64,000 nucleotides of DNA from Desulfobacca sp. (GCA_020725545.1 DYEV01000009.1:62001-126000), one strand, 5' to 3'; shown: positions 1 through 64,000, numbered from the stretch's first letter. Notes: generated from the sequence alone by a model not told the origin. Program-made: numbers and translations.

Positions 1-1855
1 GTTTGGTGTCATGAGTAGAGGTGGTGTTCATGGTGGCTGGCCAGCGCCGTAGACGCTCCTGGCAGAAGGCATGAAATTCCGCCGGGGACACGGCGTGGCG
101 GCAGCCGCCCACTTCGTTGAGGGACACCAGCGGGTTATAGACATAGGCAGCGGTATCTTCCAACCCCTTGGCCATAATGGGCCCGGTAAATTGCTGCCAC
201 CGGCAGACAAAGCGGAGCCAGCTTTTTTTCTGGTCCTCCGACATGTGATCGCCGAACTCCAGGAGGAGGATGCGCCGTAAAAAATCCAGGGCCAGCTCGG
301 CCAAGGCAGGTTGACGCCGCCGGGCTTCGGCCAACGCCGCCTCAAGAGTGCGCCGATCCGCAGGAGCTACGGTGTAATTGCAGGTATAGGTTCGATACAC
401 CGGTAGACAGGCGGTGATCTCCGTCAGGGCAGTCAAGAGATCGTGACGGGAGATGTCCATGGCTTGCCGGTCGGCGGCCGCCAAGGTGGCCAGTTCATCT
501 TCCAGATTGTGCACCTCCCCGCCAAAGAGCGCGGCCATGATAAATTTCTTCTTCTCATAGACCACATCTGACCAGGATGCCGGCATCCCGGTCACCTCCC
601 GATAGACCGCCTCCATTTCTTCCAGACCCTGGGCGGCCACAAAAAGGTTATTCAGCACCCCCAGGAAATCATAGCCGGTGGTGCCCGCCACCGGCCAGGC
701 CGCGGGCAGCTGTTCATCTTCCGCTAGGATCTTTTCCACCACCACATAGCAGGGAGCGTTGGCGTCATCCGGTCTTCTCGCCTGGAGTTCGGCGTGCAGA
801 CGTTGGAGATAGGCGGTCGGATCGTTCAGGCCGTCAATGTGATCCAGGCGCAGGCCGGTAACCTTGCCCTCCTCAACCAATTTAAAGAGCAGACCGTGGG
901 TGGCGGTGAAGACCTGGGGGTCCTCCACCCGGATGCCGATGAGATCATTGATGCTGAAAAACCGGCGATAGTTGATCATTTCCAGGGAGACCAGCCAATG
1001 GGCCAGACGATAGGGCTGCTCCCGCAGAAGTTGGTCCAGGAGGGTAAAACTGGCGGGGTCGCCCCGTTGCCCGTTGAATTGACGCAGATTTTCGTCCAAA
1101 AACTCCCGGAGACGGGGTGAGCGTTCATAGAGGAGCCAAAGATTTTTTTTGATAATGTCACGCCAGTGCAGCCGCTCCCGCCGTTTCTTGGTGCTGCCGA
1201 CGGTCCGCGGCGGCAGGTTGTGGATAAGAGAAATTACCCCGAGAATGCGGATCACGTCCGGATTATCGGCGCCCAGGGCCATTTTCAGCTCATCCAGGCG
1301 ATGGGTCAAGATGGGCAGATAACTCTTGGGATCCAGCGGAAAAGAGTGGTCGTAATAGTGAACCGCAAACCCTTCTGGACTAAGACGCAGGGTCAGTTCC
1401 TGATCTTCCAGACACTGGCCGTACGGCCGCCCGAGGATGGGGAGCAGGATTCTGTTTTTCAGGCTGCGATAGGGCGGGTCCCACTCAATATCAAAGAAGA
1501 CGGCATAGGGCGAACTCTGGCCGTTCTCCAGAACATCGTACCACCAGGGGTTGGTGTGGCTCAAAGCCATGTGGTTGGGCACGACATCCAGGACCAGACC
1601 CAGACCCAGGGACCGCAGTTTCCGACTCATGGCCTCAAACCGGGCCGGAGAGCCCAATTCTGGATGCAATTGCAGGGGATTGGTCACCGAATAGCCGTGC
1701 AGACTGCCCCGCCGGGCCTGAAAGAGCGGCGAAGCATAGATAGCCGAGATACCCAGAGCGGCAAAATACGACAGCAGCCGGGTAACCTGAGCAAAAGTAC
1801 AGCCGCCGTGGAACTGCAGGCGGTAGGTGGCGCTGGGGACACGGGTGCTGGCCAT
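1..1855 (-). CDS. treY: malto-oligosyltrehalose synthase, 3' end beyond window
   Basis: TreY converts the reducing-end alpha-1,4 bond of malto-oligosaccharides into an alpha,alpha-1,1 bond, the first step of the TreY-TreZ trehalose route in the cytoplasm. The frame is open from the ATG at 1855 to the window edge, giving about 618 residues of an expected 850-950. The N-terminus ASTRVPSATYRLQFHGG is the family signature; GLRLDHIDGL carries the nucleophile Asp, VVEKILAEDE the acid Glu, and the NTTSTHDTK motif lies at the edge. GAGGT stands just before the ATG. It is the last visible gene of a minus-strand cluster, 20 bp after the GH57 gene, with treZ two genes upstream. The family call is secure; only the C-terminus is unseen. 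Confidence 0.95.
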   Translation of the reverse strand, partial: MASTRVPSATYRLQFHGGCTFAQVTRLLSYFAALGISAIYASPLFQARRGSLHGYSVTNPLQLHPELGSPARFEAMSRKLRSLGLGLVLDVVPNHMALSHTNPWWYDVLENGQSSPYAVFFDIEWDPPYRSLKNRILLPILGRPYGQCLEDQELTLRLSPEGFAVHYYDHSFPLDPKSYLPILTHRLDELKMALGADNPDVIRILGVISLIHNLPPRTVGSTKKRRERLHWRDIIKKNLWLLYERSPRLREFLDENLRQFNGQRGDPASFTLLDQLLREQPYRLAHWLVSLEMINYRRFFSINDLIGIRVEDPQVFTATHGLLFKLVEEGKVTGLRLDHIDGLNDPTAYLQRLHAELQARRPDDANAPCYVVVEKILAEDEQLPAAWPVAGTTGYDFLGVLNNLFVAAQGLEEMEAVYREVTGMPASWSDVVYEKKKFIMAALFGGEVHNLEDELATLAAADRQAMDISRHDLLTALTEITACLPVYRTYTCNYTVAPADRRTLEAALAEARRRQPALAELALDFLRRILLLEFGDHMSEDQKKSWLRFVCRWQQFTGPIMAKGLEDTAAYVYNPLVSLNEVGGCRHAVSPAEFHAFCQERLRRWPATMNTTSTHDTK

Positions 1856-1875
1856 AGGGACCTCGCAGGCGTTGG

Positions 1876-4309
1876 TTACAAATTGGCGATGGCCAAGCGC
1901 AATTTCTGGGCCAGGGCCACAAAATTTGTCACCCAGGCGTGGGCGTTGGCGTCCCCCTGGCGAGCCGCTTCGGTCCGCGCCGGATAGATCCGCTGCACCA
2001 GATCGTAGCAGATGTTTTGCACTGACCAGAAATTGATCTCAAAGGGCAGGGTGGACGCCATCTCCACCAACGCGGTCAGCTGGCGCAAGCGCTCCGGATG
2101 ATCGGGATCTTGCTGGAGATCTAGGGCCAGCCGTTCCGCGGTCTGGCGCAGGGTGTATTCCAAGGTCTGGGCATCGGGTTCAACCCCGAAGCGGCGGGCC
2201 TCGGCCAGGAGGCCGGCGATCTGGTCCAGGTCCAGCTCATCAGGAGTAAAAGCGTCCTGCAGGCTCAGATTAATGACCAACTCCGCAGCAGTCCGCAAGC
2301 CTCTGGGCAACGGCACCCGTAAATCAGCCAAGAACCGCATCAACGGCACATGATTCTTGAAAAGCTGCTGAAAGACTACCCCCACTTCTTGCAGCGTCGA
2401 GGCCATGATCTTATCCAACACCTGGCGTTGTTCATCCCGGAAAAGACAGCGCAGCGAATAGGTGTCAGTGCCGAAATGGCGATCCAAAAACCGGATGGTC
2501 TCAGGGATATCAGCTCTGGCAAACACGCCTTGAATATCCGCGACCATACGCTCATAGGCCTCCTGACCCTGAAAATAGCGGACGCCCCCCGAGAGGTTAT
2601 GATCGCCCAAATGAAGCACGGCAAAACTGACTTCCGCGGTGTTATACGTAATATGGGACGTCACGTTGACACGGCCGGTGGCTAAGGCGGCCCGGCCGGC
2701 TTTAGACCGGCGATAATCCAACTGCTCAATATCAAAGCAGAAGACCTTATCCCGGAGGCCGTACTCCTCAAAGAGGGAACTGATGGCATAGTGGGCCCCC
2801 ACCTCCAGGAGATCAACAACGGTGGGTCGGACAAAGGTCTCATAGATATACCTGCCGTTTTGAAACTGTGGCAGGTTGCTGGGGGCTTTTTCCAGGCGGT
2901 CCAAGAACGCCGGTTCCAGGTCGACATCAAATAGTTGTTTGGCTAACTGCAGGGCACGGCCGGCATAGAGGAGAACCTGCACAGTTTCGAGACCGGAGAG
3001 TTCATCGAAAAACCAGCCGCAGCTGGTGTACATGAGCATGGCGGCCCGCTGCATTTCCAGGAGCCGCAGTAACTCCGGCCAGTCCTGGGGGGCGACTTGC
3101 CGACCGGTCTGCTCGGCCAGGAAGCTCCGGATGGTGTCCGGTGAGCGGTCCAGGATAACCCGGATGTATTCATTCCGGGCTCCCCAAGGATTGGCAAACC
3201 AGTGGCCGGCTTTCGCTTCGTAAAGGGGGGGCCAAGGCATCCCGCAGCCAGTCCAGAGCCTGCCGCAACGGCTGCCGCCAACCTTGGTGCCAGCCCGGAT
3301 GCAGACCTGTCCGGCAGCCGCAGTCGGCTCGCCAGCGTTCCACACCGTGGATGCAGCTCCAGGAGGAATGTTCATAAATCTCCACTTCCATCTGGGGGGG
3401 ATGCCTCTCCAGGTATTCCCCATAAGTGGTCAGCTTGATGTCTGGGAGAGTTTTTAAATAATCCAGGGCATAGGCCAGGGCCATGTCGCCGTGGCGGTGG
3501 TGGTGGCCGAAGGTTTCGCCGTCAGTGGCGATATGAATGAGCTGGGGCCAGGAACGATAACTGGAACGGGCCGCCAAGAGACGCTCTGCCAAATGTTCGC
3601 CCCGATTGAGGAGATTCTCAAAAGCCACTGCCTTGGCGATGGGGCCGTCGTAGAAAAACAGGGCGATGCTCCGGCCCGAGGGCAGGCGCTGCAGATAGGC
3701 CCGGGTGGGATCGATGCGCTCGCCGCTTACCTCTGTCCAATCCCCTCCTGTCAGCGGCCGGATGCGCTTGGCCTGACGGGGTGCCAGGATGGTGAATTTG
3801 ATCCCCAGCTCGGCCATGATATCCAGCGTCTCCAGATCGACCGCGGTCTCCGGCAGCCACATACCCTCCGGATCCCGGCCGAACCGGTGTTGGAAATCCC
3901 TAAGTCCCCAGAAGACTTGGGTATACTTATCCCGGTTATGGGCCAATGGCATGATCATGTGATTGTAGCCTTGGGCCAGGGCTGAGCCGTGGCCGCCACA
4001 GCGTTCCCGGCTGCGTTCATCCGCCCACAAAATCTGCCGGTAAACCTCCGGGGCCTTCTCCTTTAACCACGACAATAAGGTGGGGCCGAAATTAAAACTC
4101 ATCTCCTCATAATTGTTTGGTATTTTAATGATATTGCCGTAGCCGTCCAGGATGCGGGAGGCGGAGTTGGGCGCATAACATTCCGCGGTAATGCGTTCAT
4201 TCCAATCATGGTAGGGATAGGCCGAATCCTGGATTTCGATGGCTTCCAGCCAGGGGTTCTCCCGGGGAGGCTGATAGAAATGGCCATGAATGCAGATATA
4301 ATTTACCAT
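1876..4309 (-). pseudogene. GH57-like DUF3536 glycoside hydrolase, split by a -1/+1 frameshift
   Basis: Two adjacent frames together encode one GH57-type/DUF3536 protein of about 810 residues. The first (ATG at 4309) begins with MVNYICIHGHFYQPPRENPW, the GH57 N-terminal motif, and includes WLPETAVD and IATDGETFGHHH. It leaves frame near 3225 and stops at 3170. The second frame continues with GARNEYIRVILDRS and runs through a helical domain to the stop at 1876. The switch coincides with a run of seven C on the coding strand (3225-3231): with six C the reading becomes LAPLYEAKAGHW and the whole gene is open. It overlaps the treZ stop by 7 bp, so it is translationally coupled. Either a real frameshift, slippage at the C run, or a homopolymer sequencing error; the third is quite possible. 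Confidence 0.85.
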
Positions 4310-6147
4310 GCGGACTTCTCCCGTCGATGATAAACCAGACAGGCCTGGGCCGGTACGCTGATGGGCGTGCTGCCCGGTACCGTTGCCGGTAAAACCGCAT
4401 CAGGACCACCCCACACCGCGGCCGCGCCATTCAGGCGCAACTGCCAGGGCCCCGGTCCGGGCGGCAGCGCCACCTCAGCGGCCTCCGGCTGGAAATTCAG
4501 GAGAAGGGCATATTCCCTGCCTTCCTGGCCATAGTGCAGCAGCAGCACCCCAGAGTCGCCAGCGCCGGCGACCTCCGGATAGGACAACCCCAGGTCGACA
4601 TCGGCCAGCATCTCGCTGCGGATCTTGAGCACCTCCTGATAGAAACGCCAGAGGGTTTGGTGCGGCTCCTGTTCGGCTAAGGCCAGGTGCAGCCGGGAAC
4701 GCGCCCAAGTAGCCGGGTCCTGGGGATCGGGCGCCTCCTGGCAGCAGCCGCTTGCCGCCAGGGCCTGGGCCCGGCCCTGACGTACCGCGGCAGCGAGATC
4801 AGGATCACCGTGGCTGATGAAATACAGAAACGGCGCGGTCTCGCCGTATTCTTCGCCCATGAACAGCAGCGGTGTAAAGGGGGAAAGGATGACGGCGGCC
4901 GCGGCCAATTTGGCTGCGGCCAGGGAGGTGAGCTGGCTAAGACGTTCGCCACCGGGGCGGTTGCCCACCTGGTCATGGTTCTGGCTGAAGGCAATGAAGC
5001 GATACGGCGCAATATCTTTGGCCGGGGACCCATGCCGTCGCCGCCGGTACGGAGAGTATTGGCCTGTGTAAACAAACCCTTGCCGATAGGCCGCGGCCAA
5101 GTGTGCCGGCGTGCCAAAATCCTGATAATAGCCGCCTCGCTCCCCGGTCAGCAGGGCGTGGAGGGCATGATGGAAATCCTCCAGCCAATGGCCATCCAGA
5201 CCATACCCCCCCAAGGCCCTGGGCTGCAGGAGTCTGGCGTCGTTCTGGTCGCTTTCGGCGATGAGATAAACACGGCGACCCAAGCGCTCTCCCAGACGCG
5301 CCACGGCAGTCGCCAGTTCCCCGAGGAAAGGCTGAGCCGACAGGTCCATCACGGCATGCAGGGCATCCAGGCGCAGGGCGTCGATATGAAAATCGCTGAG
5401 CCAGGCCAGGGCGTTGCTGAGGAAAAATTCCCGGACCCCCTCAGAGTAAGCCTGATCGTAATTGATGGCCTGGCCCCAGGGCGTCTGGTATTGGTCAGTG
5501 AAATACGGCCCATACTCCCAGAAATAGTTGCCCTCGGGACCTAAGTGGTTGTAAACAACGTCCAAAACCACGGCCAGACCATGGGCGTGGCAGGCGTTGA
5601 CCAGGTGCTGCAAACCCGCGGCGCCGCCGTAAGCCTGGTGCACCGCAAAGGGATAGACGCCGTCATAGCCCCAGTTCCGCTCGCCGGGGAACTGCGCCAC
5701 CGGCATCAGTTCCAGGGCGGTAATCCCCAACTCCCGCAGCCGGGGGAGATGTGGGATAATGGCGGCAAAGGTCCCCTCCGGTGTAAAGGTGCCCACATGC
5801 AGTTCATAAATGACGTACTCCCGCAGTGGCCGGCCCACCCACTGCTGATCTGTCCACGGGAAGGTCATGTCCACTACCTGCGAGGGACCATGGACGCCCT
5901 CGGGCTGCCCCCGGGAGGCGGGATCAGGGCGCTCCCGACCGTCCGTGAAACGGTAAAAATAGCGGCTGCCGGGGGGAATGTCGGTAAATAGGCCGTGAAA
6001 ATACTCGCCGGCGCGGCGCAAAGGCAGCAGCCGGTCATTGGGGGTAACCAGGTGCACCGCCACAGAAGCGGCCTGCGGCGCCCAGACCCGAAAGAGACAG
6101 CGCGCGTCTCCCAGATAGATGGCTCCCAGCCTGTGCCTGTGCGCCAT
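4303..6147 (-). CDS. treZ: malto-oligosyltrehalose trehalohydrolase
   Basis: TreZ (GH13) cleaves the maltooligosyl-trehalose made by TreY to release trehalose. The 614-residue protein has an N-terminal carbohydrate-binding/E-set region (LFRVWAPQAASVAVHL), then the barrel: VVLDVVYNHLGPEGNY, the nucleophile in DALRLDALHAV, the acid Glu in YLIAESD and the transition-state Asp in FSQNHDQVGNR, plus LFMGEEYGE, all typical of TreZ. I chose the ATG at 6147 (MAHRHRLGAIYLGD) because GGAGGGG lies just upstream; an in-frame ATG at 6207 would add 20 Pro/Arg-rich residues. Its stop overlaps the next gene. A promoter-like sequence lies about 200 bp upstream. Confidence 0.95.
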   Translation of the reverse strand: MAHRHRLGAIYLGDARCLFRVWAPQAASVAVHLVTPNDRLLPLRRAGEYFHGLFTDIPPGSRYFYRFTDGRERPDPASRGQPEGVHGPSQVVDMTFPWTDQQWVGRPLREYVIYELHVGTFTPEGTFAAIIPHLPRLRELGITALELMPVAQFPGERNWGYDGVYPFAVHQAYGGAAGLQHLVNACHAHGLAVVLDVVYNHLGPEGNYFWEYGPYFTDQYQTPWGQAINYDQAYSEGVREFFLSNALAWLSDFHIDALRLDALHAVMDLSAQPFLGELATAVARLGERLGRRVYLIAESDQNDARLLQPRALGGYGLDGHWLEDFHHALHALLTGERGGYYQDFGTPAHLAAAYRQGFVYTGQYSPYRRRRHGSPAKDIAPYRFIAFSQNHDQVGNRPGGERLSQLTSLAAAKLAAAAVILSPFTPLLFMGEEYGETAPFLYFISHGDPDLAAAVRQGRAQALAASGCCQEAPDPQDPATWARSRLHLALAEQEPHQTLWRFYQEVLKIRSEMLADVDLGLSYPEVAGAGDSGVLLLHYGQEGREYALLLNFQPEAAEVALPPGPGPWQLRLNGAAAVWGGPDAVLPATVPGSTPISVPAQACLVYHRREKSAW

Positions 6148-6573
6148 GCCCCTCCCCTCCGGTGCTCCCGGCCGTCCGGCCCGGGGTCTGCTGGTCATGA
6201 TAGGCAAAGACGGTAAAAAACGAAAACTGTGGATAAGAAGTTGCGTCGGCAGCTAAAAAATCGTGATTCGGTGCCGGGGAGGGGCTTTCTCCGGATTCAT
6301 CCTGACCCCCTTTCCCGGCAGACGGATCTGTTCTGCCATGAGGCAATAAAAATGATAACAAATTCCTGGCAAAATGACAATATTGACCCTTTTCCTGGGT
6401 CAGGCCGAACCTCACTTGTGTCCGGCAGGAATCCGTCGATTACTGGCGGAAGCCAGACCTTTTGCAGTTTTCCGGGGCTGGCGCCATTCTTGGGAGAGAA
6501 TTAACCAGAGGATAATTCTCCCTTGCCTGCCTCCTGGCAGGAGAATTTTCCCGAAACCGGCGGAATCAAAGAC
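6148..6573. other. intergenic region between GH13 gene and treZ
   Basis: This 426-bp stretch holds no gene I can support. It contains the promoter at 6352-6380 and, just after the GH13 stop, a hairpin CCTGCC-TCCT-GGCAGG (6528-6541) beside a longer imperfect inverted repeat (GGGAGAGAATTA ... TAATTCTCCC, about 6491-6521). These may terminate the malQ-GH13 transcript on the minus strand, though no T-run follows. A 67-codon plus-strand frame here (6374-6577) has no recognisable family. Confidence 0.5.
6352..6380 (-). promoter_or_regulatory. predicted sigma-70 promoter for treZ-GH57-treY
   Basis: On the minus strand TTGTCA, a 17-bp spacer and TATCAT match -35 and -10 boxes. The start of transcription would fall about 200 nt before the treZ ATG, suggesting the treZ-GH57-treY part can be transcribed separately from malQ and the GH13 amylase. 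Prediction from sequence only. Confidence 0.5.
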
Positions 6574-7872
6574 CTAGCTGCTAAGGCCCTCGCGGTAGAA
6601 CAGGCGAATAGCCGCGGGTTCCAAAGTAATGGTCAGCTCATCAGCCAAGGGCAGGGGCTCAGCGCCGGGAGTGATTTCCCGGATCGGGCCACCCGATTGT
6701 CCCAGGAGTTTGGGCAGGTGCAGGGTTATCTGTTTTTGAGGCAGCAGGGTGGCATTAATGACCGCCAAAACCGTGCCGGGCTGCCGCTCGCCGGTCTTGC
6801 GGAGGAGGACTATGGGTCTCCCCGCCTTGCTCAGCCTATTAATGGGGCCTTCCTCCTGCAAGACCGGGCAGGCCCGTTTCATGTGATTCACCTGGGTGAT
6901 GAAATCCGTCAGATTATACTGTCTTTCCAGCCAGTCATCGGGTCGGGTGGTTATGACATGGAGTTTTTTGGGCAGGCCGTATTCAAAACCCATGGGCATG
7001 AGGAGACCGGCGGAAAAAAAGGCGGCAAAGATATAGGCCTGCCGGACCAGGGCGACATTGCCGCCCACTTCGGTGATGAGCCGGGCGGTATCATGGGTTT
7101 CTGGGAAGCTGATGGATGGGGCTATCTTACGATTGGTGCGATACTGCTCCAGGCACCAGGGGGCCTGAAAATCCCACCATTTTGAGCTGTTGTAGAGGAG
7201 ATCGAAGCCGGCGCTCTGCAGTTGTTTGATTTCGGGCAGGCGACACCCCAACGTTTCAGCCACAAAACAGATGGACGGGTTCAACCGCCGGGTCTCCTGA
7301 ATCAGACTGGCCCAAAATGTCCCCGGCACTTTATAAGCCGCGTCGCAGCGAAAGCCGCGTATGCCTTTCTCAAGATAAAAACGGATAACCCCGAGAAAAT
7401 AGTGGAGCAGGCCTTCCGGGTCAGGGGGGGGCCAGAATTCCAGTTCGGCTAAGTCCCCCCACACCGTCACTTGGGAGGCATCGGCGGGATTGATGCAGGA
7501 GGGATGTTTGAGGCTGCCGTCGGGATTTCTGGCAAACCACCCCGGATGCTCCTCCACCAAGACGGCGTCGCTGGCAGTATGATTCAAGACGAGATCCAAC
7601 ATCACTGACAGGCCTTGGGCCTGGGCCTGTTGGCAGAAGTCGGTGAGGGCTCCGAAGGGGTCATCTTCCACTCCTTTGATCAACAAGGGATGGAGGGCGA
7701 AATAGTCCTTGACGGCATACAGACTGCCCGAGAAGCCGGGGTAATGGATCGGATTGAGATAGAGCCAATCAAAACCCATGCGGGCGATCCGGGGCAGATG
7801 GGTGAGCCAGTCGGGGATGGGGCCGGCCAGGAGAGGAAAGAGATTGTAAATAATGGGGCTCGGGCAGGGCAT
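6574..7872 (-). CDS. GH13 alpha-amylase family protein
   Basis: A 432-residue (beta/alpha)8-barrel glycosidase or transglycosidase of family GH13. Visible motifs are MLDLVLNHTASD (region I), GIRGFRCDAAYKVP with the nucleophile Asp (II), CFVAETLG with the acid Glu (III) and FPETHDTAR with the transition-state Asp (IV). There is no signal peptide, so it acts in the cytoplasm on glycogen-derived oligosaccharides. The start at 7872 (MPCPSPIIYNLFPLL) follows AAGGAAG; an earlier in-frame start would overlap malQ and add an unrelated leader. It sits 25 bp after malQ in the same direction. The barrel start (DWLYLNPIHYPGFSGSLYAV) resembles GlgE/maltosyltransferase-like members, but I cannot assign a substrate. 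Confidence 0.85.
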   Translation of the reverse strand: MPCPSPIIYNLFPLLAGPIPDWLTHLPRIARMGFDWLYLNPIHYPGFSGSLYAVKDYFALHPLLIKGVEDDPFGALTDFCQQAQAQGLSVMLDLVLNHTASDAVLVEEHPGWFARNPDGSLKHPSCINPADASQVTVWGDLAELEFWPPPDPEGLLHYFLGVIRFYLEKGIRGFRCDAAYKVPGTFWASLIQETRRLNPSICFVAETLGCRLPEIKQLQSAGFDLLYNSSKWWDFQAPWCLEQYRTNRKIAPSISFPETHDTARLITEVGGNVALVRQAYIFAAFFSAGLLMPMGFEYGLPKKLHVITTRPDDWLERQYNLTDFITQVNHMKRACPVLQEEGPINRLSKAGRPIVLLRKTGERQPGTVLAVINATLLPQKQITLHLPKLLGQSGGPIREITPGAEPLPLADELTITLEPAAIRLFYREGLSS

Positions 7873-7897
7873 GGCATTTCTTCCTTCAGGACTACGG

Positions 7898-10150
7898 TTA
7901 ATTTTCAGGGAAAACCGTACCCCGCTGATATTGCCGCATAATCCTAGCAACATGGGCCAATTCGGGGGCCTGGGCGAGGTCTTCCAAGGGTAAAGGCAGC
8001 TTCAACCGCCAATTGGGATACTCGTCTTTCGTGCCGGGGAGATTCTGTTGCTCCAGCCATGCGAAGATGTCTTCCAGACTCAGGAGGACTAGGCGGCAGG
8101 GCGTTTCGGCCAGATGGGCAATAATGCCCCATTTGACCGACTCGGGCAGATCATCTTGGTCTAAGATAGTCATGGCAGCTTCAGGGCTTAGCCAGCCTTT
8201 ATTCGTTAGCAAGGCCACGATGGCGGCTTTGATCTGGCGGCGTTCCCGGAAGGCTTGGGCCGCGGCCTGATCGTGGGGGAACAGGTGCAAGTCCTGCCGC
8301 ACCAGGATATCCCGGCCCTGCCAGAAACCGGCCAGGGTTGGCAGGTCATGGGTGGTAATGGCCGCCAGGGCCTGTTCCGGGTATTGGTCAGCGGGTCGAC
8401 AGGAGCCGTCCCCCTGGAACTCAAAATAGAACAGGCGGGTGGAAAAAACGTGCAGCGCGGCCAATTGTTCCCGGATCCAGGGGGCCACGGTGCCCAAATC
8501 CTCGCCGATTACGAGGGTTTGCTGCCGGGCGCTTTCCAGGGCTAATATTTTCAGCATCTCAGCCGCGGGATAGCGCACATAGGCCCCCTGCGCCGCCGAA
8601 GCCCCCCGGGGGATCCAATAGAGACGGAAGAAGCCCATGACGTGGTCAATGCGCAGGGCGCCGCCGGGCAGGCAGTTGTGGCGCAAGACATCGATGAGAT
8701 AACGATACCCCTGGTTTCGGAGAGCCTGGGGGGCAAGGGGGACCAGATGCCAGTTCTGGCCCAACGGACTGAAATCATCCGGGGGGGCGCCGATGTCCAC
8801 GGCTTGGGCAAAGAGGTCCTGGTGCCGCCAGGCGTCAAAACCCCCCGGATTGACCCCCACGGCCAGATCCAGATATAACCCCACCGCCAGCCGCTCCTCT
8901 TGGGCCAGCCGTTGGCTGGCCTGCAGTTGTCCGGCCATTAGCCATTGGGCATAGGCATGGCCTAGGATCTGTTGCCGGCACTCCTGCTGAAATGCTGCCA
9001 CCGTTGGACCGGCGGGATTATGGTAGGCGCCGGGCCAATCCTGCCAGTTTATATAAGGGCGCTGCTGTTCTTGCCAATACTCGGCCAGGGCTAGAAAAGT
9101 GGCAAAATCCTGTAAAAGGTCGCCTTGTTGGGCCAAAAACCCCGCAAATTCCTGGCCTCGGGCGGTCCGGGGAGCCTCGGGCCAGCCATGCTGCTCCAGG
9201 AAAGTGTCAAAGAGTTGGGCCAATATCCCCTGTTTGAGATGGGCCACGGCCGCATAGTTGACGTGCCGGCCCTGGCGCAAGGCCGTAAGCTGGGTCTGGA
9301 TGGCCAAGCCGGCCAGATATTCCTGAATGCGCGGATTTGTCGCCAACTCTGGCACCTGTTCAAGATCCAGATAAAGCGGATCGGGGAAACAACGGCTGGT
9401 GGGATAGTAAGGGCTAATGCTCTCCGTCAGCGCGGAGCCGAGATGGTGCAGGGGATTGAGACCGATGAGATCGGCGTTAAACTCTCGGGCCATATGTACC
9501 AGGCGCTGGAGATCCCCGCAATCGCCGATGCCCCAATTACGGCGGCTGGCAAGGGCGTAGAGGGGCAGATACAGGCCCCAGAGACGCTGCTGCCTCAGAA
9601 TCTCCGGCACGTATACCTGTGGCGGGGCCAGTACCAGCAGCATCCGGCCCTGGCGCGTCTCGGCCCCGGTCTGGACGTCGATATGCAGATGATAATAGCC
9701 CATGGCCAGATCGGGCGGCAGCGGCAGGGACGCCCGGCCATAGGTGCCACTGTCGAAACGACGGATTTCCGCCAGCGGCAGGGGACCGTGAACCTGCTCC
9801 TGATGACAACGCTGCCCCTGTTCGTCGAGCAATTCCCAGGCAATGTTCAGATCGGCCGGCCAGGCTTCTCCTTGGAGCGGCAGATAAAGATTCCAGACAG
9901 CCGGTAATTGGGACGTTGAGAGGGCGAGGACCGGCTCCACCAGCGCCGACCAAGGCCATTGGCGGCGGCGGGCCACTTCCAGCCGCAGCTCGTCGAAATG
10001 TTGGCAACGGCAGCCCATGGCCGTTAGGAGGCTTTCCTGAATATCCGGCCCAGTGACGTGCAGGTTGCCGGCGACATCGTAATACTCGGGCTCAATGCCA
10101 CACAAGGCTGACAGTTCTGCCAATAACTCTTCTTTCGTTTCTGAGGTCAT
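7898..10150 (-). CDS. malQ: 4-alpha-glucanotransferase (amylomaltase)
   Basis: MalQ (GH77) transfers alpha-1,4-glucan segments between oligosaccharides and releases glucose; here it would shape the maltodextrins used by TreY/TreZ. The 750-residue length fits the long E. coli-like type with an N-terminal beta domain (residues about 1-140). Catalytic motifs: LRIDHVMGFFRLYWIPRG with the nucleophile Asp, VIGEDLGTVAPWI with the acid Glu, and ITTHDLPTLAGFWQGRD. The ATG at 10150 (MTSETKEELLAELSAL) follows AGAAGGGAG; an in-frame GTG at 10285 would add 45 low-complexity residues. It is the first gene of the minus-strand glucan cluster. Confidence 0.95.
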   Translation of the reverse strand: MTSETKEELLAELSALCGIEPEYYDVAGNLHVTGPDIQESLLTAMGCRCQHFDELRLEVARRRQWPWSALVEPVLALSTSQLPAVWNLYLPLQGEAWPADLNIAWELLDEQGQRCHQEQVHGPLPLAEIRRFDSGTYGRASLPLPPDLAMGYYHLHIDVQTGAETRQGRMLLVLAPPQVYVPEILRQQRLWGLYLPLYALASRRNWGIGDCGDLQRLVHMAREFNADLIGLNPLHHLGSALTESISPYYPTSRCFPDPLYLDLEQVPELATNPRIQEYLAGLAIQTQLTALRQGRHVNYAAVAHLKQGILAQLFDTFLEQHGWPEAPRTARGQEFAGFLAQQGDLLQDFATFLALAEYWQEQQRPYINWQDWPGAYHNPAGPTVAAFQQECRQQILGHAYAQWLMAGQLQASQRLAQEERLAVGLYLDLAVGVNPGGFDAWRHQDLFAQAVDIGAPPDDFSPLGQNWHLVPLAPQALRNQGYRYLIDVLRHNCLPGGALRIDHVMGFFRLYWIPRGASAAQGAYVRYPAAEMLKILALESARQQTLVIGEDLGTVAPWIREQLAALHVFSTRLFYFEFQGDGSCRPADQYPEQALAAITTHDLPTLAGFWQGRDILVRQDLHLFPHDQAAAQAFRERRQIKAAIVALLTNKGWLSPEAAMTILDQDDLPESVKWGIIAHLAETPCRLVLLSLEDIFAWLEQQNLPGTKDEYPNWRLKLPLPLEDLAQAPELAHVARIMRQYQRGTVFPEN

Positions 10151-10562
10151 ACTCCCTTCTCGCTTCATAAACCCGGGACTGGCCGGGCCAGGGCAAGGTG
10201 CTGCCCGAACTTGCCCGGCAGCGGCCGCGTCGGCACCAAGACAGCCTGTCAGCCAAGCCGGGACCTGGCCGAGCACCTTTGTCACTATATCAAATAATGT
10301 TAAGATCGGATACCTGATCGGCCAGGATTAGCTTTTTTCGTCTTCTTTTTAGAGGGTTGCCGCATCAAAACAATGCCGCTAAATGAGGGCAGGCCAACAA
10401 ATTTTAGGGTAACCGTCATAATCAAGCCTGGGCCGCCACGGCGGCCCAGCCCACCAGTGGAATTTTCTGACGACCGACAACCGGATTATTATTATAAGCT
10501 TTCACTCTTCTTTATAAGCTTTCACTCTTCCTAAGCCTTGCAAGTGCCAGGGGGCAACGGCC
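10151..10562. other. intergenic region upstream of malQ
   Basis: A 412-bp non-coding stretch between two minus-strand genes. It includes a near-perfect GC-rich palindrome at 10428-10449 (CTGGGCCGCC / GGCGGCCCAG), placed to end the transporter transcript, although no T-run follows, and a two-copy 20-bp tandem repeat at 10491-10530. No convincing promoter was found; TATAGT on the minus strand near 10278 is a weak -10 candidate for malQ. Confidence 0.4.
10491..10530. repeat. two tandem copies of a 20-bp unit
   Basis: The unit TTTATAAGCTTTCACTCTTC occurs twice back to back with a single mismatch. It lies about 35 bp downstream of the transporter stop (minus strand). No function can be assigned. 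Confidence 0.8.
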
Positions 10563-11810
10563 CTAGCCGGCCACCTCCTCCTTGAGGTCAGCGGCCACGC
10601 CTCTGAGGCCGGAGAGGAGGATTACGGCGCTTATCGTCAGGGCGACCATGGCCAGGGAGACGCCCCAAGCCAGTCCGGCCAGATCAGAGAGCCAGCCGAT
10701 GAGAAAGGGAGAGGGCATATCGCCGATGAAGTGGATGATAATGATGTTCAAGGCCACGGCAGTGGCCCGGCGGGCCGGGCCGGCGACGCTGACGATGAGG
10801 GTGGTGAGGAGGCCGGGGTTCAGGAAGAGGAAAAATACTGCGATGAACAAGGAGGTTTGATAGAGCCATGGCTCTTTGGCCACGATGGTCAAAGCCCCGA
10901 AAGGCAAGGCCAGGGCCACGCCCAGACCCGAGACGAGGAGATGGCCTTTAGGGGTGCGGCGAAAGAGCCAATCGCCGCCGAAGCCCCCGGCCAGGGTGCC
11001 CAAACCCCCGGCCACGGTGGTGACCAGGGCCATGAGTAGATTGGCTTCTTTCAGGCTGAGCCCTTTGTCCACCTCCAGGAAATGGGGCATCCAGAAGGCC
11101 AGGCCGCCCAGGGCAAAGGTGAGAAAGCCATAGCCGATGGTCACCCGGACGAACGTGGGTATGCGGAAGAGTTCGATGATGCCCTGGAGTTGGGTGCGGC
11201 CGACCGAGTGAGGGTCAGACGTTTGGCCTACCGAGCCGGCAGCCGGATCGGGAAGGGTATAGACCAGGCCGGCCGTGATGAGCCCGGGCAGGCCGGCCAG
11301 CAGGAAGGCCCAGCGCCAGCCCCAGGCGGCGCCCACCTGGCCGCCGAAATAATAGGCCAGGGCCGCGCCCACCGGAATGGTGGTATAAAAGATCCCCAGG
11401 ACCCGGCCCCGCTGGGGCAGGGGCAGCATATCCGCCAGGTAGGCGGGGGCGAGGGTGCCGAAGGAGGCCTCCCCCAGACCCACCAACCCCCGGGCCACCA
11501 CCAGGGCCGGGTAGGTGGTCACCCAGAAGGCTAGGCTGGTGGCCAGACTCCACAAGGCTGCGCCCAGGAACATGAAGTTGCGGCGGCCGTAGCGGTCGCC
11601 CAGGTAGCCGAAGACGGGCGCGGAGGCCAGGTAGACCAGGAAAAAGGCGCTGCCCAGAAAGCCGAAGGCCTTATCAGACAGGCCTAAATCCTGTTTGATG
11701 AGGGTATTGACCGAGGCGACGATATAGCGATCAAAATAGTCCAGCAGATTCAGGGCGGTGAGGACCACCACGGCCCAGAGGACGGTGCGGCGGCTGACAG
11801 AGGGCGGCAA
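10563..11810 (-). CDS. MFS transporter (spinster-like)
   Basis: A 415-residue major facilitator protein with about twelve hydrophobic segments in two halves separated by a polar loop near residues 195-215. The signature loop between segments 2 and 3 reads GYLGDRYGRRNFMFLG, and DYFDRYIVASVNTLIKQDLGL near the N-terminus is typical of spinster/sphingolipid-type or hexuronate-like MFS proteins. Substrate cannot be told from sequence. It lies alone, downstream of a divergent plsY and upstream of the glucan cluster on the same strand, separated from malQ by 412 bp, so it need not belong to that pathway. Confidence 0.85.
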   Translation of the reverse strand: MPPSVSRRTVLWAVVVLTALNLLDYFDRYIVASVNTLIKQDLGLSDKAFGFLGSAFFLVYLASAPVFGYLGDRYGRRNFMFLGAALWSLATSLAFWVTTYPALVVARGLVGLGEASFGTLAPAYLADMLPLPQRGRVLGIFYTTIPVGAALAYYFGGQVGAAWGWRWAFLLAGLPGLITAGLVYTLPDPAAGSVGQTSDPHSVGRTQLQGIIELFRIPTFVRVTIGYGFLTFALGGLAFWMPHFLEVDKGLSLKEANLLMALVTTVAGGLGTLAGGFGGDWLFRRTPKGHLLVSGLGVALALPFGALTIVAKEPWLYQTSLFIAVFFLFLNPGLLTTLIVSVAGPARRATAVALNIIIIHFIGDMPSPFLIGWLSDLAGLAWGVSLAMVALTISAVILLSGLRGVAADLKEEVAG

Positions 11811-12039
11811 AGGGATGATTCTCCGTTTATAGAGATAATCTTGACTCTTTTATATACCACGGCGGCGGCAGAGTCGGCCAATGAATAATCGGAGAGCGTT
11901 GGCGCTTTTCTCTGAACAGAAAGATGGCAGGGGGCGCCGGCCAAGGCAGAAATGTTCAGCCTCACTCAGACCGCCAATCAATCATTGTCTTCCGGCTCAG
12001 GTTATGCTAAAAAATCCTTAATTCAGCAAAGGATTGAGC

Positions 12040-12666
12040 ATGTCGGCTTTTTTTCTGCTTATAATCCTGGCCTATTTTCTTGGCGCCATTCCCTTTGGTT
12101 TGGTGGTGGCCAAGCTCATGGGTGGTCCTGACCCTCGGACGGCCGGGAGCGGCAACATCGGCGCAGCCAATGTGTATCGGCTGTTGGGACGCAATGCCGG
12201 GGCCTTTACCCTTTTCGGGGATATTATGAAAGGGGCGGTGCCCGTCTTTTTGGGCCGTTTCGGTCTCACCGATTTGGGGGGCTGGCACGAAGCCGGGGTG
12301 GCGGCGGTGGGGCTGGCCGCGGTGGCCGGCCACATCTGGCCGATATACTTGGGTTTTCGTGGGGGCAAGGCGGTGGCCACCAGCTTCGGGGTGGTGCTGG
12401 TCATTTCGCCGCCGGCCGCAGCGGTCTTGGCGGCTCTCTATGTCCTGGTCTGGCAACGCTGGCGCATCTCGTCGGTGGCCTCTCTGGCCGCGGCTTGGGC
12501 CCTGCCGGCGGCAATGGGTTTGCTGTCGGCCTCGAAGATTTATCTGCTGCTGAGTGCCGTCCTGTCGGCTTTTATCCTCTGGCGGCATCAGGAGAATATC
12601 GTCCGTTTGTGTCGGGCCCAGGAACCGGAGCTTCGGGCCGGGGAGGGGGAAACCCAGGATCCTTGA
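12040..12666 (+). CDS. plsY: acyl-phosphate:glycerol-3-phosphate acyltransferase
   Basis: PlsY is the membrane enzyme that acylates glycerol-3-phosphate with acyl-phosphate in phospholipid synthesis. The 208-residue protein has several membrane segments and the three family motifs: SGNIGAANVYR, GDIMKGAVPVF and GFRGGKAVATSFGV. I chose the ATG at 12040 because AAAGGA sits 6 bp upstream; a TTG two codons earlier would be too close to that site. It is transcribed alone, divergently from the MFS gene; a 199-bp spacer with 7-bp repeats follows. Confidence 0.95.
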   Translation: MSAFFLLIILAYFLGAIPFGLVVAKLMGGPDPRTAGSGNIGAANVYRLLGRNAGAFTLFGDIMKGAVPVFLGRFGLTDLGGWHEAGVAAVGLAAVAGHIWPIYLGFRGGKAVATSFGVVLVISPPAAAVLAALYVLVWQRWRISSVASLAAAWALPAAMGLLSASKIYLLLSAVLSAFILWRHQENIVRLCRAQEPELRAGEGETQDP

Positions 12667-12783
12667 GCGGTGAGCGGCAAAAAAAGCTTAGGGGTGGACG
12701 GGCACGCGGGTCTGCTCCTCGCGGGCTGCCAAACCCACCGTGGGGCGGGCACGGAGGCCCCCCCAAGAAGAGATTTATCTAAG

Positions 12784-12839
12784 GACTAAGAACTGACAAC
12801 TAACAACTAACAATTGACAACCGGCCGCTGGCCGCTGCC
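12784..12839. repeat. degenerate heptanucleotide tract
   Basis: Eight consecutive 7-mers (GACTAAG, AACTGAC, AACTAAC, AACTAAC, AATTGAC, AACCGGC, CGCTGGC, CGCTGCC) end 26 bp before the CBS-ACT start codon. A short pair GAGCGGT GAGCGGC lies about 120 bp upstream. The same period occurs before several other genes in the window. Confidence 0.8.
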
Positions 12840-12865
12840 CACCATATTACTTTAAGGAGATTGCC

Positions 12866-13534
12866 ATGTTAGTCCGGGATTGGATGAGCTCCGACGTCAT
12901 CACCATTGATGAGAACACTTCCATGATGAAGGCCTTGCACATCATGAAAGAAAACCGCATCCGCCGGCTGCCGGTAACGGCCCGGGGGGCTCTGGTGGGG
13001 ATCATTTCCGATCGGGACCTGAAGGAAGCCTCGCCTTCCAAGGCCACGACGTTGGATGTGCATGAACTGTATTACCTGCTGGCCGAGATTAAGGTCAAGG
13101 AGATCATGACCAAAAATCCCATTACCATCCAGCCGGAGGAAACGGTAGAGCGGGCTGCGGTCATCATGTTGGAGCATAAGGTCTCGGGATTGCCGGTGGT
13201 CACCCCACAGAATGAATTGGTGGGGGTCATCACGCAATCGGACGTCTTCCGGGCCTTTGTCAACATTACCGGCATTTATAAAGGCGGGGTGCAATTTGCC
13301 TTCTCTTTGGAGGACCGGCCCGGTTCCATCAAAGAAGTGGCCGATACCATGCGGGAGCATGGCGGTCGGATCGTCAGCATCCTCAGTTCCACGGACATGG
13401 CTCAGGAGGGCAGCCGCAACGTCTATATCCGCATTCGCGATCTGGCGCCGGAGGCCTTAGAGAAACTGGAAAAGGAGCTGCGCCAGAAATATCAGGTGCT
13501 GTACGTCGCCAAAGATATTTTAAAGACCCTCTAA
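12866..13534 (+). CDS. CBS-pair and ACT domain protein (AcuB-like)
   Basis: A 222-residue soluble protein with two CBS motifs (residues about 1-60 and 80-135) followed by an ACT-like domain (about 142-215, starting FAFSLEDRPGSIKEVADTM). CBS pairs bind adenine nucleotides and ACT domains bind amino acids or other small ligands, so this is probably a ligand-sensing regulator. It resembles AcuB-type proteins, but there is no acuC partner here. AAGGAG stands 6 bp before the ATG. It starts a plus-strand run with the MBL-fold gene. What it controls cannot be inferred. Confidence 0.85.
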   Translation: MLVRDWMSSDVITIDENTSMMKALHIMKENRIRRLPVTARGALVGIISDRDLKEASPSKATTLDVHELYYLLAEIKVKEIMTKNPITIQPEETVERAAVIMLEHKVSGLPVVTPQNELVGVITQSDVFRAFVNITGIYKGGVQFAFSLEDRPGSIKEVADTMREHGGRIVSILSSTDMAQEGSRNVYIRIRDLAPEALEKLEKELRQKYQVLYVAKDILKTL

Positions 13535-13537
13535 AGA

Positions 13538-13556
13538 CCGGCAAAGGCATTGCCGG
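13538..13556 (+). terminator. possible hairpin after the CBS-ACT gene
   Basis: CCGGCAA-AGGCA-TTGCCGG forms a 7-bp stem directly after the stop codon. No T-run follows, so it may be a weak or Rho-assisted terminator, or a 3'-end stabiliser between the two genes. Confidence 0.3.
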
Positions 13557-13592
13557 CACACTTGACGGCGGTCATTAGCAAAAGGCGGCACT

Positions 13593-14516
13593 ATGGCGAC
13601 GACTCAGGAGCAGCCCGAGGTTTTAGCGTTCGGCGCCATTTCCTTTTTGCGGGGGCACCGCCAGGGAAAATATCCTTACTGTCATACCCTGCTGGTTCGT
13701 GATGAGGTCTTGGCCGTCATCGATCCCAGCGCCGAGAAGGCCACTTGTCGCCGTTTGGCCCGGGATCCCCGCCTGAAGGCGGTCCTGATCAGCCATTTTC
13801 ACGAAGACCACCAAAAATATCTGACTTTTTTTCCCGATGAGTACATCTGGGTGCCAGCCAGCGAAGTGGAGGCTTTTGCCGGCCTGGGGGGCGTGTTGGC
13901 CCTCATGGGCATTAAGGATCCGGAGTATCTGGCTTATTGGCAGAAGACGCTGCAAGAGGAGTTTCATTTCCGCAACCGGCCCCAGGTGAAGACCTTTGTC
14001 GACGGCACCGAGTTCACTTTTGGCCGGACGCGGGTGCAGGTTTTGCATACACCGGGCCACACACCCGGGCATAGTTGTTTTTATTTCCCCCGAGAGAGTA
14101 TACTGTATTTAGCGGATATTGATCTGACGCCCTTTGGCCCCTGGTATGGCGATGAGGCCTCCGACCTGGACGCCCTGTTGGCCTCGCTGCAGCGTTTGGA
14201 GGAGGTGCCGGCGCGGTTGTATCTCACGGCCCATGGGCAGGGGGTCTTCCCGGCGGCGGCAGGACGTCAGGCCTTGCGGCAGTTCCGCCAGGTAATTTTT
14301 GACCGGGAGGCGGAGTTACTGCACCGGCTGCAGCGGCCTCGGCGCCTGCAGGAGTTAGTGGGACAGCGTCTGATTTACCGCAAGCCTTTGGAGCCGAAAT
14401 TTGTTTACGATCACATTGAGCGGCAGATGATCGGCAAGCATCTGCAGCGTCTCCTCAAGGCCGGCCAGATTAGAGAAACGGAGGAGGGCTATGTTGCCAC
14501 CGGAAGAAGCCACTAA
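13593..14516 (+). CDS. MBL-fold metallo-hydrolase
   Basis: A 307-residue metallo-beta-lactamase-fold protein. The metal-binding motif is HFHEDH at residues 68-73, followed by HTPGHTPGH near 152-160 and a later LADIDLTPFG Asp, as in glyoxalase II/RNase Z-like hydrolases. The C-terminal quarter is helical (EAELLHRLQRPRRLQELVGQ) and ends in a winged-helix-like segment, a layout shared with LACTB2/YqgX-like members. There is no signal peptide. The next small gene starts inside its 3' end, which suggests co-transcription. The substrate is unknown. Confidence 0.85.
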   Translation: MATTQEQPEVLAFGAISFLRGHRQGKYPYCHTLLVRDEVLAVIDPSAEKATCRRLARDPRLKAVLISHFHEDHQKYLTFFPDEYIWVPASEVEAFAGLGGVLALMGIKDPEYLAYWQKTLQEEFHFRNRPQVKTFVDGTEFTFGRTRVQVLHTPGHTPGHSCFYFPRESILYLADIDLTPFGPWYGDEASDLDALLASLQRLEEVPARLYLTAHGQGVFPAAAGRQALRQFRQVIFDREAELLHRLQRPRRLQELVGQRLIYRKPLEPKFVYDHIERQMIGKHLQRLLKAGQIRETEEGYVATGRSH

Positions 14517-14733
14517 AGCCCGGCAGACGGCCCGGCTCAGGGCCTGGTGCCTGATCTGCTTCAGTCTGGGTCTGCTTTTGACCAATTATCCCCTCCTGCA
14601 GATCTTCAACAGCACGGTGACGGTGGCCGGTATACCTCTTATGGTGGCCTATCTGTTAGGGATTTGGGTGGTGGCGATCGTGGTGTTATTTGTCCTGGCG
14701 AGGGCGCTCAGCAGATTGGCGGAAAAGGAATAA
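14491..14733 (+). CDS. small two-helix membrane protein, transporter accessory-like
   Basis: An 80-residue protein with a charged N-terminus, two predicted membrane helices (residues about 20-38 and 48-70) and a short charged tail. It resembles the short proteins that often precede sodium:solute symporter (SLC5) genes, and the next gene is indeed an SLC5-type transporter-kinase, so a role as its small subunit is plausible but inferred. GGAGGAGGGCT precedes the ATG, which lies 26 bp inside the MBL-fold gene in another frame. Confidence 0.7.
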   Translation: MLPPEEATKARQTARLRAWCLICFSLGLLLTNYPLLQIFNSTVTVAGIPLMVAYLLGIWVVAIVVLFVLARALSRLAEKE

Positions 14734-14788
14734 GGGCCGGGATGGCGTTTGGGGGGGCTCGGAGGCCTGCCCCAGTGGAGAAATATGG

Positions 14789-14813
14789 CGTTCCCAAGGA
14801 CAACTTGGGAACG
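14789..14813. repeat. palindromic element GTTCCCAAG/CTTGGGAAC
   Basis: CGTTCCCAAG-GACAA-CTTGGGAACG is a perfect 10-bp inverted repeat with a 5-base loop. It stands 40 bp upstream of a second palindrome in the spacer before the transporter-kinase gene. Its look is that of a dispersed REP-type element. Confidence 0.65.
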
Positions 14814-14852
14814 AGAGGGAAACTTACTGCTACCAATCGGGTCGTTCTCAGC

Positions 14853-14868
14853 GCAGGCGAAAGCCTGC
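14853..14868. repeat. palindromic element GCAGGC-GAAA-GCCTGC
   Basis: A 6-bp inverted repeat closed by a GAAA (GNRA) tetraloop, followed by GGCTA. With the palindrome at 14789-14813 it forms a pair typical of REP-type intergenic repeats in which two hairpins are spaced a few tens of bases apart. Confidence 0.6.
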
Positions 14869-14964
14869 GGCTATCAAGCGATTCCTTCAAAAATCGCTCA
14901 ATTTAGGTCGGTAGAGGATTATGTCTCTCGGCAAGGCTAATTTTCAAGGAATGGCTCAAGCTCG

Positions 14965-17900
14965 ATGAATAAAATATTGGTGGCCACGGCGGCGTTCGGA
15001 TACCTGCTCTTGCTTTTTGCCATCGCTTATTACGGCGACCGCCGGCGGGCTCAAGGCCGCAGCCTGATTGCCAATCCTTATATTTATACGCTGTCCTTGG
15101 CGGTTTATTGTACTTCGTGGACCTTTTATGGTTCGGTGGGCAAGGCGGCCAACGAGGGTCTGACGTTTCTGCCCATTTATCTGGGACCTACCCTGATCGC
15201 CTTTCTGTGGTGGTTCATCGTCCGCAAACTCATCCGCATCTGTAAAAACAACCGCATCACGACGTTGGCCGATTTTTTGACCCTGCGCTACGGCCGGGGG
15301 ATTCTGATGGGCATAGTGGTGACGGTTTGGATTATTCTGGCGGACATGCCTTATATCGGCCTGCAGTTGAAGGCGATCGCCACGACCTTCAACCTCCTGG
15401 TGGGGGCTCCTGTCACCCCGGTAGGTCAGACCCCTTTTTATCTGGACAATGCTTTTTATGTGGCGCTGATCCTGGCGGTTTTCGGCGCCATGTTCGGGGC
15501 CCGGCATCTGGACCCCAGCGAACGCCATGAGGGCTTGGTGGCGGCCATTGCCTTTGAATCCCTGGTGAAACTTTTGGCCTTTATAGCCGTCGGCCTTTTG
15601 GTGAGCTATGTGCTTTTTCCTAGTCAGGGGGAGATTTTTCGCCACATGCTGGAGCGGCCGGAATGCCGTGATCTCTTTGTGTTAGACAGCAAACCGAGCA
15701 ACACCAGCGGGGTCTTTTGGGTGCAGACCCTTCTGGCCATGGCGGCCATCATCCTGCTGCCCCGGCAATTTCACATGGGCGTTGTGGAAAATACGGATGA
15801 GAAACATGTCTTGACCGCGGCCTGGCTGCTGCCCATATATCTCTTGCTGATCAACCTGTTTGTCCTGCCCATTGCCGGTGGCGGCTTATTATTGGGCTAC
15901 CTGCCCTCCCAGGGCGATACCTTCGTGCTGCAGTTGCCGTTGGCCAGCGGTTACCCCTGGCTGGCGCTTTTGGCCTTTATCGGCGGCCTGTCGGCGGCCA
16001 CGGGCATGGTCATGGTGGTGGCCATCACCTTGAGCACCATGCTCCTGAACAGCCTGGTGACGCCTCTGTTGGCGGTCTTCTGGCGGGGGCGCAACTGGTC
16101 CTCCTGGCTGTTGTTTTTTAAACGCCTGGGTATCGTCCTTGTCATTCTCTTGGGCTATCTTAGTTATCGCACCATCGGCCCGGTGACTACCCTGGTGGAG
16201 ATGGGACTCATCGCTTTTGCCGGGGTGGCCCAACTGGCCCCGGCGGTCTTAGGGGCCTTATATTGGCGGCGGGCCACCCGTTGGGGGGCTAACTTCGGCT
16301 TGGCCGCAGGTTTTGCCTCCTGGGCTTATACGCTCCTCTTCCCTTATTTGATTCATGCCGGCTGGTTCTCGGAGACTATTCTGGTCTGTGGCCCTTTTGG
16401 ATTAGGCCTTCTGTGTCCCACGGCCTTGTTCGGGCTGACGAATTTTCATCCCTTAACCCATGCCTTTTTTTGGTCCATGCTCCTGAATATCGGCCTGTTC
16501 GTCAGTGTTTCCCTGTTGACGACGCCCAGTGCCGACGAAGAGGAACAGGCTGAGAGGTATGTGGATGTTTTTAAAGAAGCCGCGGAATTGGGGTTGGAGC
16601 CCCGGACGGCCAATCTGCCGGAGGCCCCGCAGTTCATGGCCTTGGCGTCAAAATTTGTGGGTGCCGGCAAGGCGCGGGAGGCCCTGCAGGAATTTGCCCG
16701 AGAGAATAACCTGGAACTGGCCAGGACGTGGAGCGACGCGGACAAACTGCGCTTGCGGGACTATATTGAGCGGCTGATCAGCGGTTCGGTGGGCCCGGCC
16801 GCGGCCCGGGTGGTGGTGGACGGCTATCTGGCCTCCCGGGGCTCCCGCCTGGACGGCGTCTTTGATCTGGTGGGGGAAGTTTCCCATTCCCTGGAGGAAA
16901 GCCGGGAAGCCCTGAAACACCGTCTCAACGAGCTGGCCATTCTCAATGAAGCGGCGCAACATTCCACCTCCTCCCTCAGCCTGCCCCAGATCCTGGAGAG
17001 CATCCTGGAGCTGCTGCATAACAAGATGGGGGTGGAACAGAGTTCCATCCGCCTCCTGGACGAAGACGGGGTCCTGCGTTTGGAAAGCTATCTGGGCCAG
17101 ACGACCCTGCCCCGCCAGGAACTGGACCGGACCCCGGATATGTCGACCCTGTTGGGTCAATGTCTCCTCACCCGGACGGTGATTTCCATCCCCGATGTCA
17201 GCCAGATGCCGGCTGATACGCCATCGGGTCTGCACCCCGGCGAGATGTTGGCCAGCTTTATTCTGGTGCCGCTGGCCACCGAATCCCAGGTTTTGGGGGT
17301 GCTGAGTGCGGCCTCCAGCCAGAAAAAGTATTTTCCCCCGGAACAATTGGATTTTTACCGCTCGTTGGCCAACCAGGTGAGTCTGGCCATCCATAACGCC
17401 CGCCTTTACGAGAAGCTCATCCGCTTCAGCAAAGAACTGGAGACCAAGGTGGCGGAGCGGACCTTGGAATTGAAGAATAAATCCCTGGAGCTTTCCGAGG
17501 CCAATCGGGCTTTAAAAGAAATGGACAAACTGAAGACGGAGTTTTTGGCTAACGTCTCCCACGAATTGCGAACCCCCCTCAACTCCATTCTCGGCTTCAC
17601 CCTCAATCTGATGGACGGGGTTGACGGCCCCATTAACGAAGAGCAGCGCCACAGTCTGGAGAAAGTAGAAAAGGCCAGCCACCGCTTGCTGCAATTGATC
17701 AACGACGTTCTGGATTTGTCCAAACTGCGGGCCGGCCGTATGGAGCTCAACCTTGAGACCCATAACCTGCAAGACATCCTGGAGGAGGCCCGGCAGACCA
17801 TCGAACCTTTGGCCCGGGCTAAAGAGATTAATCTGGAAGTGCAGGCCGCCGAGATACCGCCGTTGCTGGTGGATAAGGACAAAATAATCCAGGTATTGCT

Positions 17901-19014
17901 CAATCTACTGGGCAATGCCGTCAAATTCACCGATTCCCATGGCCGCATCACGGTGTCAGTGGATAGAGTGACCCTGCCGGAGCCCGCTGGCGGGAAAAAG
18001 GACTATGTGGCCGTCAAAGTGAGCGATACGGGCATCGGCATCAGACCAGAGGACCTGAAAACCATCTTCCAGGAATTTGTGCAGATCGACAGCTCGGCCA
18101 CCCGGCGCCACGGCGGCACCGGTCTGGGGCTGCCCATCAGCCGCCACCTGGTGGAGATGCACGGCGGCCGCATCTGGGCTGAGAGCGAATACGGCAAGGG
18201 ATCGACCTTTACCTTTATCCTGCCGATCCCCGAGGGGGCGGCCAAGACCGAGGTCCCGGCCGAGGCGGTCCGACCAGGGCGGCTGGTGCTGGCTCTCAGC
18301 CGCCGGGGGGGGCTGATCCACGTATTGCGGGAGACCCTGACGCCCCTGGGTTTTTTGCTCCGGCCTGAGCCCATGGTGGATACCTTGCTGGCGGCGGTGG
18401 CCAAGGATCATGTTGCCGTCATTATCATTGATGTGTTAAACCCTGATATCCAGATTTGGCAAGCCTGTCTGACCCTGCGCAGCCATGACAAGACCAGAAA
18501 TGTGCCGCTGCTACCGGTGGCCTTTGCCGAGGACGCCCATGCCGGGCTGGTTTTGGGGCCGGCGGAGTTCCTGAAACAACCCTGTTTGGCCGAGGAGTTC
18601 GGGCAGGCGCTGCTCCGCCTGACCCCTTGGATTAACTATAAAGAGGCCCTGGTGATCGATCCTGATCCAGACGCGGCCAACCGTTGGGCCACATTTCTGA
18701 GCGACGACGGTTATGAGACCACGGTGGCCCAGGGTGCGGAAGCGGGGATCCGGCATCTGCAAAACCTGTTGCCAGGGCTGATACTCCTCAACCTTAATCT
18801 GACCCCGGCGGATCTGGTGCGAGTGACTACTTTTATCCGCTCCCAGAATGAGATGGCCACGATCCCCCTTCTGTGCATCCTCCCGGCCGTGCCCAGCGAC
18901 CATGAGCAAAAAACGCTGCAGGAACATTTCCAGCAGACCCTGAAGACGCAGAAATTTCCTCTGGCGGCCTTCGCCCGCCAGTTGAAGCGGTTTTTTGCGC
19001 ATCTGACGGCGTAG
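14965..19014 (+). CDS. SLC5-type transporter fused to sensor histidine kinase
   Basis: A 1349-residue CbrA/STAC-type membrane sensor. Residues 1 to about 515 form a multi-helix sodium:solute symporter domain (YCTSWTFYGSVGKAANEG is typical). A helical linker (about 520-640) leads to a GAF domain (about 660-810), a coiled coil, a HisKA domain with the phospho-acceptor H866 in NVSHELRTPLNS, and an HATPase domain (LLNLLGNAVKFTD; SDTGIGI; GTGLGLPIS). Two receiver-like segments follow (about 1110-1220 and 1227-1345). In the second the expected phospho-Asp is Asn1276 (LLNLNLTP), so it is probably a pseudo-receiver. It should couple solute sensing or uptake to a phosphorelay; the likely small subunit is upstream and a receiver-kinase hybrid is downstream. 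Confidence 0.92.
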   Translation: MNKILVATAAFGYLLLLFAIAYYGDRRRAQGRSLIANPYIYTLSLAVYCTSWTFYGSVGKAANEGLTFLPIYLGPTLIAFLWWFIVRKLIRICKNNRITTLADFLTLRYGRGILMGIVVTVWIILADMPYIGLQLKAIATTFNLLVGAPVTPVGQTPFYLDNAFYVALILAVFGAMFGARHLDPSERHEGLVAAIAFESLVKLLAFIAVGLLVSYVLFPSQGEIFRHMLERPECRDLFVLDSKPSNTSGVFWVQTLLAMAAIILLPRQFHMGVVENTDEKHVLTAAWLLPIYLLLINLFVLPIAGGGLLLGYLPSQGDTFVLQLPLASGYPWLALLAFIGGLSAATGMVMVVAITLSTMLLNSLVTPLLAVFWRGRNWSSWLLFFKRLGIVLVILLGYLSYRTIGPVTTLVEMGLIAFAGVAQLAPAVLGALYWRRATRWGANFGLAAGFASWAYTLLFPYLIHAGWFSETILVCGPFGLGLLCPTALFGLTNFHPLTHAFFWSMLLNIGLFVSVSLLTTPSADEEEQAERYVDVFKEAAELGLEPRTANLPEAPQFMALASKFVGAGKAREALQEFARENNLELARTWSDADKLRLRDYIERLISGSVGPAAARVVVDGYLASRGSRLDGVFDLVGEVSHSLEESREALKHRLNELAILNEAAQHSTSSLSLPQILESILELLHNKMGVEQSSIRLLDEDGVLRLESYLGQTTLPRQELDRTPDMSTLLGQCLLTRTVISIPDVSQMPADTPSGLHPGEMLASFILVPLATESQVLGVLSAASSQKKYFPPEQLDFYRSLANQVSLAIHNARLYEKLIRFSKELETKVAERTLELKNKSLELSEANRALKEMDKLKTEFLANVSHELRTPLNSILGFTLNLMDGVDGPINEEQRHSLEKVEKASHRLLQLINDVLDLSKLRAGRMELNLETHNLQDILEEARQTIEPLARAKEINLEVQAAEIPPLLVDKDKIIQVLLNLLGNAVKFTDSHGRITVSVDRVTLPEPAGGKKDYVAVKVSDTGIGIRPEDLKTIFQEFVQIDSSATRRHGGTGLGLPISRHLVEMHGGRIWAESEYGKGSTFTFILPIPEGAAKTEVPAEAVRPGRLVLALSRRGGLIHVLRETLTPLGFLLRPEPMVDTLLAAVAKDHVAVIIIDVLNPDIQIWQACLTLRSHDKTRNVPLLPVAFAEDAHAGLVLGPAEFLKQPCLAEEFGQALLRLTPWINYKEALVIDPDPDAANRWATFLSDDGYETTVAQGAEAGIRHLQNLLPGLILLNLNLTPADLVRVTTFIRSQNEMATIPLLCILPAVPSDHEQKTLQEHFQQTLKTQKFPLAAFARQLKRFFAHLTA

Positions 19015-19357
19015 CGGCCCTCCCTTGGCAGCTGGTCCATACCCCCAACTTGGCCTTTGAGCTGCTGACCTGGAGGTCGGCGCTATCATAGCAGGTTGTT
19101 GAAAAAGTGCTTTAAGGGGTTTTGCCACAAGGGGACCCTGGGTATAATTCGCTCTCAGGGAAAGGGGCCGGAGACAATTCTTGCCTGCCGCCTTATATCC
19201 TTGTTATAATGACCAAGGTGAGAAGGCACGCCATTGATAACCTGCAAAAAGAGGCCAGCAAGAAGTCGGCGCGCCATTGTCACCCGGAAGGGAGAACCGG
19301 GGAGCAGTTTGCCAACCGGGGGCCGGGCTGGTTGGCCTGGCCGCGATCACAAGACCC
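19015..19357. other. intergenic region and leader before the receiver-kinase gene
   Basis: This 343-bp spacer contains a GCAGGTTGTTGAAAAA segment (from 19091) that recurs nearly unchanged at 45432, a promoter at 19181-19210, and a leader of about 140 nt. The leader includes GCCAACC ... GGTTGGC (about 19311-19336) able to form a 7-bp stem close to the start codon. No known riboswitch class was recognised. Confidence 0.5.
19181..19210 (+). promoter_or_regulatory. predicted sigma-70 promoter of the receiver-kinase gene
   Basis: TTGCCT, an 18-bp spacer and a perfect TATAAT. The predicted transcript start is near 19217, giving a leader of about 140 nt before the ATG at 19358. Confidence 0.55.
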
Positions 19358-20428
19358 ATGAAAAAGAAAATCCTCATTGCCGATGACAATCCCGATAACG
19401 TGGAGTTGCTCCGCAAGCGTCTGAGCAGCCAGGGGTACGAGACCGCTGCGGCCTTTGACGGCGAGGAGGCCTTGCAGGCGATTCTCAAGGAGACGCCGGA
19501 CCTGCTCATTTTGGATGTCATGATGCCCAAGATGGACGGCTATGAGGTCTTGCAGCGGCTGCGCCAGAACGACGACTACCGGAACCTGCCGGTCATCATG
19601 CTGACGGCCAAGAAGGAAATTCCCGACAAACTCAAAGGCCTGGACATTGGCGCGGATGATTACATCACCAAGCCTTTCAACCCCCAGGAACTTCTGGCTC
19701 GGGTGAAATCCCTGCTGACCCTGCGGGAGGAGCAGGAGCGCAAGTCCAAGGACGAGCGCCTCACTGCCCTGGACCAGATGGTGGAAGGGGTAGCCCACGA
19801 GATCCGCAATCCGGTGACGGCCATCGGCGGTTTTGCCCGCCGCCTGCATGAGCGGCTCCCGGAGGGCTCCCCGGAAAAACATTATGCTGAAGTGATCCTG
19901 AATGAATCCAAACGTCTGGAACAGATGGTCAAACAAATTGTCGAGGCCACGGTCATCTCCATCCCTAGCCTGCGCAAACGAGAGATCAACGAAGTCATCA
20001 AGGCAGCCCTGGCAGCTTGCCAGGAACGCTTGGAAGAGGGCCGGATCAACGTGAAATTAGATCTGGCCGATGACATTCCGCCGCTTATCATGGACGCCGG
20101 CAATCTGCGGCGGGTCATCGCCCATCTCATCTCCAACGCCATCACAGCCATGCCCGAAGGCGGCACGTTGACCATTACGACGGCCCGACGCAACCATTAT
20201 ATCCAGATTCAGGTAGCGGATACCGGCGTGGGCATACCCCCAAAAATCCTGCCCCATATTTTTGATCCCTTTTTCACCACCAAGAGTTCGGGCCCTGGCC
20301 TGGGGCTGGCCATGGTGCATAAGATCATTAAACAGCATGGTGGCCAGATTTCGGTGGAAACCGAACTGAATAAGGGCACGACCTTTTCCATCCTGCTGCC
20401 CCTCCGGGAGGAGGTGGAGGCTGCGTGA
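19358..20428 (+). CDS. response regulator-histidine kinase hybrid
   Basis: A 356-residue soluble protein with an N-terminal receiver domain (residues 1-125; acidic pair DDN, phospho-acceptor Asp in LILDVMMPKMDGYE, Lys in ITKPFNP) and a C-terminal kinase: HisKA with HEIRNPVTAIGGFARR and HATPase motifs LISNAITAMPEGG, VADTGVGIPP and GPGLGLAMV. Receiver-first hybrids phosphorelay from a partner kinase; the large membrane kinase just upstream is the obvious candidate, though it has its own promoter. I chose the ATG at 19358 because MKKKILIADDNPDN is the natural receiver start. No output DNA-binding domain is present. Confidence 0.9.
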   Translation: MKKKILIADDNPDNVELLRKRLSSQGYETAAAFDGEEALQAILKETPDLLILDVMMPKMDGYEVLQRLRQNDDYRNLPVIMLTAKKEIPDKLKGLDIGADDYITKPFNPQELLARVKSLLTLREEQERKSKDERLTALDQMVEGVAHEIRNPVTAIGGFARRLHERLPEGSPEKHYAEVILNESKRLEQMVKQIVEATVISIPSLRKREINEVIKAALAACQERLEEGRINVKLDLADDIPPLIMDAGNLRRVIAHLISNAITAMPEGGTLTITTARRNHYIQIQVADTGVGIPPKILPHIFDPFFTTKSSGPGLGLAMVHKIIKQHGGQISVETELNKGTTFSILLPLREEVEAA

Positions 20429-20476
20429 TAAGGGAGAAGCATGATTATTGTCGCCTGGGCCTAAGGGCTGGCAGGG

Positions 20477-20494
20477 GCGGGCATGGAGGCCCGC
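20477..20494. repeat. palindrome GCGGGC-N6-GCCCGC
   Basis: An inverted repeat within GGGGCGGGCATGGAGGCCCGC, about 48 bp after the kinase stop. The same element occurs in inverted orientation after the aconitase gene (30229-30246), and a diverged copy lies near 12743-12764. It may act as a transcript 3'-end hairpin. Confidence 0.6.
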
Positions 20495-20558
20495 TCCACT
20501 AAAAAATGATGAATAATTTTATCTATGGCAATTATAAGCCGTCGAAGAGGGAGTCATT

Positions 20559-21392
20559 GTGAGCCGATGCTTATGGTGTGGCATGCTGCTGCTGGCCGTG
20601 CTGTGCGGTAGTGCCGGCATGGGGAGGGCCGCGGATACCGCGCCGCCAGCAGCTTTTGCAGTGTTGCAGGCCAATCTGGTGCGCAGCGGTTTTGATCGGG
20701 ACTATATACAAAAATTGTTCAATGACCCCCGGGCCGAGTTTCTTCCCAATGTGGTCACCAAGATCGCCTACCAGCGCAAAGAAAAAAAGGCAGATTATTC
20801 CCACTTCCTGACAACCGCCAACGTGGAGAAAGGGCGTCGTTTCCTGGCCGAACACCAGCGTTTTCTGAGCCAGGCGGAGACGGCCTTCGGGGTGCCCAAA
20901 GAGATCATCGTAGCCATTATGACGGTGGAGAGCGATCTGGGCAACAAGACGGGGAACTACCCGGTGTTTAACGTTTTTTCTTCCCTGGCGGTGATGGATA
21001 CGCCGGAAGTCATCAACCGGTTGTCCCTGAGCCCGGCGCTGATGTCCCGTTTGCAGAAAAAGGCTGCCTGGGGCCGCTCCGAGCTCGCGGCGTTCCTGAC
21101 CTATTGCCGCCAGAACCGGTTGGATCCCTTGAGCATCAAGGGTTCTTGGGCCGGGGCCTTCGGCTATTCCCAGTTCCTGCCCTCCAGCCTCCTGCGCAGC
21201 GGCGCGGACGGCAACCGGGACGGCAAAGTGGATCTTTTCACCCACGAAGACGCCATTTACAGCATCGGCAATTACCTGCAGAAGGCCGGCCTGCGGAAGA
21301 ACAACCGGGCCTCCTGGAGCCGGGCCATCTATGCCTACAACAACTCGGAACCGTATGTGGAAACGGTTTTGACCCTGGCCTCCTGGTATTAA
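20559..21392 (+). CDS. lytic murein transglycosylase, MltB-like
   Basis: A 277-residue periplasmic enzyme predicted to cleave peptidoglycan glycan strands with 1,6-anhydro product formation. A signal peptide occupies residues 1-25 (MSRCLWCGMLLLAVLCGSAG, cleavage near GRAADT); there is no clear lipobox. The catalytic Glu is in IVAIMTVESDLGNKTG, and GAFGYSQFLPSS and AIYAYNNS are SLT/MltB motifs. It starts with GTG at 20559 preceded by AGAGGGA. It is transcribed alone. Its length is short compared with E. coli MltB (361), lacking much of the accessory region. Confidence 0.88.
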   Translation: MSRCLWCGMLLLAVLCGSAGMGRAADTAPPAAFAVLQANLVRSGFDRDYIQKLFNDPRAEFLPNVVTKIAYQRKEKKADYSHFLTTANVEKGRRFLAEHQRFLSQAETAFGVPKEIIVAIMTVESDLGNKTGNYPVFNVFSSLAVMDTPEVINRLSLSPALMSRLQKKAAWGRSELAAFLTYCRQNRLDPLSIKGSWAGAFGYSQFLPSSLLRSGADGNRDGKVDLFTHEDAIYSIGNYLQKAGLRKNNRASWSRAIYAYNNSEPYVETVLTLASWY

Positions 21393-21577
21393 AGGCCGGG
21401 AAAAGCCTGGAGCGGATACGCGGATCCGCCCCTCTCAAACATCATGTACTTATAGTAGTCATCCCCCAATCATGAAAATTTATCGTGGCTGCAGTCGGCG
21501 GGCTGGCGCCGGCAAGTAATGCCGACGCCATTGGAAGTTACGGACAACAGGTCTGGTGAAGCGGTAGAAGACAAACC

Positions 21578-22645
21578 ATGAAGCCTGGACGGAAAAAGCT
21601 CACGGTGGCGCTGGTTTTTTTAGCGGGCCTCATCCTCATGCTGATGTGGATGCAGGGGGTGTTTCGCCACCGGGTGGGACCGGGGACGGTGCCGCTGGCG
21701 GCGGCGGTCCCGGCAGGGCAGCTCTCTAAGGTGGGTTGGCAATACGTTTGGGATTGGCAGGAAGCCCCGGGCGTAGTGGCATCGGCCCAGCAACCCCAGG
21801 TAGCGGCCCAGGCCATGGGGCGCATCATCGACATCAAGGTGGCCCCGGGCGACCGGGTGCAGGCCGGCCAGGTCCTGGCGGTGTTGGATGACGCGGAATT
21901 GCGCAGCCGGCTGGGCCAGGCCCAGGAGCAGGTGGCGGCGCTTCAGGCCCAGCTGCAGCAGGCCCAGAGTGATTATCAGCGATTCCGCGCTTTAACCGAA
22001 CGGCGGGTGGTGCCCCGGCGGGAATTTGACCAGGTCAAGGCCCGCTATGAGACCCTGCAGGCCCAGGTGCAGCAGGCCCAGCAGGCGGTGAGCGAAGCCC
22101 AGGCCTATTTTCGGTATGGCAAAGTAGTCTCGCCGGCGGACGGCCGGGTGGCGGAAAAGCTGGTGAACGTGGGAGACCTGGCCACTCCCGGCCGGCCTCT
22201 GTTTACCATTTTTAATCCCCAACAGATGCGCCTGGAGGCGCAGGTGGGGGAGCAGTATTCCCACTGGCTGCAGGTAGGGGCACCGGTCCGGGTGGCTATT
22301 CCCAGTCTGTCCTGGGAAGTGGAGACGGTGATTGATGAGGTGGTGGCGCAGGCGGCCAGCGACAGCCGGACATTCCTGGTGAAGGCGAGGCTCCCCTGGC
22401 ACCGCAGCCTGCGGCCGGGCCTGTTCGGTCGTCTCTATTTTGCCGGCCGGGAACGGCAGGCTCTCCTTATCCCGGCAGCAGCCGTCAAAAATGTGGGGCA
22501 ACTGGAGACGGTGACCGTCCTGACGCCGGCCGGGCCACAGAACCGCCAGGTCCGGCTGGGCAAAAACTATGATGAGAATGTTGAAGTCCTGGCCGGCCTG
22601 CAGGCCGGCGAAGAGGTCCTCCTGCCGGCCAAACATCTGCCTTAA
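21578..22645 (+). CDS. RND efflux periplasmic adaptor (membrane fusion protein)
   Basis: A 355-residue HlyD/AcrA-type adaptor that links an inner membrane RND pump to an outer membrane channel. An N-terminal membrane anchor (residues 8-27) is followed by a lipoyl half (DIKVAPGDRVQAGQVLAVLDD), an alpha-helical hairpin rich in Gln and Ala (about 105-175), the second lipoyl half (VVSPADGRVAEKLVNVGD) and beta-barrel regions. It lies 14 bp upstream of the RND gene. No outer membrane partner is adjacent, so a TolC-like protein from elsewhere, possibly the one at 50832, must serve. Confidence 0.9.
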   Translation: MKPGRKKLTVALVFLAGLILMLMWMQGVFRHRVGPGTVPLAAAVPAGQLSKVGWQYVWDWQEAPGVVASAQQPQVAAQAMGRIIDIKVAPGDRVQAGQVLAVLDDAELRSRLGQAQEQVAALQAQLQQAQSDYQRFRALTERRVVPRREFDQVKARYETLQAQVQQAQQAVSEAQAYFRYGKVVSPADGRVAEKLVNVGDLATPGRPLFTIFNPQQMRLEAQVGEQYSHWLQVGAPVRVAIPSLSWEVETVIDEVVAQAASDSRTFLVKARLPWHRSLRPGLFGRLYFAGRERQALLIPAAAVKNVGQLETVTVLTPAGPQNRQVRLGKNYDENVEVLAGLQAGEEVLLPAKHLP

Positions 22646-22659
22646 GCATTGCGAGAGTT

Positions 22660-25600
22660 ATGACACCTGCCCCGCACCCATTAAGCCTGACCGCCCGCAT
22701 CGTTAAGGCCTTTCTCACTTCCAAGCTGCCTATCATTTTTATCCTCATCTCGCTCCTGGCCGGCCTGGCCGCCCTGTATGCCACGCCCCGGGAGGAGGAG
22801 CCCCAGATTGTGGTGCCCATGGCCGATATCTTCATCCAGTTTCCGGGGGCCAGCGCCGAGGAAGTGGAGAATCTAGTCACCATCAATCTGGAGAAGAAGC
22901 TCTGGGAGATTGATGGGGTGGAGTATATCTATTCCGCCTCCCGGCCGGGCGGCGCGCTGGTGACGGTGCGCTTCTATGTGGGTCAGGACCGGGAAAACAG
23001 CCTCATCAAGCTATACAACAAGGTCTGGTCCAACATCGATCAGGTGCCGCCGGGGGTGACCGGCTGGGTGATCAAGCCGGTGGAAATTGACGATGTCCCC
23101 ATAGTCACCGTGACCTTATACAGCGACCGGGCCACAGATATGGAGCTGCGGCGGGTGGCCGATGAGATTCTGCATCGGCTGCAGAGCATTCCAGATACGG
23201 GGCGGTCGTATGTAGTGGGCGGGAGGCCACGGGAGCTCCGGGTGCTGTTGGATCCGGTGCGCCTGGCTTTCCATCGGGTCTCGGCTCTGGAGGTGCTGCA
23301 GGCCTTGCGGGGGGCCAACGTCAACCTGGCGGCCGGCAGCTTCAATGTGGCCAACCGGGAGCTGCTCCTGGAAGCCGGGCCTTTTGTGCGCACGGCCGCG
23401 GACCTGGAGGTTATCCAGGTGGGACAGTATCAAGGTCGGCCCGTTTACCTGGAAGATGTGGCCCGGGTCCTGGACGGGCCGGGGGAAGCGACGACCTATA
23501 CCCGGAACGGTTTTGGCCCCGGCGCAGTTCATGACGCCCACCTGAAGACCGAGCCCCTCAGCCAGGCTGGGGCCAGCTATCAGGCCGTGACCATCGCGGT
23601 GGCCAAACGCAAGGGCACCAACGCAGTCTGGGTGGCCGAGGGTCTACTGAAGAAAATCAATGAGTTGCAGCAGACGGTGATCCCGGCCGAGATCAAGGTG
23701 CTGGTTACCCGGGATTACGGCAAAACCGCCAATGATAAGGTCAATGAGTTGGTTAAACACCTGCTCATCGCCATTGTCAGCATTATTGCGCTGTTGACCG
23801 TGGCCTTGGGTTGGCGGGAGGCCCTGGTGGTGGCCCTGGCCGTACCCATGACGTTGGCCATGACCTTATTGGGCAACTATCTGGTGGGCTTTACCATCAA
23901 CCGGGTGACCCTCTTTGCCCTGATCCTGTCGTTGGGGCTGTTGGTGGACGACCCCATTGTGGATGTGGAAAATATCCACCGCCATTTCAAGCTGCGCCAG
24001 GAGCCGCCTTTGGACGCGACTCTGACGGCGGTGGATGAAGTGCGGCCGCCCACCATCCTGGCCACCTTTACGGTCATCGTCTCCTTCCTGCCGCTGTTTT
24101 TTGTCACCGGCATGATGGGACCGTACATGGCTCCCATGCCTTTTAACGTGCCTCTGGCGATGCTCATGTCCCTGTTGGTGGCCTTTACCATCACCCCTTG
24201 GGCTGCCTATCACATGCTGCGCCGGGAAGCGGAGGGGCCGGCGGCACCCTTCATTTTGCAGGAAAGCGGCATCTATAAGGTATATCGCCGGGTGCTGACG
24301 CCTTTTTTAGAGAGTCGACGCCGGAGCTTTTTCCTTCTGGGCGGACTGACTCTGGCCCTGATCCTCTGCGTGGTGGCGGTGCTGCTGCAGTGGGTGCCCA
24401 TGAAGATGCTGCCCTTTGACAACAAGAACGAACTGCTCATCCTGGTGGATATGCCGGCCGGCACTTCCCTGGAAGAGACGGATCGGGTGGTGCGGCAGGT
24501 GGAGGGGTATCTGGCCACCGTTCAGGAGGTGCGGGATTTCCAGTCCTATGTGGGGCAGGGGGCGCCCATTGATTTTAACGGCATGGTGCGTCACTATTAT
24601 TTGCGGTCTTATCCGTACCAGGCCGAGATCCGGGTCAATCTGTTGGACAAGGAAGAGCGCCGCTGGCAGAGCCATGAGATCGCCTTGCGGATCCGGCCGG
24701 AGATTGAGGCCATCGGCCGGCGTTTGGGGGCCAATCTGAAGATCGTGGAGGTGCCGCCCGGCCCGCCGGTGCTGTCCACTATCGTGGCGGAAGTATATGG
24801 GCCGTTGGGCAGCAGCTATGCCGACCAGATCAAAGAGGCCAAGCGGGTGCGGCAGCTTTTGATGCAGGTCCCCAAGGTGGTGGACATCGACGACACGGTG
24901 GAGGCCGATCAGGTGAAGTATGTCTTTGTCACCGATAAGGTCAAAGCGGCCCTGCACGGCATCTCCACCCAGGAGATCGCCCAGACCGTGCGGTTGGCCA
25001 ACGCCGGCGACTCCCCGGGAATTGCCCATCTGCCTCAGGAAAGGACGCCGTTGGCCATCACCCTGCGTCTGCCCCGGGAGGCCCGCATCAGCGTCGAGGA
25101 TTTGAGCCTGATACGCCTCAAGGCTGCGGACGGCTCTTTGGTGCCCCTGCGGGAATTGGGCGAACTCCGGGAAACCATTGAGGATAAAACCATTTACCGG
25201 AAAAACCTGGAGCGCGTCGTCTTTGTCACCGGTGAAATGGCCGGGCGCTCGCCGGTGGAGGCCATCTTTGATCTGAAAGCTAAGCTCCGGCAGGCGCCGC
25301 CGGCCCCTGGCTTTCGGGTGGATTTGGCCGGCGAAGGCGAATGGAAGATCACCGTGGACGTCTTCCGGGACCTGGGGTTGGCCTTCCTGGGCGCCCTCAT
25401 CATGATCTATATCCTGTTGGTCCACGAAACCCAGTCTTTTGGCATGCCCCTGGTGATTATGGTGGCCATTCCCCTAACCCTGATCGGCATTATCCCCGGC
25501 TTTCTGCTGTTGAACCTGGTGGGGGCGGCACCAATCCATGATTTTGCTAATTCCATCTTTTTCACCGCCACCGGTATGATCGGCATGATCGCCTTGGCCG

Positions 25601-25890
25601 GGATCGTGGTGCGCAACTCTATTATCCTCATTGATTTTATCCATCTGCGCCTTCGCGAAGGCCTCCCTCTCGAGGAAGCTGTCATTGAATCAGGGGCAGT
25701 GCGCTTCCTACCCATCCTGCTGACGGCCGGCGCGGCGATGTTCGGCTCCTGGGTCATCACCTTGGACCCAGTCTTCTCGGGTCTGGCCTGGTCCTTTATC
25801 TTCGGGATCTTCGCCTCCACCCTCTTCACCCTGGTGGTGGTGCCGGTCATTTATTACCTGATCTATGCCCCCAAGAGCGAGAAACCTTGA
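22660..25890 (+). CDS. RND efflux transporter, HAE1-like
   Basis: A 1076-residue inner membrane proton-driven pump. The AcrB-type layout is clear: first helix near residues 23-41, a large periplasmic loop, helices around 365-530 with the proton-relay pair in LSLGLLVDDPIVDVENIHRH, a second helix near 555-580, a second periplasmic loop and a C-terminal helix bundle (about 905-1070). PREEEPQIVVPMADIFIQFP at the start of the first loop is typical of a bacterial AcrB/MexB-related clade of anaerobes. Substrates are probably hydrophobic compounds rather than metals, unlike the CusA homologue at 53831. Co-transcribed with the adaptor. Confidence 0.92.
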   Translation: MTPAPHPLSLTARIVKAFLTSKLPIIFILISLLAGLAALYATPREEEPQIVVPMADIFIQFPGASAEEVENLVTINLEKKLWEIDGVEYIYSASRPGGALVTVRFYVGQDRENSLIKLYNKVWSNIDQVPPGVTGWVIKPVEIDDVPIVTVTLYSDRATDMELRRVADEILHRLQSIPDTGRSYVVGGRPRELRVLLDPVRLAFHRVSALEVLQALRGANVNLAAGSFNVANRELLLEAGPFVRTAADLEVIQVGQYQGRPVYLEDVARVLDGPGEATTYTRNGFGPGAVHDAHLKTEPLSQAGASYQAVTIAVAKRKGTNAVWVAEGLLKKINELQQTVIPAEIKVLVTRDYGKTANDKVNELVKHLLIAIVSIIALLTVALGWREALVVALAVPMTLAMTLLGNYLVGFTINRVTLFALILSLGLLVDDPIVDVENIHRHFKLRQEPPLDATLTAVDEVRPPTILATFTVIVSFLPLFFVTGMMGPYMAPMPFNVPLAMLMSLLVAFTITPWAAYHMLRREAEGPAAPFILQESGIYKVYRRVLTPFLESRRRSFFLLGGLTLALILCVVAVLLQWVPMKMLPFDNKNELLILVDMPAGTSLEETDRVVRQVEGYLATVQEVRDFQSYVGQGAPIDFNGMVRHYYLRSYPYQAEIRVNLLDKEERRWQSHEIALRIRPEIEAIGRRLGANLKIVEVPPGPPVLSTIVAEVYGPLGSSYADQIKEAKRVRQLLMQVPKVVDIDDTVEADQVKYVFVTDKVKAALHGISTQEIAQTVRLANAGDSPGIAHLPQERTPLAITLRLPREARISVEDLSLIRLKAADGSLVPLRELGELRETIEDKTIYRKNLERVVFVTGEMAGRSPVEAIFDLKAKLRQAPPAPGFRVDLAGEGEWKITVDVFRDLGLAFLGALIMIYILLVHETQSFGMPLVIMVAIPLTLIGIIPGFLLLNLVGAAPIHDFANSIFFTATGMIGMIALAGIVVRNSIILIDFIHLRLREGLPLEEAVIESGAVRFLPILLTAGAAMFGSWVITLDPVFSGLAWSFIFGIFASTLFTLVVVPVIYYLIYAPKSEKP

Positions 25891-25963
25891 CCGCGGCAGC
25901 AGGAATGCTTACTGATAGAACATTACAATTTTTTTTCATCTCCAGGCAAAGGGGGAACGGCCC

Positions 25964-26161
25964 ATGGCCCGGCGCGTGGTGATTGATGAGGATGCTTGTG
26001 TTTTTTGCGGCACCTGTGCCGAAATCTGCCCGGAGGTTTTTCGTCTCAACGAGACCAAGCAGAAATCCGAGGTCATAAAACCCGAGGGTGGTCCTGAGGA
26101 TCTCATCCAGGAGGCCGTTGATTCCTGCCCGGCCGCAGCCATCCATTGGGAAGAAGGCTAG
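25964..26161 (+). CDS. 4Fe-4S ferredoxin
   Basis: A 65-residue ferredoxin with one [4Fe-4S] cluster, ligated by CVFCGTCAEIC and a distal Cys in DSCPAAAIHW. It is a soluble low-potential electron carrier of the kind common in anaerobes. The start follows a GGGGGAACGGCCC stretch with a weak ribosome site. It is followed by an 83-residue unknown protein, from which it is separated by 136 bp. Confidence 0.93.
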   Translation: MARRVVIDEDACVFCGTCAEICPEVFRLNETKQKSEVIKPEGGPEDLIQEAVDSCPAAAIHWEEG

Positions 26162-26248
26162 GGGCCGGAAGGCAAGGAAAGGGAAGAGAATTGCAGCCCC
26201 CAACTCCGCCATTCTGGTTCGACTGACGGCTTGGTGGCCTGTTAGCAA

Positions 26249-26283
26249 AAACTCGAAACTCGAAACTCGAAACTCGAAACTCG
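26249..26283. repeat. five perfect copies of a 7-bp repeat
   Basis: AAACTCG is repeated five times without error, ending 14 bp before the ATG at 26298; AAAGGAGG, the ribosome site, follows directly. Perfect short tandem repeats next to a ribosome site are prone to copy-number change. Confidence 0.9.
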
Positions 26284-26297
26284 AAAGGAGGTCAGCC

Positions 26298-26549
26298 ATG
26301 AGTTTTTCGCCTGCGGCGGTGCGTGACAAAATCGCGGAAATGTATCCGGAAATTGCTGAAAACAAAATGATTCTGAGTGTGGATTTTGATGCGGCGCAAG
26401 ACGCCTATGTGGTCAAGCTGCAAAAAGATCACCAGAAATTGACGACTTATTTGGCCAAAAAAGACGCGGAAGACTGCCTGCGCAATATCAAATGCGTCTA
26501 TCTCGGCGCCCAGATCGGCCAATTCATTAAAAATTTCCCCAAGGCTTAG
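26298..26549 (+). CDS. conserved small protein of unknown function
   Basis: An 83-residue soluble protein (MSFSPAAVRDKIAEMYPEIA at the start) with mixed alpha/beta character and a single Cys pair far apart (EDCLRNIKCVYLG). I do not recognise the family. A strong AAAGGAGG site lies 8 bp before the ATG, which supports translation, and codon use matches the neighbours. The ferredoxin upstream suggests, weakly, a redox context. The promoter-proximal 7-bp repeat tract is the odd feature. Confidence 0.7.
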   Translation: MSFSPAAVRDKIAEMYPEIAENKMILSVDFDAAQDAYVVKLQKDHQKLTTYLAKKDAEDCLRNIKCVYLGAQIGQFIKNFPKA

Positions 26550-26599
26550 ACCTGCCGGGCGGCGTTCAACGCCGCCTCTGGCTCCTGTCGGTGCTGCCC

Positions 26600-27484
26600 A
26601 TGGCCGTCTGCCAAGATTCTCTGCCAGATTTTCAGCGGACCTTCCGGGAAGGGGGACTGAGTGGGGCTCTGATCACTCAGTTCCAGAACATTATTTATCA
26701 GCATTATGAGGAACAGGGGCGGGAGCTGCCCTGGCGCCAGAGCCACGACCCATACGAGATCCTCATCTCCGAGATCATGCTGCAACAGACCCAGGTGGAG
26801 CGGGTCTTGGGGCAGTATGGTCCCTTTTTGCAGAAGTTTCCCGATTTCCAGGCGCTGGCCCAGGCCTCTTTGGCGGAGATTCTGTTGGCCTGGCTGGGAT
26901 TGGGTTACAATCGTCGGGCGCAGGCTTTACAGAGGATTGCGCAACAGGTAGTCAGGCAGCATAATGGCCGGCTGCCGGCGGAGCGGGCCAGTCTGGAGGG
27001 CCTGCCGGGCATCGGCGCCGCCACAGCCGGGGCGTTGTTGGTCTTTGCCTTCGAGCAGCCGGTAGTCTTCCTGGAGACCAACATCCGTCGGGTCTATCTG
27101 CACTTTTTTTATCCCAAGGTTGAGGCGGTGACCGATAAAATGCTGTACCCCCTCATCCTTATGACCATGGACGTCCAGCAGGTGCGGCCGTGGTATTATG
27201 CCCTGATGGACTACGGCGCCATGCTGAAGAGAACCGTGCCCAACCCCAACCGGCGCAGTGCTCACTACCAGCGGCAATCAGCGTTTCCCGGTTCCGACCG
27301 GGAACTGCGCAGCCGCATTTTGCGCTTATTCCTCACCCATTCCGAGTTATCCGCAAATGCCATCGGTGCCAATCTGCCCGATGGTCGCATTCCCCGCCTG
27401 CTTCAAGATTTAATCCGGGAAAAATTCCTGGTCCAGGAAAATGGGTTTTACCGTTTGGCCACGGGTCAGGAAGGGTTGGCCTAA
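26600..27484 (+). CDS. MutY-like DNA glycosylase lacking the Fe-S cluster
   Basis: A 294-residue HhH-GPD protein of the A/G-specific adenine glycosylase group, which removes A opposite 8-oxoG. RELPWRQSHDPYEILISEIM and LQQTQVERVLGQYG match MutY residues around catalytic Glu37, and LPGIGAATAGALL is the helix-hairpin-helix. Two departures from E. coli MutY are visible: the second catalytic position reads FLETNIRRVY, with Glu where MutY has Asp138, and the region after DYGAMLKRTVPNPNRRS has no Cys cluster and no Nudix-like C-terminal domain. A Cys-free MutY-like clade with this ETNIRRV motif is, to my knowledge, widespread. An in-frame GTG at 26591 is an alternative start. Confidence 0.82.
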   Translation: MAVCQDSLPDFQRTFREGGLSGALITQFQNIIYQHYEEQGRELPWRQSHDPYEILISEIMLQQTQVERVLGQYGPFLQKFPDFQALAQASLAEILLAWLGLGYNRRAQALQRIAQQVVRQHNGRLPAERASLEGLPGIGAATAGALLVFAFEQPVVFLETNIRRVYLHFFYPKVEAVTDKMLYPLILMTMDVQQVRPWYYALMDYGAMLKRTVPNPNRRSAHYQRQSAFPGSDRELRSRILRLFLTHSELSANAIGANLPDGRIPRLLQDLIREKFLVQENGFYRLATGQEGLA

Positions 27485-27553
27485 GTACAGGCAGTCGGGC
27501 GGAGTGGGAGTGGCCCGGTAGGTCGTGGCGGTGGTTAGCGAAGTGGAACCGCC

Positions 27554-28062
27554 TTAGAAATCATTGACCGAGCGTTTTACTTCTCCTTGGGGTTTGCCGA
27601 AATTGACCAGGCAACAGATGGACAGGCCGGTTGCTTGCAGATATTTGCGGCAGCGGGCGTAATACATCTCAGCCAACTGCCTGGTTGTCTTGAATTCCAC
27701 TAGAACCTGCCCCTCAATATTACTGAGGGCATTAAATTGATTGCATTTATTATCTGCCCATAACCAATTATTTCCCGTGGGGGCGGTTCGCGCACCGTCC
27801 TACGCTGGGTTTCAGGGCCAACATTTTTATGCTCTCCAAATAAATCTGAAACCCAATCCCCCACCACGATGTCTTCATCCCTGACTTTTATGGGGCACTC
27901 TTGCTCTACCCGGAGGGCCGGCCGTAAGGCGATTGCCATGGCCTTTGCATCGACGTTTTTCAGAAAAGCACAGCCCAGGGTATTGCCTATCTGGTAAACG
28001 CAGCCGCTGATCTTGGCGGTGATGGCATTTATTTGTTTCTGGCTGTTTCCATCTCCCCTCAT
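27554..28062 (-). pseudogene. decayed GxxExxY protein gene
   Basis: The minus strand encodes two pieces of a GxxExxY-family protein (PD-(D/E)XK-like) in different frames. The 5' piece (from 28062) has INAITAKISGCVYQIGNTLG and EQECPIKVRDEDIVVGDW; the 3' piece, ending at the TAA at 27554, has QVLVEFKTTRQLAEM and ATGLSICCLVNFGKP. Between GEHK and QVLVEFK about 110 bp of unmatched DNA is present, including a CCCTCA-GTAATAT-TGAGGG hairpin. The family motif itself is worn (GCAFLKNVDAKA for GxGFLExVYExA). It is almost certainly non-functional. Confidence 0.75.
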
Positions 28063-28277
28063 CTCCGGTTTTCCGCGTCCATCTGTGGTTAACTAGTTTG
28101 CAGCCGGGCAGTGCTGAGCCAAGTTGGCAGCAATCTCATGGGGGTAGAGGGTATCACTTTTCTGGAAATTAGACCATCTCTCGAAAACGGCGGTCGGGTG
28201 CGGCTGCGACTTTCCCCTTTACACTGGCGCCGCAGCATTTTAAAATAAAAATTTATTAATTTCTCAGGATTGTTGCC

Positions 28278-30209
28278 ATGCCCACAATTACCGAACAGAT
28301 TATCGAGGCTCATCTGGTCTCCGGCCGGATGGCGCCGGGCGAGGAGATCGCCCTGAAGATTGACCAGACTTTGACCCAGGATGCCACCGGCACCATGGCC
28401 TATCTGGAGTTTGAGGCTATGGGCGTGCCCCGGGTGCGCACGGAATTATCCGTCAGTTATGTGGATCATAACCTGTTGCAGACGGATTTTAAGAATGCCG
28501 ATGATCACCGTTTCCTGCAGTCTTTTGCCGCCTGTTACGGCATTTATTTTTCGCCGCCGGGCAACGGCATCTGCCATCAGGTGCACCTCGAGGCCTTCGG
28601 CATCCCCGGCAAGACGCTGTTGGGCTCCGATAGTCATACCCCCACGGCCGGCGGTTTGGGGATGTTGGCCATGGGTGCCGGCGGGCTGGATGTGGCCCTG
28701 GCCATGGCCGGACAGCCTTTTTACTTGCTCATGCCGGAGATTGTTGGGGTGCGTCTCACCGGCAAGCTGCCGCCCTGGGTGTCGGCCAAGGATGTGATCC
28801 TGGAGCTGCTCCGCCGTCTGACGGTGAAAGGCGGAGTGGGCAGGATCCTGGAGTATTTCGGACCGGGGGTCCGGAATCTGACGGTGCCGGACCGGGCCAC
28901 CATTGCCAATATGGGGGCGGAGTTGGGCGCCACCACCTCGGTTTTCCCGTCGGATGCCGTGACCCAACGCTTTTTGGCCAGCCAAGGGCGGGCGGCGGCG
29001 TTTCGGCCGTTCCCAGCGGCCCGCGCCGCGGCTTTTGAGACAGTCATCGAGTTGGACCTCAGTTCTTTGACGCCGAAGGTCGCCTGCCCGTCGTCTCCGG
29101 ATAACGTCAAGGAGGTGAGTGAGGTGGAGGGGCTGCCGGTGCAGCAAGTGGCCATCGGCTCCTGCAGCAACTCGTCGTTCCGGGATTTAATGATAGTCAG
29201 CAAGATCGTGGCCGGGAAGAAGATCCACCCCCAGGTCAGTTTGGAGATCAACCCCGGCTCCCGCCAGGTGTTGGAGAATGTGGCTCTGGCCGGGGGGCTC
29301 CTGCCCCTGATCCAGGCGGGGGCGCGCATTCATCAAGCCGGCTGTTTGGGCTGCATCGGCATGGGCCAGGCCCCGGCCACAGATACCAATTGCCTGCGCA
29401 CCTTCCCCCGGAACTTTCCGGGACGCAGTGGCACGAAAAATGATCAGGTATACTTGGTCAGCCCCGAGACGGCCGCGGCCGCGGCTTTGCATGGCAAGAT
29501 CGTCGATCCTCGGCGCCTGGGGGAGTATCCGGTTATCAAGCACCCCCGCCAGTTTGTGGTGAAAAACCGGCAGTTACAGGCGCCGCCCGAGCCCGGCACT
29601 CCCTGTGAGATCATCCGAGGGCCCAATATCAAGCCGTTCCCCAAGTTGGCGCCGCTGCCCGATGCTTGGGAAGGGGTGGTGCTGTTGAAGGTGGGAGACA
29701 ATATCACCACTGACCACATCATGCCGGCCGGCAGCCAGATCCTGCCGCTGCGCAGCAACATCCCGGCTATCAGCGAGTTCGTCTATCAGGCCGTGGACCC
29801 GGAATTTGTCAGGCGGGCCAAAGAAGCCGGCGAGGGGGCCATTATCGGGGGCGAAAACTACGGCCAGGGGTCCAGCCGGGAGCATGCGGCCTTGGCGCCC
29901 CGCTACCTGGGCGTGCGGGTCAAGATCGCCAAGAGTTTTGCCCGCATCCACAAGGCCAATCTCATTAATTTCGGCATCTTGCCCTTGGTCTTTGCGGACC
30001 CGGCTGATTACGAACGGCTGCAGCTGGGCCGGCGCCTGCGCCTGCCAGAGGTCCGGGCCCGGCTTTTGGCCGGGGACGAGCACCTGCCGCTGGAAGTGGA
30101 CAATGAGGAGATCAGGCTCAGGGTGGAACTGTCACCCCGGCATCGGCAGATTATTGCGGCGGGAGGCTTGTTGAATCTGGCGGGCCAGGCCAATGGGGGG
30201 GAAGGATAA
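28278..30209 (+). CDS. aconitate hydratase, Aquifex/Desulfobacterota-type
   Basis: A 643-residue aconitase that interconverts citrate and isocitrate in the TCA cycle. The [4Fe-4S] ligands are C296 (GSCSNSS) and C356/C359 (GCLGCIGMG). LLGSDSHTPTAGGLGMLAMG and the C-terminal swivel domain motif GENYGQGSSREHAA are visible, and VGDNITTDHIMPAG starts the C-terminal domain. At 643 residues it is much shorter than E. coli AcnA (891) and matches the compact putative aconitase type related to LeuCD. AGGA precedes the ATG. It has no operon partner; citrate synthase lies at the far right end of the window. Confidence 0.93.
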   Translation: MPTITEQIIEAHLVSGRMAPGEEIALKIDQTLTQDATGTMAYLEFEAMGVPRVRTELSVSYVDHNLLQTDFKNADDHRFLQSFAACYGIYFSPPGNGICHQVHLEAFGIPGKTLLGSDSHTPTAGGLGMLAMGAGGLDVALAMAGQPFYLLMPEIVGVRLTGKLPPWVSAKDVILELLRRLTVKGGVGRILEYFGPGVRNLTVPDRATIANMGAELGATTSVFPSDAVTQRFLASQGRAAAFRPFPAARAAAFETVIELDLSSLTPKVACPSSPDNVKEVSEVEGLPVQQVAIGSCSNSSFRDLMIVSKIVAGKKIHPQVSLEINPGSRQVLENVALAGGLLPLIQAGARIHQAGCLGCIGMGQAPATDTNCLRTFPRNFPGRSGTKNDQVYLVSPETAAAAALHGKIVDPRRLGEYPVIKHPRQFVVKNRQLQAPPEPGTPCEIIRGPNIKPFPKLAPLPDAWEGVVLLKVGDNITTDHIMPAGSQILPLRSNIPAISEFVYQAVDPEFVRRAKEAGEGAIIGGENYGQGSSREHAALAPRYLGVRVKIAKSFARIHKANLINFGILPLVFADPADYERLQLGRRLRLPEVRARLLAGDEHLPLEVDNEEIRLRVELSPRHRQIIAAGGLLNLAGQANGGEG

Positions 30210-30228
30210 GAAACAGGGGAGTGCCAGG

Positions 30229-30246
30229 GCGGGCCTCCCTGCCCGC
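30229..30246. repeat. palindrome GCGGGC-N6-GCCCGC, inverted copy
   Basis: GCGGGCCTCCCTGCCCGC, the reverse complement of the element at 20477 apart from one loop base, begins 20 bp after the aconitase stop and before the convergent gene's stop. It may serve as a shared 3'-end hairpin. Confidence 0.6.
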
Positions 30247-30271
30247 TCTGCTGGTGACCGGCGCAGTGCCG

Positions 30272-31291
30272 TCAGGAGCGGCGGCACCAGATCTGCCAAC
30301 CCAGACCCAACAGGATAGGCGCCAGGAGGACAAGACTGGCGGGCACCGGGACAGGGCTGACGCCGTGCTCCCTGAGTTGTCCATCCACAAAGGCGATGGT
30401 CAGGTCAATTTCCTGAGCAAAATCCAGACGACACAGTTTCATGGCCTCGATTATAAACCCTGACACAAAAAAAGTGATCTCTTCTTTGCTTAAGGGGAGG
30501 ATTATCCCATAACTAGCCAGATAAAGGCTGGCCAGATCGGCAAATTGCCCGGCCAGGAGCTGGACCGCCGTATCGGTCGGGAAAGTTAAGGCATAGCCAT
30601 ACCAATACATTAAGTTCTTAAAATATGCCTCGGCCCCATAAATCAGAGAAGCGGCGTCGGAATAGGGCGGGATGAGCTCAGGGGCATAGGCTTGCACCAG
30701 CAGCGCCGGGAATTGGTCCGTCCGTTGTTGCGTGGCAGCCATGATCTTGTGACCGATAGACGGATTGAGGGTTTGAATCAGCACATCAACGCCCGTCTCC
30801 ACCACCAAGTGGGTTATCTCCATGGCCACGGGCTCAGGGAGTCCCAAACCAGCCAAGGGCGCGTATGAAGGTGCGAGTTCGGCGGTTTTGGCGATGACAT
30901 AGCCATTGGTGACGCCATAATATAACCCCTGGTGATGGGCGGTAAAGTCGGCCCCCCAAACATCGTTGTGGCTCATGAAGCCATAGGCCACGGCCCGGGT
31001 GGCCCAATCACCCCCTTGCGCGGCCTGCCAGACTTTCATGGATTGATAGTGGGCCAGGCCGTCAAGTTGGGCTCCATAGGGCACGCCGAAGAGGTAAAAA
31101 AATGTATCCAACGCCATGGCGCCGTAGATCTCGTTAAGGTTGGCCGGGCCGGCGCTGGCCCCCAGTTTGTCCGCGATATGGGCGTGGGTCGCCGAACCCC
31201 AGGCCCAGACCTGCACGGGCCAGAGCATAAACCCCAACAGCATCAGCAGGGCCCCCCAACGCCGGAATCGGCGAAGCACCACATGATTCAT
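30272..31291 (-). CDS. secreted zinc-dependent phospholipase C-like protein with PEP-CTERM-like tail
   Basis: A 339-residue exported protein. Residues 1-30 are a signal peptide ending VQVWA, so the mature protein would begin with Trp31, as in zinc phospholipase C and S1/P1 nucleases, whose N-terminal Trp binds zinc. Candidate metal ligands follow the same order: THAHIADKL, LDTFFYLFG, LAHYQSM, MSHNDVWGADFTAHH and EITHLVVETGVD. The C-terminus reads VPVPASLVLLAPILLGLG followed by QIWCRRS, a PEP-CTERM-like sorting signal with VPVPAS in place of VPEPAT. Function on phospholipids or nucleic acids is inference. It has a strong promoter (31341-31370) and a GGGAGG ribosome site. No exosortase is in the window. 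Confidence 0.7.
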   Translation of the reverse strand: MNHVVLRRFRRWGALLMLLGFMLWPVQVWAWGSATHAHIADKLGASAGPANLNEIYGAMALDTFFYLFGVPYGAQLDGLAHYQSMKVWQAAQGGDWATRAVAYGFMSHNDVWGADFTAHHQGLYYGVTNGYVIAKTAELAPSYAPLAGLGLPEPVAMEITHLVVETGVDVLIQTLNPSIGHKIMAATQQRTDQFPALLVQAYAPELIPPYSDAASLIYGAEAYFKNLMYWYGYALTFPTDTAVQLLAGQFADLASLYLASYGIILPLSKEEITFFVSGFIIEAMKLCRLDFAQEIDLTIAFVDGQLREHGVSPVPVPASLVLLAPILLGLGWQIWCRRS

Positions 31292-31592
31292 CTTCTTTCC
31301 TCCCTGTTTTGAGGTTCTTATCTGGGTTTCATTGACATTTATTATATAACTTTATTTATATGAATATCAATTTTTACAACTCTGGCAAAGGATATCAAGA
31401 TTCCCGCGGGGACAGGGAACTATTGGGGAGAGGGACCGTTAGCTGGTGTTCATTCGAAAACGAGTGGCAGGAGAAATGGGGAGGCGCAGGCCGAAACTAC
31501 TGCACTACCTAACCATAAGGATAAATTAATTTTTACCCCTCGCCCGAACCCTTTTCCCGCGTGGCGGGGAGAGGGGATGAAGGATTTTCCGG
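31292..31592. other. divergent intergenic region before murB
   Basis: A 301-bp spacer between the zinc-PLC-like gene and murB. The left third is AT-rich and holds the minus-strand promoter. From 31538 to 31579 runs CCCCTCGCCCGAACCC ... GGGGAGAGGGGATG, an imperfect inverted repeat of a kind also hinted at near 40840 and 47240. Nothing else is seen. Confidence 0.45.
31341..31370 (-). promoter_or_regulatory. predicted sigma-70 promoter of the zinc-PLC-like gene
   Basis: On the minus strand TTGATA, an 18-bp AT-rich spacer and a perfect TATAAT. Transcription would start near 31334, about 43 nt before the ATG. Confidence 0.7.
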
Positions 31593-32513
31593 ATGACTAC
31601 TTGTTCAGGGCCACCACCCAGCTTAGCCGCTGTCTTGAAGACGGCCCGGCGGCAGGTGCCGCTGGCGCCGCTCACCAGCTGGGGCATCGGCGGCCCGGCC
31701 GAATATCTCCTGGCGCCCCGCACTGCGGCAGAGGCAGCTGACCTGCTCGCTGCGGCCCGGGAAGCGGGCTGGCCGGTCTTTTTTCTGGGGCGGGGCTCCA
31801 ACGTTCTCATCGCCGATGCCGGGCTGCCCGGAATTACCCTGCACCTGACCACTTTCTGCCAAGAGATCGAGTTTGGGGACGGGAGCGCGACGGTGGGGGC
31901 CGGGGTCTATCTGCCCCGCTTGGCCGGGGTCTTGGCGCAGCAGGGGTGGGCTGGATATGAATTTCTCATCGGCATCCCCGGCACGGTGGGGGCGGCGGTC
32001 CGCCTCAATGCCGGCACCGGTCCCGGCCAAGAAATGGCCGACCGGGTGGTGAGCGTCACCGTCCTGACCGACGATTTACAGGTCCGGACCCTGGCGGCGG
32101 CGGAATTGGGCTTCGGGTACCGCGCCTCCCTGCTCCTGGAGCAGCCCCGCTGGCTCATCCTGGCGGCCACCCTGCGCTTGGCGCTACGGGAAGCGCCGGC
32201 CGCCATCCTGGCCCGCCAGCGGGCCATTATCCGAACGCGGCGGGCCAAGTTTCCCGCCGAAAAATTAACCTGCGGCAGCGTCTTTAAAAATCCACCCGGT
32301 GGTCCCTCCGCCGGATGGCTCATTGATCAGTGTGGCTGCAAAGGCTGGGCCGTGGGCGACGCCCAAGTGTCCACCAAACATGCCAATTTTCTTATCAATC
32401 GGGGCCGGGCCACTGCGGCCCAGATGCAGGCCCTGATGAACGCCGTTCAGGAAAAAGTCTGGCAAGAGCATGGCATCGCCCTGGCACGGGAGGTCGTCTG
32501 CCTGCCGGGGTAG
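31593..32513 (+). CDS. murB: UDP-N-acetylenolpyruvoylglucosamine reductase
   Basis: MurB reduces UDP-GlcNAc-enolpyruvate to UDP-MurNAc with NADPH and FAD in peptidoglycan synthesis. The 306-residue protein has an FAD-binding domain (FFLGRGSNVLIADAG), IGIPGTVGAAVRLNAG, the Tyr motif FGYRAS and CGSVFKNP with the catalytic Ser, and ends REVVCLPG carrying the last catalytic Glu. The start at 31593 follows AAGGATTTTCCGG. It stands alone, outside the usual division/cell-wall cluster. VRLNAGTG replaces the more common VQMNAGAYG, a small divergence in the active-site loop. Confidence 0.93.
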   Translation: MTTCSGPPPSLAAVLKTARRQVPLAPLTSWGIGGPAEYLLAPRTAAEAADLLAAAREAGWPVFFLGRGSNVLIADAGLPGITLHLTTFCQEIEFGDGSATVGAGVYLPRLAGVLAQQGWAGYEFLIGIPGTVGAAVRLNAGTGPGQEMADRVVSVTVLTDDLQVRTLAAAELGFGYRASLLLEQPRWLILAATLRLALREAPAAILARQRAIIRTRRAKFPAEKLTCGSVFKNPPGGPSAGWLIDQCGCKGWAVGDAQVSTKHANFLINRGRATAAQMQALMNAVQEKVWQEHGIALAREVVCLPG

Positions 32514-32594
32514 GCTAGAAAAGGACCCGTGGCGGTTGGCACCGGCCGCCAAAACAGATATAAATGAGAGAAACGCTTGCACGGGAGAAAAAAT

Positions 32595-33170
32595 ATGATA
32601 CGCCGGGAAGTCTGCTATTTTAAGAAACCGGGCCCGGACAACACCGGGGCCTGTTTGGATCTTCTCGTCAAAGCCAAAGAAGAAGGCTACAAACATTTTG
32701 TGGTGGCCTCCACCAGTGGTGAGTCGGGCACCCAGGCCGCCCGGTTGCTGTTAAGTCCCGGGTCTGACCTCAACCTGGTGGTGGTAGGCCATTCCGTGGG
32801 CTTCCGGGGGCCCAATGTGGATGAATTTCTGCCGCAGCATTATGAGGAGATCACCAGGTTGGGCGGCAAGGTCTTCAAAGGCACCATCCTGACCCATTCT
32901 TTGGAGACCAGCATTGCCGAGATGTTCAAGGGCAGCGCGCCTACCCTCCTCATCGCCAACACGCTGCGGCGCTTCGGTCACGGCATCAAGGTCTGCTGCG
33001 AGATCGTCATGGAAGCGGTGGACGCCGGCCTAATTCCGGAAGGGGAGGAAGTGGTGGCGGCGGCGGGTTCGGCCCGGGGCTGGGACGCAGTAGCCATCCT
33101 GCGGTCGGCCGCGTCCAAACGCTTCCTGAGCCTGGTGGTCCTGGAGATCTGGGCCAAGCCCCGGGGATGA
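32595..33170 (+). CDS. pyruvate kinase alpha/beta domain-like protein
   Basis: A 191-residue soluble protein resembling the C-terminal alpha/beta domain of pyruvate kinase as a stand-alone unit (COG1751-like). Visible features are HFVVASTSGESGTQAARLLL, VVVGHSVGFRGPNVDEF and CCEIVMEAVDAGLIPEGEEV. The domain in pyruvate kinase binds effectors, so this may be a small-molecule sensor or an unknown enzyme; no function is established. I chose the ATG at 32595 after GGGAG over an upstream TTG at 32577. Next comes mtnA, 87 bp away. Confidence 0.75.
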   Translation: MIRREVCYFKKPGPDNTGACLDLLVKAKEEGYKHFVVASTSGESGTQAARLLLSPGSDLNLVVVGHSVGFRGPNVDEFLPQHYEEITRLGGKVFKGTILTHSLETSIAEMFKGSAPTLLIANTLRRFGHGIKVCCEIVMEAVDAGLIPEGEEVVAAAGSARGWDAVAILRSAASKRFLSLVVLEIWAKPRG

Positions 33171-33174
33171 ACTA

Positions 33175-33195
33175 TGGGCAGTGGTCAGTAAGCGG
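33175..33195. repeat. short heptanucleotide tract
   Basis: TGGGCAG, TGGTCAG and TAAGCGG lie in register, 62 bp upstream of mtnA. The TGGTCAG unit is the same as in the tract upstream of cbpB (43324). Confidence 0.5.
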
Positions 33196-33257
33196 AACGA
33201 GAGAGTATCCCAGAGTATCCGTTGGCCACGAGCCTTGAAACATATCAAGGAGAGGCT

Positions 33258-34302
<1,045 letters not shown>

Positions 34303-34331
<29 letters not shown>

Positions 34332-35250
34332 GATAATAGCAACCCTATTCTGTCTCTTCTTTCTTTGGCCGGCCAGCCCGGGACTGGCCGCCGGTCCTTT
34401 TGATATTCGCCTGCCGGCGGCCGGGGTGACCATTGACCGCAATGCCCTGACCGTGGTGGGCCGCCCCCAGGAATACACTTTGCAGAAGGGGGAAAACCTC
34501 CTGGATATTGCCCGGAAATATGGTCTGGGGTTTATGGAGTTGGGGACCATCTATCGCCATTGGGACCCTTTTCTGCCCCCGGCCGGGGCCCGGATCGTTA
34601 TCCCCACCATGTGGATTGTGCCCAGCCAGCCGAAAACCCAGATGGTGGTCAACACCGGGGAGATGCGGCTCTATTATTTCCAGGACAATTTCACCAAAGT
34701 CATTACCTATCCCATCGGCATGGGCGTGTTGGACTTCAAGACCCCCACCGGGAAGTTTAAGATTATTGAGAAAAAGACCAACCCGGCTTGGCATATTCCC
34801 GCGTCTTTGCAGGCCAAATACGGCGCCAGCGTCATGCCGCCGGGTCCGGATAACCCTTTGGGCGAATATAAGCTCACCCTCTCTTGGGGCGACTATGGCA
34901 TCCACGGCACCCACATGCCCTGGGGCGTCGGCCGTCTGGTGAGCCATGGCTGCACCCGGATGTACCCGGAGCACATCAAGGCCCTCTTCCCGCTGGTACC
35001 GGTGGGCACCACCGTGGAATATATCTATGAACCGGTGATGATCGGCTTTAAGAACGGCCGCATTTATCTGTCGGTGAACCAGGACTACTACTTTCGCATC
35101 CCCGACATGCTGACCTACACCCTTAAACGCTTGGAAACGGCCCAGTTGCTCAATGAAGTGAACCTGCTGAAGGTCATGAAGCTGGTGGAAGAACGCTGGG
35201 GCGTGCCCCAGGATGTCACCCAGGGCGGCGGCGATCTGGCCGGGCAGTAG
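34303..35250 (+). CDS. L,D-transpeptidase with LysM-like domain
   Basis: A 315-residue ErfK/YbiS/YkuD-type enzyme that forms 3-3 peptidoglycan cross-links or anchors proteins to the wall. A signal peptide ends near LAAGPFD (residue 30), a LysM-like segment follows ([19 protein letters not shown]), then the YkuD domain with the catalytic motif IHGTH ... [13 protein letters not shown] containing the nucleophile Cys. The gene begins 29 bp inside mtnA in another frame, so it is probably co-transcribed, though no functional link is evident. The C-terminal 60 residues extend past the catalytic domain. Confidence 0.9.
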
Positions 35251-35278
35251 CGAGGGAGTGGGGAAGGGAAGAGAAAGA

Positions 35279-35301
35279 GGGATAAGAGAAATCTCTTACC
35301 C
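35279..35301. terminator. possible bidirectional hairpin between convergent genes
   Basis: GGGATAAGAGA ... TCTCTTACCC forms a stem with one bulge between the L,D-transpeptidase and fabD stop codons. No T-run follows on either strand, so confidence is low. Confidence 0.3.
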
Positions 35302-35379
35302 TTGCCCCTGGCCCTCTTGCTTCATTCCGGTTGCGGCTCACGGTGCACCGATCCCATGCAATGGCTTCCCGCACCCCGA

Positions 35380-36324
35380 TCACGATTTCAGGGTCTCGAG
35401 GAATTTCTCCAGACTGGCCGGGTCTTCCACATTATAAAAGGCGAACGGCTGGTCTTTGGGGATGATTTTGCGGACCAGGCCTTTGAGGACGTTTTTCGGG
35501 CCTACTTCCACCCAGAGGTCGACGCCGGCCGCCATGATATGGTGGATAATCTGGGTCCATTGCACCGGCGAGGTCAACTGCCGGGCCATGTAGTCCCGAA
35601 TGGCGGTGGGGTCTTTTTCCGGCAGGCCGCTGACGTTGAGCAGCAAGGTGGTCTGAGGCGGCTGGAAGGTCAGGGTTTGGAGCAGGGCGGTAAAGTCGGC
35701 GGTGGCGCCGGCCATGAGGGGCGAATGCCAGGCGCCAGAGACGGCCAGGGGCACGGCCCGGGCGCCGGCGGCCTTGGCCAGGGCCATGGCTTCTGCCACC
35801 TCCAACTTGGCCCCGGAGATAACCAGCTGTTCCGGGGTATTATAGTTGGCCAGGGCAAAGTAGCCCCGGTTGACAATGGGGGCCAGGAGTTCGACCACCT
35901 CTGGGATGGGCAGGCCGACGATGGCGGCCATGGTGCCCGGATGTTTCTGGGCCTCCCGGTGCATGAGTTGGCCGCGCATCTTGACCGCTTGCAGGGTGTC
36001 GGCTGCGGAGAGGACCCCAGCGGCAAAAAGGGCACTGTACTCACCCAGGCTATGGCCGGCCACATAGGTGGGCTGGACCCCGGCCCGCTGCAGGGCGTTG
36101 TAAAGGGCCAGATTGAGGACGGTGACGGCCGGCTGCAGGTTCACAGTCTGGGTCAATTCCTCCATGGGGCCGTCGAAACAGAGGCGGGTAAGGGGCAGGC
36201 CGGTCACCGTTTCGGCCCGCTGGAACAGCTCCCGGGCCCCAGCGTCGGTGTCATACAAGGCCTTGCCCATACCCACGTATTGGGACCCCTGACCGGGAAA
36301 GAGCATGGCAATTTTCTTGGACAT
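35380..36324 (-). CDS. fabD: malonyl-CoA:ACP transacylase
   Basis: FabD loads malonyl from CoA onto acyl carrier protein in fatty acid synthesis. The 314-residue protein has AMLFPGQGSQYVGMG at the start, the nucleophile Ser in VAGHSLGEYSALFAAG, the conserved Arg in VKMRGQLM, and the catalytic His in SGAWHSPLM. GGAGGTAACC lies directly before the ATG at 36324, fixing the start. Unlike the usual fab cluster, no fabH, fabG or acpP is nearby. Confidence 0.95.
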   Translation of the reverse strand: MSKKIAMLFPGQGSQYVGMGKALYDTDAGARELFQRAETVTGLPLTRLCFDGPMEELTQTVNLQPAVTVLNLALYNALQRAGVQPTYVAGHSLGEYSALFAAGVLSAADTLQAVKMRGQLMHREAQKHPGTMAAIVGLPIPEVVELLAPIVNRGYFALANYNTPEQLVISGAKLEVAEAMALAKAAGARAVPLAVSGAWHSPLMAGATADFTALLQTLTFQPPQTTLLLNVSGLPEKDPTAIRDYMARQLTSPVQWTQIIHHIMAAGVDLWVEVGPKNVLKGLVRKIIPKDQPFAFYNVEDPASLEKFLETLKS

Positions 36325-36407
36325 GGTTACCTCCATACAGCGCTATTGGGATGGTTTTGCAGGTCACGCCGGCGGGCTTGGGAACCGGCGCATCTTGAGG
36401 CAAAGAA

Positions 36408-36436
36408 CTGACATATAAATGCATCTTTAATATGTT
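36408..36436 (+). promoter_or_regulatory. predicted promoter of the vapBC locus
   Basis: CTGACA, a 17-bp spacer and TATGTT. The expected transcript start coincides with the antitoxin ATG at 36444, and no ribosome site precedes that ATG, so the message may be leaderless. Prediction only. Confidence 0.4.
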
Positions 36437-36443
36437 TATATAT

Positions 36444-36637
36444 ATGAGAACGACCGTTTGTATTGATGATGACCTGCTGCAGCGGGCCAAACAGGCGGCG
36501 GCGCAAGGACGCCCGTTGCGAGCCCTCATTGAGGAAGGCTTACGGTAATTTGGGCCGCCTCCCGAGAAACCCGACGGCCCCCTGGAATAGACCTGAACTG
36601 CAGCAGCGATCTAGAAGAAATCATGCGGACGCCGTGA
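36444..36637 (+). pseudogene. VapB-type antitoxin, frameshifted
   Basis: From the ATG at 36444 the frame reads MRTTVCIDDDLLQRAKQAAA and then RPLRALIEEGLR, a ribbon-helix-helix VapB N-terminus, but stops after 34 residues at TAA 36546. A second frame continues with RRPPGIDLNCSSDLEEIMRTP and ends in TGA 36635-36637, overlapping the toxin GTG (GTGA), which is the usual VapB C-terminus and toxin-coupling arrangement. One base is missing near CGGTAA (about 36541-36547). The DNA-binding half could still be made; the toxin-neutralising half is out of frame. Confidence 0.7.
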
Positions 36638-37059
36638 TCCTGCCCGATGTCTATGTTCTGGTGCAAGCTTTTCGGGCCGATACCGCGGCTCACGCTCTTT
36701 GCCGACGTTGGTTGACCGAGGTTATCAACGGGCCTGGGCGTTACGGCATGTCGACCCAGGTCTTGAGTGGAGTAATCCGCATTACCACTCGTCCGAAGGT
36801 TTTTATCCAGCCCAGCGCCCTATCCGAAGTTCTGCGGTTTTGCGCCATCCTGCTCGACCAACCCCACTGCGTTGTGGTCCACCCCGGGGCCTCGCATTGG
36901 GAGATTTTTGCCCATCTCTGTACTGTCGCCGACGCCCGGGGGAATTTGGTATCCGACGCCTGGTTCGCCGCCCTGGCCATGGAATGGGGTTGCGATTGGG
37001 TCACTCTGGACCGGGATTATGCCCGGTTTCCAGGTCTACGCTGGCGGCTGCCGGAGTAA
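36634..37059 (+). CDS. VapC-type PIN domain toxin
   Basis: A 141-residue PIN-domain ribonuclease-type toxin. The frame starts at GTG 36634 (ILPDVYVLVQAFRADTAAH) and shows the acidic residues of the fold: Asp in LPDVYVL, Asp in LVSDAWFAALAMEWG and Asp in VTLDRDYARFPGLRW. The first motif has Tyr where PDVNVL is usual. It overlaps the antitoxin stop by 4 bp. Such toxins cleave RNA, often tRNA or rRNA. With a frameshifted antitoxin it should be toxic if expressed, so either expression is low, a homologous antitoxin exists elsewhere, or the toxin is inactive. Confidence 0.8.
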   Translation: MILPDVYVLVQAFRADTAAHALCRRWLTEVINGPGRYGMSTQVLSGVIRITTRPKVFIQPSALSEVLRFCAILLDQPHCVVVHPGASHWEIFAHLCTVADARGNLVSDAWFAALAMEWGCDWVTLDRDYARFPGLRWRLPE

Positions 37060-37087
37060 GCCGCCTTTTTTTCTTGGTGTAATATTC

Positions 37088-38773
37088 TCACGCCGCTGGA
37101 ATCAAGGCGGCGTTTTGGCTTTCCTGGGAGGTGAGCTGTTGCCGCGGCAGAATCCGGTCGATGGTCTCCTCCAGACGGGCCAGCAGCGGCGGCAGGGTGG
37201 CGGTGTCCAGGGCCGAGATGGCCACGCCGTTGTGGCGGCGGCTCTCCCAGTCGGCCAGGTTTGCATCCACCAGATCCACTTTATTGAAGACCTTGAGAAC
37301 CGGTTTATCGCCCAACTCCAGAGAGGAGAGGATACCCTCCACGGCGGCGATCTGCTCTTCATAGCGGGGATTGCTCAGGTCGATGACGTGCAGGAGCAGG
37401 TCGGCGTCGGCCAGCTCCTCGAGGGTGGCCTTAAAGGCCTCCAGGAGGTCTTTGGGCAGGTCCCGGATAAAGCCCACAGTGTCGGTGATGATGACCTCCC
37501 GCTCCCGGGGGAAGCGCAGGCGTCGGCTGGTGGGGTCCAAGGTGGCGAAGAGGCGGTCTTCGGCCAGGACCTGGGCCTTGGTCAGGGTATTGAGCAAAGT
37601 GGATTTACCGGCGTTGGTATAGCCGACGATGGAGATGATGGGCAGACCCTGGCGTTGGCGGGGGCCCCGGCGCACCCGGCGTTCAGCCCGCACCTGCTCC
37701 AACTCCTGGGTTAGGCGGTGGAGGCGTTCCCGGACCCGGCGGCGGTCGATCTCCAGTTTGGTCTCGCCGGGCCCCCGGCCGCCAATGCCGCCGGTGAGGC
37801 GGGAGAGGGCGTCATCCCGGCCCACCAGCCGGGGCAGGAGGTATTTCAATTGGGCCATCTCCACCTGGAGTTTACCTTCCCGGCTGCGGGCCCGTTGGGC
37901 GAAGATGTCGAGGATCAACTGGGTGCGGTCGATGACCTTCAGTTCCGTGTAATCGGTGATGGACCGAGCCTGGGAGGGGTTGAGATCGGCGTCGAAGATG
38001 AGGAGCGAGGCGTCCACCTGCAGGGCCCGGAGGACCAGCTCCATGAGTTTGCCCCGGCCCATTAGGTAGCGGGGGTCGATGCGTTGGCGATGCTGGAGGA
38101 TGACATCTACCACCTGGAGGCCGGCGGAGGTGGCCAGTTCGCGCAGTTCGGCCAGAGAAGCCTCGGCCACGGCCCGAGGTTTGGTGGTGACGCCGATGAG
38201 GATGGCCCGCTCCTTCTGGACCTGATCCGCAGCGGTATGTCCGGCCCGGGCCAACTCGGCTTCCAGGGACTGGATGAGGACGGGAAAATCCACGTCCAGA
38301 TGGGACACGTGGTCAACGTCCAGCAATTGCCAATCCCGGTCGGCCAGCCGCTGGGGCAGGAGATGGGCGCCGTACAGCCGGCCGGGAAGGCCCTGGGGCG
38401 CAACCGTCACCGCCAAGATGAAATCCAGCCGCAGCAGGGCCAGATCCATGAAGTCATCTTGACTTAGGGGTTCCCCGTGGAGGTGGGTATGGATGAGGCG
38501 CAGGCCTTTGAGGCGGGAACCGGCCTGACGTTCCCGTTTTAAGGGAGGGATGACCAGGCCTTTGGGATCGCCCACCAGGACCAAAGCAACGAGACCCTGG
38601 CGATCCACCAGGAGGCCCACTTGCCGCCTGATTTCATGGGATATTTCTGTTAGTTGCCTTGCCACCTCCGGAGTCACTAAATGCGGCGGTGGCACCCGAC
38701 GATGATAAAGCCGCTCCAGGCGCCGAAGCTGCTGTGGTTTGAGACCGGCAAGATTACCCTGAACTTGATTGAT
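37088..38773 (-). CDS. hflX: ribosome-associated GTPase HflX
   Basis: HflX binds ribosomes and splits stalled 70S particles. The N-terminal HflX domain includes the glycine-rich GIGGRGPGETKLEIDRRR, then the G domain: VGYTNAGKSTLLNTL (G1), DTVGFIRDLP (G3), FNKVDLVD (G4). The first canonical start is a GTG at 38695, but the frame stays open upstream and encodes GNLAGLKPQQLRRLERLY, conserved in HflX. A good ribosome site AGGAG (38781-38785) lies 7 bp from an in-frame ATC at 38773, and a promoter at 38807-38835 fits. I therefore propose initiation at ATC, giving 561 residues; a sequence error at that codon is the alternative. Confidence 0.88.
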   Translation of the reverse strand: MNQVQGNLAGLKPQQLRRLERLYHRRVPPPHLVTPEVARQLTEISHEIRRQVGLLVDRQGLVALVLVGDPKGLVIPPLKRERQAGSRLKGLRLIHTHLHGEPLSQDDFMDLALLRLDFILAVTVAPQGLPGRLYGAHLLPQRLADRDWQLLDVDHVSHLDVDFPVLIQSLEAELARAGHTAADQVQKERAILIGVTTKPRAVAEASLAELRELATSAGLQVVDVILQHRQRIDPRYLMGRGKLMELVLRALQVDASLLIFDADLNPSQARSITDYTELKVIDRTQLILDIFAQRARSREGKLQVEMAQLKYLLPRLVGRDDALSRLTGGIGGRGPGETKLEIDRRRVRERLHRLTQELEQVRAERRVRRGPRQRQGLPIISIVGYTNAGKSTLLNTLTKAQVLAEDRLFATLDPTSRRLRFPREREVIITDTVGFIRDLPKDLLEAFKATLEELADADLLLHVIDLSNPRYEEQIAAVEGILSSLELGDKPVLKVFNKVDLVDANLADWESRRHNGVAISALDTATLPPLLARLEETIDRILPRQQLTSQESQNAALIPAA

Positions 38774-38806
38774 GCTGATACTCCTTTTCTTTCTTTTAAT
38801 AACATA

Positions 38807-38835
38807 AGTTTAGCATGTCGAGGCCAAGCCGTCAA
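38807..38835 (-). promoter_or_regulatory. predicted sigma-70 promoter of hflX
   Basis: On the minus strand TTGACG, a 17-bp spacer and TAAACT; transcript start near 38800, about 15 nt before the AGGAG ribosome site. Confidence 0.6.
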
Positions 38836-38855
38836 TCCGCGGGCCCGGCACCCCC

Positions 38856-38884
38856 TTGCAACTCTTCCCGGCAGGATTTATAAT
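38856..38884 (+). promoter_or_regulatory. predicted sigma-70 promoter of the ClpX-like gene
   Basis: TTGCAA, a 17-bp spacer and a perfect TATAAT, divergent from the hflX promoter and separated from it by only 20 bp. It implies a leader of about 140 nt. Confidence 0.65.
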
Positions 38885-39032
38885 GCTTTTAAGCAGTAAA
38901 GCAATTGTGGGCCGGATGTTATGGACAACGGGTCGAGGACCCGTTTTTCATGGGACTCCCCCCGGCAAGAGCGCCCGGCCATTATCTCAGGTGGCCTTGC
39001 CAAATGGCAAGGTCGGATCAGACGACATCACT

Positions 39033-40817
39033 ATGGACGAAAAAAATACCAAATTCCCCGATCAGAAGGAACTGGAAAAGGAACTGAGCGATTACTTGGC
39101 GAAAAAATACGGCGATCGCGTCAAGATAATTTCTCCCTTCATCATGCCCAAACCGGTGGTGGAAGAGCCCAGCGGCCGGAGCAAAGCCAGCGGCGCCGGA
39201 CGGATCAATTTCGATCTCAAACCCGAAGAATTGGAGCAGTATCTGGATGAATATGTGATCAAGCAGGATACTGCCAAGAGTATTTTGGCCACCAAGATCT
39301 GCACCCATTTCAACCGCATCCGCTATCAGCAGGAAAAAGGCCGCCAGCCCGATCCCGGCGTTGGCTCCATCAAAAACAATATCATCCTCATCGGCCCCAC
39401 CGGTGTCGGCAAGACCTATTTGGTGAAGCTTATTGCCAAAAAGATCGGCGTGCCCTTTGTCAAAGGCGATGCCACCAAGTTCAGCGAGACCGGCTATGTG
39501 GGCGGCGATGTGGAGGATCTGGTCCGGGATCTGGTCTATGAAGCTGGCGATGACCTGGAACTGGCCCAGTATGGCATTATTTATATCGACGAGATCGACA
39601 AGATCGCAGCCAGCGGCAATCTCATCGGCCCCGATGTCTCCCGCAGCGGCGTGCAGCGGGCCTTGCTGAAGCCCATGGAGGAGACGGAGGTGGACCTGAA
39701 GGTGCCCCACGATCCCATCTCCCAGATCCAGGCCATCGAACACTACCGCAAGACCGGCAAACGGGAGAAGCGGACCATCAATACCCGGAATATCCTCTTC
39801 ATCGTCTCCGGCGCCTTTAACAATCTGGAAAAGATTATTAAAGAGCGTTTGGCCAAACAGGAGATCGGCTTCCATGGCCGGCCCCGCTCCAAAAAATTGG
39901 ACCGGGAGTTCTGGCGCCAAGTGACTGCGGAAGATCTTATCAAGTATGGCTTTGAGTCCGAATTCATCGGTCGCCTGCCGGTTATTGCCGTATTAGAGGA
40001 ACTAACCGCCGATGATCTCTATGAGATCCTGAAAAATCCCAATAATCCCATTATCATCAGCAAAAAGCGGGATTTCCGGGCCTATGATATCGACATCAAG
40101 TTTGAAGATGCGGCTTTGCGGCTGTTCGCCGAACAGGCGGCCAAGGAGCGCACCGGGGCTCGGGGCTTGGTCAGCGTCATTGAAAAAGCCCTGATCCAAT
40201 TCGAGAAACGGCTGCCCTCCACCGATATCAAAGAGTTTCTGGTAACGCCCGAGGTAGTGGCCAGCCCGGTCCAGGAATTGGCGCGACTGCTGGCCGACCC
40301 CGACAACCCGGAGATGAAAGCCCGTTTCGAGGCCGCTGCGGCCGAAGAGCTAGCCCTGCTGAAGGAATCGGTCTGGCGTCGGGAACAGGAACTCCTGCGG
40401 CGCTTCAATATGCCCCTCACCGACTACCGGGTGGGGCTGATGGTGGATCAGTACCTGCGTTGGGATTGCGACCTGCTGGCCGCCTTTGACCAGATCAGCC
40501 GGTTGTATCAGCAGGTGAAACGCTTTGAAGATGCCTTTTATCGGGAGCACGATATCCGGCTGGTCTTTACCCAGGAGGCGGCGGACGAAATCATGCGCCG
40601 GGCCCTGACCGGCGGCACCACGGCCCGGGTGATCTGCGAGGGGTTCGCCAAAGACCTGGAATATGCCCTGAAACTCATCCGGGATCGGTCCGGCAAAGAG
40701 GCCTTCGAAATTACCCTGGAGGATTTACTGGACCTGGACGGCTTCCTGCACCGCCTCTTTCAGGAATCCTTGCAGCAGACCTTCCTGACGGCCACAACCT
40801 CCACCCCGGAAAGTTGA
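39033..40817 (+). CDS. ClpX-like AAA+ ATPase without zinc-binding domain, extended C-terminus
   Basis: A 594-residue unfoldase-like ATPase. Walker A is GPTGVGKT (residues 121-128) and Walker B IIYIDEIDKIA (about 182-192); GYVGGDVEDLVRDL matches the ClpX pore-1 region and RTGARGLVSVIE the sensor-2 region. IGF at 278-280 (KQEIGFHGRP) sits where ClpX has its ClpP-docking loop. The four-Cys zinc finger of ClpX is absent from the N-terminus, and residues about 415-594 form an extra helical region ending in a segment (TGGTTARVICEGFAKDLEYAL) that resembles another small AAA+ lid. I chose the ATG at 39033; upstream in-frame codons look non-coding. It is probably a ClpP partner or a chaperone; clpP is not in the window. 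Confidence 0.8.
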   Translation: MDEKNTKFPDQKELEKELSDYLAKKYGDRVKIISPFIMPKPVVEEPSGRSKASGAGRINFDLKPEELEQYLDEYVIKQDTAKSILATKICTHFNRIRYQQEKGRQPDPGVGSIKNNIILIGPTGVGKTYLVKLIAKKIGVPFVKGDATKFSETGYVGGDVEDLVRDLVYEAGDDLELAQYGIIYIDEIDKIAASGNLIGPDVSRSGVQRALLKPMEETEVDLKVPHDPISQIQAIEHYRKTGKREKRTINTRNILFIVSGAFNNLEKIIKERLAKQEIGFHGRPRSKKLDREFWRQVTAEDLIKYGFESEFIGRLPVIAVLEELTADDLYEILKNPNNPIIISKKRDFRAYDIDIKFEDAALRLFAEQAAKERTGARGLVSVIEKALIQFEKRLPSTDIKEFLVTPEVVASPVQELARLLADPDNPEMKARFEAAAAEELALLKESVWRREQELLRRFNMPLTDYRVGLMVDQYLRWDCDLLAAFDQISRLYQQVKRFEDAFYREHDIRLVFTQEAADEIMRRALTGGTTARVICEGFAKDLEYALKLIRDRSGKEAFEITLEDLLDLDGFLHRLFQESLQQTFLTATTSTPES

Positions 40818-40910
40818 GGCCGCGCTAGATAGTAAAAGGGAGAGGGGGCCGGGGTATATGACTTCCTGCCCCCTCTTCCACACCCTTGCCCCCAACCCTG
40901 GTATTTATTG

Positions 40911-40938
40911 GAAACCAGAAACCGGAAACCAGAGACTG
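40911..40938. repeat. heptanucleotide tract abutting the ahbC start codon
   Basis: GAAACCA, GAAACCG, GAAACCA and GAGACTG run in perfect 7-bp register and end immediately before the ATG at 40939. There is no Shine-Dalgarno sequence other than what the repeats supply. Confidence 0.85.
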
Positions 40939-42129
40939 ATGATTGGTATTTCGAAACTCTATTGCGGCGCCGTGGAGGCCTCGGACGTCCTGCGCTACGG
41001 CCGCCACTCCAGCCGGCTGCCGTCCCATCTGCTGCAATTTTCCCAGGATAAAAAGCCGGTGGTGGTCTGGAACCTGACCCGGCGGTGTAACCTGAAGTGC
41101 GTGCACTGCTATGCCCAGGCAACGGCGACTAGGCCCGAGGGCGAGCTTTCCTTGGACCAGGGTCTGGCCGTCTTGGAGGATTTAAAGGCCTTTGGGGTGC
41201 CAGTGGTGCTCTTCTCCGGCGGGGAACCCCTCATGCACCCCCATCTTTTGACTTTGGTGGAACGGGCCGTGACCCTGGGGATGCGGGCGGTGATCTCCAC
41301 CAACGGCACCCTCATCGACCGGCAGATGGCGGCGCGGTTAAAAGACTTCGGCCTGTCGTATGTGGGCATCAGCCTGGATGGGACCGAGGCCACCCATGAC
41401 CGCTTCCGGGGGCTGCCAGGAGCCTTTGCCGCGGCCATGGCCGGGGTGGAGAACTGCCAGGAGGCCGGCATCAAGGTGGGCCTGCGCTTTACCATTAATA
41501 AACACAATTACCAGGAAATCCCGGCTATCTTTGATCTTCTGGAAGAGCGGGACATCCCCCGGGTCTGTTTTTATCATCTGGTCTATGCCGGCCGGGGCAG
41601 CCGGCTGGTGGAGGCGGCCTTGAGCCACGGCGAGACCCGGGCAGTGGTGGACCTGATCATCGACCGCACCGCGGCTCTCTTTGTCCGGGGCAAACCCAAG
41701 GAAGTCCTGACGGTGGACAACCACGCGGACGGGCCCTACATCTACCTGCGCCTGCGCCGGGAAAAAAATCCCCGAGCCCCAGAAGTCCTGGAGTTGCTGC
41801 GCATGAACGAAGGGAACAATTCGGGCCGGGGCATCGGTTGCATCAGTTGGGATGGGGCGGTACATGCCGACCAATTCTGGCGGCATTACTCCTTCGGCAA
41901 TGTGCAGGAGCGGCCCTTCAGCGAAATCTGGACCGACCTGAGCAATCCCCTCATGGCCAGACTCAAGGACAAGAAGCGCTACGTCACCGGCCGCTGCGCC
42001 ACCTGCCGTTGGCTGGACGTCTGCGGCGGCAATTTCCGGGTGCGGGCCGAGGCCCTGACCGGCGATTTGTGGGCCCCGGATCCGGACTGTTATCTGACGG
42101 ACACGGAAATCTCGGCCCAGGAAGAATAG
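40939..42129 (+). CDS. ahbC: 12,18-didecarboxysiroheme deacetylase, radical SAM
   Basis: AhbC removes the acetate side chains of didecarboxysiroheme to give iron-coproporphyrin III in the alternative, siroheme-dependent heme pathway of sulfate reducers and archaea. The 396-residue protein starts MIGISKLYCGAVEASDVLRY, typical of AhbC, with radical SAM cysteines C50, C54 and C57 (CNLKCVHC), SGGEPLMHP for SAM binding, and a SPASM-like C-terminal region with GCISWDG and CATCRWLDVCGGN for auxiliary clusters. Other ahb genes are not adjacent. The ATG follows a 7-bp repeat tract instead of a clear ribosome site. Confidence 0.9.
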   Translation: MIGISKLYCGAVEASDVLRYGRHSSRLPSHLLQFSQDKKPVVVWNLTRRCNLKCVHCYAQATATRPEGELSLDQGLAVLEDLKAFGVPVVLFSGGEPLMHPHLLTLVERAVTLGMRAVISTNGTLIDRQMAARLKDFGLSYVGISLDGTEATHDRFRGLPGAFAAAMAGVENCQEAGIKVGLRFTINKHNYQEIPAIFDLLEERDIPRVCFYHLVYAGRGSRLVEAALSHGETRAVVDLIIDRTAALFVRGKPKEVLTVDNHADGPYIYLRLRREKNPRAPEVLELLRMNEGNNSGRGIGCISWDGAVHADQFWRHYSFGNVQERPFSEIWTDLSNPLMARLKDKKRYVTGRCATCRWLDVCGGNFRVRAEALTGDLWAPDPDCYLTDTEISAQEE

Positions 42130-42219
42130 GGGCTCTCCTCGATCCTCTCCAGCGAAGAATTACCATTGGCTGGCGGGAACCTAGCCTCGGCTTTAACCGA
42201 TTAACCTGAGGGGCTGCCA

Positions 42220-42249
42220 ATGAGTGCATCTGATCGCATCACCTTATGA
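42220..42249 (+). pseudogene. remnant of a DUF433-type antitoxin start
   Basis: The ten codons ATG to TGA read MSASDRITL. This matches the usual opening of DUF433 antitoxins (DRITLNPEVMGGKPCIRG), but the next codon is a stop and its last bases overlap the DUF5615 toxin ATG. The body of the antitoxin appears to have been deleted precisely between its ninth codon and the toxin start. The reading is short, so the identity rests on the motif and on its partner. Confidence 0.5.
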
Positions 42250-42521
42250 GATTCCTGGCGGATATGGGAATCTCACCGCAAACGGTGAAGTTTTTACAGC
42301 AGTTGGGGCATCCGGCCACTCATCGCCAGCAGGAAAGTCTGGAAAGACTCAATGATGCCCAAACCTTAGCCAAAGCCTGTCACGAAGGTAGTATTCTCCT
42401 CACGCGTGACCTTGGTTTCGGCGATCTGTCGGCAGCCGGTGCAGCTTATTGGCCCAGCGTCATTATTTTCCGCTTTCGGTATATGCGCCCGGATAAGGAG
42501 GAGAAGCTGCTACTGCCATGA
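42246..42521 (+). CDS. DUF5615 PIN-like toxin, C-terminally short
   Basis: A 91-residue Mut7-C/PIN-like protein normally paired with a DUF433 antitoxin. It begins MRFLADMGISPQTVKFLQQL with the first acidic residue, and has ILLTRDLGFGDL and WPSVIIFRFRYMRPD, the typical core. Relatives usually run to about 110-120 residues, so roughly the last 25 are missing. The antitoxin is reduced to nine codons upstream, so the locus is probably inactive. ATG at 42246 overlaps the remnant stop. Confidence 0.75.
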   Translation: MRFLADMGISPQTVKFLQQLGHPATHRQQESLERLNDAQTLAKACHEGSILLTRDLGFGDLSAAGAAYWPSVIIFRFRYMRPDKEEKLLLP

Positions 42522-42596
42522 GGCGCACCATTGGTTCATAATTTTTGCTAATCTTGTTCTTTGCAGCCGTGGACCCAACGCCTGAGGACAACGGCC

Positions 42597-42815
42597 ATGC
42601 TCACCCCCGAAGAATTCCGCACCGGCCAGCACAGCATTCCGTTAAACCTAGCAGAGGAGCTGCCGGAGTGCTGCAGCCGTTGCCGTTTTTTGATTTTCGA
42701 GGAATTTACTGTCTGTTTCATTGACGCCCCTTTTTATTACCAATGCGCCTACAGTTGGACGGAGAAAGCACCGGACAGCCTGCCGCCCTGTTTGGCCGAA
42801 GACTCAGAGGCTTGA
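42597..42815 (+). CDS. small cysteine-rich protein of unknown function
   Basis: A 72-residue soluble protein with six Cys: ECCSRCRFLIFEEFTVC, YQCAYSW and PPCLAE. The spacing suggests a zinc- or cluster-binding knuckle. GAGGACAACGGCC stands before the ATG at 42597, and the frame has native codon use. I do not recognise a named family. It lies between the DUF5615 locus and the cobalamin-riboswitch promoter, which begins 47 bp after its stop, so it is probably not part of the cbp transcript. Confidence 0.65.
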   Translation: MLTPEEFRTGQHSIPLNLAEELPECCSRCRFLIFEEFTVCFIDAPFYYQCAYSWTEKAPDSLPPCLAEDSEA

Positions 42816-42861
42816 ATTTCCAGCGGTTTTTGTGGCAGCCGACGAAGGGGCCAATTTTTTC

Positions 42862-42890
42862 TTGACAAAGTCGTCTTTTTGGACAAAATA
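42862..42890 (+). promoter_or_regulatory. predicted sigma-70 promoter of the cbpAB transcript
   Basis: A perfect TTGACA, a 17-bp spacer and AAAATA. The transcript would start near 42897, five bases before the paired P1 stem of the riboswitch. Confidence 0.65.
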
Positions 42891-42901
42891 AATGCCGATA
42901 T

Positions 42902-43058
42902 CAATAAGCATCCCGGAACACGGTGCAAATCCGTGGCGGTCCCGCCGCTGTCATCGGGGACGGGTTGATCATGGGGAAACCCGGTCACTGTGAAGGCCCA
43001 CCTTCATGGGAAGGCTGATCAATCCGGTTGAGCCGAGAGCCAGAAGACCTGCTTATTG
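42902..43058 (+). promoter_or_regulatory. cobalamin riboswitch aptamer
   Basis: The core reads ACACGGTGCAAATCCGTGG followed by CGGTCCCGCCGCTGT and, 80 nt later, GAGCCAGAAGACCTGC, the B12-box region of the adenosylcobalamin/cobalamin riboswitch class. The outer stem pairs perfectly: CAATAAGCA (42902-42910) with TGCTTATTG (43050-43058), which fixes the aptamer ends. An intrinsic terminator follows 26 nt later, so high cobalamin probably ends transcription before cbpA. It is the only riboswitch seen in the window. Confidence 0.92.
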
Positions 43059-43084
43059 AACTATCGAGAACTGCTGATGGTAAA

Positions 43085-43118
43085 GGGAGTTCCGCTCTAG
43101 GGCGGGATTCCCTTTTTT
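43085..43118 (+). terminator. intrinsic terminator, riboswitch expression platform
   Basis: GGGAGTTCCGC (43085-43095) pairs with GCGGGATTCCC (43102-43112) over 11 bp with two G-T pairs, followed by TTTTTT. It lies between the aptamer and the cbpA ribosome site, 39 bp before the ATG. Confidence 0.85.
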
Positions 43119-43157
43119 ATTGTCAGCAGGCACCATTAACCCAAAGGAGGCGACAGT

Positions 43158-43286
43158 ATGAAAAAGGCCCAAAACACCCAAAAAACCCAGAAACCGGTCA
43201 AACCCATCGGCTTCCGGTACAGCTGCAACCTGAACGGCAGCAATACCGGCCTGTCCCACTACATCCTGTTGGACAAGAAGAGCTGA
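43158..43286 (+). CDS. cbpA: modified-peptide precursor, CbpA-like
   Basis: A 42-residue peptide gene preceded by AAAGGAGGCGACAGT, a very strong ribosome site. The N-terminal half is Lys/Gln/Pro-rich (MKKAQNTQKTQKPVKP), as expected of a leader, and the C-terminal half IGFRYSCNLNGSNTGLSHYI is Gly/Asn/Ser-rich with one Cys, as expected of a core. The radical SAM enzyme downstream and cobalamin riboswitch upstream match the CbpA/CbpB pair predicted by Haft and colleagues for peptides under cobalamin-riboswitch control. What is modified (Cys23, Asn, Tyr or Ser residues) and what the product does are unknown. Confidence 0.85.
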   Translation: MKKAQNTQKTQKPVKPIGFRYSCNLNGSNTGLSHYILLDKKS

Positions 43287-43305
43287 GGGAAGGCCAGCGA
43301 ACCGG

Positions 43306-43323
43306 CGGGGGCTGCGGCCCCCG
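43306..43323 (+). other. hairpin between cbpA and cbpB
   Basis: CGGGGGC-TGCG-GCCCCCG forms a 7-bp GC-only stem 20 nt after the cbpA stop. Without a T-run it could protect the cbpA message 3' end or partly block read-through, giving more precursor than maturase. Confidence 0.5.
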
Positions 43324-43424
43324 TGGTCAGTGGTCAGTGGTCAGTGGCCGGTGAATGGATAAGCCAATCTTTTGCGGCTTACGCTTTGGGGCTCACTTCT
43401 CACCGTTTTCGGCTCACTGCTCAC
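43324..43424. repeat. two heptanucleotide tracts upstream of cbpB
   Basis: TGGTCAG three times, then TGGCCGG and TGAATGG (43324-43358); and in another phase GGCTTAC, GCTTTGG, GGCTCAC, TTCTCAC, CGTTTTC, GGCTCAC, TGCTCAC (43376-43424). The second tract ends 28 bp before the cbpB GTG. Confidence 0.75.
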
Positions 43425-43452
43425 AAATTATCAAAAAAGCGAGGCTAAGAAC

Positions 43453-44838
43453 GTGCTGTCACTTTATCCCCACGGGGCTGCAATCAATATGGGCACGGGC
43501 CCCCGTTTTGATCTGTTGGACATCGGCCATGCGAAGTATGTGGCAGTGGTGGAGGCGGACACCGCCTTCTGGACCCTGGTTCCCCGGGAGCAGGCCGTGG
43601 ACTTGGTGCTGGGGACGGCTCTGCCCCAGGAATTTGCCGATCGGTATGAACGCTTTCAGACCGAGATGCAGGCCCTGCGCTTCGGCCTGACGCCCTCGGC
43701 GGTGTATTTCAATCCCACGGAGCGCTGCAACCTCAATTGCCCCTATTGCTACCTGCCTGAGGATATGCGGCGGGCCGGGGTGGATATGGCGGCAGCCGAC
43801 CTGTTTCGGGCCCTGGAGATTCTGGGGGAATATTTCCAGTCCACCCTGCCCGAGGGCTCGGTGCGGCCCCAGATCATCTTCCATGGCAGCGAACCCCTGT
43901 TGCAGCGGGAGGTTATTTTTGCCGCCATGGAGAAATACGGCGACCGTTTTCGCTTTGGCATCCAGACCAATGCCACCCTCTTGGACGACGAGGCTTTAGG
44001 ATTTATCTGGGAGCGGCAGATCAGTCTGGGAATTTCCCTGGACGCTCACCTGGCCGAAATCAACGACCAGACTCGGCGGACTTGGGGACAAAAAGGCGTT
44101 TTTGGCCAGGTGAGCCAGGTCTTGACGAAACTGGCCGGCTACCCTCATTACAGCGTCATGTGTACCGTGACCAAGGCTAACGTTGGCCATCTTGTTGACA
44201 TCGTTGACTTTTTCCATGGCGAGCAGGTCAGGGTGGCCATGCTCAATCCGGTCCGCTGTACCCAGGCCGGTGGCCGCTTGGCCAAGCCGGCGGATGACGT
44301 GTTGGCCCGGCAGTTTACCGCGGCCCTGGACCGGGCCGGGGAGCTGTATGACCAGACCGGCCGGCGCCTGGTCCTGGCCAATTTTGCCAATATCCTTATC
44401 GGTATCGTGGCGCCCACGGCCCGGCGGCTGATGTGCGACATCTCTCCCTGCGGCGGCGGCCGCTGTTTCTTTGCGGTGGCGGCCACCGGCGATCTCTTCC
44501 CGTGCAGCGAATTCATCGGCCTGCCGGATTTTAAAGGCGGCAATGTCTTTGTGGACGACATCCCCGCGGTCCTGGCTTCGCCCCAGTTCCGGCGGGTGAG
44601 CCAACGGCGGGTGGAGGACATTGCCCCCTGCGCCAGCTGCGCCATCCGACATTTCTGCGGCTCGCCCTGCCCCGCGGAAGTCTATACCACCAGCGGCACC
44701 ATGCACGCCCCGGCGCCCTATTGCGATTTCTATGTGGAGCAGGTCAAATATGCCTTCCGGGTCATCGCTGACAACCGGTTGGACGCGTTCTTATGGGAAG
44801 GCTGGCATGAGGGGACGGAAAAGATCTTTGATTTTTAA
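43453..44838 (+). CDS. cbpB: peptide-modifying radical SAM/SPASM enzyme, CbpB-like
   Basis: A 461-residue radical SAM protein. The SAM-cluster cysteines are C92, C96 and C99 (CNLNCPYC), and HGSEPLLQ occupies the GGEP position. The N-terminal 85 residues precede the barrel and may bind the peptide leader. The SPASM region carries SPCGGGRCFFAVAATGDLFPC and later CASCAIRHFCGSPCPAEV and APYCDFYVEQ, enough Cys for two auxiliary [4Fe-4S] clusters, as in sactipeptide and thioether or epimerase maturases. The GTG at 43453 follows GAGGCTAAGAAC; upstream in-frame codons translate the repeat tract. With the short peptide gene 167 bp upstream and the riboswitch it forms a B12-controlled RiPP unit. The reaction is unknown. 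Confidence 0.85.
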   Translation: MLSLYPHGAAINMGTGPRFDLLDIGHAKYVAVVEADTAFWTLVPREQAVDLVLGTALPQEFADRYERFQTEMQALRFGLTPSAVYFNPTERCNLNCPYCYLPEDMRRAGVDMAAADLFRALEILGEYFQSTLPEGSVRPQIIFHGSEPLLQREVIFAAMEKYGDRFRFGIQTNATLLDDEALGFIWERQISLGISLDAHLAEINDQTRRTWGQKGVFGQVSQVLTKLAGYPHYSVMCTVTKANVGHLVDIVDFFHGEQVRVAMLNPVRCTQAGGRLAKPADDVLARQFTAALDRAGELYDQTGRRLVLANFANILIGIVAPTARRLMCDISPCGGGRCFFAVAATGDLFPCSEFIGLPDFKGGNVFVDDIPAVLASPQFRRVSQRRVEDIAPCASCAIRHFCGSPCPAEVYTTSGTMHAPAPYCDFYVEQVKYAFRVIADNRLDAFLWEGWHEGTEKIFDF

Positions 44839-44924
44839 GCACCGGGAGGATGCCGCCGCGCCGTATTCCTCTTGACAACCGGACGGCGGCTGTCCGAGCC
44901 ATCTGAGCTTCCCCCGCAAAAAGT

Positions 44925-45413
44925 CTAGGTCGCCATGACCCGCTCAGTTGCCTTGGCCAGGGCCGCCCGGGCCTGGGGCACTGTCTGCTCCGGGCTGACT
45001 TTGTAAAAGGCTTGGATCAGACGGCCCTGCTCGTCGATGAGAAAGGCGGTGCGGATGATGCCTGCGTATTTCTTGCCATACATGGACTTCTCGCCCCAGA
45101 CGCCGTAGGCCTGGGCCACCGCGTGGTCCGGGTCCGAGAGCAAGGGAAAGCCCAGGGAGTGCTTGGCGTCAAATTTTTTCTGCAAGTCCACCGGGTCAGG
45201 ACTGATCCCCAAAGCCGCCACGCCCAACTCCGCCAGTTCGAGCCGGGCATCCCGGACGCTGCAGGCCTGTTTGGTGCAGCCTGAAGTCAAGGCCTTGGGA
45301 TAAAAAAAGAGCAGTACTTTTTTCCCCCGAAAATCAGCCAGTCTGACGGTGTTGCCTTCCTGATCCAAAAGTTCAAAAGCCGGGGCCAGATCGCCGGCTT
45401 GCAGTTGGGCCAT
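44925..45413 (-). CDS. bcp: thiol peroxidase, BCP/PrxQ-type
   Basis: A 162-residue peroxiredoxin that reduces peroxides using thioredoxin. The peroxidatic Cys lies in ALTSGCTKQACSVRDAR, with the resolving Cys five residues later, as in BCP/PrxQ. FLIDEQGRLIQAFYKVSP is the usual C-terminal part. GGCAAGGAGG precedes the ATG at 45413. It is convergent with cbpB and transcribed alone. It fits oxygen defence in an anaerobe. Confidence 0.93.
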   Translation of the reverse strand: MAQLQAGDLAPAFELLDQEGNTVRLADFRGKKVLLFFYPKALTSGCTKQACSVRDARLELAELGVAALGISPDPVDLQKKFDAKHSLGFPLLSDPDHAVAQAYGVWGEKSMYGKKYAGIIRTAFLIDEQGRLIQAFYKVSPEQTVPQARAALAKATERVMAT

Positions 45414-45735
45414 ATTCTGCCTCCTTGCCAAGCAGGTTGTGGAAAAATTTCTTTCCGGGGACGAGAGCTACGGTCTTCAGCCCTCTTTTATCCCAAGTAT
45501 GCCTTTTGGCTGCGCCCAAAGGCAAGAAAAAGATTTTGCCTGCACCTGAGGAGAATACGGAGTTTTTGCCAACATCCTGATGGATTCTTGATCAGGCGGT
45601 GTTTTTCAGATAGAACAATGGCAGCGGTCCACAGGAATTGTTGATATCGGGCAGAAGGCGGCGGGCCGGGCCGGCCCTGCGGCAACCTTGCAGCCCTGCC
45701 CCTTTCTCCTCACCCCATATGCCAAGGAGCCTGCC
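45414..45735. other. intergenic region between bcp and the DUF4203 gene
   Basis: A 322-bp divergent spacer. It starts with the repeat-like AGCAGGTTGTGGAAAAATTTCTTT (from 45431, resembling 19090) and contains GCCTTTTGGCTGCGCCCAAAGGC, a 6-bp-stem hairpin near 45500-45523. No gene or clear promoter is seen. Confidence 0.45.
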
Positions 45736-46293
45736 ATGGATTTCTGGATCCGACTGATTGCCATTGCCCTCGGTCTGCTCAGCTGTTTTTACGGTTATCC
45801 CTTGTTTCGGTTCTTTTTAGTCCTGGCCGGCCTGTTTTACGGCTATCTCTATGGCCAGGCCTTTTTTGCTGAATACCACCCGCTTCTCGCCGTACTCATG
45901 GGGGTAGGTTTGGCGGTGATTCTGGCGGCCCTGGCCTATCCGTTCTGGAGCATTGGCGTCGGGGCCATCGGTGCGGCCTTGGGTTTCATGATCCTGGCGG
46001 AACTGGCCCTGGCCCTAAACCTGCCCCATATCGGTGTGATTCTGGTGGGGGTGCTGGGGGCCGTAATTCTGGGCTTCGCTTTTTTTCAGGCCCGAGACTT
46101 CTTTGTCATGGTGGCGACGGCTTTCAACGGCGCAGTGCAGACCCTCTATGGCCTGGGGGTGGTCCACGGCGCCATCTCCTTCGGCTTTGGCCAGGGCAAT
46201 ATCCTGGCCTTCGTGGGCATAGTCATTCTGGGGTCGCTGGGTCTGGCGACCCAGTATGCCATGTTTAAAGAAAAGCGCACGTATTCACGGTAA
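45736..46293 (+). CDS. DUF4203-like multi-pass membrane protein
   Basis: A 185-residue protein with about seven hydrophobic helices joined by very short loops, Gly/Ala/Leu-rich, and an acidic site near AFFAEYHPLLA. The repeated FLVLAGLFYGYLYGQ and GAIGAALGFMILAE patterns resemble the TM7S3/TMEM198 (DUF4203) fold. AAGGAG stands 6 bp before the ATG at 45736. It ends in a basic tail. Function is unknown; it has no operon partner. Confidence 0.7.
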   Translation: MDFWIRLIAIALGLLSCFYGYPLFRFFLVLAGLFYGYLYGQAFFAEYHPLLAVLMGVGLAVILAALAYPFWSIGVGAIGAALGFMILAELALALNLPHIGVILVGVLGAVILGFAFFQARDFFVMVATAFNGAVQTLYGLGVVHGAISFGFGQGNILAFVGIVILGSLGLATQYAMFKEKRTYSR

Positions 46294-46308
46294 TTGTCAT
46301 TTCTGTGT

Positions 46309-46334
46309 AGGCATAGACCTTTCGGTCTGTGCCT
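46309..46334. repeat. hairpin after the DUF4203 gene
   Basis: AGGCATAGACC-TTTC-GGTCTGTGCCT, an 11-bp stem with one G-T pair, 15 bp after the stop. There is no T-run; either a 3'-end hairpin or a dispersed palindrome. Confidence 0.45.
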
Positions 46335-46408
46335 CACGGATGCCGATCGGGAGGGCGGCGCTAGAAGTTTTTTCCTCACCCCGCCAAAGGTCTAGGGAAA
46401 AACAAAAA

Positions 46409-47146
46409 TTAATGGCGGCAAAGGCTTGCCGACCTGTTTTCATACCCGGCGCCCCCTGGCAGGCGGCGGGCCGCGGCTTGATCAGCCAAAATCAGGGCGG
46501 AATGCCGGCGGAGGCGGCTGGCCGGCAGGGTGGTATCGCCGGCCAGGAGGCGGGCCAGGACGTCGGCTTTTTCTGGGCCGGTCACCAGCCAGAGGAGAGA
46601 GCGGGCCCGATTGAGGATGGGGAAGGTTAAGGTCAGACGTCGATAGCCCTGATATGCAGCGGTGGCCGCCACATCCTGGCTCTGGATCTGCAGGACCGGG
46701 TCACCGGGGAACAGGGAAGCGGTATGGCCGTCGGCGCCCAGGCCGAGGTGGATAAGGTCCAATACCGGCGGCAGGCCGGCCCAGAGATGGAGGGTATGGG
46801 TATACTGCTGCGCGGCTTGGTCCAGATCAGGCAGGTCCACGGGCATGGCATGGAGGTTCTGGGCCGGCAAGGGCCCCTCGGTCACCAGGGAGAGGCGGAG
46901 GTGGGTGAGATTGCGGTCGGCATGGCCCCGCGGGGCCTGGCGTTCGTCCACCTGAAAGATATGCACCTGTTGCCAGGGGAGGGGCAGAGCCGCGAGGCAC
47001 CGCACCATGGCCCAGGGAGTGCGGCCGCCGCTGACGGCCAAGAGAAACCGGCCCCGCTGGGCTACCGCCTCGTGGGCCAGGGCGGCAATGACTTTGGCAG
47101 CGGCGTCCGCTGCACTTGGGGGGTCGGGCTGGACCTGCAGTTGCAT
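46409..47146 (-). CDS. pgl: 6-phosphogluconolactonase
   Basis: Pgl hydrolyses 6-phosphogluconolactone in the oxidative pentose phosphate pathway. The 245-residue protein shows the SugI/DevB motifs: LAVSGGRTPWAMVRCLA, VHIFQVDERQAPRGHADRN and HLGLGADGHTASLFPGD, and LLWLVTGPEKADVLARLL. It is the last gene of the rpsF-rpsR-DUF2232-rplI direction, 165 bp after rplI. Zwf and Gnd are not in the window. The last 25 residues (RRLPGGAGYENRSASLCRH) go beyond the usual end. Confidence 0.92.
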   Translation of the reverse strand: MQLQVQPDPPSAADAAAKVIAALAHEAVAQRGRFLLAVSGGRTPWAMVRCLAALPLPWQQVHIFQVDERQAPRGHADRNLTHLRLSLVTEGPLPAQNLHAMPVDLPDLDQAAQQYTHTLHLWAGLPPVLDLIHLGLGADGHTASLFPGDPVLQIQSQDVAATAAYQGYRRLTLTFPILNRARSLLWLVTGPEKADVLARLLAGDTTLPASRLRRHSALILADQAAARRLPGGAGYENRSASLCRH

Positions 47147-47311
47147 GCTGGGTCAATGCCTGGCGGTGGCAGCCGCTAGCGGTCCGCAGGGGCAGAAGCG
47201 ATGACGACGGACGGCGGCGCCACGGCGGCAGCAGAAGTTTTTCTCTGAGGGGAGGGGCGAGCCGGTGGTTCGCCCCGTCATTATTCTTGCCCCTCGCTCC
47301 GGACCACTCCC

Positions 47312-47761
47312 TTACGCCTTTTCCGGGACGACCTCAATCTTGACCACGGCCTTGACTTCAGGGTGGAGCTTGACCACCGCTGTGTGGCTGCCCAAGGTCT
47401 TGATGGGTTCGGGCATGTCGATCTTTTTGCGATCGATTTCGACGCCCGCTTTGACCAAGGCTTCGGCAATGTGGACGTTGGTCACGGAGCCGTAGAGGCG
47501 CTCGGATTCGCCCACCCGTTGGGCAATGGTGAGGGTGATCTCCTCCAGGCGTTCGGCCAGGGCTTGGGCCGCACTCTTGCCTTTGGCGTACTGTTGCAGC
47601 AGGCGGGCCCGTTGCTGTTCAAAGCGGGCGATATTGCCTTTGGTGGCCTCCAGGGCCTTGCCTTGGGGGATGAGGAAATTACGGCCGTAACCCGGGGCTA
47701 CGTCAACGATGGAGCCGATGGCACCCAGGTTGGGAATTTCTTCGGTTAGGATGACTTTCAC
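47312..47761 (-). CDS. rplI: 50S ribosomal protein L9
   Basis: L9 binds 23S rRNA at the base of the L1 stalk. The 149-residue protein begins with GTG at 47761 (KVILTEEIPNLGAIGSIVDV), and GYGRNFLIPQGKALEAT is the N-terminal RNA-binding signature, followed by the long linking helix and the C-terminal domain. GAGGTATCACAAC precedes the start. It follows rpsF, rpsR and the DUF2232 gene in one operon. Confidence 0.96.
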   Translation of the reverse strand: MKVILTEEIPNLGAIGSIVDVAPGYGRNFLIPQGKALEATKGNIARFEQQRARLLQQYAKGKSAAQALAERLEEITLTIAQRVGESERLYGSVTNVHIAEALVKAGVEIDRKKIDMPEPIKTLGSHTAVVKLHPEVKAVVKIEVVPEKA

Positions 47762-47813
47762 GTTGTGATACCTCGTTCGCAAAAATTGCCGGGCCGGCTT
47801 TGCCGCCACGACT

Positions 47814-48767
47814 TTAGGCCTCGGAGGGAGGAGGCTGGTGCAGACGGCGAAAATCAAGCCACAGGTCGACCAAGCCCATGATCACCACCAGGAGCATGGC
47901 CGGTTTAATCAAGATCAGGAGCAGGTAGATGCTCCAGCGCAGGAAGCGGGGGACCTGGAACCGCTGGAAGCCGAAGGCGATGATGGCCACTCCCTGGAAG
48001 AAATAAAGCAACAGGCAGACCAGCAAAACATTGAGCGCTAGCAGCCGCAGCACCTGGTAGGGCATCAGCAGGGAAAATCCGGCGCCGATCAGGAAAAAGA
48101 CCAGCCAGCCGGGGGCTTCCCAACAGGGCAACGGCACCTTCGGGGGAGCGCAACTCCGCTCCGTGCCAAGGGCACAGCTGAGCAGATAGTTGAGCAAAGC
48201 CACCACCGTATTATTCATGAGGACCAGGGCCGGGGCCAATTGGGCCATCAGGGTCAGCATCTCGGCGATGGTGAGCCCCGCCTGATTTAATTCCTTCTCC
48301 AGCATCTGATCTTTATCAAGAACGTGGGACACCTCGGACCAGACCGTGGCCACCGTTTGCTCGAGATAAGCCATGGTGGTCAGCCCCTGTTGCTGGGCCA
48401 GGACAAGAAAGATGCCCACTTGGAACAGCATCCCGGCAAGGGCAGCTCCGCCAATCACCAGTTCCGGCGACAGCGGCCGCGCGGCCAGGATGGCCAGGGT
48501 CACCCCGAGGATGGCCATATGCAGCAAGGGCAGCACCTCGGCCTTGACCCCTGTGAACTGCTCCAGATACCATAGGATGGCCAGGGCCGCGGCCACAATT
48601 AACAGTCCTCCCCACCAACCGGCCCGATCTATGGTTAAGATAATGGGCAAGGGCAGTAGCAGGCTGAGAAAGAGGCCGGCCACGGGAATCTGGACAGAAG
48701 CGTAATAGAGCAGCAACAGCGCCACTAGGCCACTGATAACCTGTAGCGGGAGCTGTTTGGCTGCCAT
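47814..48767 (-). CDS. DUF2232 (YybS-like) membrane protein
   Basis: A 317-residue polytopic membrane protein with about eight helices: a cluster at residues 8-110, a loop with a Ser/Glu-rich helix (about 140-170), and helices at about 180-310. The arrangement between rpsR and rplI is typical of DUF2232/YybS proteins in Desulfobacterota and Firmicutes. Its role is unknown; relatives are linked to energy-coupling factor S-like folds. It begins at ATG 48767, 33 bp after rpsR. An odd insertion GTERSCAPPKVPLPCWEAPG between helices has two Cys. Confidence 0.8.
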   Translation of the reverse strand: MAAKQLPLQVISGLVALLLLYYASVQIPVAGLFLSLLLPLPIILTIDRAGWWGGLLIVAAALAILWYLEQFTGVKAEVLPLLHMAILGVTLAILAARPLSPELVIGGAALAGMLFQVGIFLVLAQQQGLTTMAYLEQTVATVWSEVSHVLDKDQMLEKELNQAGLTIAEMLTLMAQLAPALVLMNNTVVALLNYLLSCALGTERSCAPPKVPLPCWEAPGWLVFFLIGAGFSLLMPYQVLRLLALNVLLVCLLLYFFQGVAIIAFGFQRFQVPRFLRWSIYLLLILIKPAMLLVVIMGLVDLWLDFRRLHQPPPSEA

Positions 48768-48799
48768 AGGGTTGCGCCTCCAGTCCGGGAAGAGAGACC

Positions 48800-49057
48800 T
48801 TATCCCTGGATCATGCTGGCCGCATAGGGCATAAGAGCCAGATGCCGGGCCCGTTTAATGGCAGTGGTGATTTTCCGCTGGTGCCGGGCACAGTTGCCAG
48901 AAATCCGCCGGGGGATAATCTTCCCTCGTTCGGTGATGAAATTGCGCAGGGTGTTGACGTCTTTATGGTCGATGACCAGCTTGCTGTCCACACAGAACCG
49001 GCAGACCTTGCGGCGATGAAAGGTGGGGCGGCGTTTGCGTTTGGGGATGATGGCCAT
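48800..49057 (-). CDS. rpsR: 30S ribosomal protein S18
   Basis: S18 binds S6 and the central domain of 16S rRNA. The 85-residue protein shows [39 protein letters not shown] and [20 protein letters not shown], all canonical. CRFC plus the later NC make it the zinc-type (Cys-containing) paralogue. It is 3 bp after rpsF in the same direction. Confidence 0.97.
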
Positions 49058-49060
49058 AAC

Positions 49061-49510
49061 TTATTCCTCCGGAGTCCTGTCAGGTTCCTGGTCAGACGCT
49101 GGGGCTGCTTCAGGGATTGGAGCTGCCTCGACCTCGCCACCTTCCCCCTCCGGGACGGCGGCAACTTCCTCGACCGGTTTGGCCTTGGCGGCCAATTCCC
49201 GCTGCAAGGCCTCCACATTGACGTTGATGCCGGTTTTCACCGACAGGAATCGGATGATGCGGTCGTCGATCTTGAGATTGCGCTCCAATTCCATGAGCCC
49301 GGCCGGCGAACCGGCAAAATCCACCAGGACATAATAGCCCTGGCTGAATTTGTCGACCTTGTAGGCCAGACGGCGACGGCCCCAATCATCTAATTTTAAC
49401 TGGACGCCACCTGTGGAACTGATGATTCCGGTGAATTTGTTAATGACATTCTGGGTCTCGTCGTCACTCAGGTCGGGGTTGACGACAAAAATAGTCTCGT
49501 ACCGATGCAT
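49061..49510 (-). CDS. rpsF: 30S ribosomal protein S6
   Basis: S6 forms a pair with S18 in the small subunit. The 149-residue protein begins MHRYETIFVVNPDLSDDE and has the core WGRRRLAYKVDKFSQGYYVL. The C-terminal 50 residues are an acidic, Glu/Pro/Ala-rich low-complexity tail, longer than in E. coli before modification. First gene of the rpsF-rpsR-DUF2232-rplI operon. The promoter is likely at 49572-49600. Confidence 0.97.
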   Translation of the reverse strand: MHRYETIFVVNPDLSDDETQNVINKFTGIISSTGGVQLKLDDWGRRRLAYKVDKFSQGYYVLVDFAGSPAGLMELERNLKIDDRIIRFLSVKTGINVNVEALQRELAAKAKPVEEVAAVPEGEGGEVEAAPIPEAAPASDQEPDRTPEE

Positions 49511-49571
49511 CGGCCCTCCTTATGGATTGGTCAGCTCCGACGGCAGCGCCGGAGCAAGGAGTAAAAGTAAT

Positions 49572-49600
49572 TATTTATAGATAAAATTCTATTTTGTCAA
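49572..49600 (-). promoter_or_regulatory. predicted promoter of the rpsF operon
   Basis: On the minus strand a perfect TTGACA, a 17-bp spacer and TAAATA (or TATAAA with 15 bp). It overlaps the end of the IS1380-like remnant reading frame, so part of the spacer may derive from element DNA. Confidence 0.5.
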
Positions 49601-49748
49601 GATAGGCTTGTGGTCCAAATCCACCGCCTTCTTGGCAGCAGGGTTGCAGGTGCGCGGTGGGGGCCGTTTGGTGAAGTTGAGCCAGGGTTAAAGGGAGCTG
49701 GCCGTTTTTTTCCGCCTCGTACTGGTAAGGAAGCAATCCTTGTGTCAT
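49575..49748 (-). mobile_element. IS1380-like transposase 5' remnant
   Basis: The minus-strand frame from ATG 49748 begins MTQGLLPYQYEAEKN, the N-terminal motif of IS1380-family transposases, preceded by GAGGTGAATCCATT as a ribosome site. After about 15 residues the reading no longer resembles a transposase and stops at 49575; an intact enzyme would be over 400 residues. Only the promoter-proximal end of the element survives, between rpsF and the endonuclease III-like gene. Terminal repeats could not be identified. Confidence 0.6.
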
Positions 49749-49926
49749 AATGGATTCACCTCGTTGATGATAGATGGTTTGTTGATGCGTTATGCTATCT
49801 CTCTGATTTCTCAGGACCAACGAGGTTTTTCATTTTCTGCTGGTGAATGAGGGCAGACCGAAGTTTTTTTCTCTCATGGCCGCGGCGCTGTCGGGCAGGC
49901 GTCCGGCATACCGCAAGTTCCGCAAT

Positions 49927-50619
49927 ATGCAGGAAAAAATTGTTGATCTCTATCATCTGCTCTGGCAGCATTTCGGCCCCCAAGGCTGGTGGCCCGGAGA
50001 GACGCCCCTGGAAGTGGCGGTGGGGGCCATCCTGACCCAGAATACCAACTGGCAGAATGTGGCCCTGGCCATTGATCGCCTGAAAAAGGCCGGCGTATTG
50101 TCGGCTGCGGCCCTCATGGCGTTGCCTGCGGCTGAGCTGGCGGCCCTCATTCGACCGGCCGGTTATTACAATATTAAGGCCGGCCGCCTTAAGAACTTTA
50201 TTACCTACCTAATGGAAAAATATCAAGGGTCTATGGCAAAGTTGGCCGCCGCGCCACTGGCGCGTCTGCGTCCGGAACTGCTGGCCATCAAGGGCATCGG
50301 CCCGGAAACCGCAGACAGTATACTCCTCTATGCCCTCGATAAACCCATCTTTGTGGTGGACGCTTACACGCACCGCATCTTTTCCCGGCACGGGTTGACG
50401 GCCGGGCCGTATTCTTATGAGGGACTGCAGGCCCTCTGCCAGGCCGCACTGCCCCCTGACCTGGCCCTCTGGCAAGAGTTCCACGCCCTGCTGGTCCGCA
50501 CCGGCAAGGATTGCTGCCGCCCTCGACCCCGCTGCGAGTCCTGTCCATTGGCGGGTTTTAGCCCTCCCCTGATCTCATCGTCAGCGGTCGGCAAGAAACT
50601 TGCGGCCCAATTAATCTAG
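49927..50619 (+). CDS. endonuclease III-like HhH-GPD glycosylase (COG2231-like)
   Basis: A 230-residue base excision repair glycosylase. GWWPGETPLEVAVGAILTQN is the start typical of COG2231/MagIII-related proteins; LLAIKGIGPETADSILLYAL is the helix-hairpin-helix and FVVDAYTHRIFSRHGL carries the catalytic Asp. In the hairpin, Pro-Glu replaces the Arg-Lys of endonuclease III, so the lyase Lys is absent and a monofunctional glycosylase is likely. The C-terminus CCRPRPRCESCPL keeps three or four Cys but not the fourth endonuclease III ligand. The ATG at 49927 was chosen because the homologous start is there; GTG 49843 is possible. Confidence 0.82.
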   Translation: MQEKIVDLYHLLWQHFGPQGWWPGETPLEVAVGAILTQNTNWQNVALAIDRLKKAGVLSAAALMALPAAELAALIRPAGYYNIKAGRLKNFITYLMEKYQGSMAKLAAAPLARLRPELLAIKGIGPETADSILLYALDKPIFVVDAYTHRIFSRHGLTAGPYSYEGLQALCQAALPPDLALWQEFHALLVRTGKDCCRPRPRCESCPLAGFSPPLISSSAVGKKLAAQLI

Positions 50620-50831
50620 CAAAAATAATGTTCAGATAAAATTCCGCCGAATTTGTTCGGTTCGCGTGTTATATTTTCAGCAAACCGAGACAGATCCCTA
50701 GTTTATAACATAAGTGCAATTATGCTTCTCCTCTGGACCCTCTGGATTGAGAAAAGGCCCGGGCAAAGGACATACCTTGGCAGATGCCCTTTTTTTTCCG
50801 CCGTTCAACACTAGCAGAGAGGATGCTAGCC

Positions 50832-52145
50832 ATGTCCCGACTTCGTCGCCGTGCCTCTCTGGCCATCCTGGCCGGGAGTTTCTTCTGGTGTTCTCTGACT
50901 GCCGCGGCCGCCGACCGGACCCAACCTCTACAAGCGGCCCCGGCCGACCTAAAGACATATATCACGGCAGCCCTGCAGGCCAATCCGGAGATCAAACGCC
51001 TGGCAGCCCAGAAGAAGGCCTCCCAGGAAGCCATCGGGCCGGCCGGCGCTTTGGACGACCCCATGCTGACGTTTGGGTTTTTCAACCTGCCGGTGAATAC
51101 CTTTTCCTTCCGACAGGAGGACATGACCCAGAAAACCCTGGGGATATCGCAAAAAATCCCTTTTCCAGGCAAGCGGCGGTTGCGTTCCGAGGCGGCCGTG
51201 GAACAGGCCAAGGCCGATGCTTTCGCCCTGTTGGATAAGCTGAACGAGGTCCGGGCCAAGGTGATCCAGACTTATTGGGGGCTTTCCTTGACCTTCGCCG
51301 CCGCTGCCGTCACTGAAAAAAACAAAAATTTTTGGGAACAGGTGGTGCAAGTGGCCGAAACCCGGTATGCCACTGGTCAGGGATTCCAAACCGATGTCCT
51401 CCAGGCCCAGGTGGAGTTGGGCAATTATCTGGACCGCCTCTTGCAGTGGCAACAGCAGCAGGAGTCGCTCAAAGCCGAACTTAACGCCCTCCGGGACAAA
51501 CCGGTGACCGCGGCCGTGCCGCCGCCGGCGCCGCTCCGCCCCTTGGTAGCGACACCGTCTCTGGAGGAGTTGCTGACCCTGCTGAACAATCGCCCCCAGA
51601 TCCAGGCCTTGAAAACGCTAATCCAGAAACAGGAAAAGGCCGTGGCCCTGGCCAGAAAAGACTATTGGCCGGATGTGAACCTGGGCGTCGATTATGGCTT
51701 CCGAGAAAACAGCGCCATGGGCAAACGGCCCGATTTTTTCACGTCTTATGTGCAGATCAGCCTGCCTTTATGGTTCCGCAGCAAGCAGGCGCCTCGGGTG
51801 CGGGAGGAACAGGCTAAACAGGCGGCGGCACAGAACGCCTATCAGGCGGCCTGGAACGAGTTGGCCGCGGCAGTTAAGGACCGGACCAACCGTTTGGCCC
51901 GTCTGAGTCAACAGATCCGCCTTTATGATCAGGGGATCATCCCTCAGGCGCAACAGGCGGCTCAGGCCGCCTTGGCGGCCTATCAGGTGGGTGGCCTGGA
52001 TTTCGCCCGGCTGGTGCAAACGACCATCGTCGGCTATGAGGCAGAGTTGAAGTATCAAGAGTATCTCAAAGAATTTGAAGAGAATTGGGCCGCCCTGGAA
52101 ATCCTCGTGGGGCAGGAAATTCCCCGTCAGTCAGGAGGGAAATGA
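50832..52145 (+). CDS. cusC: TolC-family outer membrane factor of Cus-type efflux
   Basis: A 437-residue outer membrane channel protein of the CusC/CzcC type that receives metal ions from the CusBA pump. A signal peptide (residues 1-27, ending AAAAD) is followed by two OEP repeats: helices with GALDDPMLTFGFFNLPVN and ETRYATGQGFQTDVLQAQVE in the first, and ARKDYWPDVNLGVDYGF in the second. No lipobox Cys is evident, unlike E. coli CusC. The ATG at 50832 follows GAGAGGATGCTAGCC. Its stop overlaps the cusB start by four bases (ATGA). The symbol reflects operon context. Confidence 0.85.
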   Translation: MSRLRRRASLAILAGSFFWCSLTAAAADRTQPLQAAPADLKTYITAALQANPEIKRLAAQKKASQEAIGPAGALDDPMLTFGFFNLPVNTFSFRQEDMTQKTLGISQKIPFPGKRRLRSEAAVEQAKADAFALLDKLNEVRAKVIQTYWGLSLTFAAAAVTEKNKNFWEQVVQVAETRYATGQGFQTDVLQAQVELGNYLDRLLQWQQQQESLKAELNALRDKPVTAAVPPPAPLRPLVATPSLEELLTLLNNRPQIQALKTLIQKQEKAVALARKDYWPDVNLGVDYGFRENSAMGKRPDFFTSYVQISLPLWFRSKQAPRVREEQAKQAAAQNAYQAAWNELAAAVKDRTNRLARLSQQIRLYDQGIIPQAQQAAQAALAAYQVGGLDFARLVQTTIVGYEAELKYQEYLKEFEENWAALEILVGQEIPRQSGGK

Positions 52146-53626
52146 TGCGTGCCAAAGCAGCCCCCACCCTGGTGGGCGGCTTCATCCTCGGTCTGGTGTT
52201 GGCAGCGGCGACCGTTGGCGTGCTGCATCTCCGGGGCTACCGTTTCATGTATCATCCCCCGGCGACTGCGCCCATCGCCGGCCAAAAACTCCTTTGTTAT
52301 GTCTCTCCTACTGATCCCAGCTATATCCGCCAGGAGCCCGGCAAAGACCCCCAGGGGCAGGACTTGGTGCCAGTCTATGTCCCTGATACGACCACACCCC
52401 AGCCCCCGGTCGCCCCCACCGGCAGACGAAAAATTAAATATTGGGTCTCGCCCATGGACCCCGGCTATGTGCGGGATAAACCAGGTAAGGCGCCCTGTGG
52501 CATGGATCTGGTGCCGGTCTATGAGGATGAAGCCTCAGAACCGGCAGCCGGTGTTATTGCCGTTTCGCCCCAGACTCTCCAGACCATGGGGGTGCGCACG
52601 GCTACCGTGCCCGTGGAACCGTTGTCCCGGACCATCCGGGCGGTGAGTCGGGTGACCTTCAACGAACGGGCCCTGGTCCAGGTGAGTACGAAAATCAACG
52701 GCTGGGTGGAAAAACTGGCCGTGCGGGCCACTGGCGACCCTATTAAAAAGGAACAGCTGCTGTTGGAGATTTATAGTCCGGAGCTGGTCGCCACCCAGCG
52801 GGAGTTTCTCCTGGCCCTGCAGAATTGGCGGGCCTTGGAACGCAGTAGCCTCCTCGACGTCCGCGAGGGGGCCCGACGGCTGCTTGAAGCCTCCCGCCAG
52901 CGGCTGTTGCTGTGGGACATCTCTGCGGCCCAGATCGAGGCGTTGGAGCAGTCCGGTGCCATCAGCCGCACCCTGTCCCTGGCGTCACCGGTATCCGGCA
53001 TCGTTACGAAGCGAGAGGTGACCGCGGGCCAGTATGTCACCGTTGGCCAGACCCTGCTGGAGGTGGCCGATCTGAGCACCGTTTGGGTGGAGGCCGATGT
53101 CTATGAATACGAGTTACCCTGGATTAAGGTGGGCCAACCGGCCACGCTGACCTTGACCTATCTCCCTGGCGAAGCCTATTCCGGCCGGGTGCAATACCTT
53201 TACCCTTACCTCCAGGGCGGCACCCGCACGGCCCGGTTGCGTTTGACCTTCCCCAATCCCCGGTTGCGTCTCAAACCGGAGATGTATGGGCAGGTGGAAA
53301 TCAAGGTGACTGCCAGCCAGGTCACGCCAGTGCTCCCCAGCGAGGCGGTGCTGGATACCGGGGCCAAACAGCACGTCTTCCTGGCCCTCGGCGGCGGCCG
53401 CTTTGTCCCCCGGGAGATCAAGCTCGGTTTGCAGGGCGATGACGGTCGCGTCCAGGTTCTCGCCGGTCTGCACGGCGGCGAAGAAGTGGTTACCTCGGCC
53501 CAATTCCTCCTGGATTCCGAATCCCGCTTCCGGGAGGCCATTGCCCAGATGCTCGGGGCGGGCGACAAGGGAGTCAGACCCAAAGAAACCGCGCCGGCCA
53601 TGCCACCCGGACACCCCCATCATTAG
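52142..53626 (+). CDS. cusB: Cus-type periplasmic adaptor with two metal-binding motifs
   Basis: A 494-residue CusB-like adaptor. After an N-terminal anchor (residues about 8-30) come two heavy-metal-binding domains of the YHS-like CPMHP type: the second, YWVSPMDPGYVRDKPGKA with PCGMDLVPVY, is intact in layout, while the first, CYVSPTDPSYIRQEPGKD with PQGQDLVPVY, has lost the central Met and the Cys/Met pair. The rest is a typical hairpin and barrel: NGWVEKLAVRATGDPIKK, ASPVSGIVTKREVTAGQYV and VADLSTVWVEADVYEYEL. The C-terminus is His/Pro-rich (PPGHPHH), a likely metal site. ATG 52142 overlaps the cusC stop; AGGAGGGA is the ribosome site. Confidence 0.9.
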   Translation: MMRAKAAPTLVGGFILGLVLAAATVGVLHLRGYRFMYHPPATAPIAGQKLLCYVSPTDPSYIRQEPGKDPQGQDLVPVYVPDTTTPQPPVAPTGRRKIKYWVSPMDPGYVRDKPGKAPCGMDLVPVYEDEASEPAAGVIAVSPQTLQTMGVRTATVPVEPLSRTIRAVSRVTFNERALVQVSTKINGWVEKLAVRATGDPIKKEQLLLEIYSPELVATQREFLLALQNWRALERSSLLDVREGARRLLEASRQRLLLWDISAAQIEALEQSGAISRTLSLASPVSGIVTKREVTAGQYVTVGQTLLEVADLSTVWVEADVYEYELPWIKVGQPATLTLTYLPGEAYSGRVQYLYPYLQGGTRTARLRLTFPNPRLRLKPEMYGQVEIKVTASQVTPVLPSEAVLDTGAKQHVFLALGGGRFVPREIKLGLQGDDGRVQVLAGLHGGEEVVTSAQFLLDSESRFREAIAQMLGAGDKGVRPKETAPAMPPGHPHH

Positions 53627-53766
53627 AGGTGAGTGGTGCGCCGGAGAAAGGACAGAGGGCAGGAGAACACGGACCGTAAGTGGAAGAAGGTTAGGGATGA
53701 GCCGGTGACTCCTGCCGGCGAGAAAGCACGCGCCCTCGCTGTGAACCGCTCAGACCGAACACCTGT

Positions 53767-53829
53767 AACCAACAACTAAGAACTAAGAACCATGAACTAA
53801 CAACTGGCCCCTGACCACTGACTACTGAA
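53767..53829. repeat. heptanucleotide tract ending one base before cusA
   Basis: Nine 7-mers in register: AACCAAC, AACTAAG, AACTAAG, AACCATG, AACTAAC, AACTGGC, CCCTGAC, CACTGAC, TACTGAA, then T and the ATG at 53831. No ribosome site lies between the tract and the start codon. Confidence 0.85.
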
Positions 53830-53830
53830 T

Positions 53831-56800
53831 ATGATCGCCCGACTTATTGAACAATCTTTTCGTCACCGCGTCCTGGTCCTCATGGTCTGGCTCATCGTCG
53901 CTACTTGGGGCGTCTATGCCATGGTCAATCTGCCGGTGGACGCCATTCCTGATCTTTCGGATGTCCAGGTGATCATCTCCACCGACTTTCCCGGCCAAGC
54001 CCCGCAGGTGGTGGAGGACCAGGTGACGTATCCATTGGCCACGGCCATGCTTTCGGTGCCGTATGCCAAGGTGGTACGGGGCTATTCCATGTTCGGGCTG
54101 TCGCTGGTCTATGTCATATTTGAGGATGGCACGGACATCTATTGGGCCCGCTCCCGAGTCCTGGAATACCTCAATTTTGCCCGAGGCAAACTGCCGGCAA
54201 CGGTGACGCCGGTCTTGGGGCCTGATGCCACCGGCGTGGGTTGGGTCTTCCAGTACGTATTGGAGGATCCCACCGGCCAGCATGATCTGGCGCAACTGCG
54301 CAGCATCCAGGATTGGTACTTGCGCTATCAACTCCAGACGGTGCCCGGGGTTTCAGAAGTCGCCTCCATTGGCGGTTTTGTGAAAAATTACCAGGTGGTG
54401 GTGGATCCCAACAAACTGGCGGCCTTCGGCATCCCGTTGGGCCAGGTGAAAATGGCCATCCAGCGCTCCAACCTGGACGTGGGTGGCCGGGTCATCGAGC
54501 GGGCCGAGACCGAGTTCATGGTGCGGGGGCTCGGTTATATCAAGAGTGTCGCGGATATCGAGAATATTGCAGTGGCGGTGGATAATAGGGGCACTCCCAT
54601 CCTGGTCCGGGATGTAGCCACCGTGCGTCTGGGTGCGGAAATGCGCCGCGGTCTGGCTGATGGGGACGGCCAAGGCGAGGTGGTGGGCGGCATCGTGGTC
54701 ATGCGCTTCGGGGAAAATGCCCTGAAGGTGATTGACGCGGTCAAAAAGAAGCTGGAGGAGCTGAAACCCGGCCTCCCGGCCGGCGTCCGCATTATCACGG
54801 CTTATGACCGCTCCGGCCTCATCGAACGCGCCATCGCCACCTTAAAAGGGGCCATTATCGAAGAGATTGCCATTGTGGTCTTCATTACCATCCTCTTCTT
54901 GATGCACTTGCGGAGCGCCCTGGCGGCCGTCATGGCCCTGCCCATAGGAGTCCTGGTCTCTTTTATTCTCCAATATCATCTTAATATTACTGCGAATATC
55001 CTTAGTCTGGCCGGCATTGCCATTGCCATCGGCGACATGGTGGACGCCTCCGTGGTGATGGTGGAGGACGCCCATAAAAATCTGGAGGACGCCCCTGCCG
55101 ATGCGGACCGGCGGTCCATTATTCTGGCTGCGGCCAAAGAAGTGGGTCCCTCCCTCTTCTTTTCCCTGTTGGTGCTGGCCATCTCTTTCCTGCCCATCTT
55201 TGTCCTGGAAGGGGAGAGCGGCCGACTTTTTAAACCCCTGGCCTATACCAAGACCTTTGCCATGGCCGGGGCTGCTTTCCTGGCCGTTACTCTGGTCCCC
55301 ATCCTCATGGTCTATTTCATCCGGGGCAGGATTCCCAAAGAAGAGCGCAACCCTGTCAGCCGTTGGACCATGGCCGCCTATCGCCCGGTGCTGCTTTTCT
55401 GTACCGGCTTTCCCAAAACGACCATCGGTCTGGCGTTGATTATCTTGGCGGCCACCGCTTACCCCCTCTTGCAACTGGGTTCGGAATTCATGCCACCCCT
55501 CGATGAAGGGGATCTCCTCTACATGCCCACCACCATGCCGGGCATCTCCATCACCAAGGCCAAGGAACTGCTTCAACAGACCGACCGCATCATCCGGACC
55601 TTTCCCGAGGTGGAGTATGTCTTCGGCAAAGTGGGGCGGGCCGAAACGGCCACTGATCCGGCGCCCCTGAGTATGATCGAGACCACCATCCGGCTGAAAG
55701 ACCGCTCCCAATGGCGGCCGGGGTATACCACCGAACGCCTCATTCAGGAACTGGATCAGGCCATTAAGATCCCTGGACTGGCCAATTCCTGGGGATACCC
55801 CATCAAGATCCGCATTGATATGCTCTCCACCGGTTTTAAAACCCCGGTGGGCCTAAAGTTCTTGGGGCCCGACTTGGAAGTGCTGAACCGTCTGGCTGGC
55901 GAGGCCGAGGCCATCCTTAAAGAATTGCCCCATACGGCCAGCGCCTTTGCTGAGCGCACCTTGGGCGGCTATTATGTGGATTTCGAGATCAACCGTCGGG
56001 AAGCAGCCCGCTACGGCCTGACGGTGAGCGATATTCAGGAGGTCATTGCCCTGGCTCTGGGAGGCGAGACCATCACCACGACCGTGGAGGGCCTGGCCCG
56101 CTATCCCGTTAACCTCCGCTATTTTCAGGATTATCGCCAAGACCTGCCGGCTTTGCAGCGCATCCTCATCCCGACGCCCGGCGGCGCCCAGATCCCCATG
56201 GCCCAGGTAGCCGAGATTAAGGTCCGCCAGGGGCCGCCCATGATCCGGAGCGAGGACGCCCGGCCCACGGCCTGGGTTTTTGTGGACATCGCCGACATTG
56301 ACGTGGGCACCTATGTCAAGCAGGCCAAAGAAGCCATCACCGCTCGCCTGCAGTTGCCGCCGGGCTACACCCTCATCTGGAGCGGCCAGTACGAATATAT
56401 GGAGCGGGCCCGCCAAAAGCTGCAGGTCATCATCCCCATTACCCTGGCCTTTATTGCCCTGCTCATGTATCTGGCCACCGGTTCCCTGGTCAAGGTCCTT
56501 ATTATTGTCTTGTCCCTGCCTTTTTCTGTGGTGGGCGCCATCTGGCTGGTTTATTTTCTGGGATACAACATCAGCCTGGGGGTGGTGGTGGGCATCATCG
56601 CCCTCCTGGGTCTGGACGCCGAAACCGGCGTCATCATGCTCTTGTATCAGGACATCGTCTATAACCGCCATCAAAAAGAAGGCCGGCTACGCAACCGGGA
56701 AGACCTGTTGGCGGCAGTGCGGGAGGGAGCCCTCATGCGACTGCGCCCCAAACTCATGACCGTTCTGGCGAATATAGTGGGCCTGCTGCCGGTCATGTGG

Positions 56801-56971
56801 GCCCTGGGAACCGGCGCCGAGGTGGCTAAACGCGTTGCCGCACCCATGGTGGGCGGCGTCACCACATCATTTATCTTGGAATTATGCGTCTATCCGGCCA
56901 TCTACTTTTTGTGGAAATGGCACTGCGAGGTGAAGCATCAGAGATTCAAGGCGGCAACGCCCGGGGAGTGA
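53831..56971 (+). CDS. cusA: Cus-type heavy-metal RND efflux pump
   Basis: A 1046-residue RND pump of the HME type that extrudes Cu(I)/Ag(I). It opens MIARLIEQSFRHRVLVLMVW; the proton-relay region reads AGIAIAIGDMVDASVVMVED and the C-terminal bundle LLGLDAETGVIMLLYQDI, both typical. Of the three Met that bind copper in E. coli CusA, those of APLSMIETTIRL (Met623) and RIDMLSTGF (Met672) are kept, but the Met573 position is Leu (AKELLQQTDR). It is 205 bp downstream of cusB and is preceded by the repeat tract, so it may be translated less efficiently than cusCB. Confidence 0.93.
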   Translation: MIARLIEQSFRHRVLVLMVWLIVATWGVYAMVNLPVDAIPDLSDVQVIISTDFPGQAPQVVEDQVTYPLATAMLSVPYAKVVRGYSMFGLSLVYVIFEDGTDIYWARSRVLEYLNFARGKLPATVTPVLGPDATGVGWVFQYVLEDPTGQHDLAQLRSIQDWYLRYQLQTVPGVSEVASIGGFVKNYQVVVDPNKLAAFGIPLGQVKMAIQRSNLDVGGRVIERAETEFMVRGLGYIKSVADIENIAVAVDNRGTPILVRDVATVRLGAEMRRGLADGDGQGEVVGGIVVMRFGENALKVIDAVKKKLEELKPGLPAGVRIITAYDRSGLIERAIATLKGAIIEEIAIVVFITILFLMHLRSALAAVMALPIGVLVSFILQYHLNITANILSLAGIAIAIGDMVDASVVMVEDAHKNLEDAPADADRRSIILAAAKEVGPSLFFSLLVLAISFLPIFVLEGESGRLFKPLAYTKTFAMAGAAFLAVTLVPILMVYFIRGRIPKEERNPVSRWTMAAYRPVLLFCTGFPKTTIGLALIILAATAYPLLQLGSEFMPPLDEGDLLYMPTTMPGISITKAKELLQQTDRIIRTFPEVEYVFGKVGRAETATDPAPLSMIETTIRLKDRSQWRPGYTTERLIQELDQAIKIPGLANSWGYPIKIRIDMLSTGFKTPVGLKFLGPDLEVLNRLAGEAEAILKELPHTASAFAERTLGGYYVDFEINRREAARYGLTVSDIQEVIALALGGETITTTVEGLARYPVNLRYFQDYRQDLPALQRILIPTPGGAQIPMAQVAEIKVRQGPPMIRSEDARPTAWVFVDIADIDVGTYVKQAKEAITARLQLPPGYTLIWSGQYEYMERARQKLQVIIPITLAFIALLMYLATGSLVKVLIIVLSLPFSVVGAIWLVYFLGYNISLGVVVGIIALLGLDAETGVIMLLYQDIVYNRHQKEGRLRNREDLLAAVREGALMRLRPKLMTVLANIVGLLPVMWALGTGAEVAKRVAAPMVGGVTTSFILELCVYPAIYFLWKWHCEVKHQRFKAATPGE

Positions 56972-57138
56972 TATGGCCGAGGACCAGGCTACGGACTGGG
57001 GGGCGGGGAAATTTCGGCATGCAAATTCACGAAGGTAAAAACAAAGGCCGCAAGACCGGCCATCAGGGGTTTGGCAAGCTGCTGCCGTCAGGGTATGATA
57101 TGATATCGTGAAAAATCAACTCTGGCAAAGGAGCTGCC

Positions 57139-57615
57139 ATGGCCATCACCCTGTTAGGCATCGGCAATATTCTCATGCAGGACGAAGGGATAGGGGTCCA
57201 TGTGGTGCGGCATATCCAGGAGTATTACGATGTGCCGGGGGTGGAAGTGGTGGACGGTGGCACCTCCGGTCTGAGCCTGCTTCCCTATATTGAAAACCGG
57301 GAACGGCTCCTGGTGGTGGACGCCGTCGATTTCAGGAGAGAACCGGGCTATATCGGCACTCTCCGCAATGAGGAGATCCCCGCCCTGTTCGGCGCCAAAG
57401 CCTCATTGCATCACCTGGGCCTCATGGACGTGCTGGCTGCGGCCAAGCTGCTGGATCAGGCCCCCCCGGAAGTCTGCCTCATCGGCATCCAACCCCAGAC
57501 CTTGGCCATGGGGTTGGAGTTGAGCGATCTGTTGCAGGGCAGGATGCCGGACCTGATTGCGGCTGTCCTCGGGCAGTTGCAGGCGTGGGGTATCTGTGTG
57601 CAGAAACGAGGGTAA
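57139..57615 (+). CDS. hydrogenase maturation protease (HyaD/HycI family)
   Basis: A 158-residue endopeptidase that clips the C-terminus of a [NiFe] hydrogenase large subunit after nickel insertion. GIGNILMQDEGIGVHVVRHI contains the first nickel-binding acidic residue, EVVDGGTSGLSLLPYIE and LLVVDAVDFRREPG the second, and SLHHLGLMDVL the His. AAAGGAGCTGCC precedes the ATG. No hydrogenase structural gene is in the window, so the target lies elsewhere in the genome. It stands alone after cusA. Confidence 0.92.
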   Translation: MAITLLGIGNILMQDEGIGVHVVRHIQEYYDVPGVEVVDGGTSGLSLLPYIENRERLLVVDAVDFRREPGYIGTLRNEEIPALFGAKASLHHLGLMDVLAAAKLLDQAPPEVCLIGIQPQTLAMGLELSDLLQGRMPDLIAAVLGQLQAWGICVQKRG

Positions 57616-57929
57616 GATACAGCCGTACTTTTTGGGAGAGGTTTCTGGAAGCTATTTCAAAACCTCCCTAAAGGGAGAACCCATTGAATATTCCTACAGT
57701 CTGATGCAAAATCTCTCTTCTTGTCATCCTGAACGAACCGAAGGTTATAAATCTACCAGGAACGACAAGAATATTTGCTACCCCCAAAATGGCAGAGGGA
57801 AAGCTTCCGGGGTTCTGCAACAGCTTCTAAGGCAGTTTTGAAATGAGTTCTAGTTCTTTCCAGGGGTGCAAAACTTGTTTTGGCAGGGGGTTAGGAGCAG
57901 TTCCTGGAGAAATTTCGCCCCCCAACCAC
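57616..57929. other. intergenic region between the protease gene and paaK
   Basis: A 314-bp spacer between convergent genes. It contains TGTCATCCTGAACGAACCGAAGG (57723-57745), a sequence of the type seen in dispersed intergenic repeats of many bacteria, and nothing coding that I can support. No clear terminator. Confidence 0.4.
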
Positions 57930-59225
57930 TCAGGCGCTCCGGCGATCCACCACCAGAGGGGAGGTTTCTTCCTCCCGACTGATACTGTTCGGCTCCACCA
58001 GCTTGACCCGGGGGGTGACGCCGATGCCTTGGGCCAGTTTATGGCTGAGCTGGTTGACCAATTGCCGCTGGGCCACCATGCGGTCAAAAAAGATGGACTC
58101 CCGAACCTCCACCCTGATTTCCAGAATGTCTTGATGGCCCTCCCGGCTGACCACCAGCTGATAGATGGGGATTTCGCCCTGGATGGCAGCTAAAATCTGC
58201 CCCACCCGCTGCGGGAAGATGTTCACCCCTTTGACAATGACCACCTCGTCAGTCCGTCCTAAAATCCGGCTAATCCTGGCCAAGGTGCGGCCGCAGGGGC
58301 AGGGCTCGTAGTGGAGGGAACAGCGATCCCCGGTGCGGAAGCGGATGAGGGGCACCGCTTCTTTGGCCAAGGTGGTAATGACCAGCTCGCCGATCTCTCC
58401 TGGAGGCAGGGGCTGACCGGTATCCGGATCAATGATCTCGGGCAGAAAATGGTCTTCATTCAAATGCATACCCCGCCGCTGTACGCATTCCCCTGCGACC
58501 CCCGGCCCCATGGCCTCGGATAGGCCGTAAAGGTCAAAGGTCTGACAGAGCAGTTTCCCTTCAATCTCCTGCCGCCGTTTGTCGTCCCAAGGCTCGCCTC
58601 CCATGAGTCCGATACGCAGGTGCAGCTCCTTGGGATCAACGCCGATTTCTGCTAATTTATCCGCAATGACCAGGGCATACGAAGGTGTGGCCACCAGCAC
58701 CGTGGTCCGATAATCCCGCATGATCTGGACCTGGCGAAAGGTGTTGCCGGTACCGGTGGGGATGACCGAGGCCCCCAGGGTCTCGGCGCCGTAGTGGACG
58801 CCGAAGCCGCCGGTCATGAGGCCGTAATGAAAGGTGATCTGGACAACATCATCTTTGGTGATGCCGGCCGCGGTCATGAGCCGGGCGGCCAAGCGGGCCC
58901 AGGTGCGCAGATCCCGGCTGGTGTAGCCCACCACCATGGGATTGCCGGCGCTCCCCGAGGAGGAATGAATGCGCACCACCTCCCGCAGAGGCACGGCGAA
59001 CATGCCATAGGGATAGGAGTTGGACAGATCCTCCTTGGTGGTGAACGGCAGTTTGGCCAAGTCGTCCAGGGAGAGGAGGTCTTCGGGCAAAAAGCCCAGG
59101 CGGTCAAACTTTTGCCGGTAGAATTTGACGTTGCGGTAGACCCGTTGCAGGGTGGCCTGCAGGCGCTCCAATTGCAGTTGGGCAATCTCGGCCCGGGGCA
59201 TGGCCTCGTATTGGCTCTCAAACAT
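57930..59225 (-). CDS. paaK: phenylacetate-CoA ligase
   Basis: PaaK-type adenylate-forming enzyme that activates phenylacetate or another aryl acid with CoA and ATP. The 431-residue protein shows FTTKEDLSNSYPYGMFAV, the phosphate loop HSSSGSAGNPMVVGYT (usually SSGTTGKPTVVGYT), FDLYGLSEAMGPGVAGEC, and GRTDEVVIVKGVNIFPQRV with the C-terminal domain (about 345-431). The ATG at 59225 is 9 bp after GGAGGAGG and overlaps the livG stop. Being last in a liv transport operon suggests that the transported ligand may be an aryl acid or that products of amino acid breakdown are activated. Confidence 0.92.
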   Translation of the reverse strand: MFESQYEAMPRAEIAQLQLERLQATLQRVYRNVKFYRQKFDRLGFLPEDLLSLDDLAKLPFTTKEDLSNSYPYGMFAVPLREVVRIHSSSGSAGNPMVVGYTSRDLRTWARLAARLMTAAGITKDDVVQITFHYGLMTGGFGVHYGAETLGASVIPTGTGNTFRQVQIMRDYRTTVLVATPSYALVIADKLAEIGVDPKELHLRIGLMGGEPWDDKRRQEIEGKLLCQTFDLYGLSEAMGPGVAGECVQRRGMHLNEDHFLPEIIDPDTGQPLPPGEIGELVITTLAKEAVPLIRFRTGDRCSLHYEPCPCGRTLARISRILGRTDEVVIVKGVNIFPQRVGQILAAIQGEIPIYQLVVSREGHQDILEIRVEVRESIFFDRMVAQRQLVNQLSHKLAQGIGVTPRVKLVEPNSISREEETSPLVVDRRSA

Positions 59226-59991
59226 CGTCTTCATCCTCCTCCTTGCCCAGGTAGGCCTCAATGACCTGGGGATTCTGCCGGATGGCCCGGGGCGGCCCTT
59301 GGGCGATGACCCGCCCCTGATCGAAAACGACGATCCGTTTGCTGATGTTCATGACCAGATTCATGTCGTGCTCGATGAGCAGCACGGTGATGTCCCGTTC
59401 CTGGATAGCGGCGATCAGGGCCATGAGGTCCTCGGTTTCCCGGGGGTTCATGCCGGCGGCCGGTTCATCCAGGAGGAGGAGGCGGGGCTGCAAGGCCAGG
59501 GCGCGGGCGATTTCCAGGCGGCGCTGCTCCCCATAGGCCAGGCTGTCGGCGCTCCAGGTTTCTTTGTCGGCCAATCCCACAAAATCCAGCAATTCTCGGA
59601 CAAAGGTTTTGGCGCGCTGCTCCTGGCGGCGGATGTCCGGCAGGTTGCAGAGGGTGGCGACAAGGCCGCCGTGCAGATGAATGTGTTGGCCCACCAGAAC
59701 GTTCTCCAAGACCGTCATGCCGCCGAATAACTGGATATTTTGGAAAGTGCGGGCCAACCCCAGGCGGGCAATCTGATGCGGCGGCAGGCCGCTGATTTCC
59801 TGACCCATGAGGCGAATGGATCCGGCGCTGGGCGGCAGGACGCCGCTGATCAGGTTGAAACAGGTGGTCTTGCCGGCGCCATTCGGACCGATGAGGGCCT
59901 GAATGGCCCCCATTTGGACCTCGAAAGAGACCCGATCCAGGGCCTGCAGGCCGCCGAAGGATTTGCTGAGTTGGTCGATTTCTAAAAACAT
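59218..59991 (-). CDS. livG: branched-chain amino acid ABC transporter ATPase LivG
   Basis: A 257-residue ATP-binding subunit of a HAAT-family ABC importer. Walker A is GPNGAGKTTCFNLISG, the longer signature region YGEQRRLEIARALA, and Walker B LLLDEPAAGMNPRE; GLARTFQNIQLFGGMTVLEN is the LivG-type Q-loop. The C-terminus is acidic (GKEEDEDDV). Follows livF by 102 bp on the minus strand, overlaps the paaK start. Confidence 0.94.
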   Translation of the reverse strand: MFLEIDQLSKSFGGLQALDRVSFEVQMGAIQALIGPNGAGKTTCFNLISGVLPPSAGSIRLMGQEISGLPPHQIARLGLARTFQNIQLFGGMTVLENVLVGQHIHLHGGLVATLCNLPDIRRQEQRAKTFVRELLDFVGLADKETWSADSLAYGEQRRLEIARALALQPRLLLLDEPAAGMNPRETEDLMALIAAIQERDITVLLIEHDMNLVMNISKRIVVFDQGRVIAQGPPRAIRQNPQVIEAYLGKEEDEDDV

Positions 59992-60093
59992 TGTGAGAAT
60001 ATCTAGATTGTAACTTCCGGCTGGTGGTTACGGGGCCGGCAAGATTCCCAGAACCCCGCTGCATTTATCAGCTCTGACCTCTGACCCCGTACC

Positions 60094-60822
60094 TTACTCC
60101 TCCCAGACTTCCTGGTAGCCCTTGCCCAGATAGGCCCGTTTCACTTCGTTGTGATCCATCAGTTCGGCCGCGGTGCCATCCAAACTGATGCGGCCCGTTT
60201 CCATGACATAGCCCCGGTCGGCCACTTTCAGGGCGGCCCGGGCGTTCTGTTCAATGAGCAGGATGGTCGTGCCCGTCTCCTGCAGGTGCCGGATGATGGC
60301 AAAAATCTGTTTGACCAGCCGCGGTGCCAGTCCCATGGAGGGTTCGTCCAGGAGCAGCAGTTTGGGGCGGGCCATGAGGGCCCGGGCCATGGCCAGAATC
60401 TGCTGTTCGCCGCCGCTCAGAGTCCCGGCCGGCTGTTTGGCCCGCTCCCGGAGGATGGGGAAGCGTTCCTGGATCTCCTGCAGATCGCTTTTGACGGCCT
60501 GATGGTCCCGCCGGGCAAAGGCGCCCAATTCCAGATTGGCGGCGACGCTCAGGGAACTAAAGACCCGGCGTCCCTCGGGCACGTGGGCGATTCCCCGCTG
60601 GACAATGGCCTCGGCGCTGAGCCGGCTGATATCCTCCCCCTGAAATTCCACCTGACCCTTCCGGGGCTTTAGAAGACCAGAGATAGTCTTCAGGGTGGTG
60701 GTCTTGCCAGCACCATTGGCACCCAACAGGGCCACAATCTCCCCGGCCCGCACATGCAGGGACACGCCTTTGAGGACATGCAGGCTGCCGTAGTAGCTGT
60801 GGACACTTTTCAGGGTCAACAT
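60094..60822 (-). CDS. livF: branched-chain amino acid ABC transporter ATPase LivF
   Basis: A 242-residue ATPase, partner of LivG. Walker A is GANGAGKTTTLKTISG, GIAHVPEGRRVFSSLSV is the LivF-specific Q-loop region, the signature is LSGGEQQILAMARALM, and Walker B LLLDEPSMGLAPRLV. It begins with ATG 60822, 13 bp after livM. The 102-bp gap to livG contains two CTCTGAC heptamers. Confidence 0.94.
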   Translation of the reverse strand: MLTLKSVHSYYGSLHVLKGVSLHVRAGEIVALLGANGAGKTTTLKTISGLLKPRKGQVEFQGEDISRLSAEAIVQRGIAHVPEGRRVFSSLSVAANLELGAFARRDHQAVKSDLQEIQERFPILRERAKQPAGTLSGGEQQILAMARALMARPKLLLLDEPSMGLAPRLVKQIFAIIRHLQETGTTILLIEQNARAALKVADRGYVMETGRISLDGTAAELMDHNEVKRAYLGKGYQEVWEE

Positions 60823-60835
60823 CGCCGTCCCTACC

Positions 60836-61726
60836 TCAGCGCTCTTTCTTGGCCCGGTTTTTGGCCAGGCTGAATTTCCGACTGATTTTGCCGCTCCCCA
60901 GCAGCCCCTGGGGCCGCCAAATCAACAGAGCAATCAGCATGGCACCATAGGCCAGGTCCTGATAATCGGCAAAGCGCCGGAACAGTTCCGGCAGGATGGT
61001 TAAGACCCCGGCGCCCACCACCGAACCCAGGATACTGCCCATGCCGCCCAGAACGACCATGGTCAGGACCAGAATGGACGTATGCAGGCCAAAGCTCTCC
61101 GGGTTGATAAAGGTGATGTAATGGGCATAGAGCGACCCGGCCAGGCCGGCCAGGCCGGCAGCCAGAGTAAAAATGCTGATTTTATAGGCGGAAGCATTGA
61201 TGCCCATCACCCGGGCAGTGATCTCGTGATCCCGGATGGCTTTTAAAGCCCGGCCATGGCGGGAATGGACCAGGCGAGAGATCAGCCCCAAAGTAAAGGC
61301 CACCACCAAGGCCACCAGGAGGAGGTACCAAACCTTATCACGAAAATCGATCCCCCCCAAGCGGGGCGGGGGGATGCGGGCCAAACCGTCGGGCCCGCCG
61401 GTAACATCCAAATTCAGGAGTATCAAGTCTACGATGACTCCAAATCCCAAAGTGACGATGGCCAGATAATCATCTTTCAGACGCAGGGTGGGGATCCCTA
61501 AACCCAGACCGAAAAGGGCGGCGACCACTGCAGCCACGGGCAGAGCCAGGAAAAACGACACCTGCCAGTGAATGGTAATAAGGGCGGAGGTATAGGCTCC
61601 CAGGCCATAAAAAGCCGCATGCCCCAAAGAAACCTGGCCGCAGTAGCCGATGATCAGATTCAGGCTCAGGGCCAGGATGATATACAAGCCGCTGATAATG
61701 GCGATATGTAAGAAATATTCGGTCAT
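60836..61726 (-). CDS. livM: branched-chain amino acid ABC transporter permease LivM
   Basis: A 296-residue inner membrane permease with about nine helices. The opening IISGLYIILALSLNLIIGYC and QVSLGHAAFYGLGAYTSALI is the LivM signature, and the cytoplasmic loop GRALKAIRDHEITARVMGIN is the EAA-like coupling region. It ends with a basic tail. Follows livH by 3 bp. Confidence 0.94.
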   Translation of the reverse strand: MTEYFLHIAIISGLYIILALSLNLIIGYCGQVSLGHAAFYGLGAYTSALITIHWQVSFFLALPVAAVVAALFGLGLGIPTLRLKDDYLAIVTLGFGVIVDLILLNLDVTGGPDGLARIPPPRLGGIDFRDKVWYLLLVALVVAFTLGLISRLVHSRHGRALKAIRDHEITARVMGINASAYKISIFTLAAGLAGLAGSLYAHYITFINPESFGLHTSILVLTMVVLGGMGSILGSVVGAGVLTILPELFRRFADYQDLAYGAMLIALLIWRPQGLLGSGKISRKFSLAKNRAKKER

Positions 61727-61729
61727 GGG

Positions 61730-62593
61730 CTAATGACTGCGGCCGCCCAGCAGTCCCTTGGGCCGCACCAACAGCACGATAATCAGGATGGCAAAGGCCA
61801 CCGCATCTTTATAACCGGAGGAGAGGTAGCCGGCTCCCAAATTTTCCGCCACCCCCAGGAGGAGGCCGCCGACAATGGCTCCGGGGATGTTGCCCACGCC
61901 GCCCAGAACTGCGGCACTGAAGGCTTTCAGGCCGGGCAGGAGCCCCATGCGGGGATAGGTGGTGTTGTAATAGATGGCCATCATGATGCCGGCCGCGCCG
62001 CTCAAGGCCGAACCGATGAAAAAAGTGATGGCGATCATGCGATCCACATTGATGCCCATGAGCCGGGCGGTATCCTGATCCAAAGCCGTCGCCATAATGG
62101 CCTTGCCAAACTTGGTGTATTTCACAAAAGCGACCAATAACGCCATAAAAAACAGGGCCGCGCCGAAAATGGCCAACTGTAAGGTGGACACACTGACCCC
62201 GGCGATCTCCAGGGCGGCAAACTCAAATTGGATGGGAAAAGAGCGGTCGGCCGGTCCGAAGAGCAGCAGGGCCAGGCTCTGCAGGAAGATGGAGGCGCCG
62301 ATGGCGCTGATCAAGGGCACCAGGGGGTGGCCGCCCCGCAAAGGGCGAAAAGCGATCCGCTCCAAGATCACTCCCAAAACCGCGGCCACTCCCATGCCGA
62401 AGAAAAAGGCCACGAAAAAATTGACCTTATAGGCGGTGAGGAGCAGGACCGTGGCAAAGGCCCCGGCCATATAGAGTTCACCCTGGGCAAAATTGATCAG
62501 CCCCAGGATCCCATAAATCATGGTGTAGCCCAGGGCGATGAGGGCATAGACGCTGCCGGCGGTCAGGCCGTTGAGGATCTGTTGCAGGAGCAT
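61730..62593 (-). CDS. livH: branched-chain amino acid ABC transporter permease LivH
   Basis: A 287-residue permease with about eight helices; QILNGLTAGSVYALIALGYT and MIYGILGLINFAQGELYMAG are diagnostic of LivH. It is the first visible gene of livH-M-F-G-paaK. A periplasmic binding protein (LivK) is not adjacent on either side, so the ligand specificity must be supplied from elsewhere. Confidence 0.94.
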   Translation of the reverse strand: MLLQQILNGLTAGSVYALIALGYTMIYGILGLINFAQGELYMAGAFATVLLLTAYKVNFFVAFFFGMGVAAVLGVILERIAFRPLRGGHPLVPLISAIGASIFLQSLALLLFGPADRSFPIQFEFAALEIAGVSVSTLQLAIFGAALFFMALLVAFVKYTKFGKAIMATALDQDTARLMGINVDRMIAITFFIGSALSGAAGIMMAIYYNTTYPRMGLLPGLKAFSAAVLGGVGNIPGAIVGGLLLGVAENLGAGYLSSGYKDAVAFAILIIVLLVRPKGLLGGRSH

Positions 62594-62717
62594 GGGATTA
62601 CTTTACCGGGCCAGACAACACCACTAGGCCAACGGGAACAATGCTGTCATGGCAATTTTTGCCGCTCATTGTAATCTGAGACAGGCTGATGATGCAAGGT
62701 GGGAAGAGCGTCCTGTG

Positions 62718-63230
62718 CTATTTCGTCGGCACCACATGATAAATATTGATCAAGTTCCCGTCCGGGTCCCGCAGATACAGGGAGCGGTTTCCCCAGGGAA
62801 AGGTGGTGGGGGGCAAGACAATATCGATCTTCAGGCCCAGGCTATGGAGACGTTCAAATTCTCGGTCCACGTTGGCCACCTGCAGTTCCAGCATCATACC
62901 GCCGGTGCCCGGCTTGGGGACGGCTTCTGGCGCGATCTGGGCGAAGCTGGCTTCTTCATACAGGGAAACAATGGCGCCAGGGACTTGGAATTCCACATAG
63001 TCTTCCGTAAATTCTTTCGGCTCCAATCGCAGCAACCGTTGATAAAAATCCTTCATCCTGGCGAACTGCGGCGTAATAATACAGACATGGGTAACCTGCA
63101 CGGCCTGACTCCTCGGCTCCGCACTGCCAGGGGTGGTGGCCTGCACCGGCGGAGGTGGCCCTGCCCCCACCAGCATGGCCAGGGATATGCTGACCAAGAT
63201 CAGACGGCAACTTTTCATGGGGACACGCAT
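62718..63230 (-). CDS. exported VOC (glyoxalase-like) superfamily protein
   Basis: A 170-residue protein with a signal peptide (residues 5-23, ALVGAGPPPP-like end) and a vicinal-oxygen-chelate domain: VTHVCIITPQFARMKDFYQR at the first beta-alpha module and FPWGNRSLYLRDPDGNLINI at the end, where Asp-Pro-Asp-Gly is a typical VOC turn. VOC proteins bind metal and act on small carbon or antibiotic substrates; a secreted form is uncommon. The ATG at 63230 follows GGAGGGCTATATT. It follows the DUF3124 gene by 26 bp. Its substrate is unknown. Confidence 0.75.
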   Translation of the reverse strand: MRVPMKSCRLILVSISLAMLVGAGPPPPVQATTPGSAEPRSQAVQVTHVCIITPQFARMKDFYQRLLRLEPKEFTEDYVEFQVPGAIVSLYEEASFAQIAPEAVPKPGTGGMMLELQVANVDREFERLHSLGLKIDIVLPPTTFPWGNRSLYLRDPDGNLINIYHVVPTK

Positions 63231-63256
63231 AATATAGCCCTCCAGGAGCACATCGG

Positions 63257-63745
63257 CTATCTTGCCGGCAATTCTTCCAGGATTAAACCCCGAGTGCTAA
63301 AACTGATGCCCTGGCCAAATGAGGCGCCCACCATCAGGGCGCCGATCACGGGGGGAGTCACTGGGTGGGCGGCCTGCCAGCGGACCAGAAAGGCGGCCTC
63401 TGAGCCGCCGGTGACATCGGATTCCCGGATAAAAAAACGGCCAGCCGCAAATGGTGCAATAACTAAGGGTTGGGCGATCAGCTCCCGCACCACTTTCCCT
63501 TGCTCGTCCAGATACTGCACCGATTTCACTTCAATGGTGTTGTTTTTATCCACATTGCGGATGCTCAGGGTTACCGAGAGGTTGAAGGTCTTGCCCCGGT
63601 CGCCGAAATAAATGTGGGAATAGGCCGGCACATAGACTACCTGCCCCCAGGAGGTGGCCAGGGGTTGACCCGCCCCCGCAGCTCCTGCACTGGTGAACAC
63701 CCAGATACTCAGCAACCATGGCAGGAACTGTCTTAACCTGATCAT
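63257..63745 (-). CDS. exported DUF3124 protein
   Basis: A 162-residue secreted protein of the DUF3124 family. A signal peptide covers residues 1-25 (ending AGAAGAGQ); VVYVPAYSHIYFGDRGKTFN and LSIRNVDKNNTIEVKSVQYL are the family core, an Ig-like beta domain in appearance. AGGAGGTGGCT stands before the ATG at 63745. The pair with the VOC gene and the neighbouring citrate synthase is on one strand. No function is established. Confidence 0.8.
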   Translation of the reverse strand: MIRLRQFLPWLLSIWVFTSAGAAGAGQPLATSWGQVVYVPAYSHIYFGDRGKTFNLSVTLSIRNVDKNNTIEVKSVQYLDEQGKVVRELIAQPLVIAPFAAGRFFIRESDVTGGSEAAFLVRWQAAHPVTPPVIGALMVGASFGQGISFSTRGLILEELPAR

Positions 63746-63799
63746 AGCCACCTCCTAAAGACGTCAAGGAATCTGGGGAACCGAAGGAATCCCTGCCGG

Positions 63800-64000
63800 T
63801 CAGGCCTGTGCTCCCAGCGGCTCAGCCGGCGATGCGCCAATGGGGCCGCATTGGGTATCACAGAGCGACCGGCATTGTCTGCCGATATAAACCTGCCGGG
63901 GGCGCTGAATGGCGGCTTCGGGATTCAGGGCTTCTTCCCGCCATTGGGCAATCCAGCCGGCCACCCGGCCGATGGCGAACATGAGGGTGAACATATTTAC
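63800..64000 (-). CDS. gltA: citrate synthase, C-terminal part
   Basis: The minus-strand frame is open to the window edge and shows [20 protein letters not shown] and [10 protein letters not shown], the C-terminal motif of type II citrate synthase with an Arg that binds citrate. About 66 residues are visible; the gene begins beyond the window. The final 20 residues ([19 protein letters not shown]) extend past the usual end. With the aconitase at 28278 it supplies the first TCA steps. Confidence 0.9.

Follow-up and report, generated by a model that had tools for sequence, protein, structure and literature searches.

The window, a 64,000-nucleotide stretch of Desulfobacca sp. DNA that sits in a 2.94-Mb genome, carries on its plus strand a cobalamin riboswitch followed by a short peptide gene, cbpA, and a radical SAM/SPASM maturase gene, cbpB (Table 1; positions are counted from the first letter of the window). 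The unit lies downstream of ahbC (40858-42129, over the TIGR04546 cut-off) and two small ORFs. An earlier note on this DNA had read the locus as a B12-riboswitch-controlled radical SAM peptide system of the CbpA/CbpB type, and our analysis supports that reading: the TTGACA promoter, the cobalamin aptamer, the perfectly paired outer stem, the 42-codon peptide gene with its ribosome site, and a radical SAM protein with both CNLNCPYC and SPASM cysteines were all recovered, the aptamer by the Rfam model and the two proteins by NCBIfam models over their curated cut-offs. The intrinsic terminator is also present with its T run, but its stem has 15 pairs instead of the 11 claimed. We regard the membership of cbpAB in this family and its linkage to the riboswitch as virtually certain. 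Of the two ORFs between ahbC and the riboswitch, the one at 42246-42521 is a DUF5615/PIN-like small gene and the one at 42597-42815 encodes a Cys-containing protein of 72 aa without a family.

Table 1 Features of the riboswitch-cbpA-cbpB unit, with positions in the window
Feature	Position	Strand	Support
Sigma-70-like promoter, TTGACA-16-CAAAAT	42862-42889	+	10/12 matches, 0.2 expected in shuffles; consensus match only
Cobalamin riboswitch aptamer	42896-43066 (RF00174 match 42851-43070)	+	72 bits vs gathering 31.5, E 8.5e-16; predicted fold
P1 outer stem, 5' arm TCAATAAGC	42901-42909	+	Read from sequence; pairing in relatives
P1 outer stem, 3' arm GCTTATTGA	43051-43059	+	Read from sequence; pairing in relatives
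Hairpin GAACT/AGTTC, candidate P13/antiterminator, competing with terminator 5' arm	43068-43092	+	Single-sequence prediction only
Intrinsic terminator, 15-bp stem, loop TCTA, T tract	43082-43121 (stem-loop 43082-43115)	+	Equivalents in 58/59 relatives
Shine-Dalgarno AAAGGAGG of cbpA, 7 nt upstream of ORF	43143-43150	+	Direct reading
cbpA, 42-aa peptide precursor	43158-43286	+	TIGR04164, 43.2 bits vs cut-off 35, E 2e-11
CbpA conserved core R20-x2-C23-x7-G31-L-S-H34-Y35	43215-43262	+	Peptide comparison
cbpA-cbpB intergenic stretch, GC-rich hairpin GGGGGCTGCGGCCCCC, without T-tract terminator	43287-43452	+	Direct reading, fold
cbpB, 461-aa radical SAM/SPASM maturase	43453-44838	+	TIGR04163, 656.8 bits vs cut-off 375, E 1.3e-197
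Radical SAM motif CNLNCPYC (CxxxCxxC) codons	43726-43749	+	Direct reading, alignment

RF00174 is the sole Rfam match at gathering level within the window. The first ~45 positions of the match overlie the promoter, and the transcribed aptamer therefore more likely starts at about 42896. Its outer stem, P1, comprises nine perfect pairs and ~14 pairs in the predicted fold. The P1 sequence varies among loci and is mostly still paired (for example, CCGGACGGCA/TGCCGTCCGG and AGGTTTCCAGCA/TGCTGGAAACCT), with a mean longest stem of 8.2 pairs against 6.1 in shuffled sequences, a modest excess. Between the aptamer and cbpA, a terminator hairpin (≤ -9 kcal/mol, followed by a T run) was found in 58 of 59 loci, compared with 5.4 in mononucleotide shuffles. 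The riboswitch of cbpAB is very probably an OFF switch, because an aptamer joined to a terminator has a precedent in a reporter study in which corrinoid repressed 38 of 86 cobalamin riboswitch reporters, 37 of those 38 having a predicted terminator (PMC9600662). Termination caused by corrinoid is also to be expected from the window's genome, where cbiMNQO and the cbiA operon likewise have an aptamer with a terminator in front of them. This genome contains four other RF00174 riboswitches, each with a terminator downstream, and their targets, named by eye, are cbiMNQO, a cbiA-to-cobQ operon, an operon with a TonB receptor, a CbiK-like gene and uptake genes, and, for the last, no clear gene. By analogy, cbpAB would be on at low cobalamin. 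The predicted folds were not decisive for the polarity, as the 43068-43092 hairpin, which competes with the terminator, could belong to either ligand state. The element thus resembles the terminator-type cobalamin riboswitches of RF00174 in coupling an aptamer to an intrinsic terminator, whereas the gene controlled here is that of a modified peptide and not one for B12 synthesis, uptake or an isozyme.

To follow the unit beyond the window, we scanned 84,980 GTDB species genomes, in which two short motifs alone gave 366 relatives, and retained 80 loci. A covariance model was built from 18 riboswitches of related loci, so that its E-values are not independent; Rfam's own model agrees with it on the loci given to it. 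With the covariance model, 60 of the 80 loci showed a riboswitch no further than 700 nt 5' of cbpA (median gap 126 nt), the chance expectation being ~6e-4 per locus as judged from the riboswitch density in the window's genome. Among the remaining twenty, eleven place cbpAB within or next to cobalamin genes (L041, L050, L072, L074, L083, L093, L095, L101, L103, L104 and L113), six are cut by contig ends (L054, L055, L068, L077, L084 and L107), and in three (L056, L079 and L085) neither a riboswitch nor B12 neighbours were found. Where the head of an operon that embeds cbpAB is visible, it carries a riboswitch (L050 and L103, and weakly L072). The full-length cbpB loci examined among 99 related genomes have an Rfam riboswitch 5' of cbpA wherever the upstream sequence suffices; the sole locus lacking one, L020, begins 22 nt before the peptide gene. 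Rfam microRNA-family matches in the relatives were dismissed as below the gathering score.

The whole architecture recurs across phyla, in agreement with the expectation that the peptide gene is kept in relatives. TIGR04163 exceeds its cut-off in 25 of the 99 related genomes and TIGR04164 matches in 26, and each full-length cbpB examined among them has a peptide gene 5' of it. In the window and 77 of the 80 GTDB loci, the peptide gene is 5' of cbpB and co-oriented with it (75 GTDB peptides identified by motif and two, L083 and L091, by eye), while L054, L077 and L084 are cut by a contig end. With phyla roughly grouped from the record titles, the GTDB loci span at least seven: Desulfobacterota-type deltaproteobacteria, Planctomycetota, Omnitrophota, Chloroflexota, Verrucomicrobiota/Kiritimatiellota, Firmicutes and Nitrospirota. 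Two carriers are cultured, Desulfacinum hydrothermale DSM 13146 and D. infernum DSM 9756. In the CbpB tree, the window's protein is closest to that of an uncultured Desulfobacca sp. (86% identity) and to those of other Desulfobaccales-like MAGs, and the phyla are intermixed with strong support, suggesting lateral transfer. The stretch between cbpA and cbpB holds further features in places: in the window, TCAGTGG heptamer repeats (43320-43350) adjoin the GC-rich hairpin, and in one relative an Acido-Lenti-1 RNA match (L006:1237-1281, minus strand; 46.2 bits, gathering 37) lies between the two genes.

The peptides of 100 loci, some common to both sets, gave 78 distinct sequences of 26-49 residues, and all 78 fit R-x2-C-x(n)-GL[SA]HY with n = 5, 6 or 7. 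The conservation of GLxHY is partly selected because it was the search motif; R and C lie outside the search motif. A single Cys is present in 72 of the 78. Two further peptides found by eye, in L083 (about 9758-9865) and L091 (about 1458-1565), end in GLSHF, and therefore the His is invariant and the Tyr is not. Of the core expected in the earlier note, FRYSCNLNGS plus GLSHY, the R, the C and the G, L and H of GLSHY are kept, but NLNGS varies, the Ser can be Ala and the Tyr can be Phe. Between the window and locus L009, cbpA differs by five amino-acid changes, all outside the R-to-Y core, and five synonymous changes. The N-terminus of CbpA is Lys-rich, and no signal sequence is evident in the peptide by eye. 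Each of the 22 aligned CbpAs matches TIGR04164 and no other model. A translated attenuator or a chance ORF was ruled out by this match together with the core kept in 80 peptides across phyla.

CbpB matches PF04055 (47.9 bits) and PF13186 (27.3 bits), both over cut-off, as well as TIGR04085. Its best start is the GTG at 43453, which has GAGG upstream; the 488-aa TTG ORF from 43372 is unlikely in comparison. The predicted structure (pLDDT 90, pTM 0.90) has CteB (TM 0.68-0.75), anSME and ChlB as its nearest solved folds. No RRE/PqqD-like domain was matched by Pfam in CbpB, and the N-terminal ~80 residues, for which the model is moderate (pLDDT 77.5), had no PDB match at E ≤ 0.001. It is highly likely that CbpB modifies CbpA. 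Among the other NCBIfam models, PapB (NF047865) and DynA score best, and CbpB stays below the maturase cut-offs of the SCIFF/ranthipeptide systems (TIGR03974, 95.6 against 425 bits; NF047865, 125.1 against 340). In the CteA/CteB pair of the SCIFF ranthipeptides (PDB 5wgg/5why), as in cbpAB, a short peptide adjoins a radical SAM/SPASM maturase and is broadly conserved, unlike a bacteriocin. However, CbpA has one Cys where SCIFF has six, and the SCIFF definition includes no riboswitch. CbpB shares the SPASM cysteines with CteB and adds Cys328 (invariant) and Cys338 (≥90%) of protein P0003, which have no counterpart in the CteB alignment and are possible ligands of an extra cluster or of the substrate. 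CbpA also differs from the substrates of the PapB system in that it has a single Cys and is no Cys-Asp repeat peptide.

We compared the neighbours of cbpAB across phyla, and every clearly identified family present in at least two phyla and at least four loci is a cobalamin gene; in this table, one ABC-ATPase cluster is mixed and another cluster is an antisense artefact. HMM searches of representatives confirmed CobU, CobT, CobS, CobD-CobQ, CbiB, CbiA/CobB, CbiM, CbiQ, CbiC, BtuR, CbiD, a BtuF-type binding protein, an FecCD permease, a TonB receptor and a Diphthami_syn_2 protein, with a CobC-like protein (TIGR03162) below cut-off; CbiX, CbiN, CbiG, CbiJ and the CbiE/F/H/L methyltransferases are identifications made by eye. 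L050, L095 and L101 share the order cobA/btuR, cbiA, cbiC, cbpA, cbpB, and in L050 and L095 cobalt-uptake genes come next. No dedicated exporter, peptidase, protease or immunity gene recurs beside cbpAB in this table. In two Omnitrophota, an Asn-synthase-like (PF00733) ATPase gene adjoins cbpAB (L041:3977-4924 and L103:8836-9756).

Of the 27 cbp+ relatives, 25 have CbiD, against 26 of the 72 cbp- ones (Fisher p 2.4e-7 overall, uncorrected for relatedness; G022 and G024 entered the 27 through a peptide match or a partial cbpB), the association having p 0.007 within the order and 0.07 outside it, with the lineages related. In the genomes reached through other loci, CbiD is present in 28 of 41; of the 13 without it, many are incomplete MAGs, and five Omnitrophota are consistent, a CbiM-family transporter being present in three of the five. 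The complete Omnitrophota chromosome CP070837 (L103, G133) has no CbiD and no CbiM, and its best CobB/CbiA match is 35 bits against a cut-off of 261. Its cbpAB sits in an operon-like run of a riboswitch, cobU, cobT, cobS, cbiB, cobD, cbpAB, btuF/C/D-like genes and a TonB receptor, and we read this host as salvage-only. Three cbp+ MAGs (G101, G115 and G117) likewise gave no over-cut-off match to CbiD, CbiA or CbiM. The place of cbpAB in a salvage and uptake operon without CbiD, CbiA and CbiM weakens a role in cobalt insertion or on the corrin ring. In the window's genome itself, BluB is matched only below cut-off.

From this context, we propose that CbpA is a B12-regulon peptide that is matured by CbpB and used in the cell for corrinoid uptake, salvage or handling, a whole reading that we hold tentatively, as quite possible but short of probable. 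Corrinoid binding by the aptamer would cause termination, and cbpA and cbpB would be expressed when cobalamin is low. CbpB would then perform SAM-radical chemistry on CbpA, most likely forming a thioether that links the conserved Cys with a residue within GLSHY or close to it, since CbpB most resembles ranthipeptide maturases in family and fold and the conserved core has a single Cys. The mature peptide may stay in the cell, given the lack of a recurring dedicated exporter or peptidase, and might help to acquire, salvage or hand over corrinoids with the invariant His, together with the Cys and Arg, as its working residues. This last step, suggested by the gene context, is about as tentative as the reading as a whole. 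Shared regulation and operon membership tie the pair to B12; they do not by themselves make CbpA a corrinoid binder. A more specific version, in which CbpA is a cytoplasmic corrinoid-binding helper whose Cys-closed macrocycle presents the invariant His to the corrinoid cobalt and which, under short supply, carries imported or salvaged corrinoid on to adenosylation or to enzymes, is speculative and rather unlikely; to our knowledge, no RiPP has such a role.

The main rival is that the modified peptide, or a small molecule derived from it, is a B12-sparing cofactor that replaces cobalamin or serves a B12-independent enzyme at low cobalamin. PQQ and mycofactocin derive from peptides and are made with radical SAM/SPASM maturases, Tyr being the source residue in both, and B12-independent isozymes, too, are typically under riboswitch control. 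Like those systems, cbpAB combines a short, strongly conserved peptide with a SPASM maturase and is predicted to give a non-antibiotic product. In contrast to them, it has no peptidase or finishing enzymes nearby, and the recurrent neighbours are genes of cobalamin synthesis, salvage and uptake with no recurring partner enzyme. The exchange of Tyr for Phe in L083 and L091 also separates CbpA from the Tyr-derived cofactors and weakens the candidate of a Tyr-derived cofactor or phenolic lower ligand. We therefore think the cofactor doubtful, and scavenging or handling of corrinoids fits the salvage-only operon somewhat better than substituting for them.

A metallophore or chaperone that takes Co(II) for uptake or for a cobalt chelatase would explain the conserved His and Cys, the cbiM-cbiN-cbiQ or CbiX-like genes adjoining cbpAB in L050, L072, L074 and L095, and the presence of CbiD in most cbp+ relatives. 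Such a cobalt-handling peptide is nevertheless improbable given CP070837, which carries cbpAB and lacks CbiD, CbiA and CbiM, and the three cbp+ MAGs that gave no over-cut-off match to any of them, with no recurrent dedicated exporter and no signal peptide evident by eye. That the two-gene system occurs in operons with the late-step genes CobU, CobT, CobS, CbiB and CobQ could instead point to a regulatory peptide. Its target would be a B12-consuming enzyme that it inhibits or re-routes in times of scarcity, or else an enzyme of late cobamide assembly. No neighbour has the specificity expected of such a target, and we consider this reading quite improbable. CbpB belongs to the same broad class as the maturases of the SCIFF ranthipeptides, whose link to quorum sensing in clostridia is cited in PMC8326336, and a secreted signal or an antimicrobial peptide, as with other radical SAM RiPPs, might be imagined. 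It is very improbable here because exporter, protease and immunity genes do not recur, cbpAB is co-regulated with B12 genes, and one nearly invariant core is kept in at least seven phyla, unlike in a diversifying bacteriocin.

The pair was already known in silico because NCBIfam catalogues it (TIGR04164/TIGR04163); both proteins here exceed the curated cut-offs in the same gene order, and we found no difference that would exclude membership. Our literature search found no paper with TIGR04163, TIGR04164 or the cobopep name, and the product and function of the family are undescribed in the papers searched. The present analysis contributes the cross-phylum operon context, the salvage-only host, the statistics on terminators and the peptides with Phe in place of Tyr, although others may have mentioned them before. 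If the product does act in corrinoid metabolism, it would be an overlooked component of the B12 regulon in hundreds of species of mostly uncultured anaerobes. The conserved context makes the function of the CbpA family testable, with cultured hosts, a predicted inducing condition and the defined residues R20, C23 and H34.

The strongest cobalamin riboswitch in the window's genome (126.5 bits; L116:6149-6326, G000 C32:42148-42325) has no obvious B12 target. Downstream of it lie two terminators and then an HU/IHF-like gene and a possible tRNA, and it is possibly an orphan or of an sRNA type. In L087, L094 and L102, two cobalamin riboswitches stand back to back, one for cbpAB and the other for a divergent cobalamin operon.
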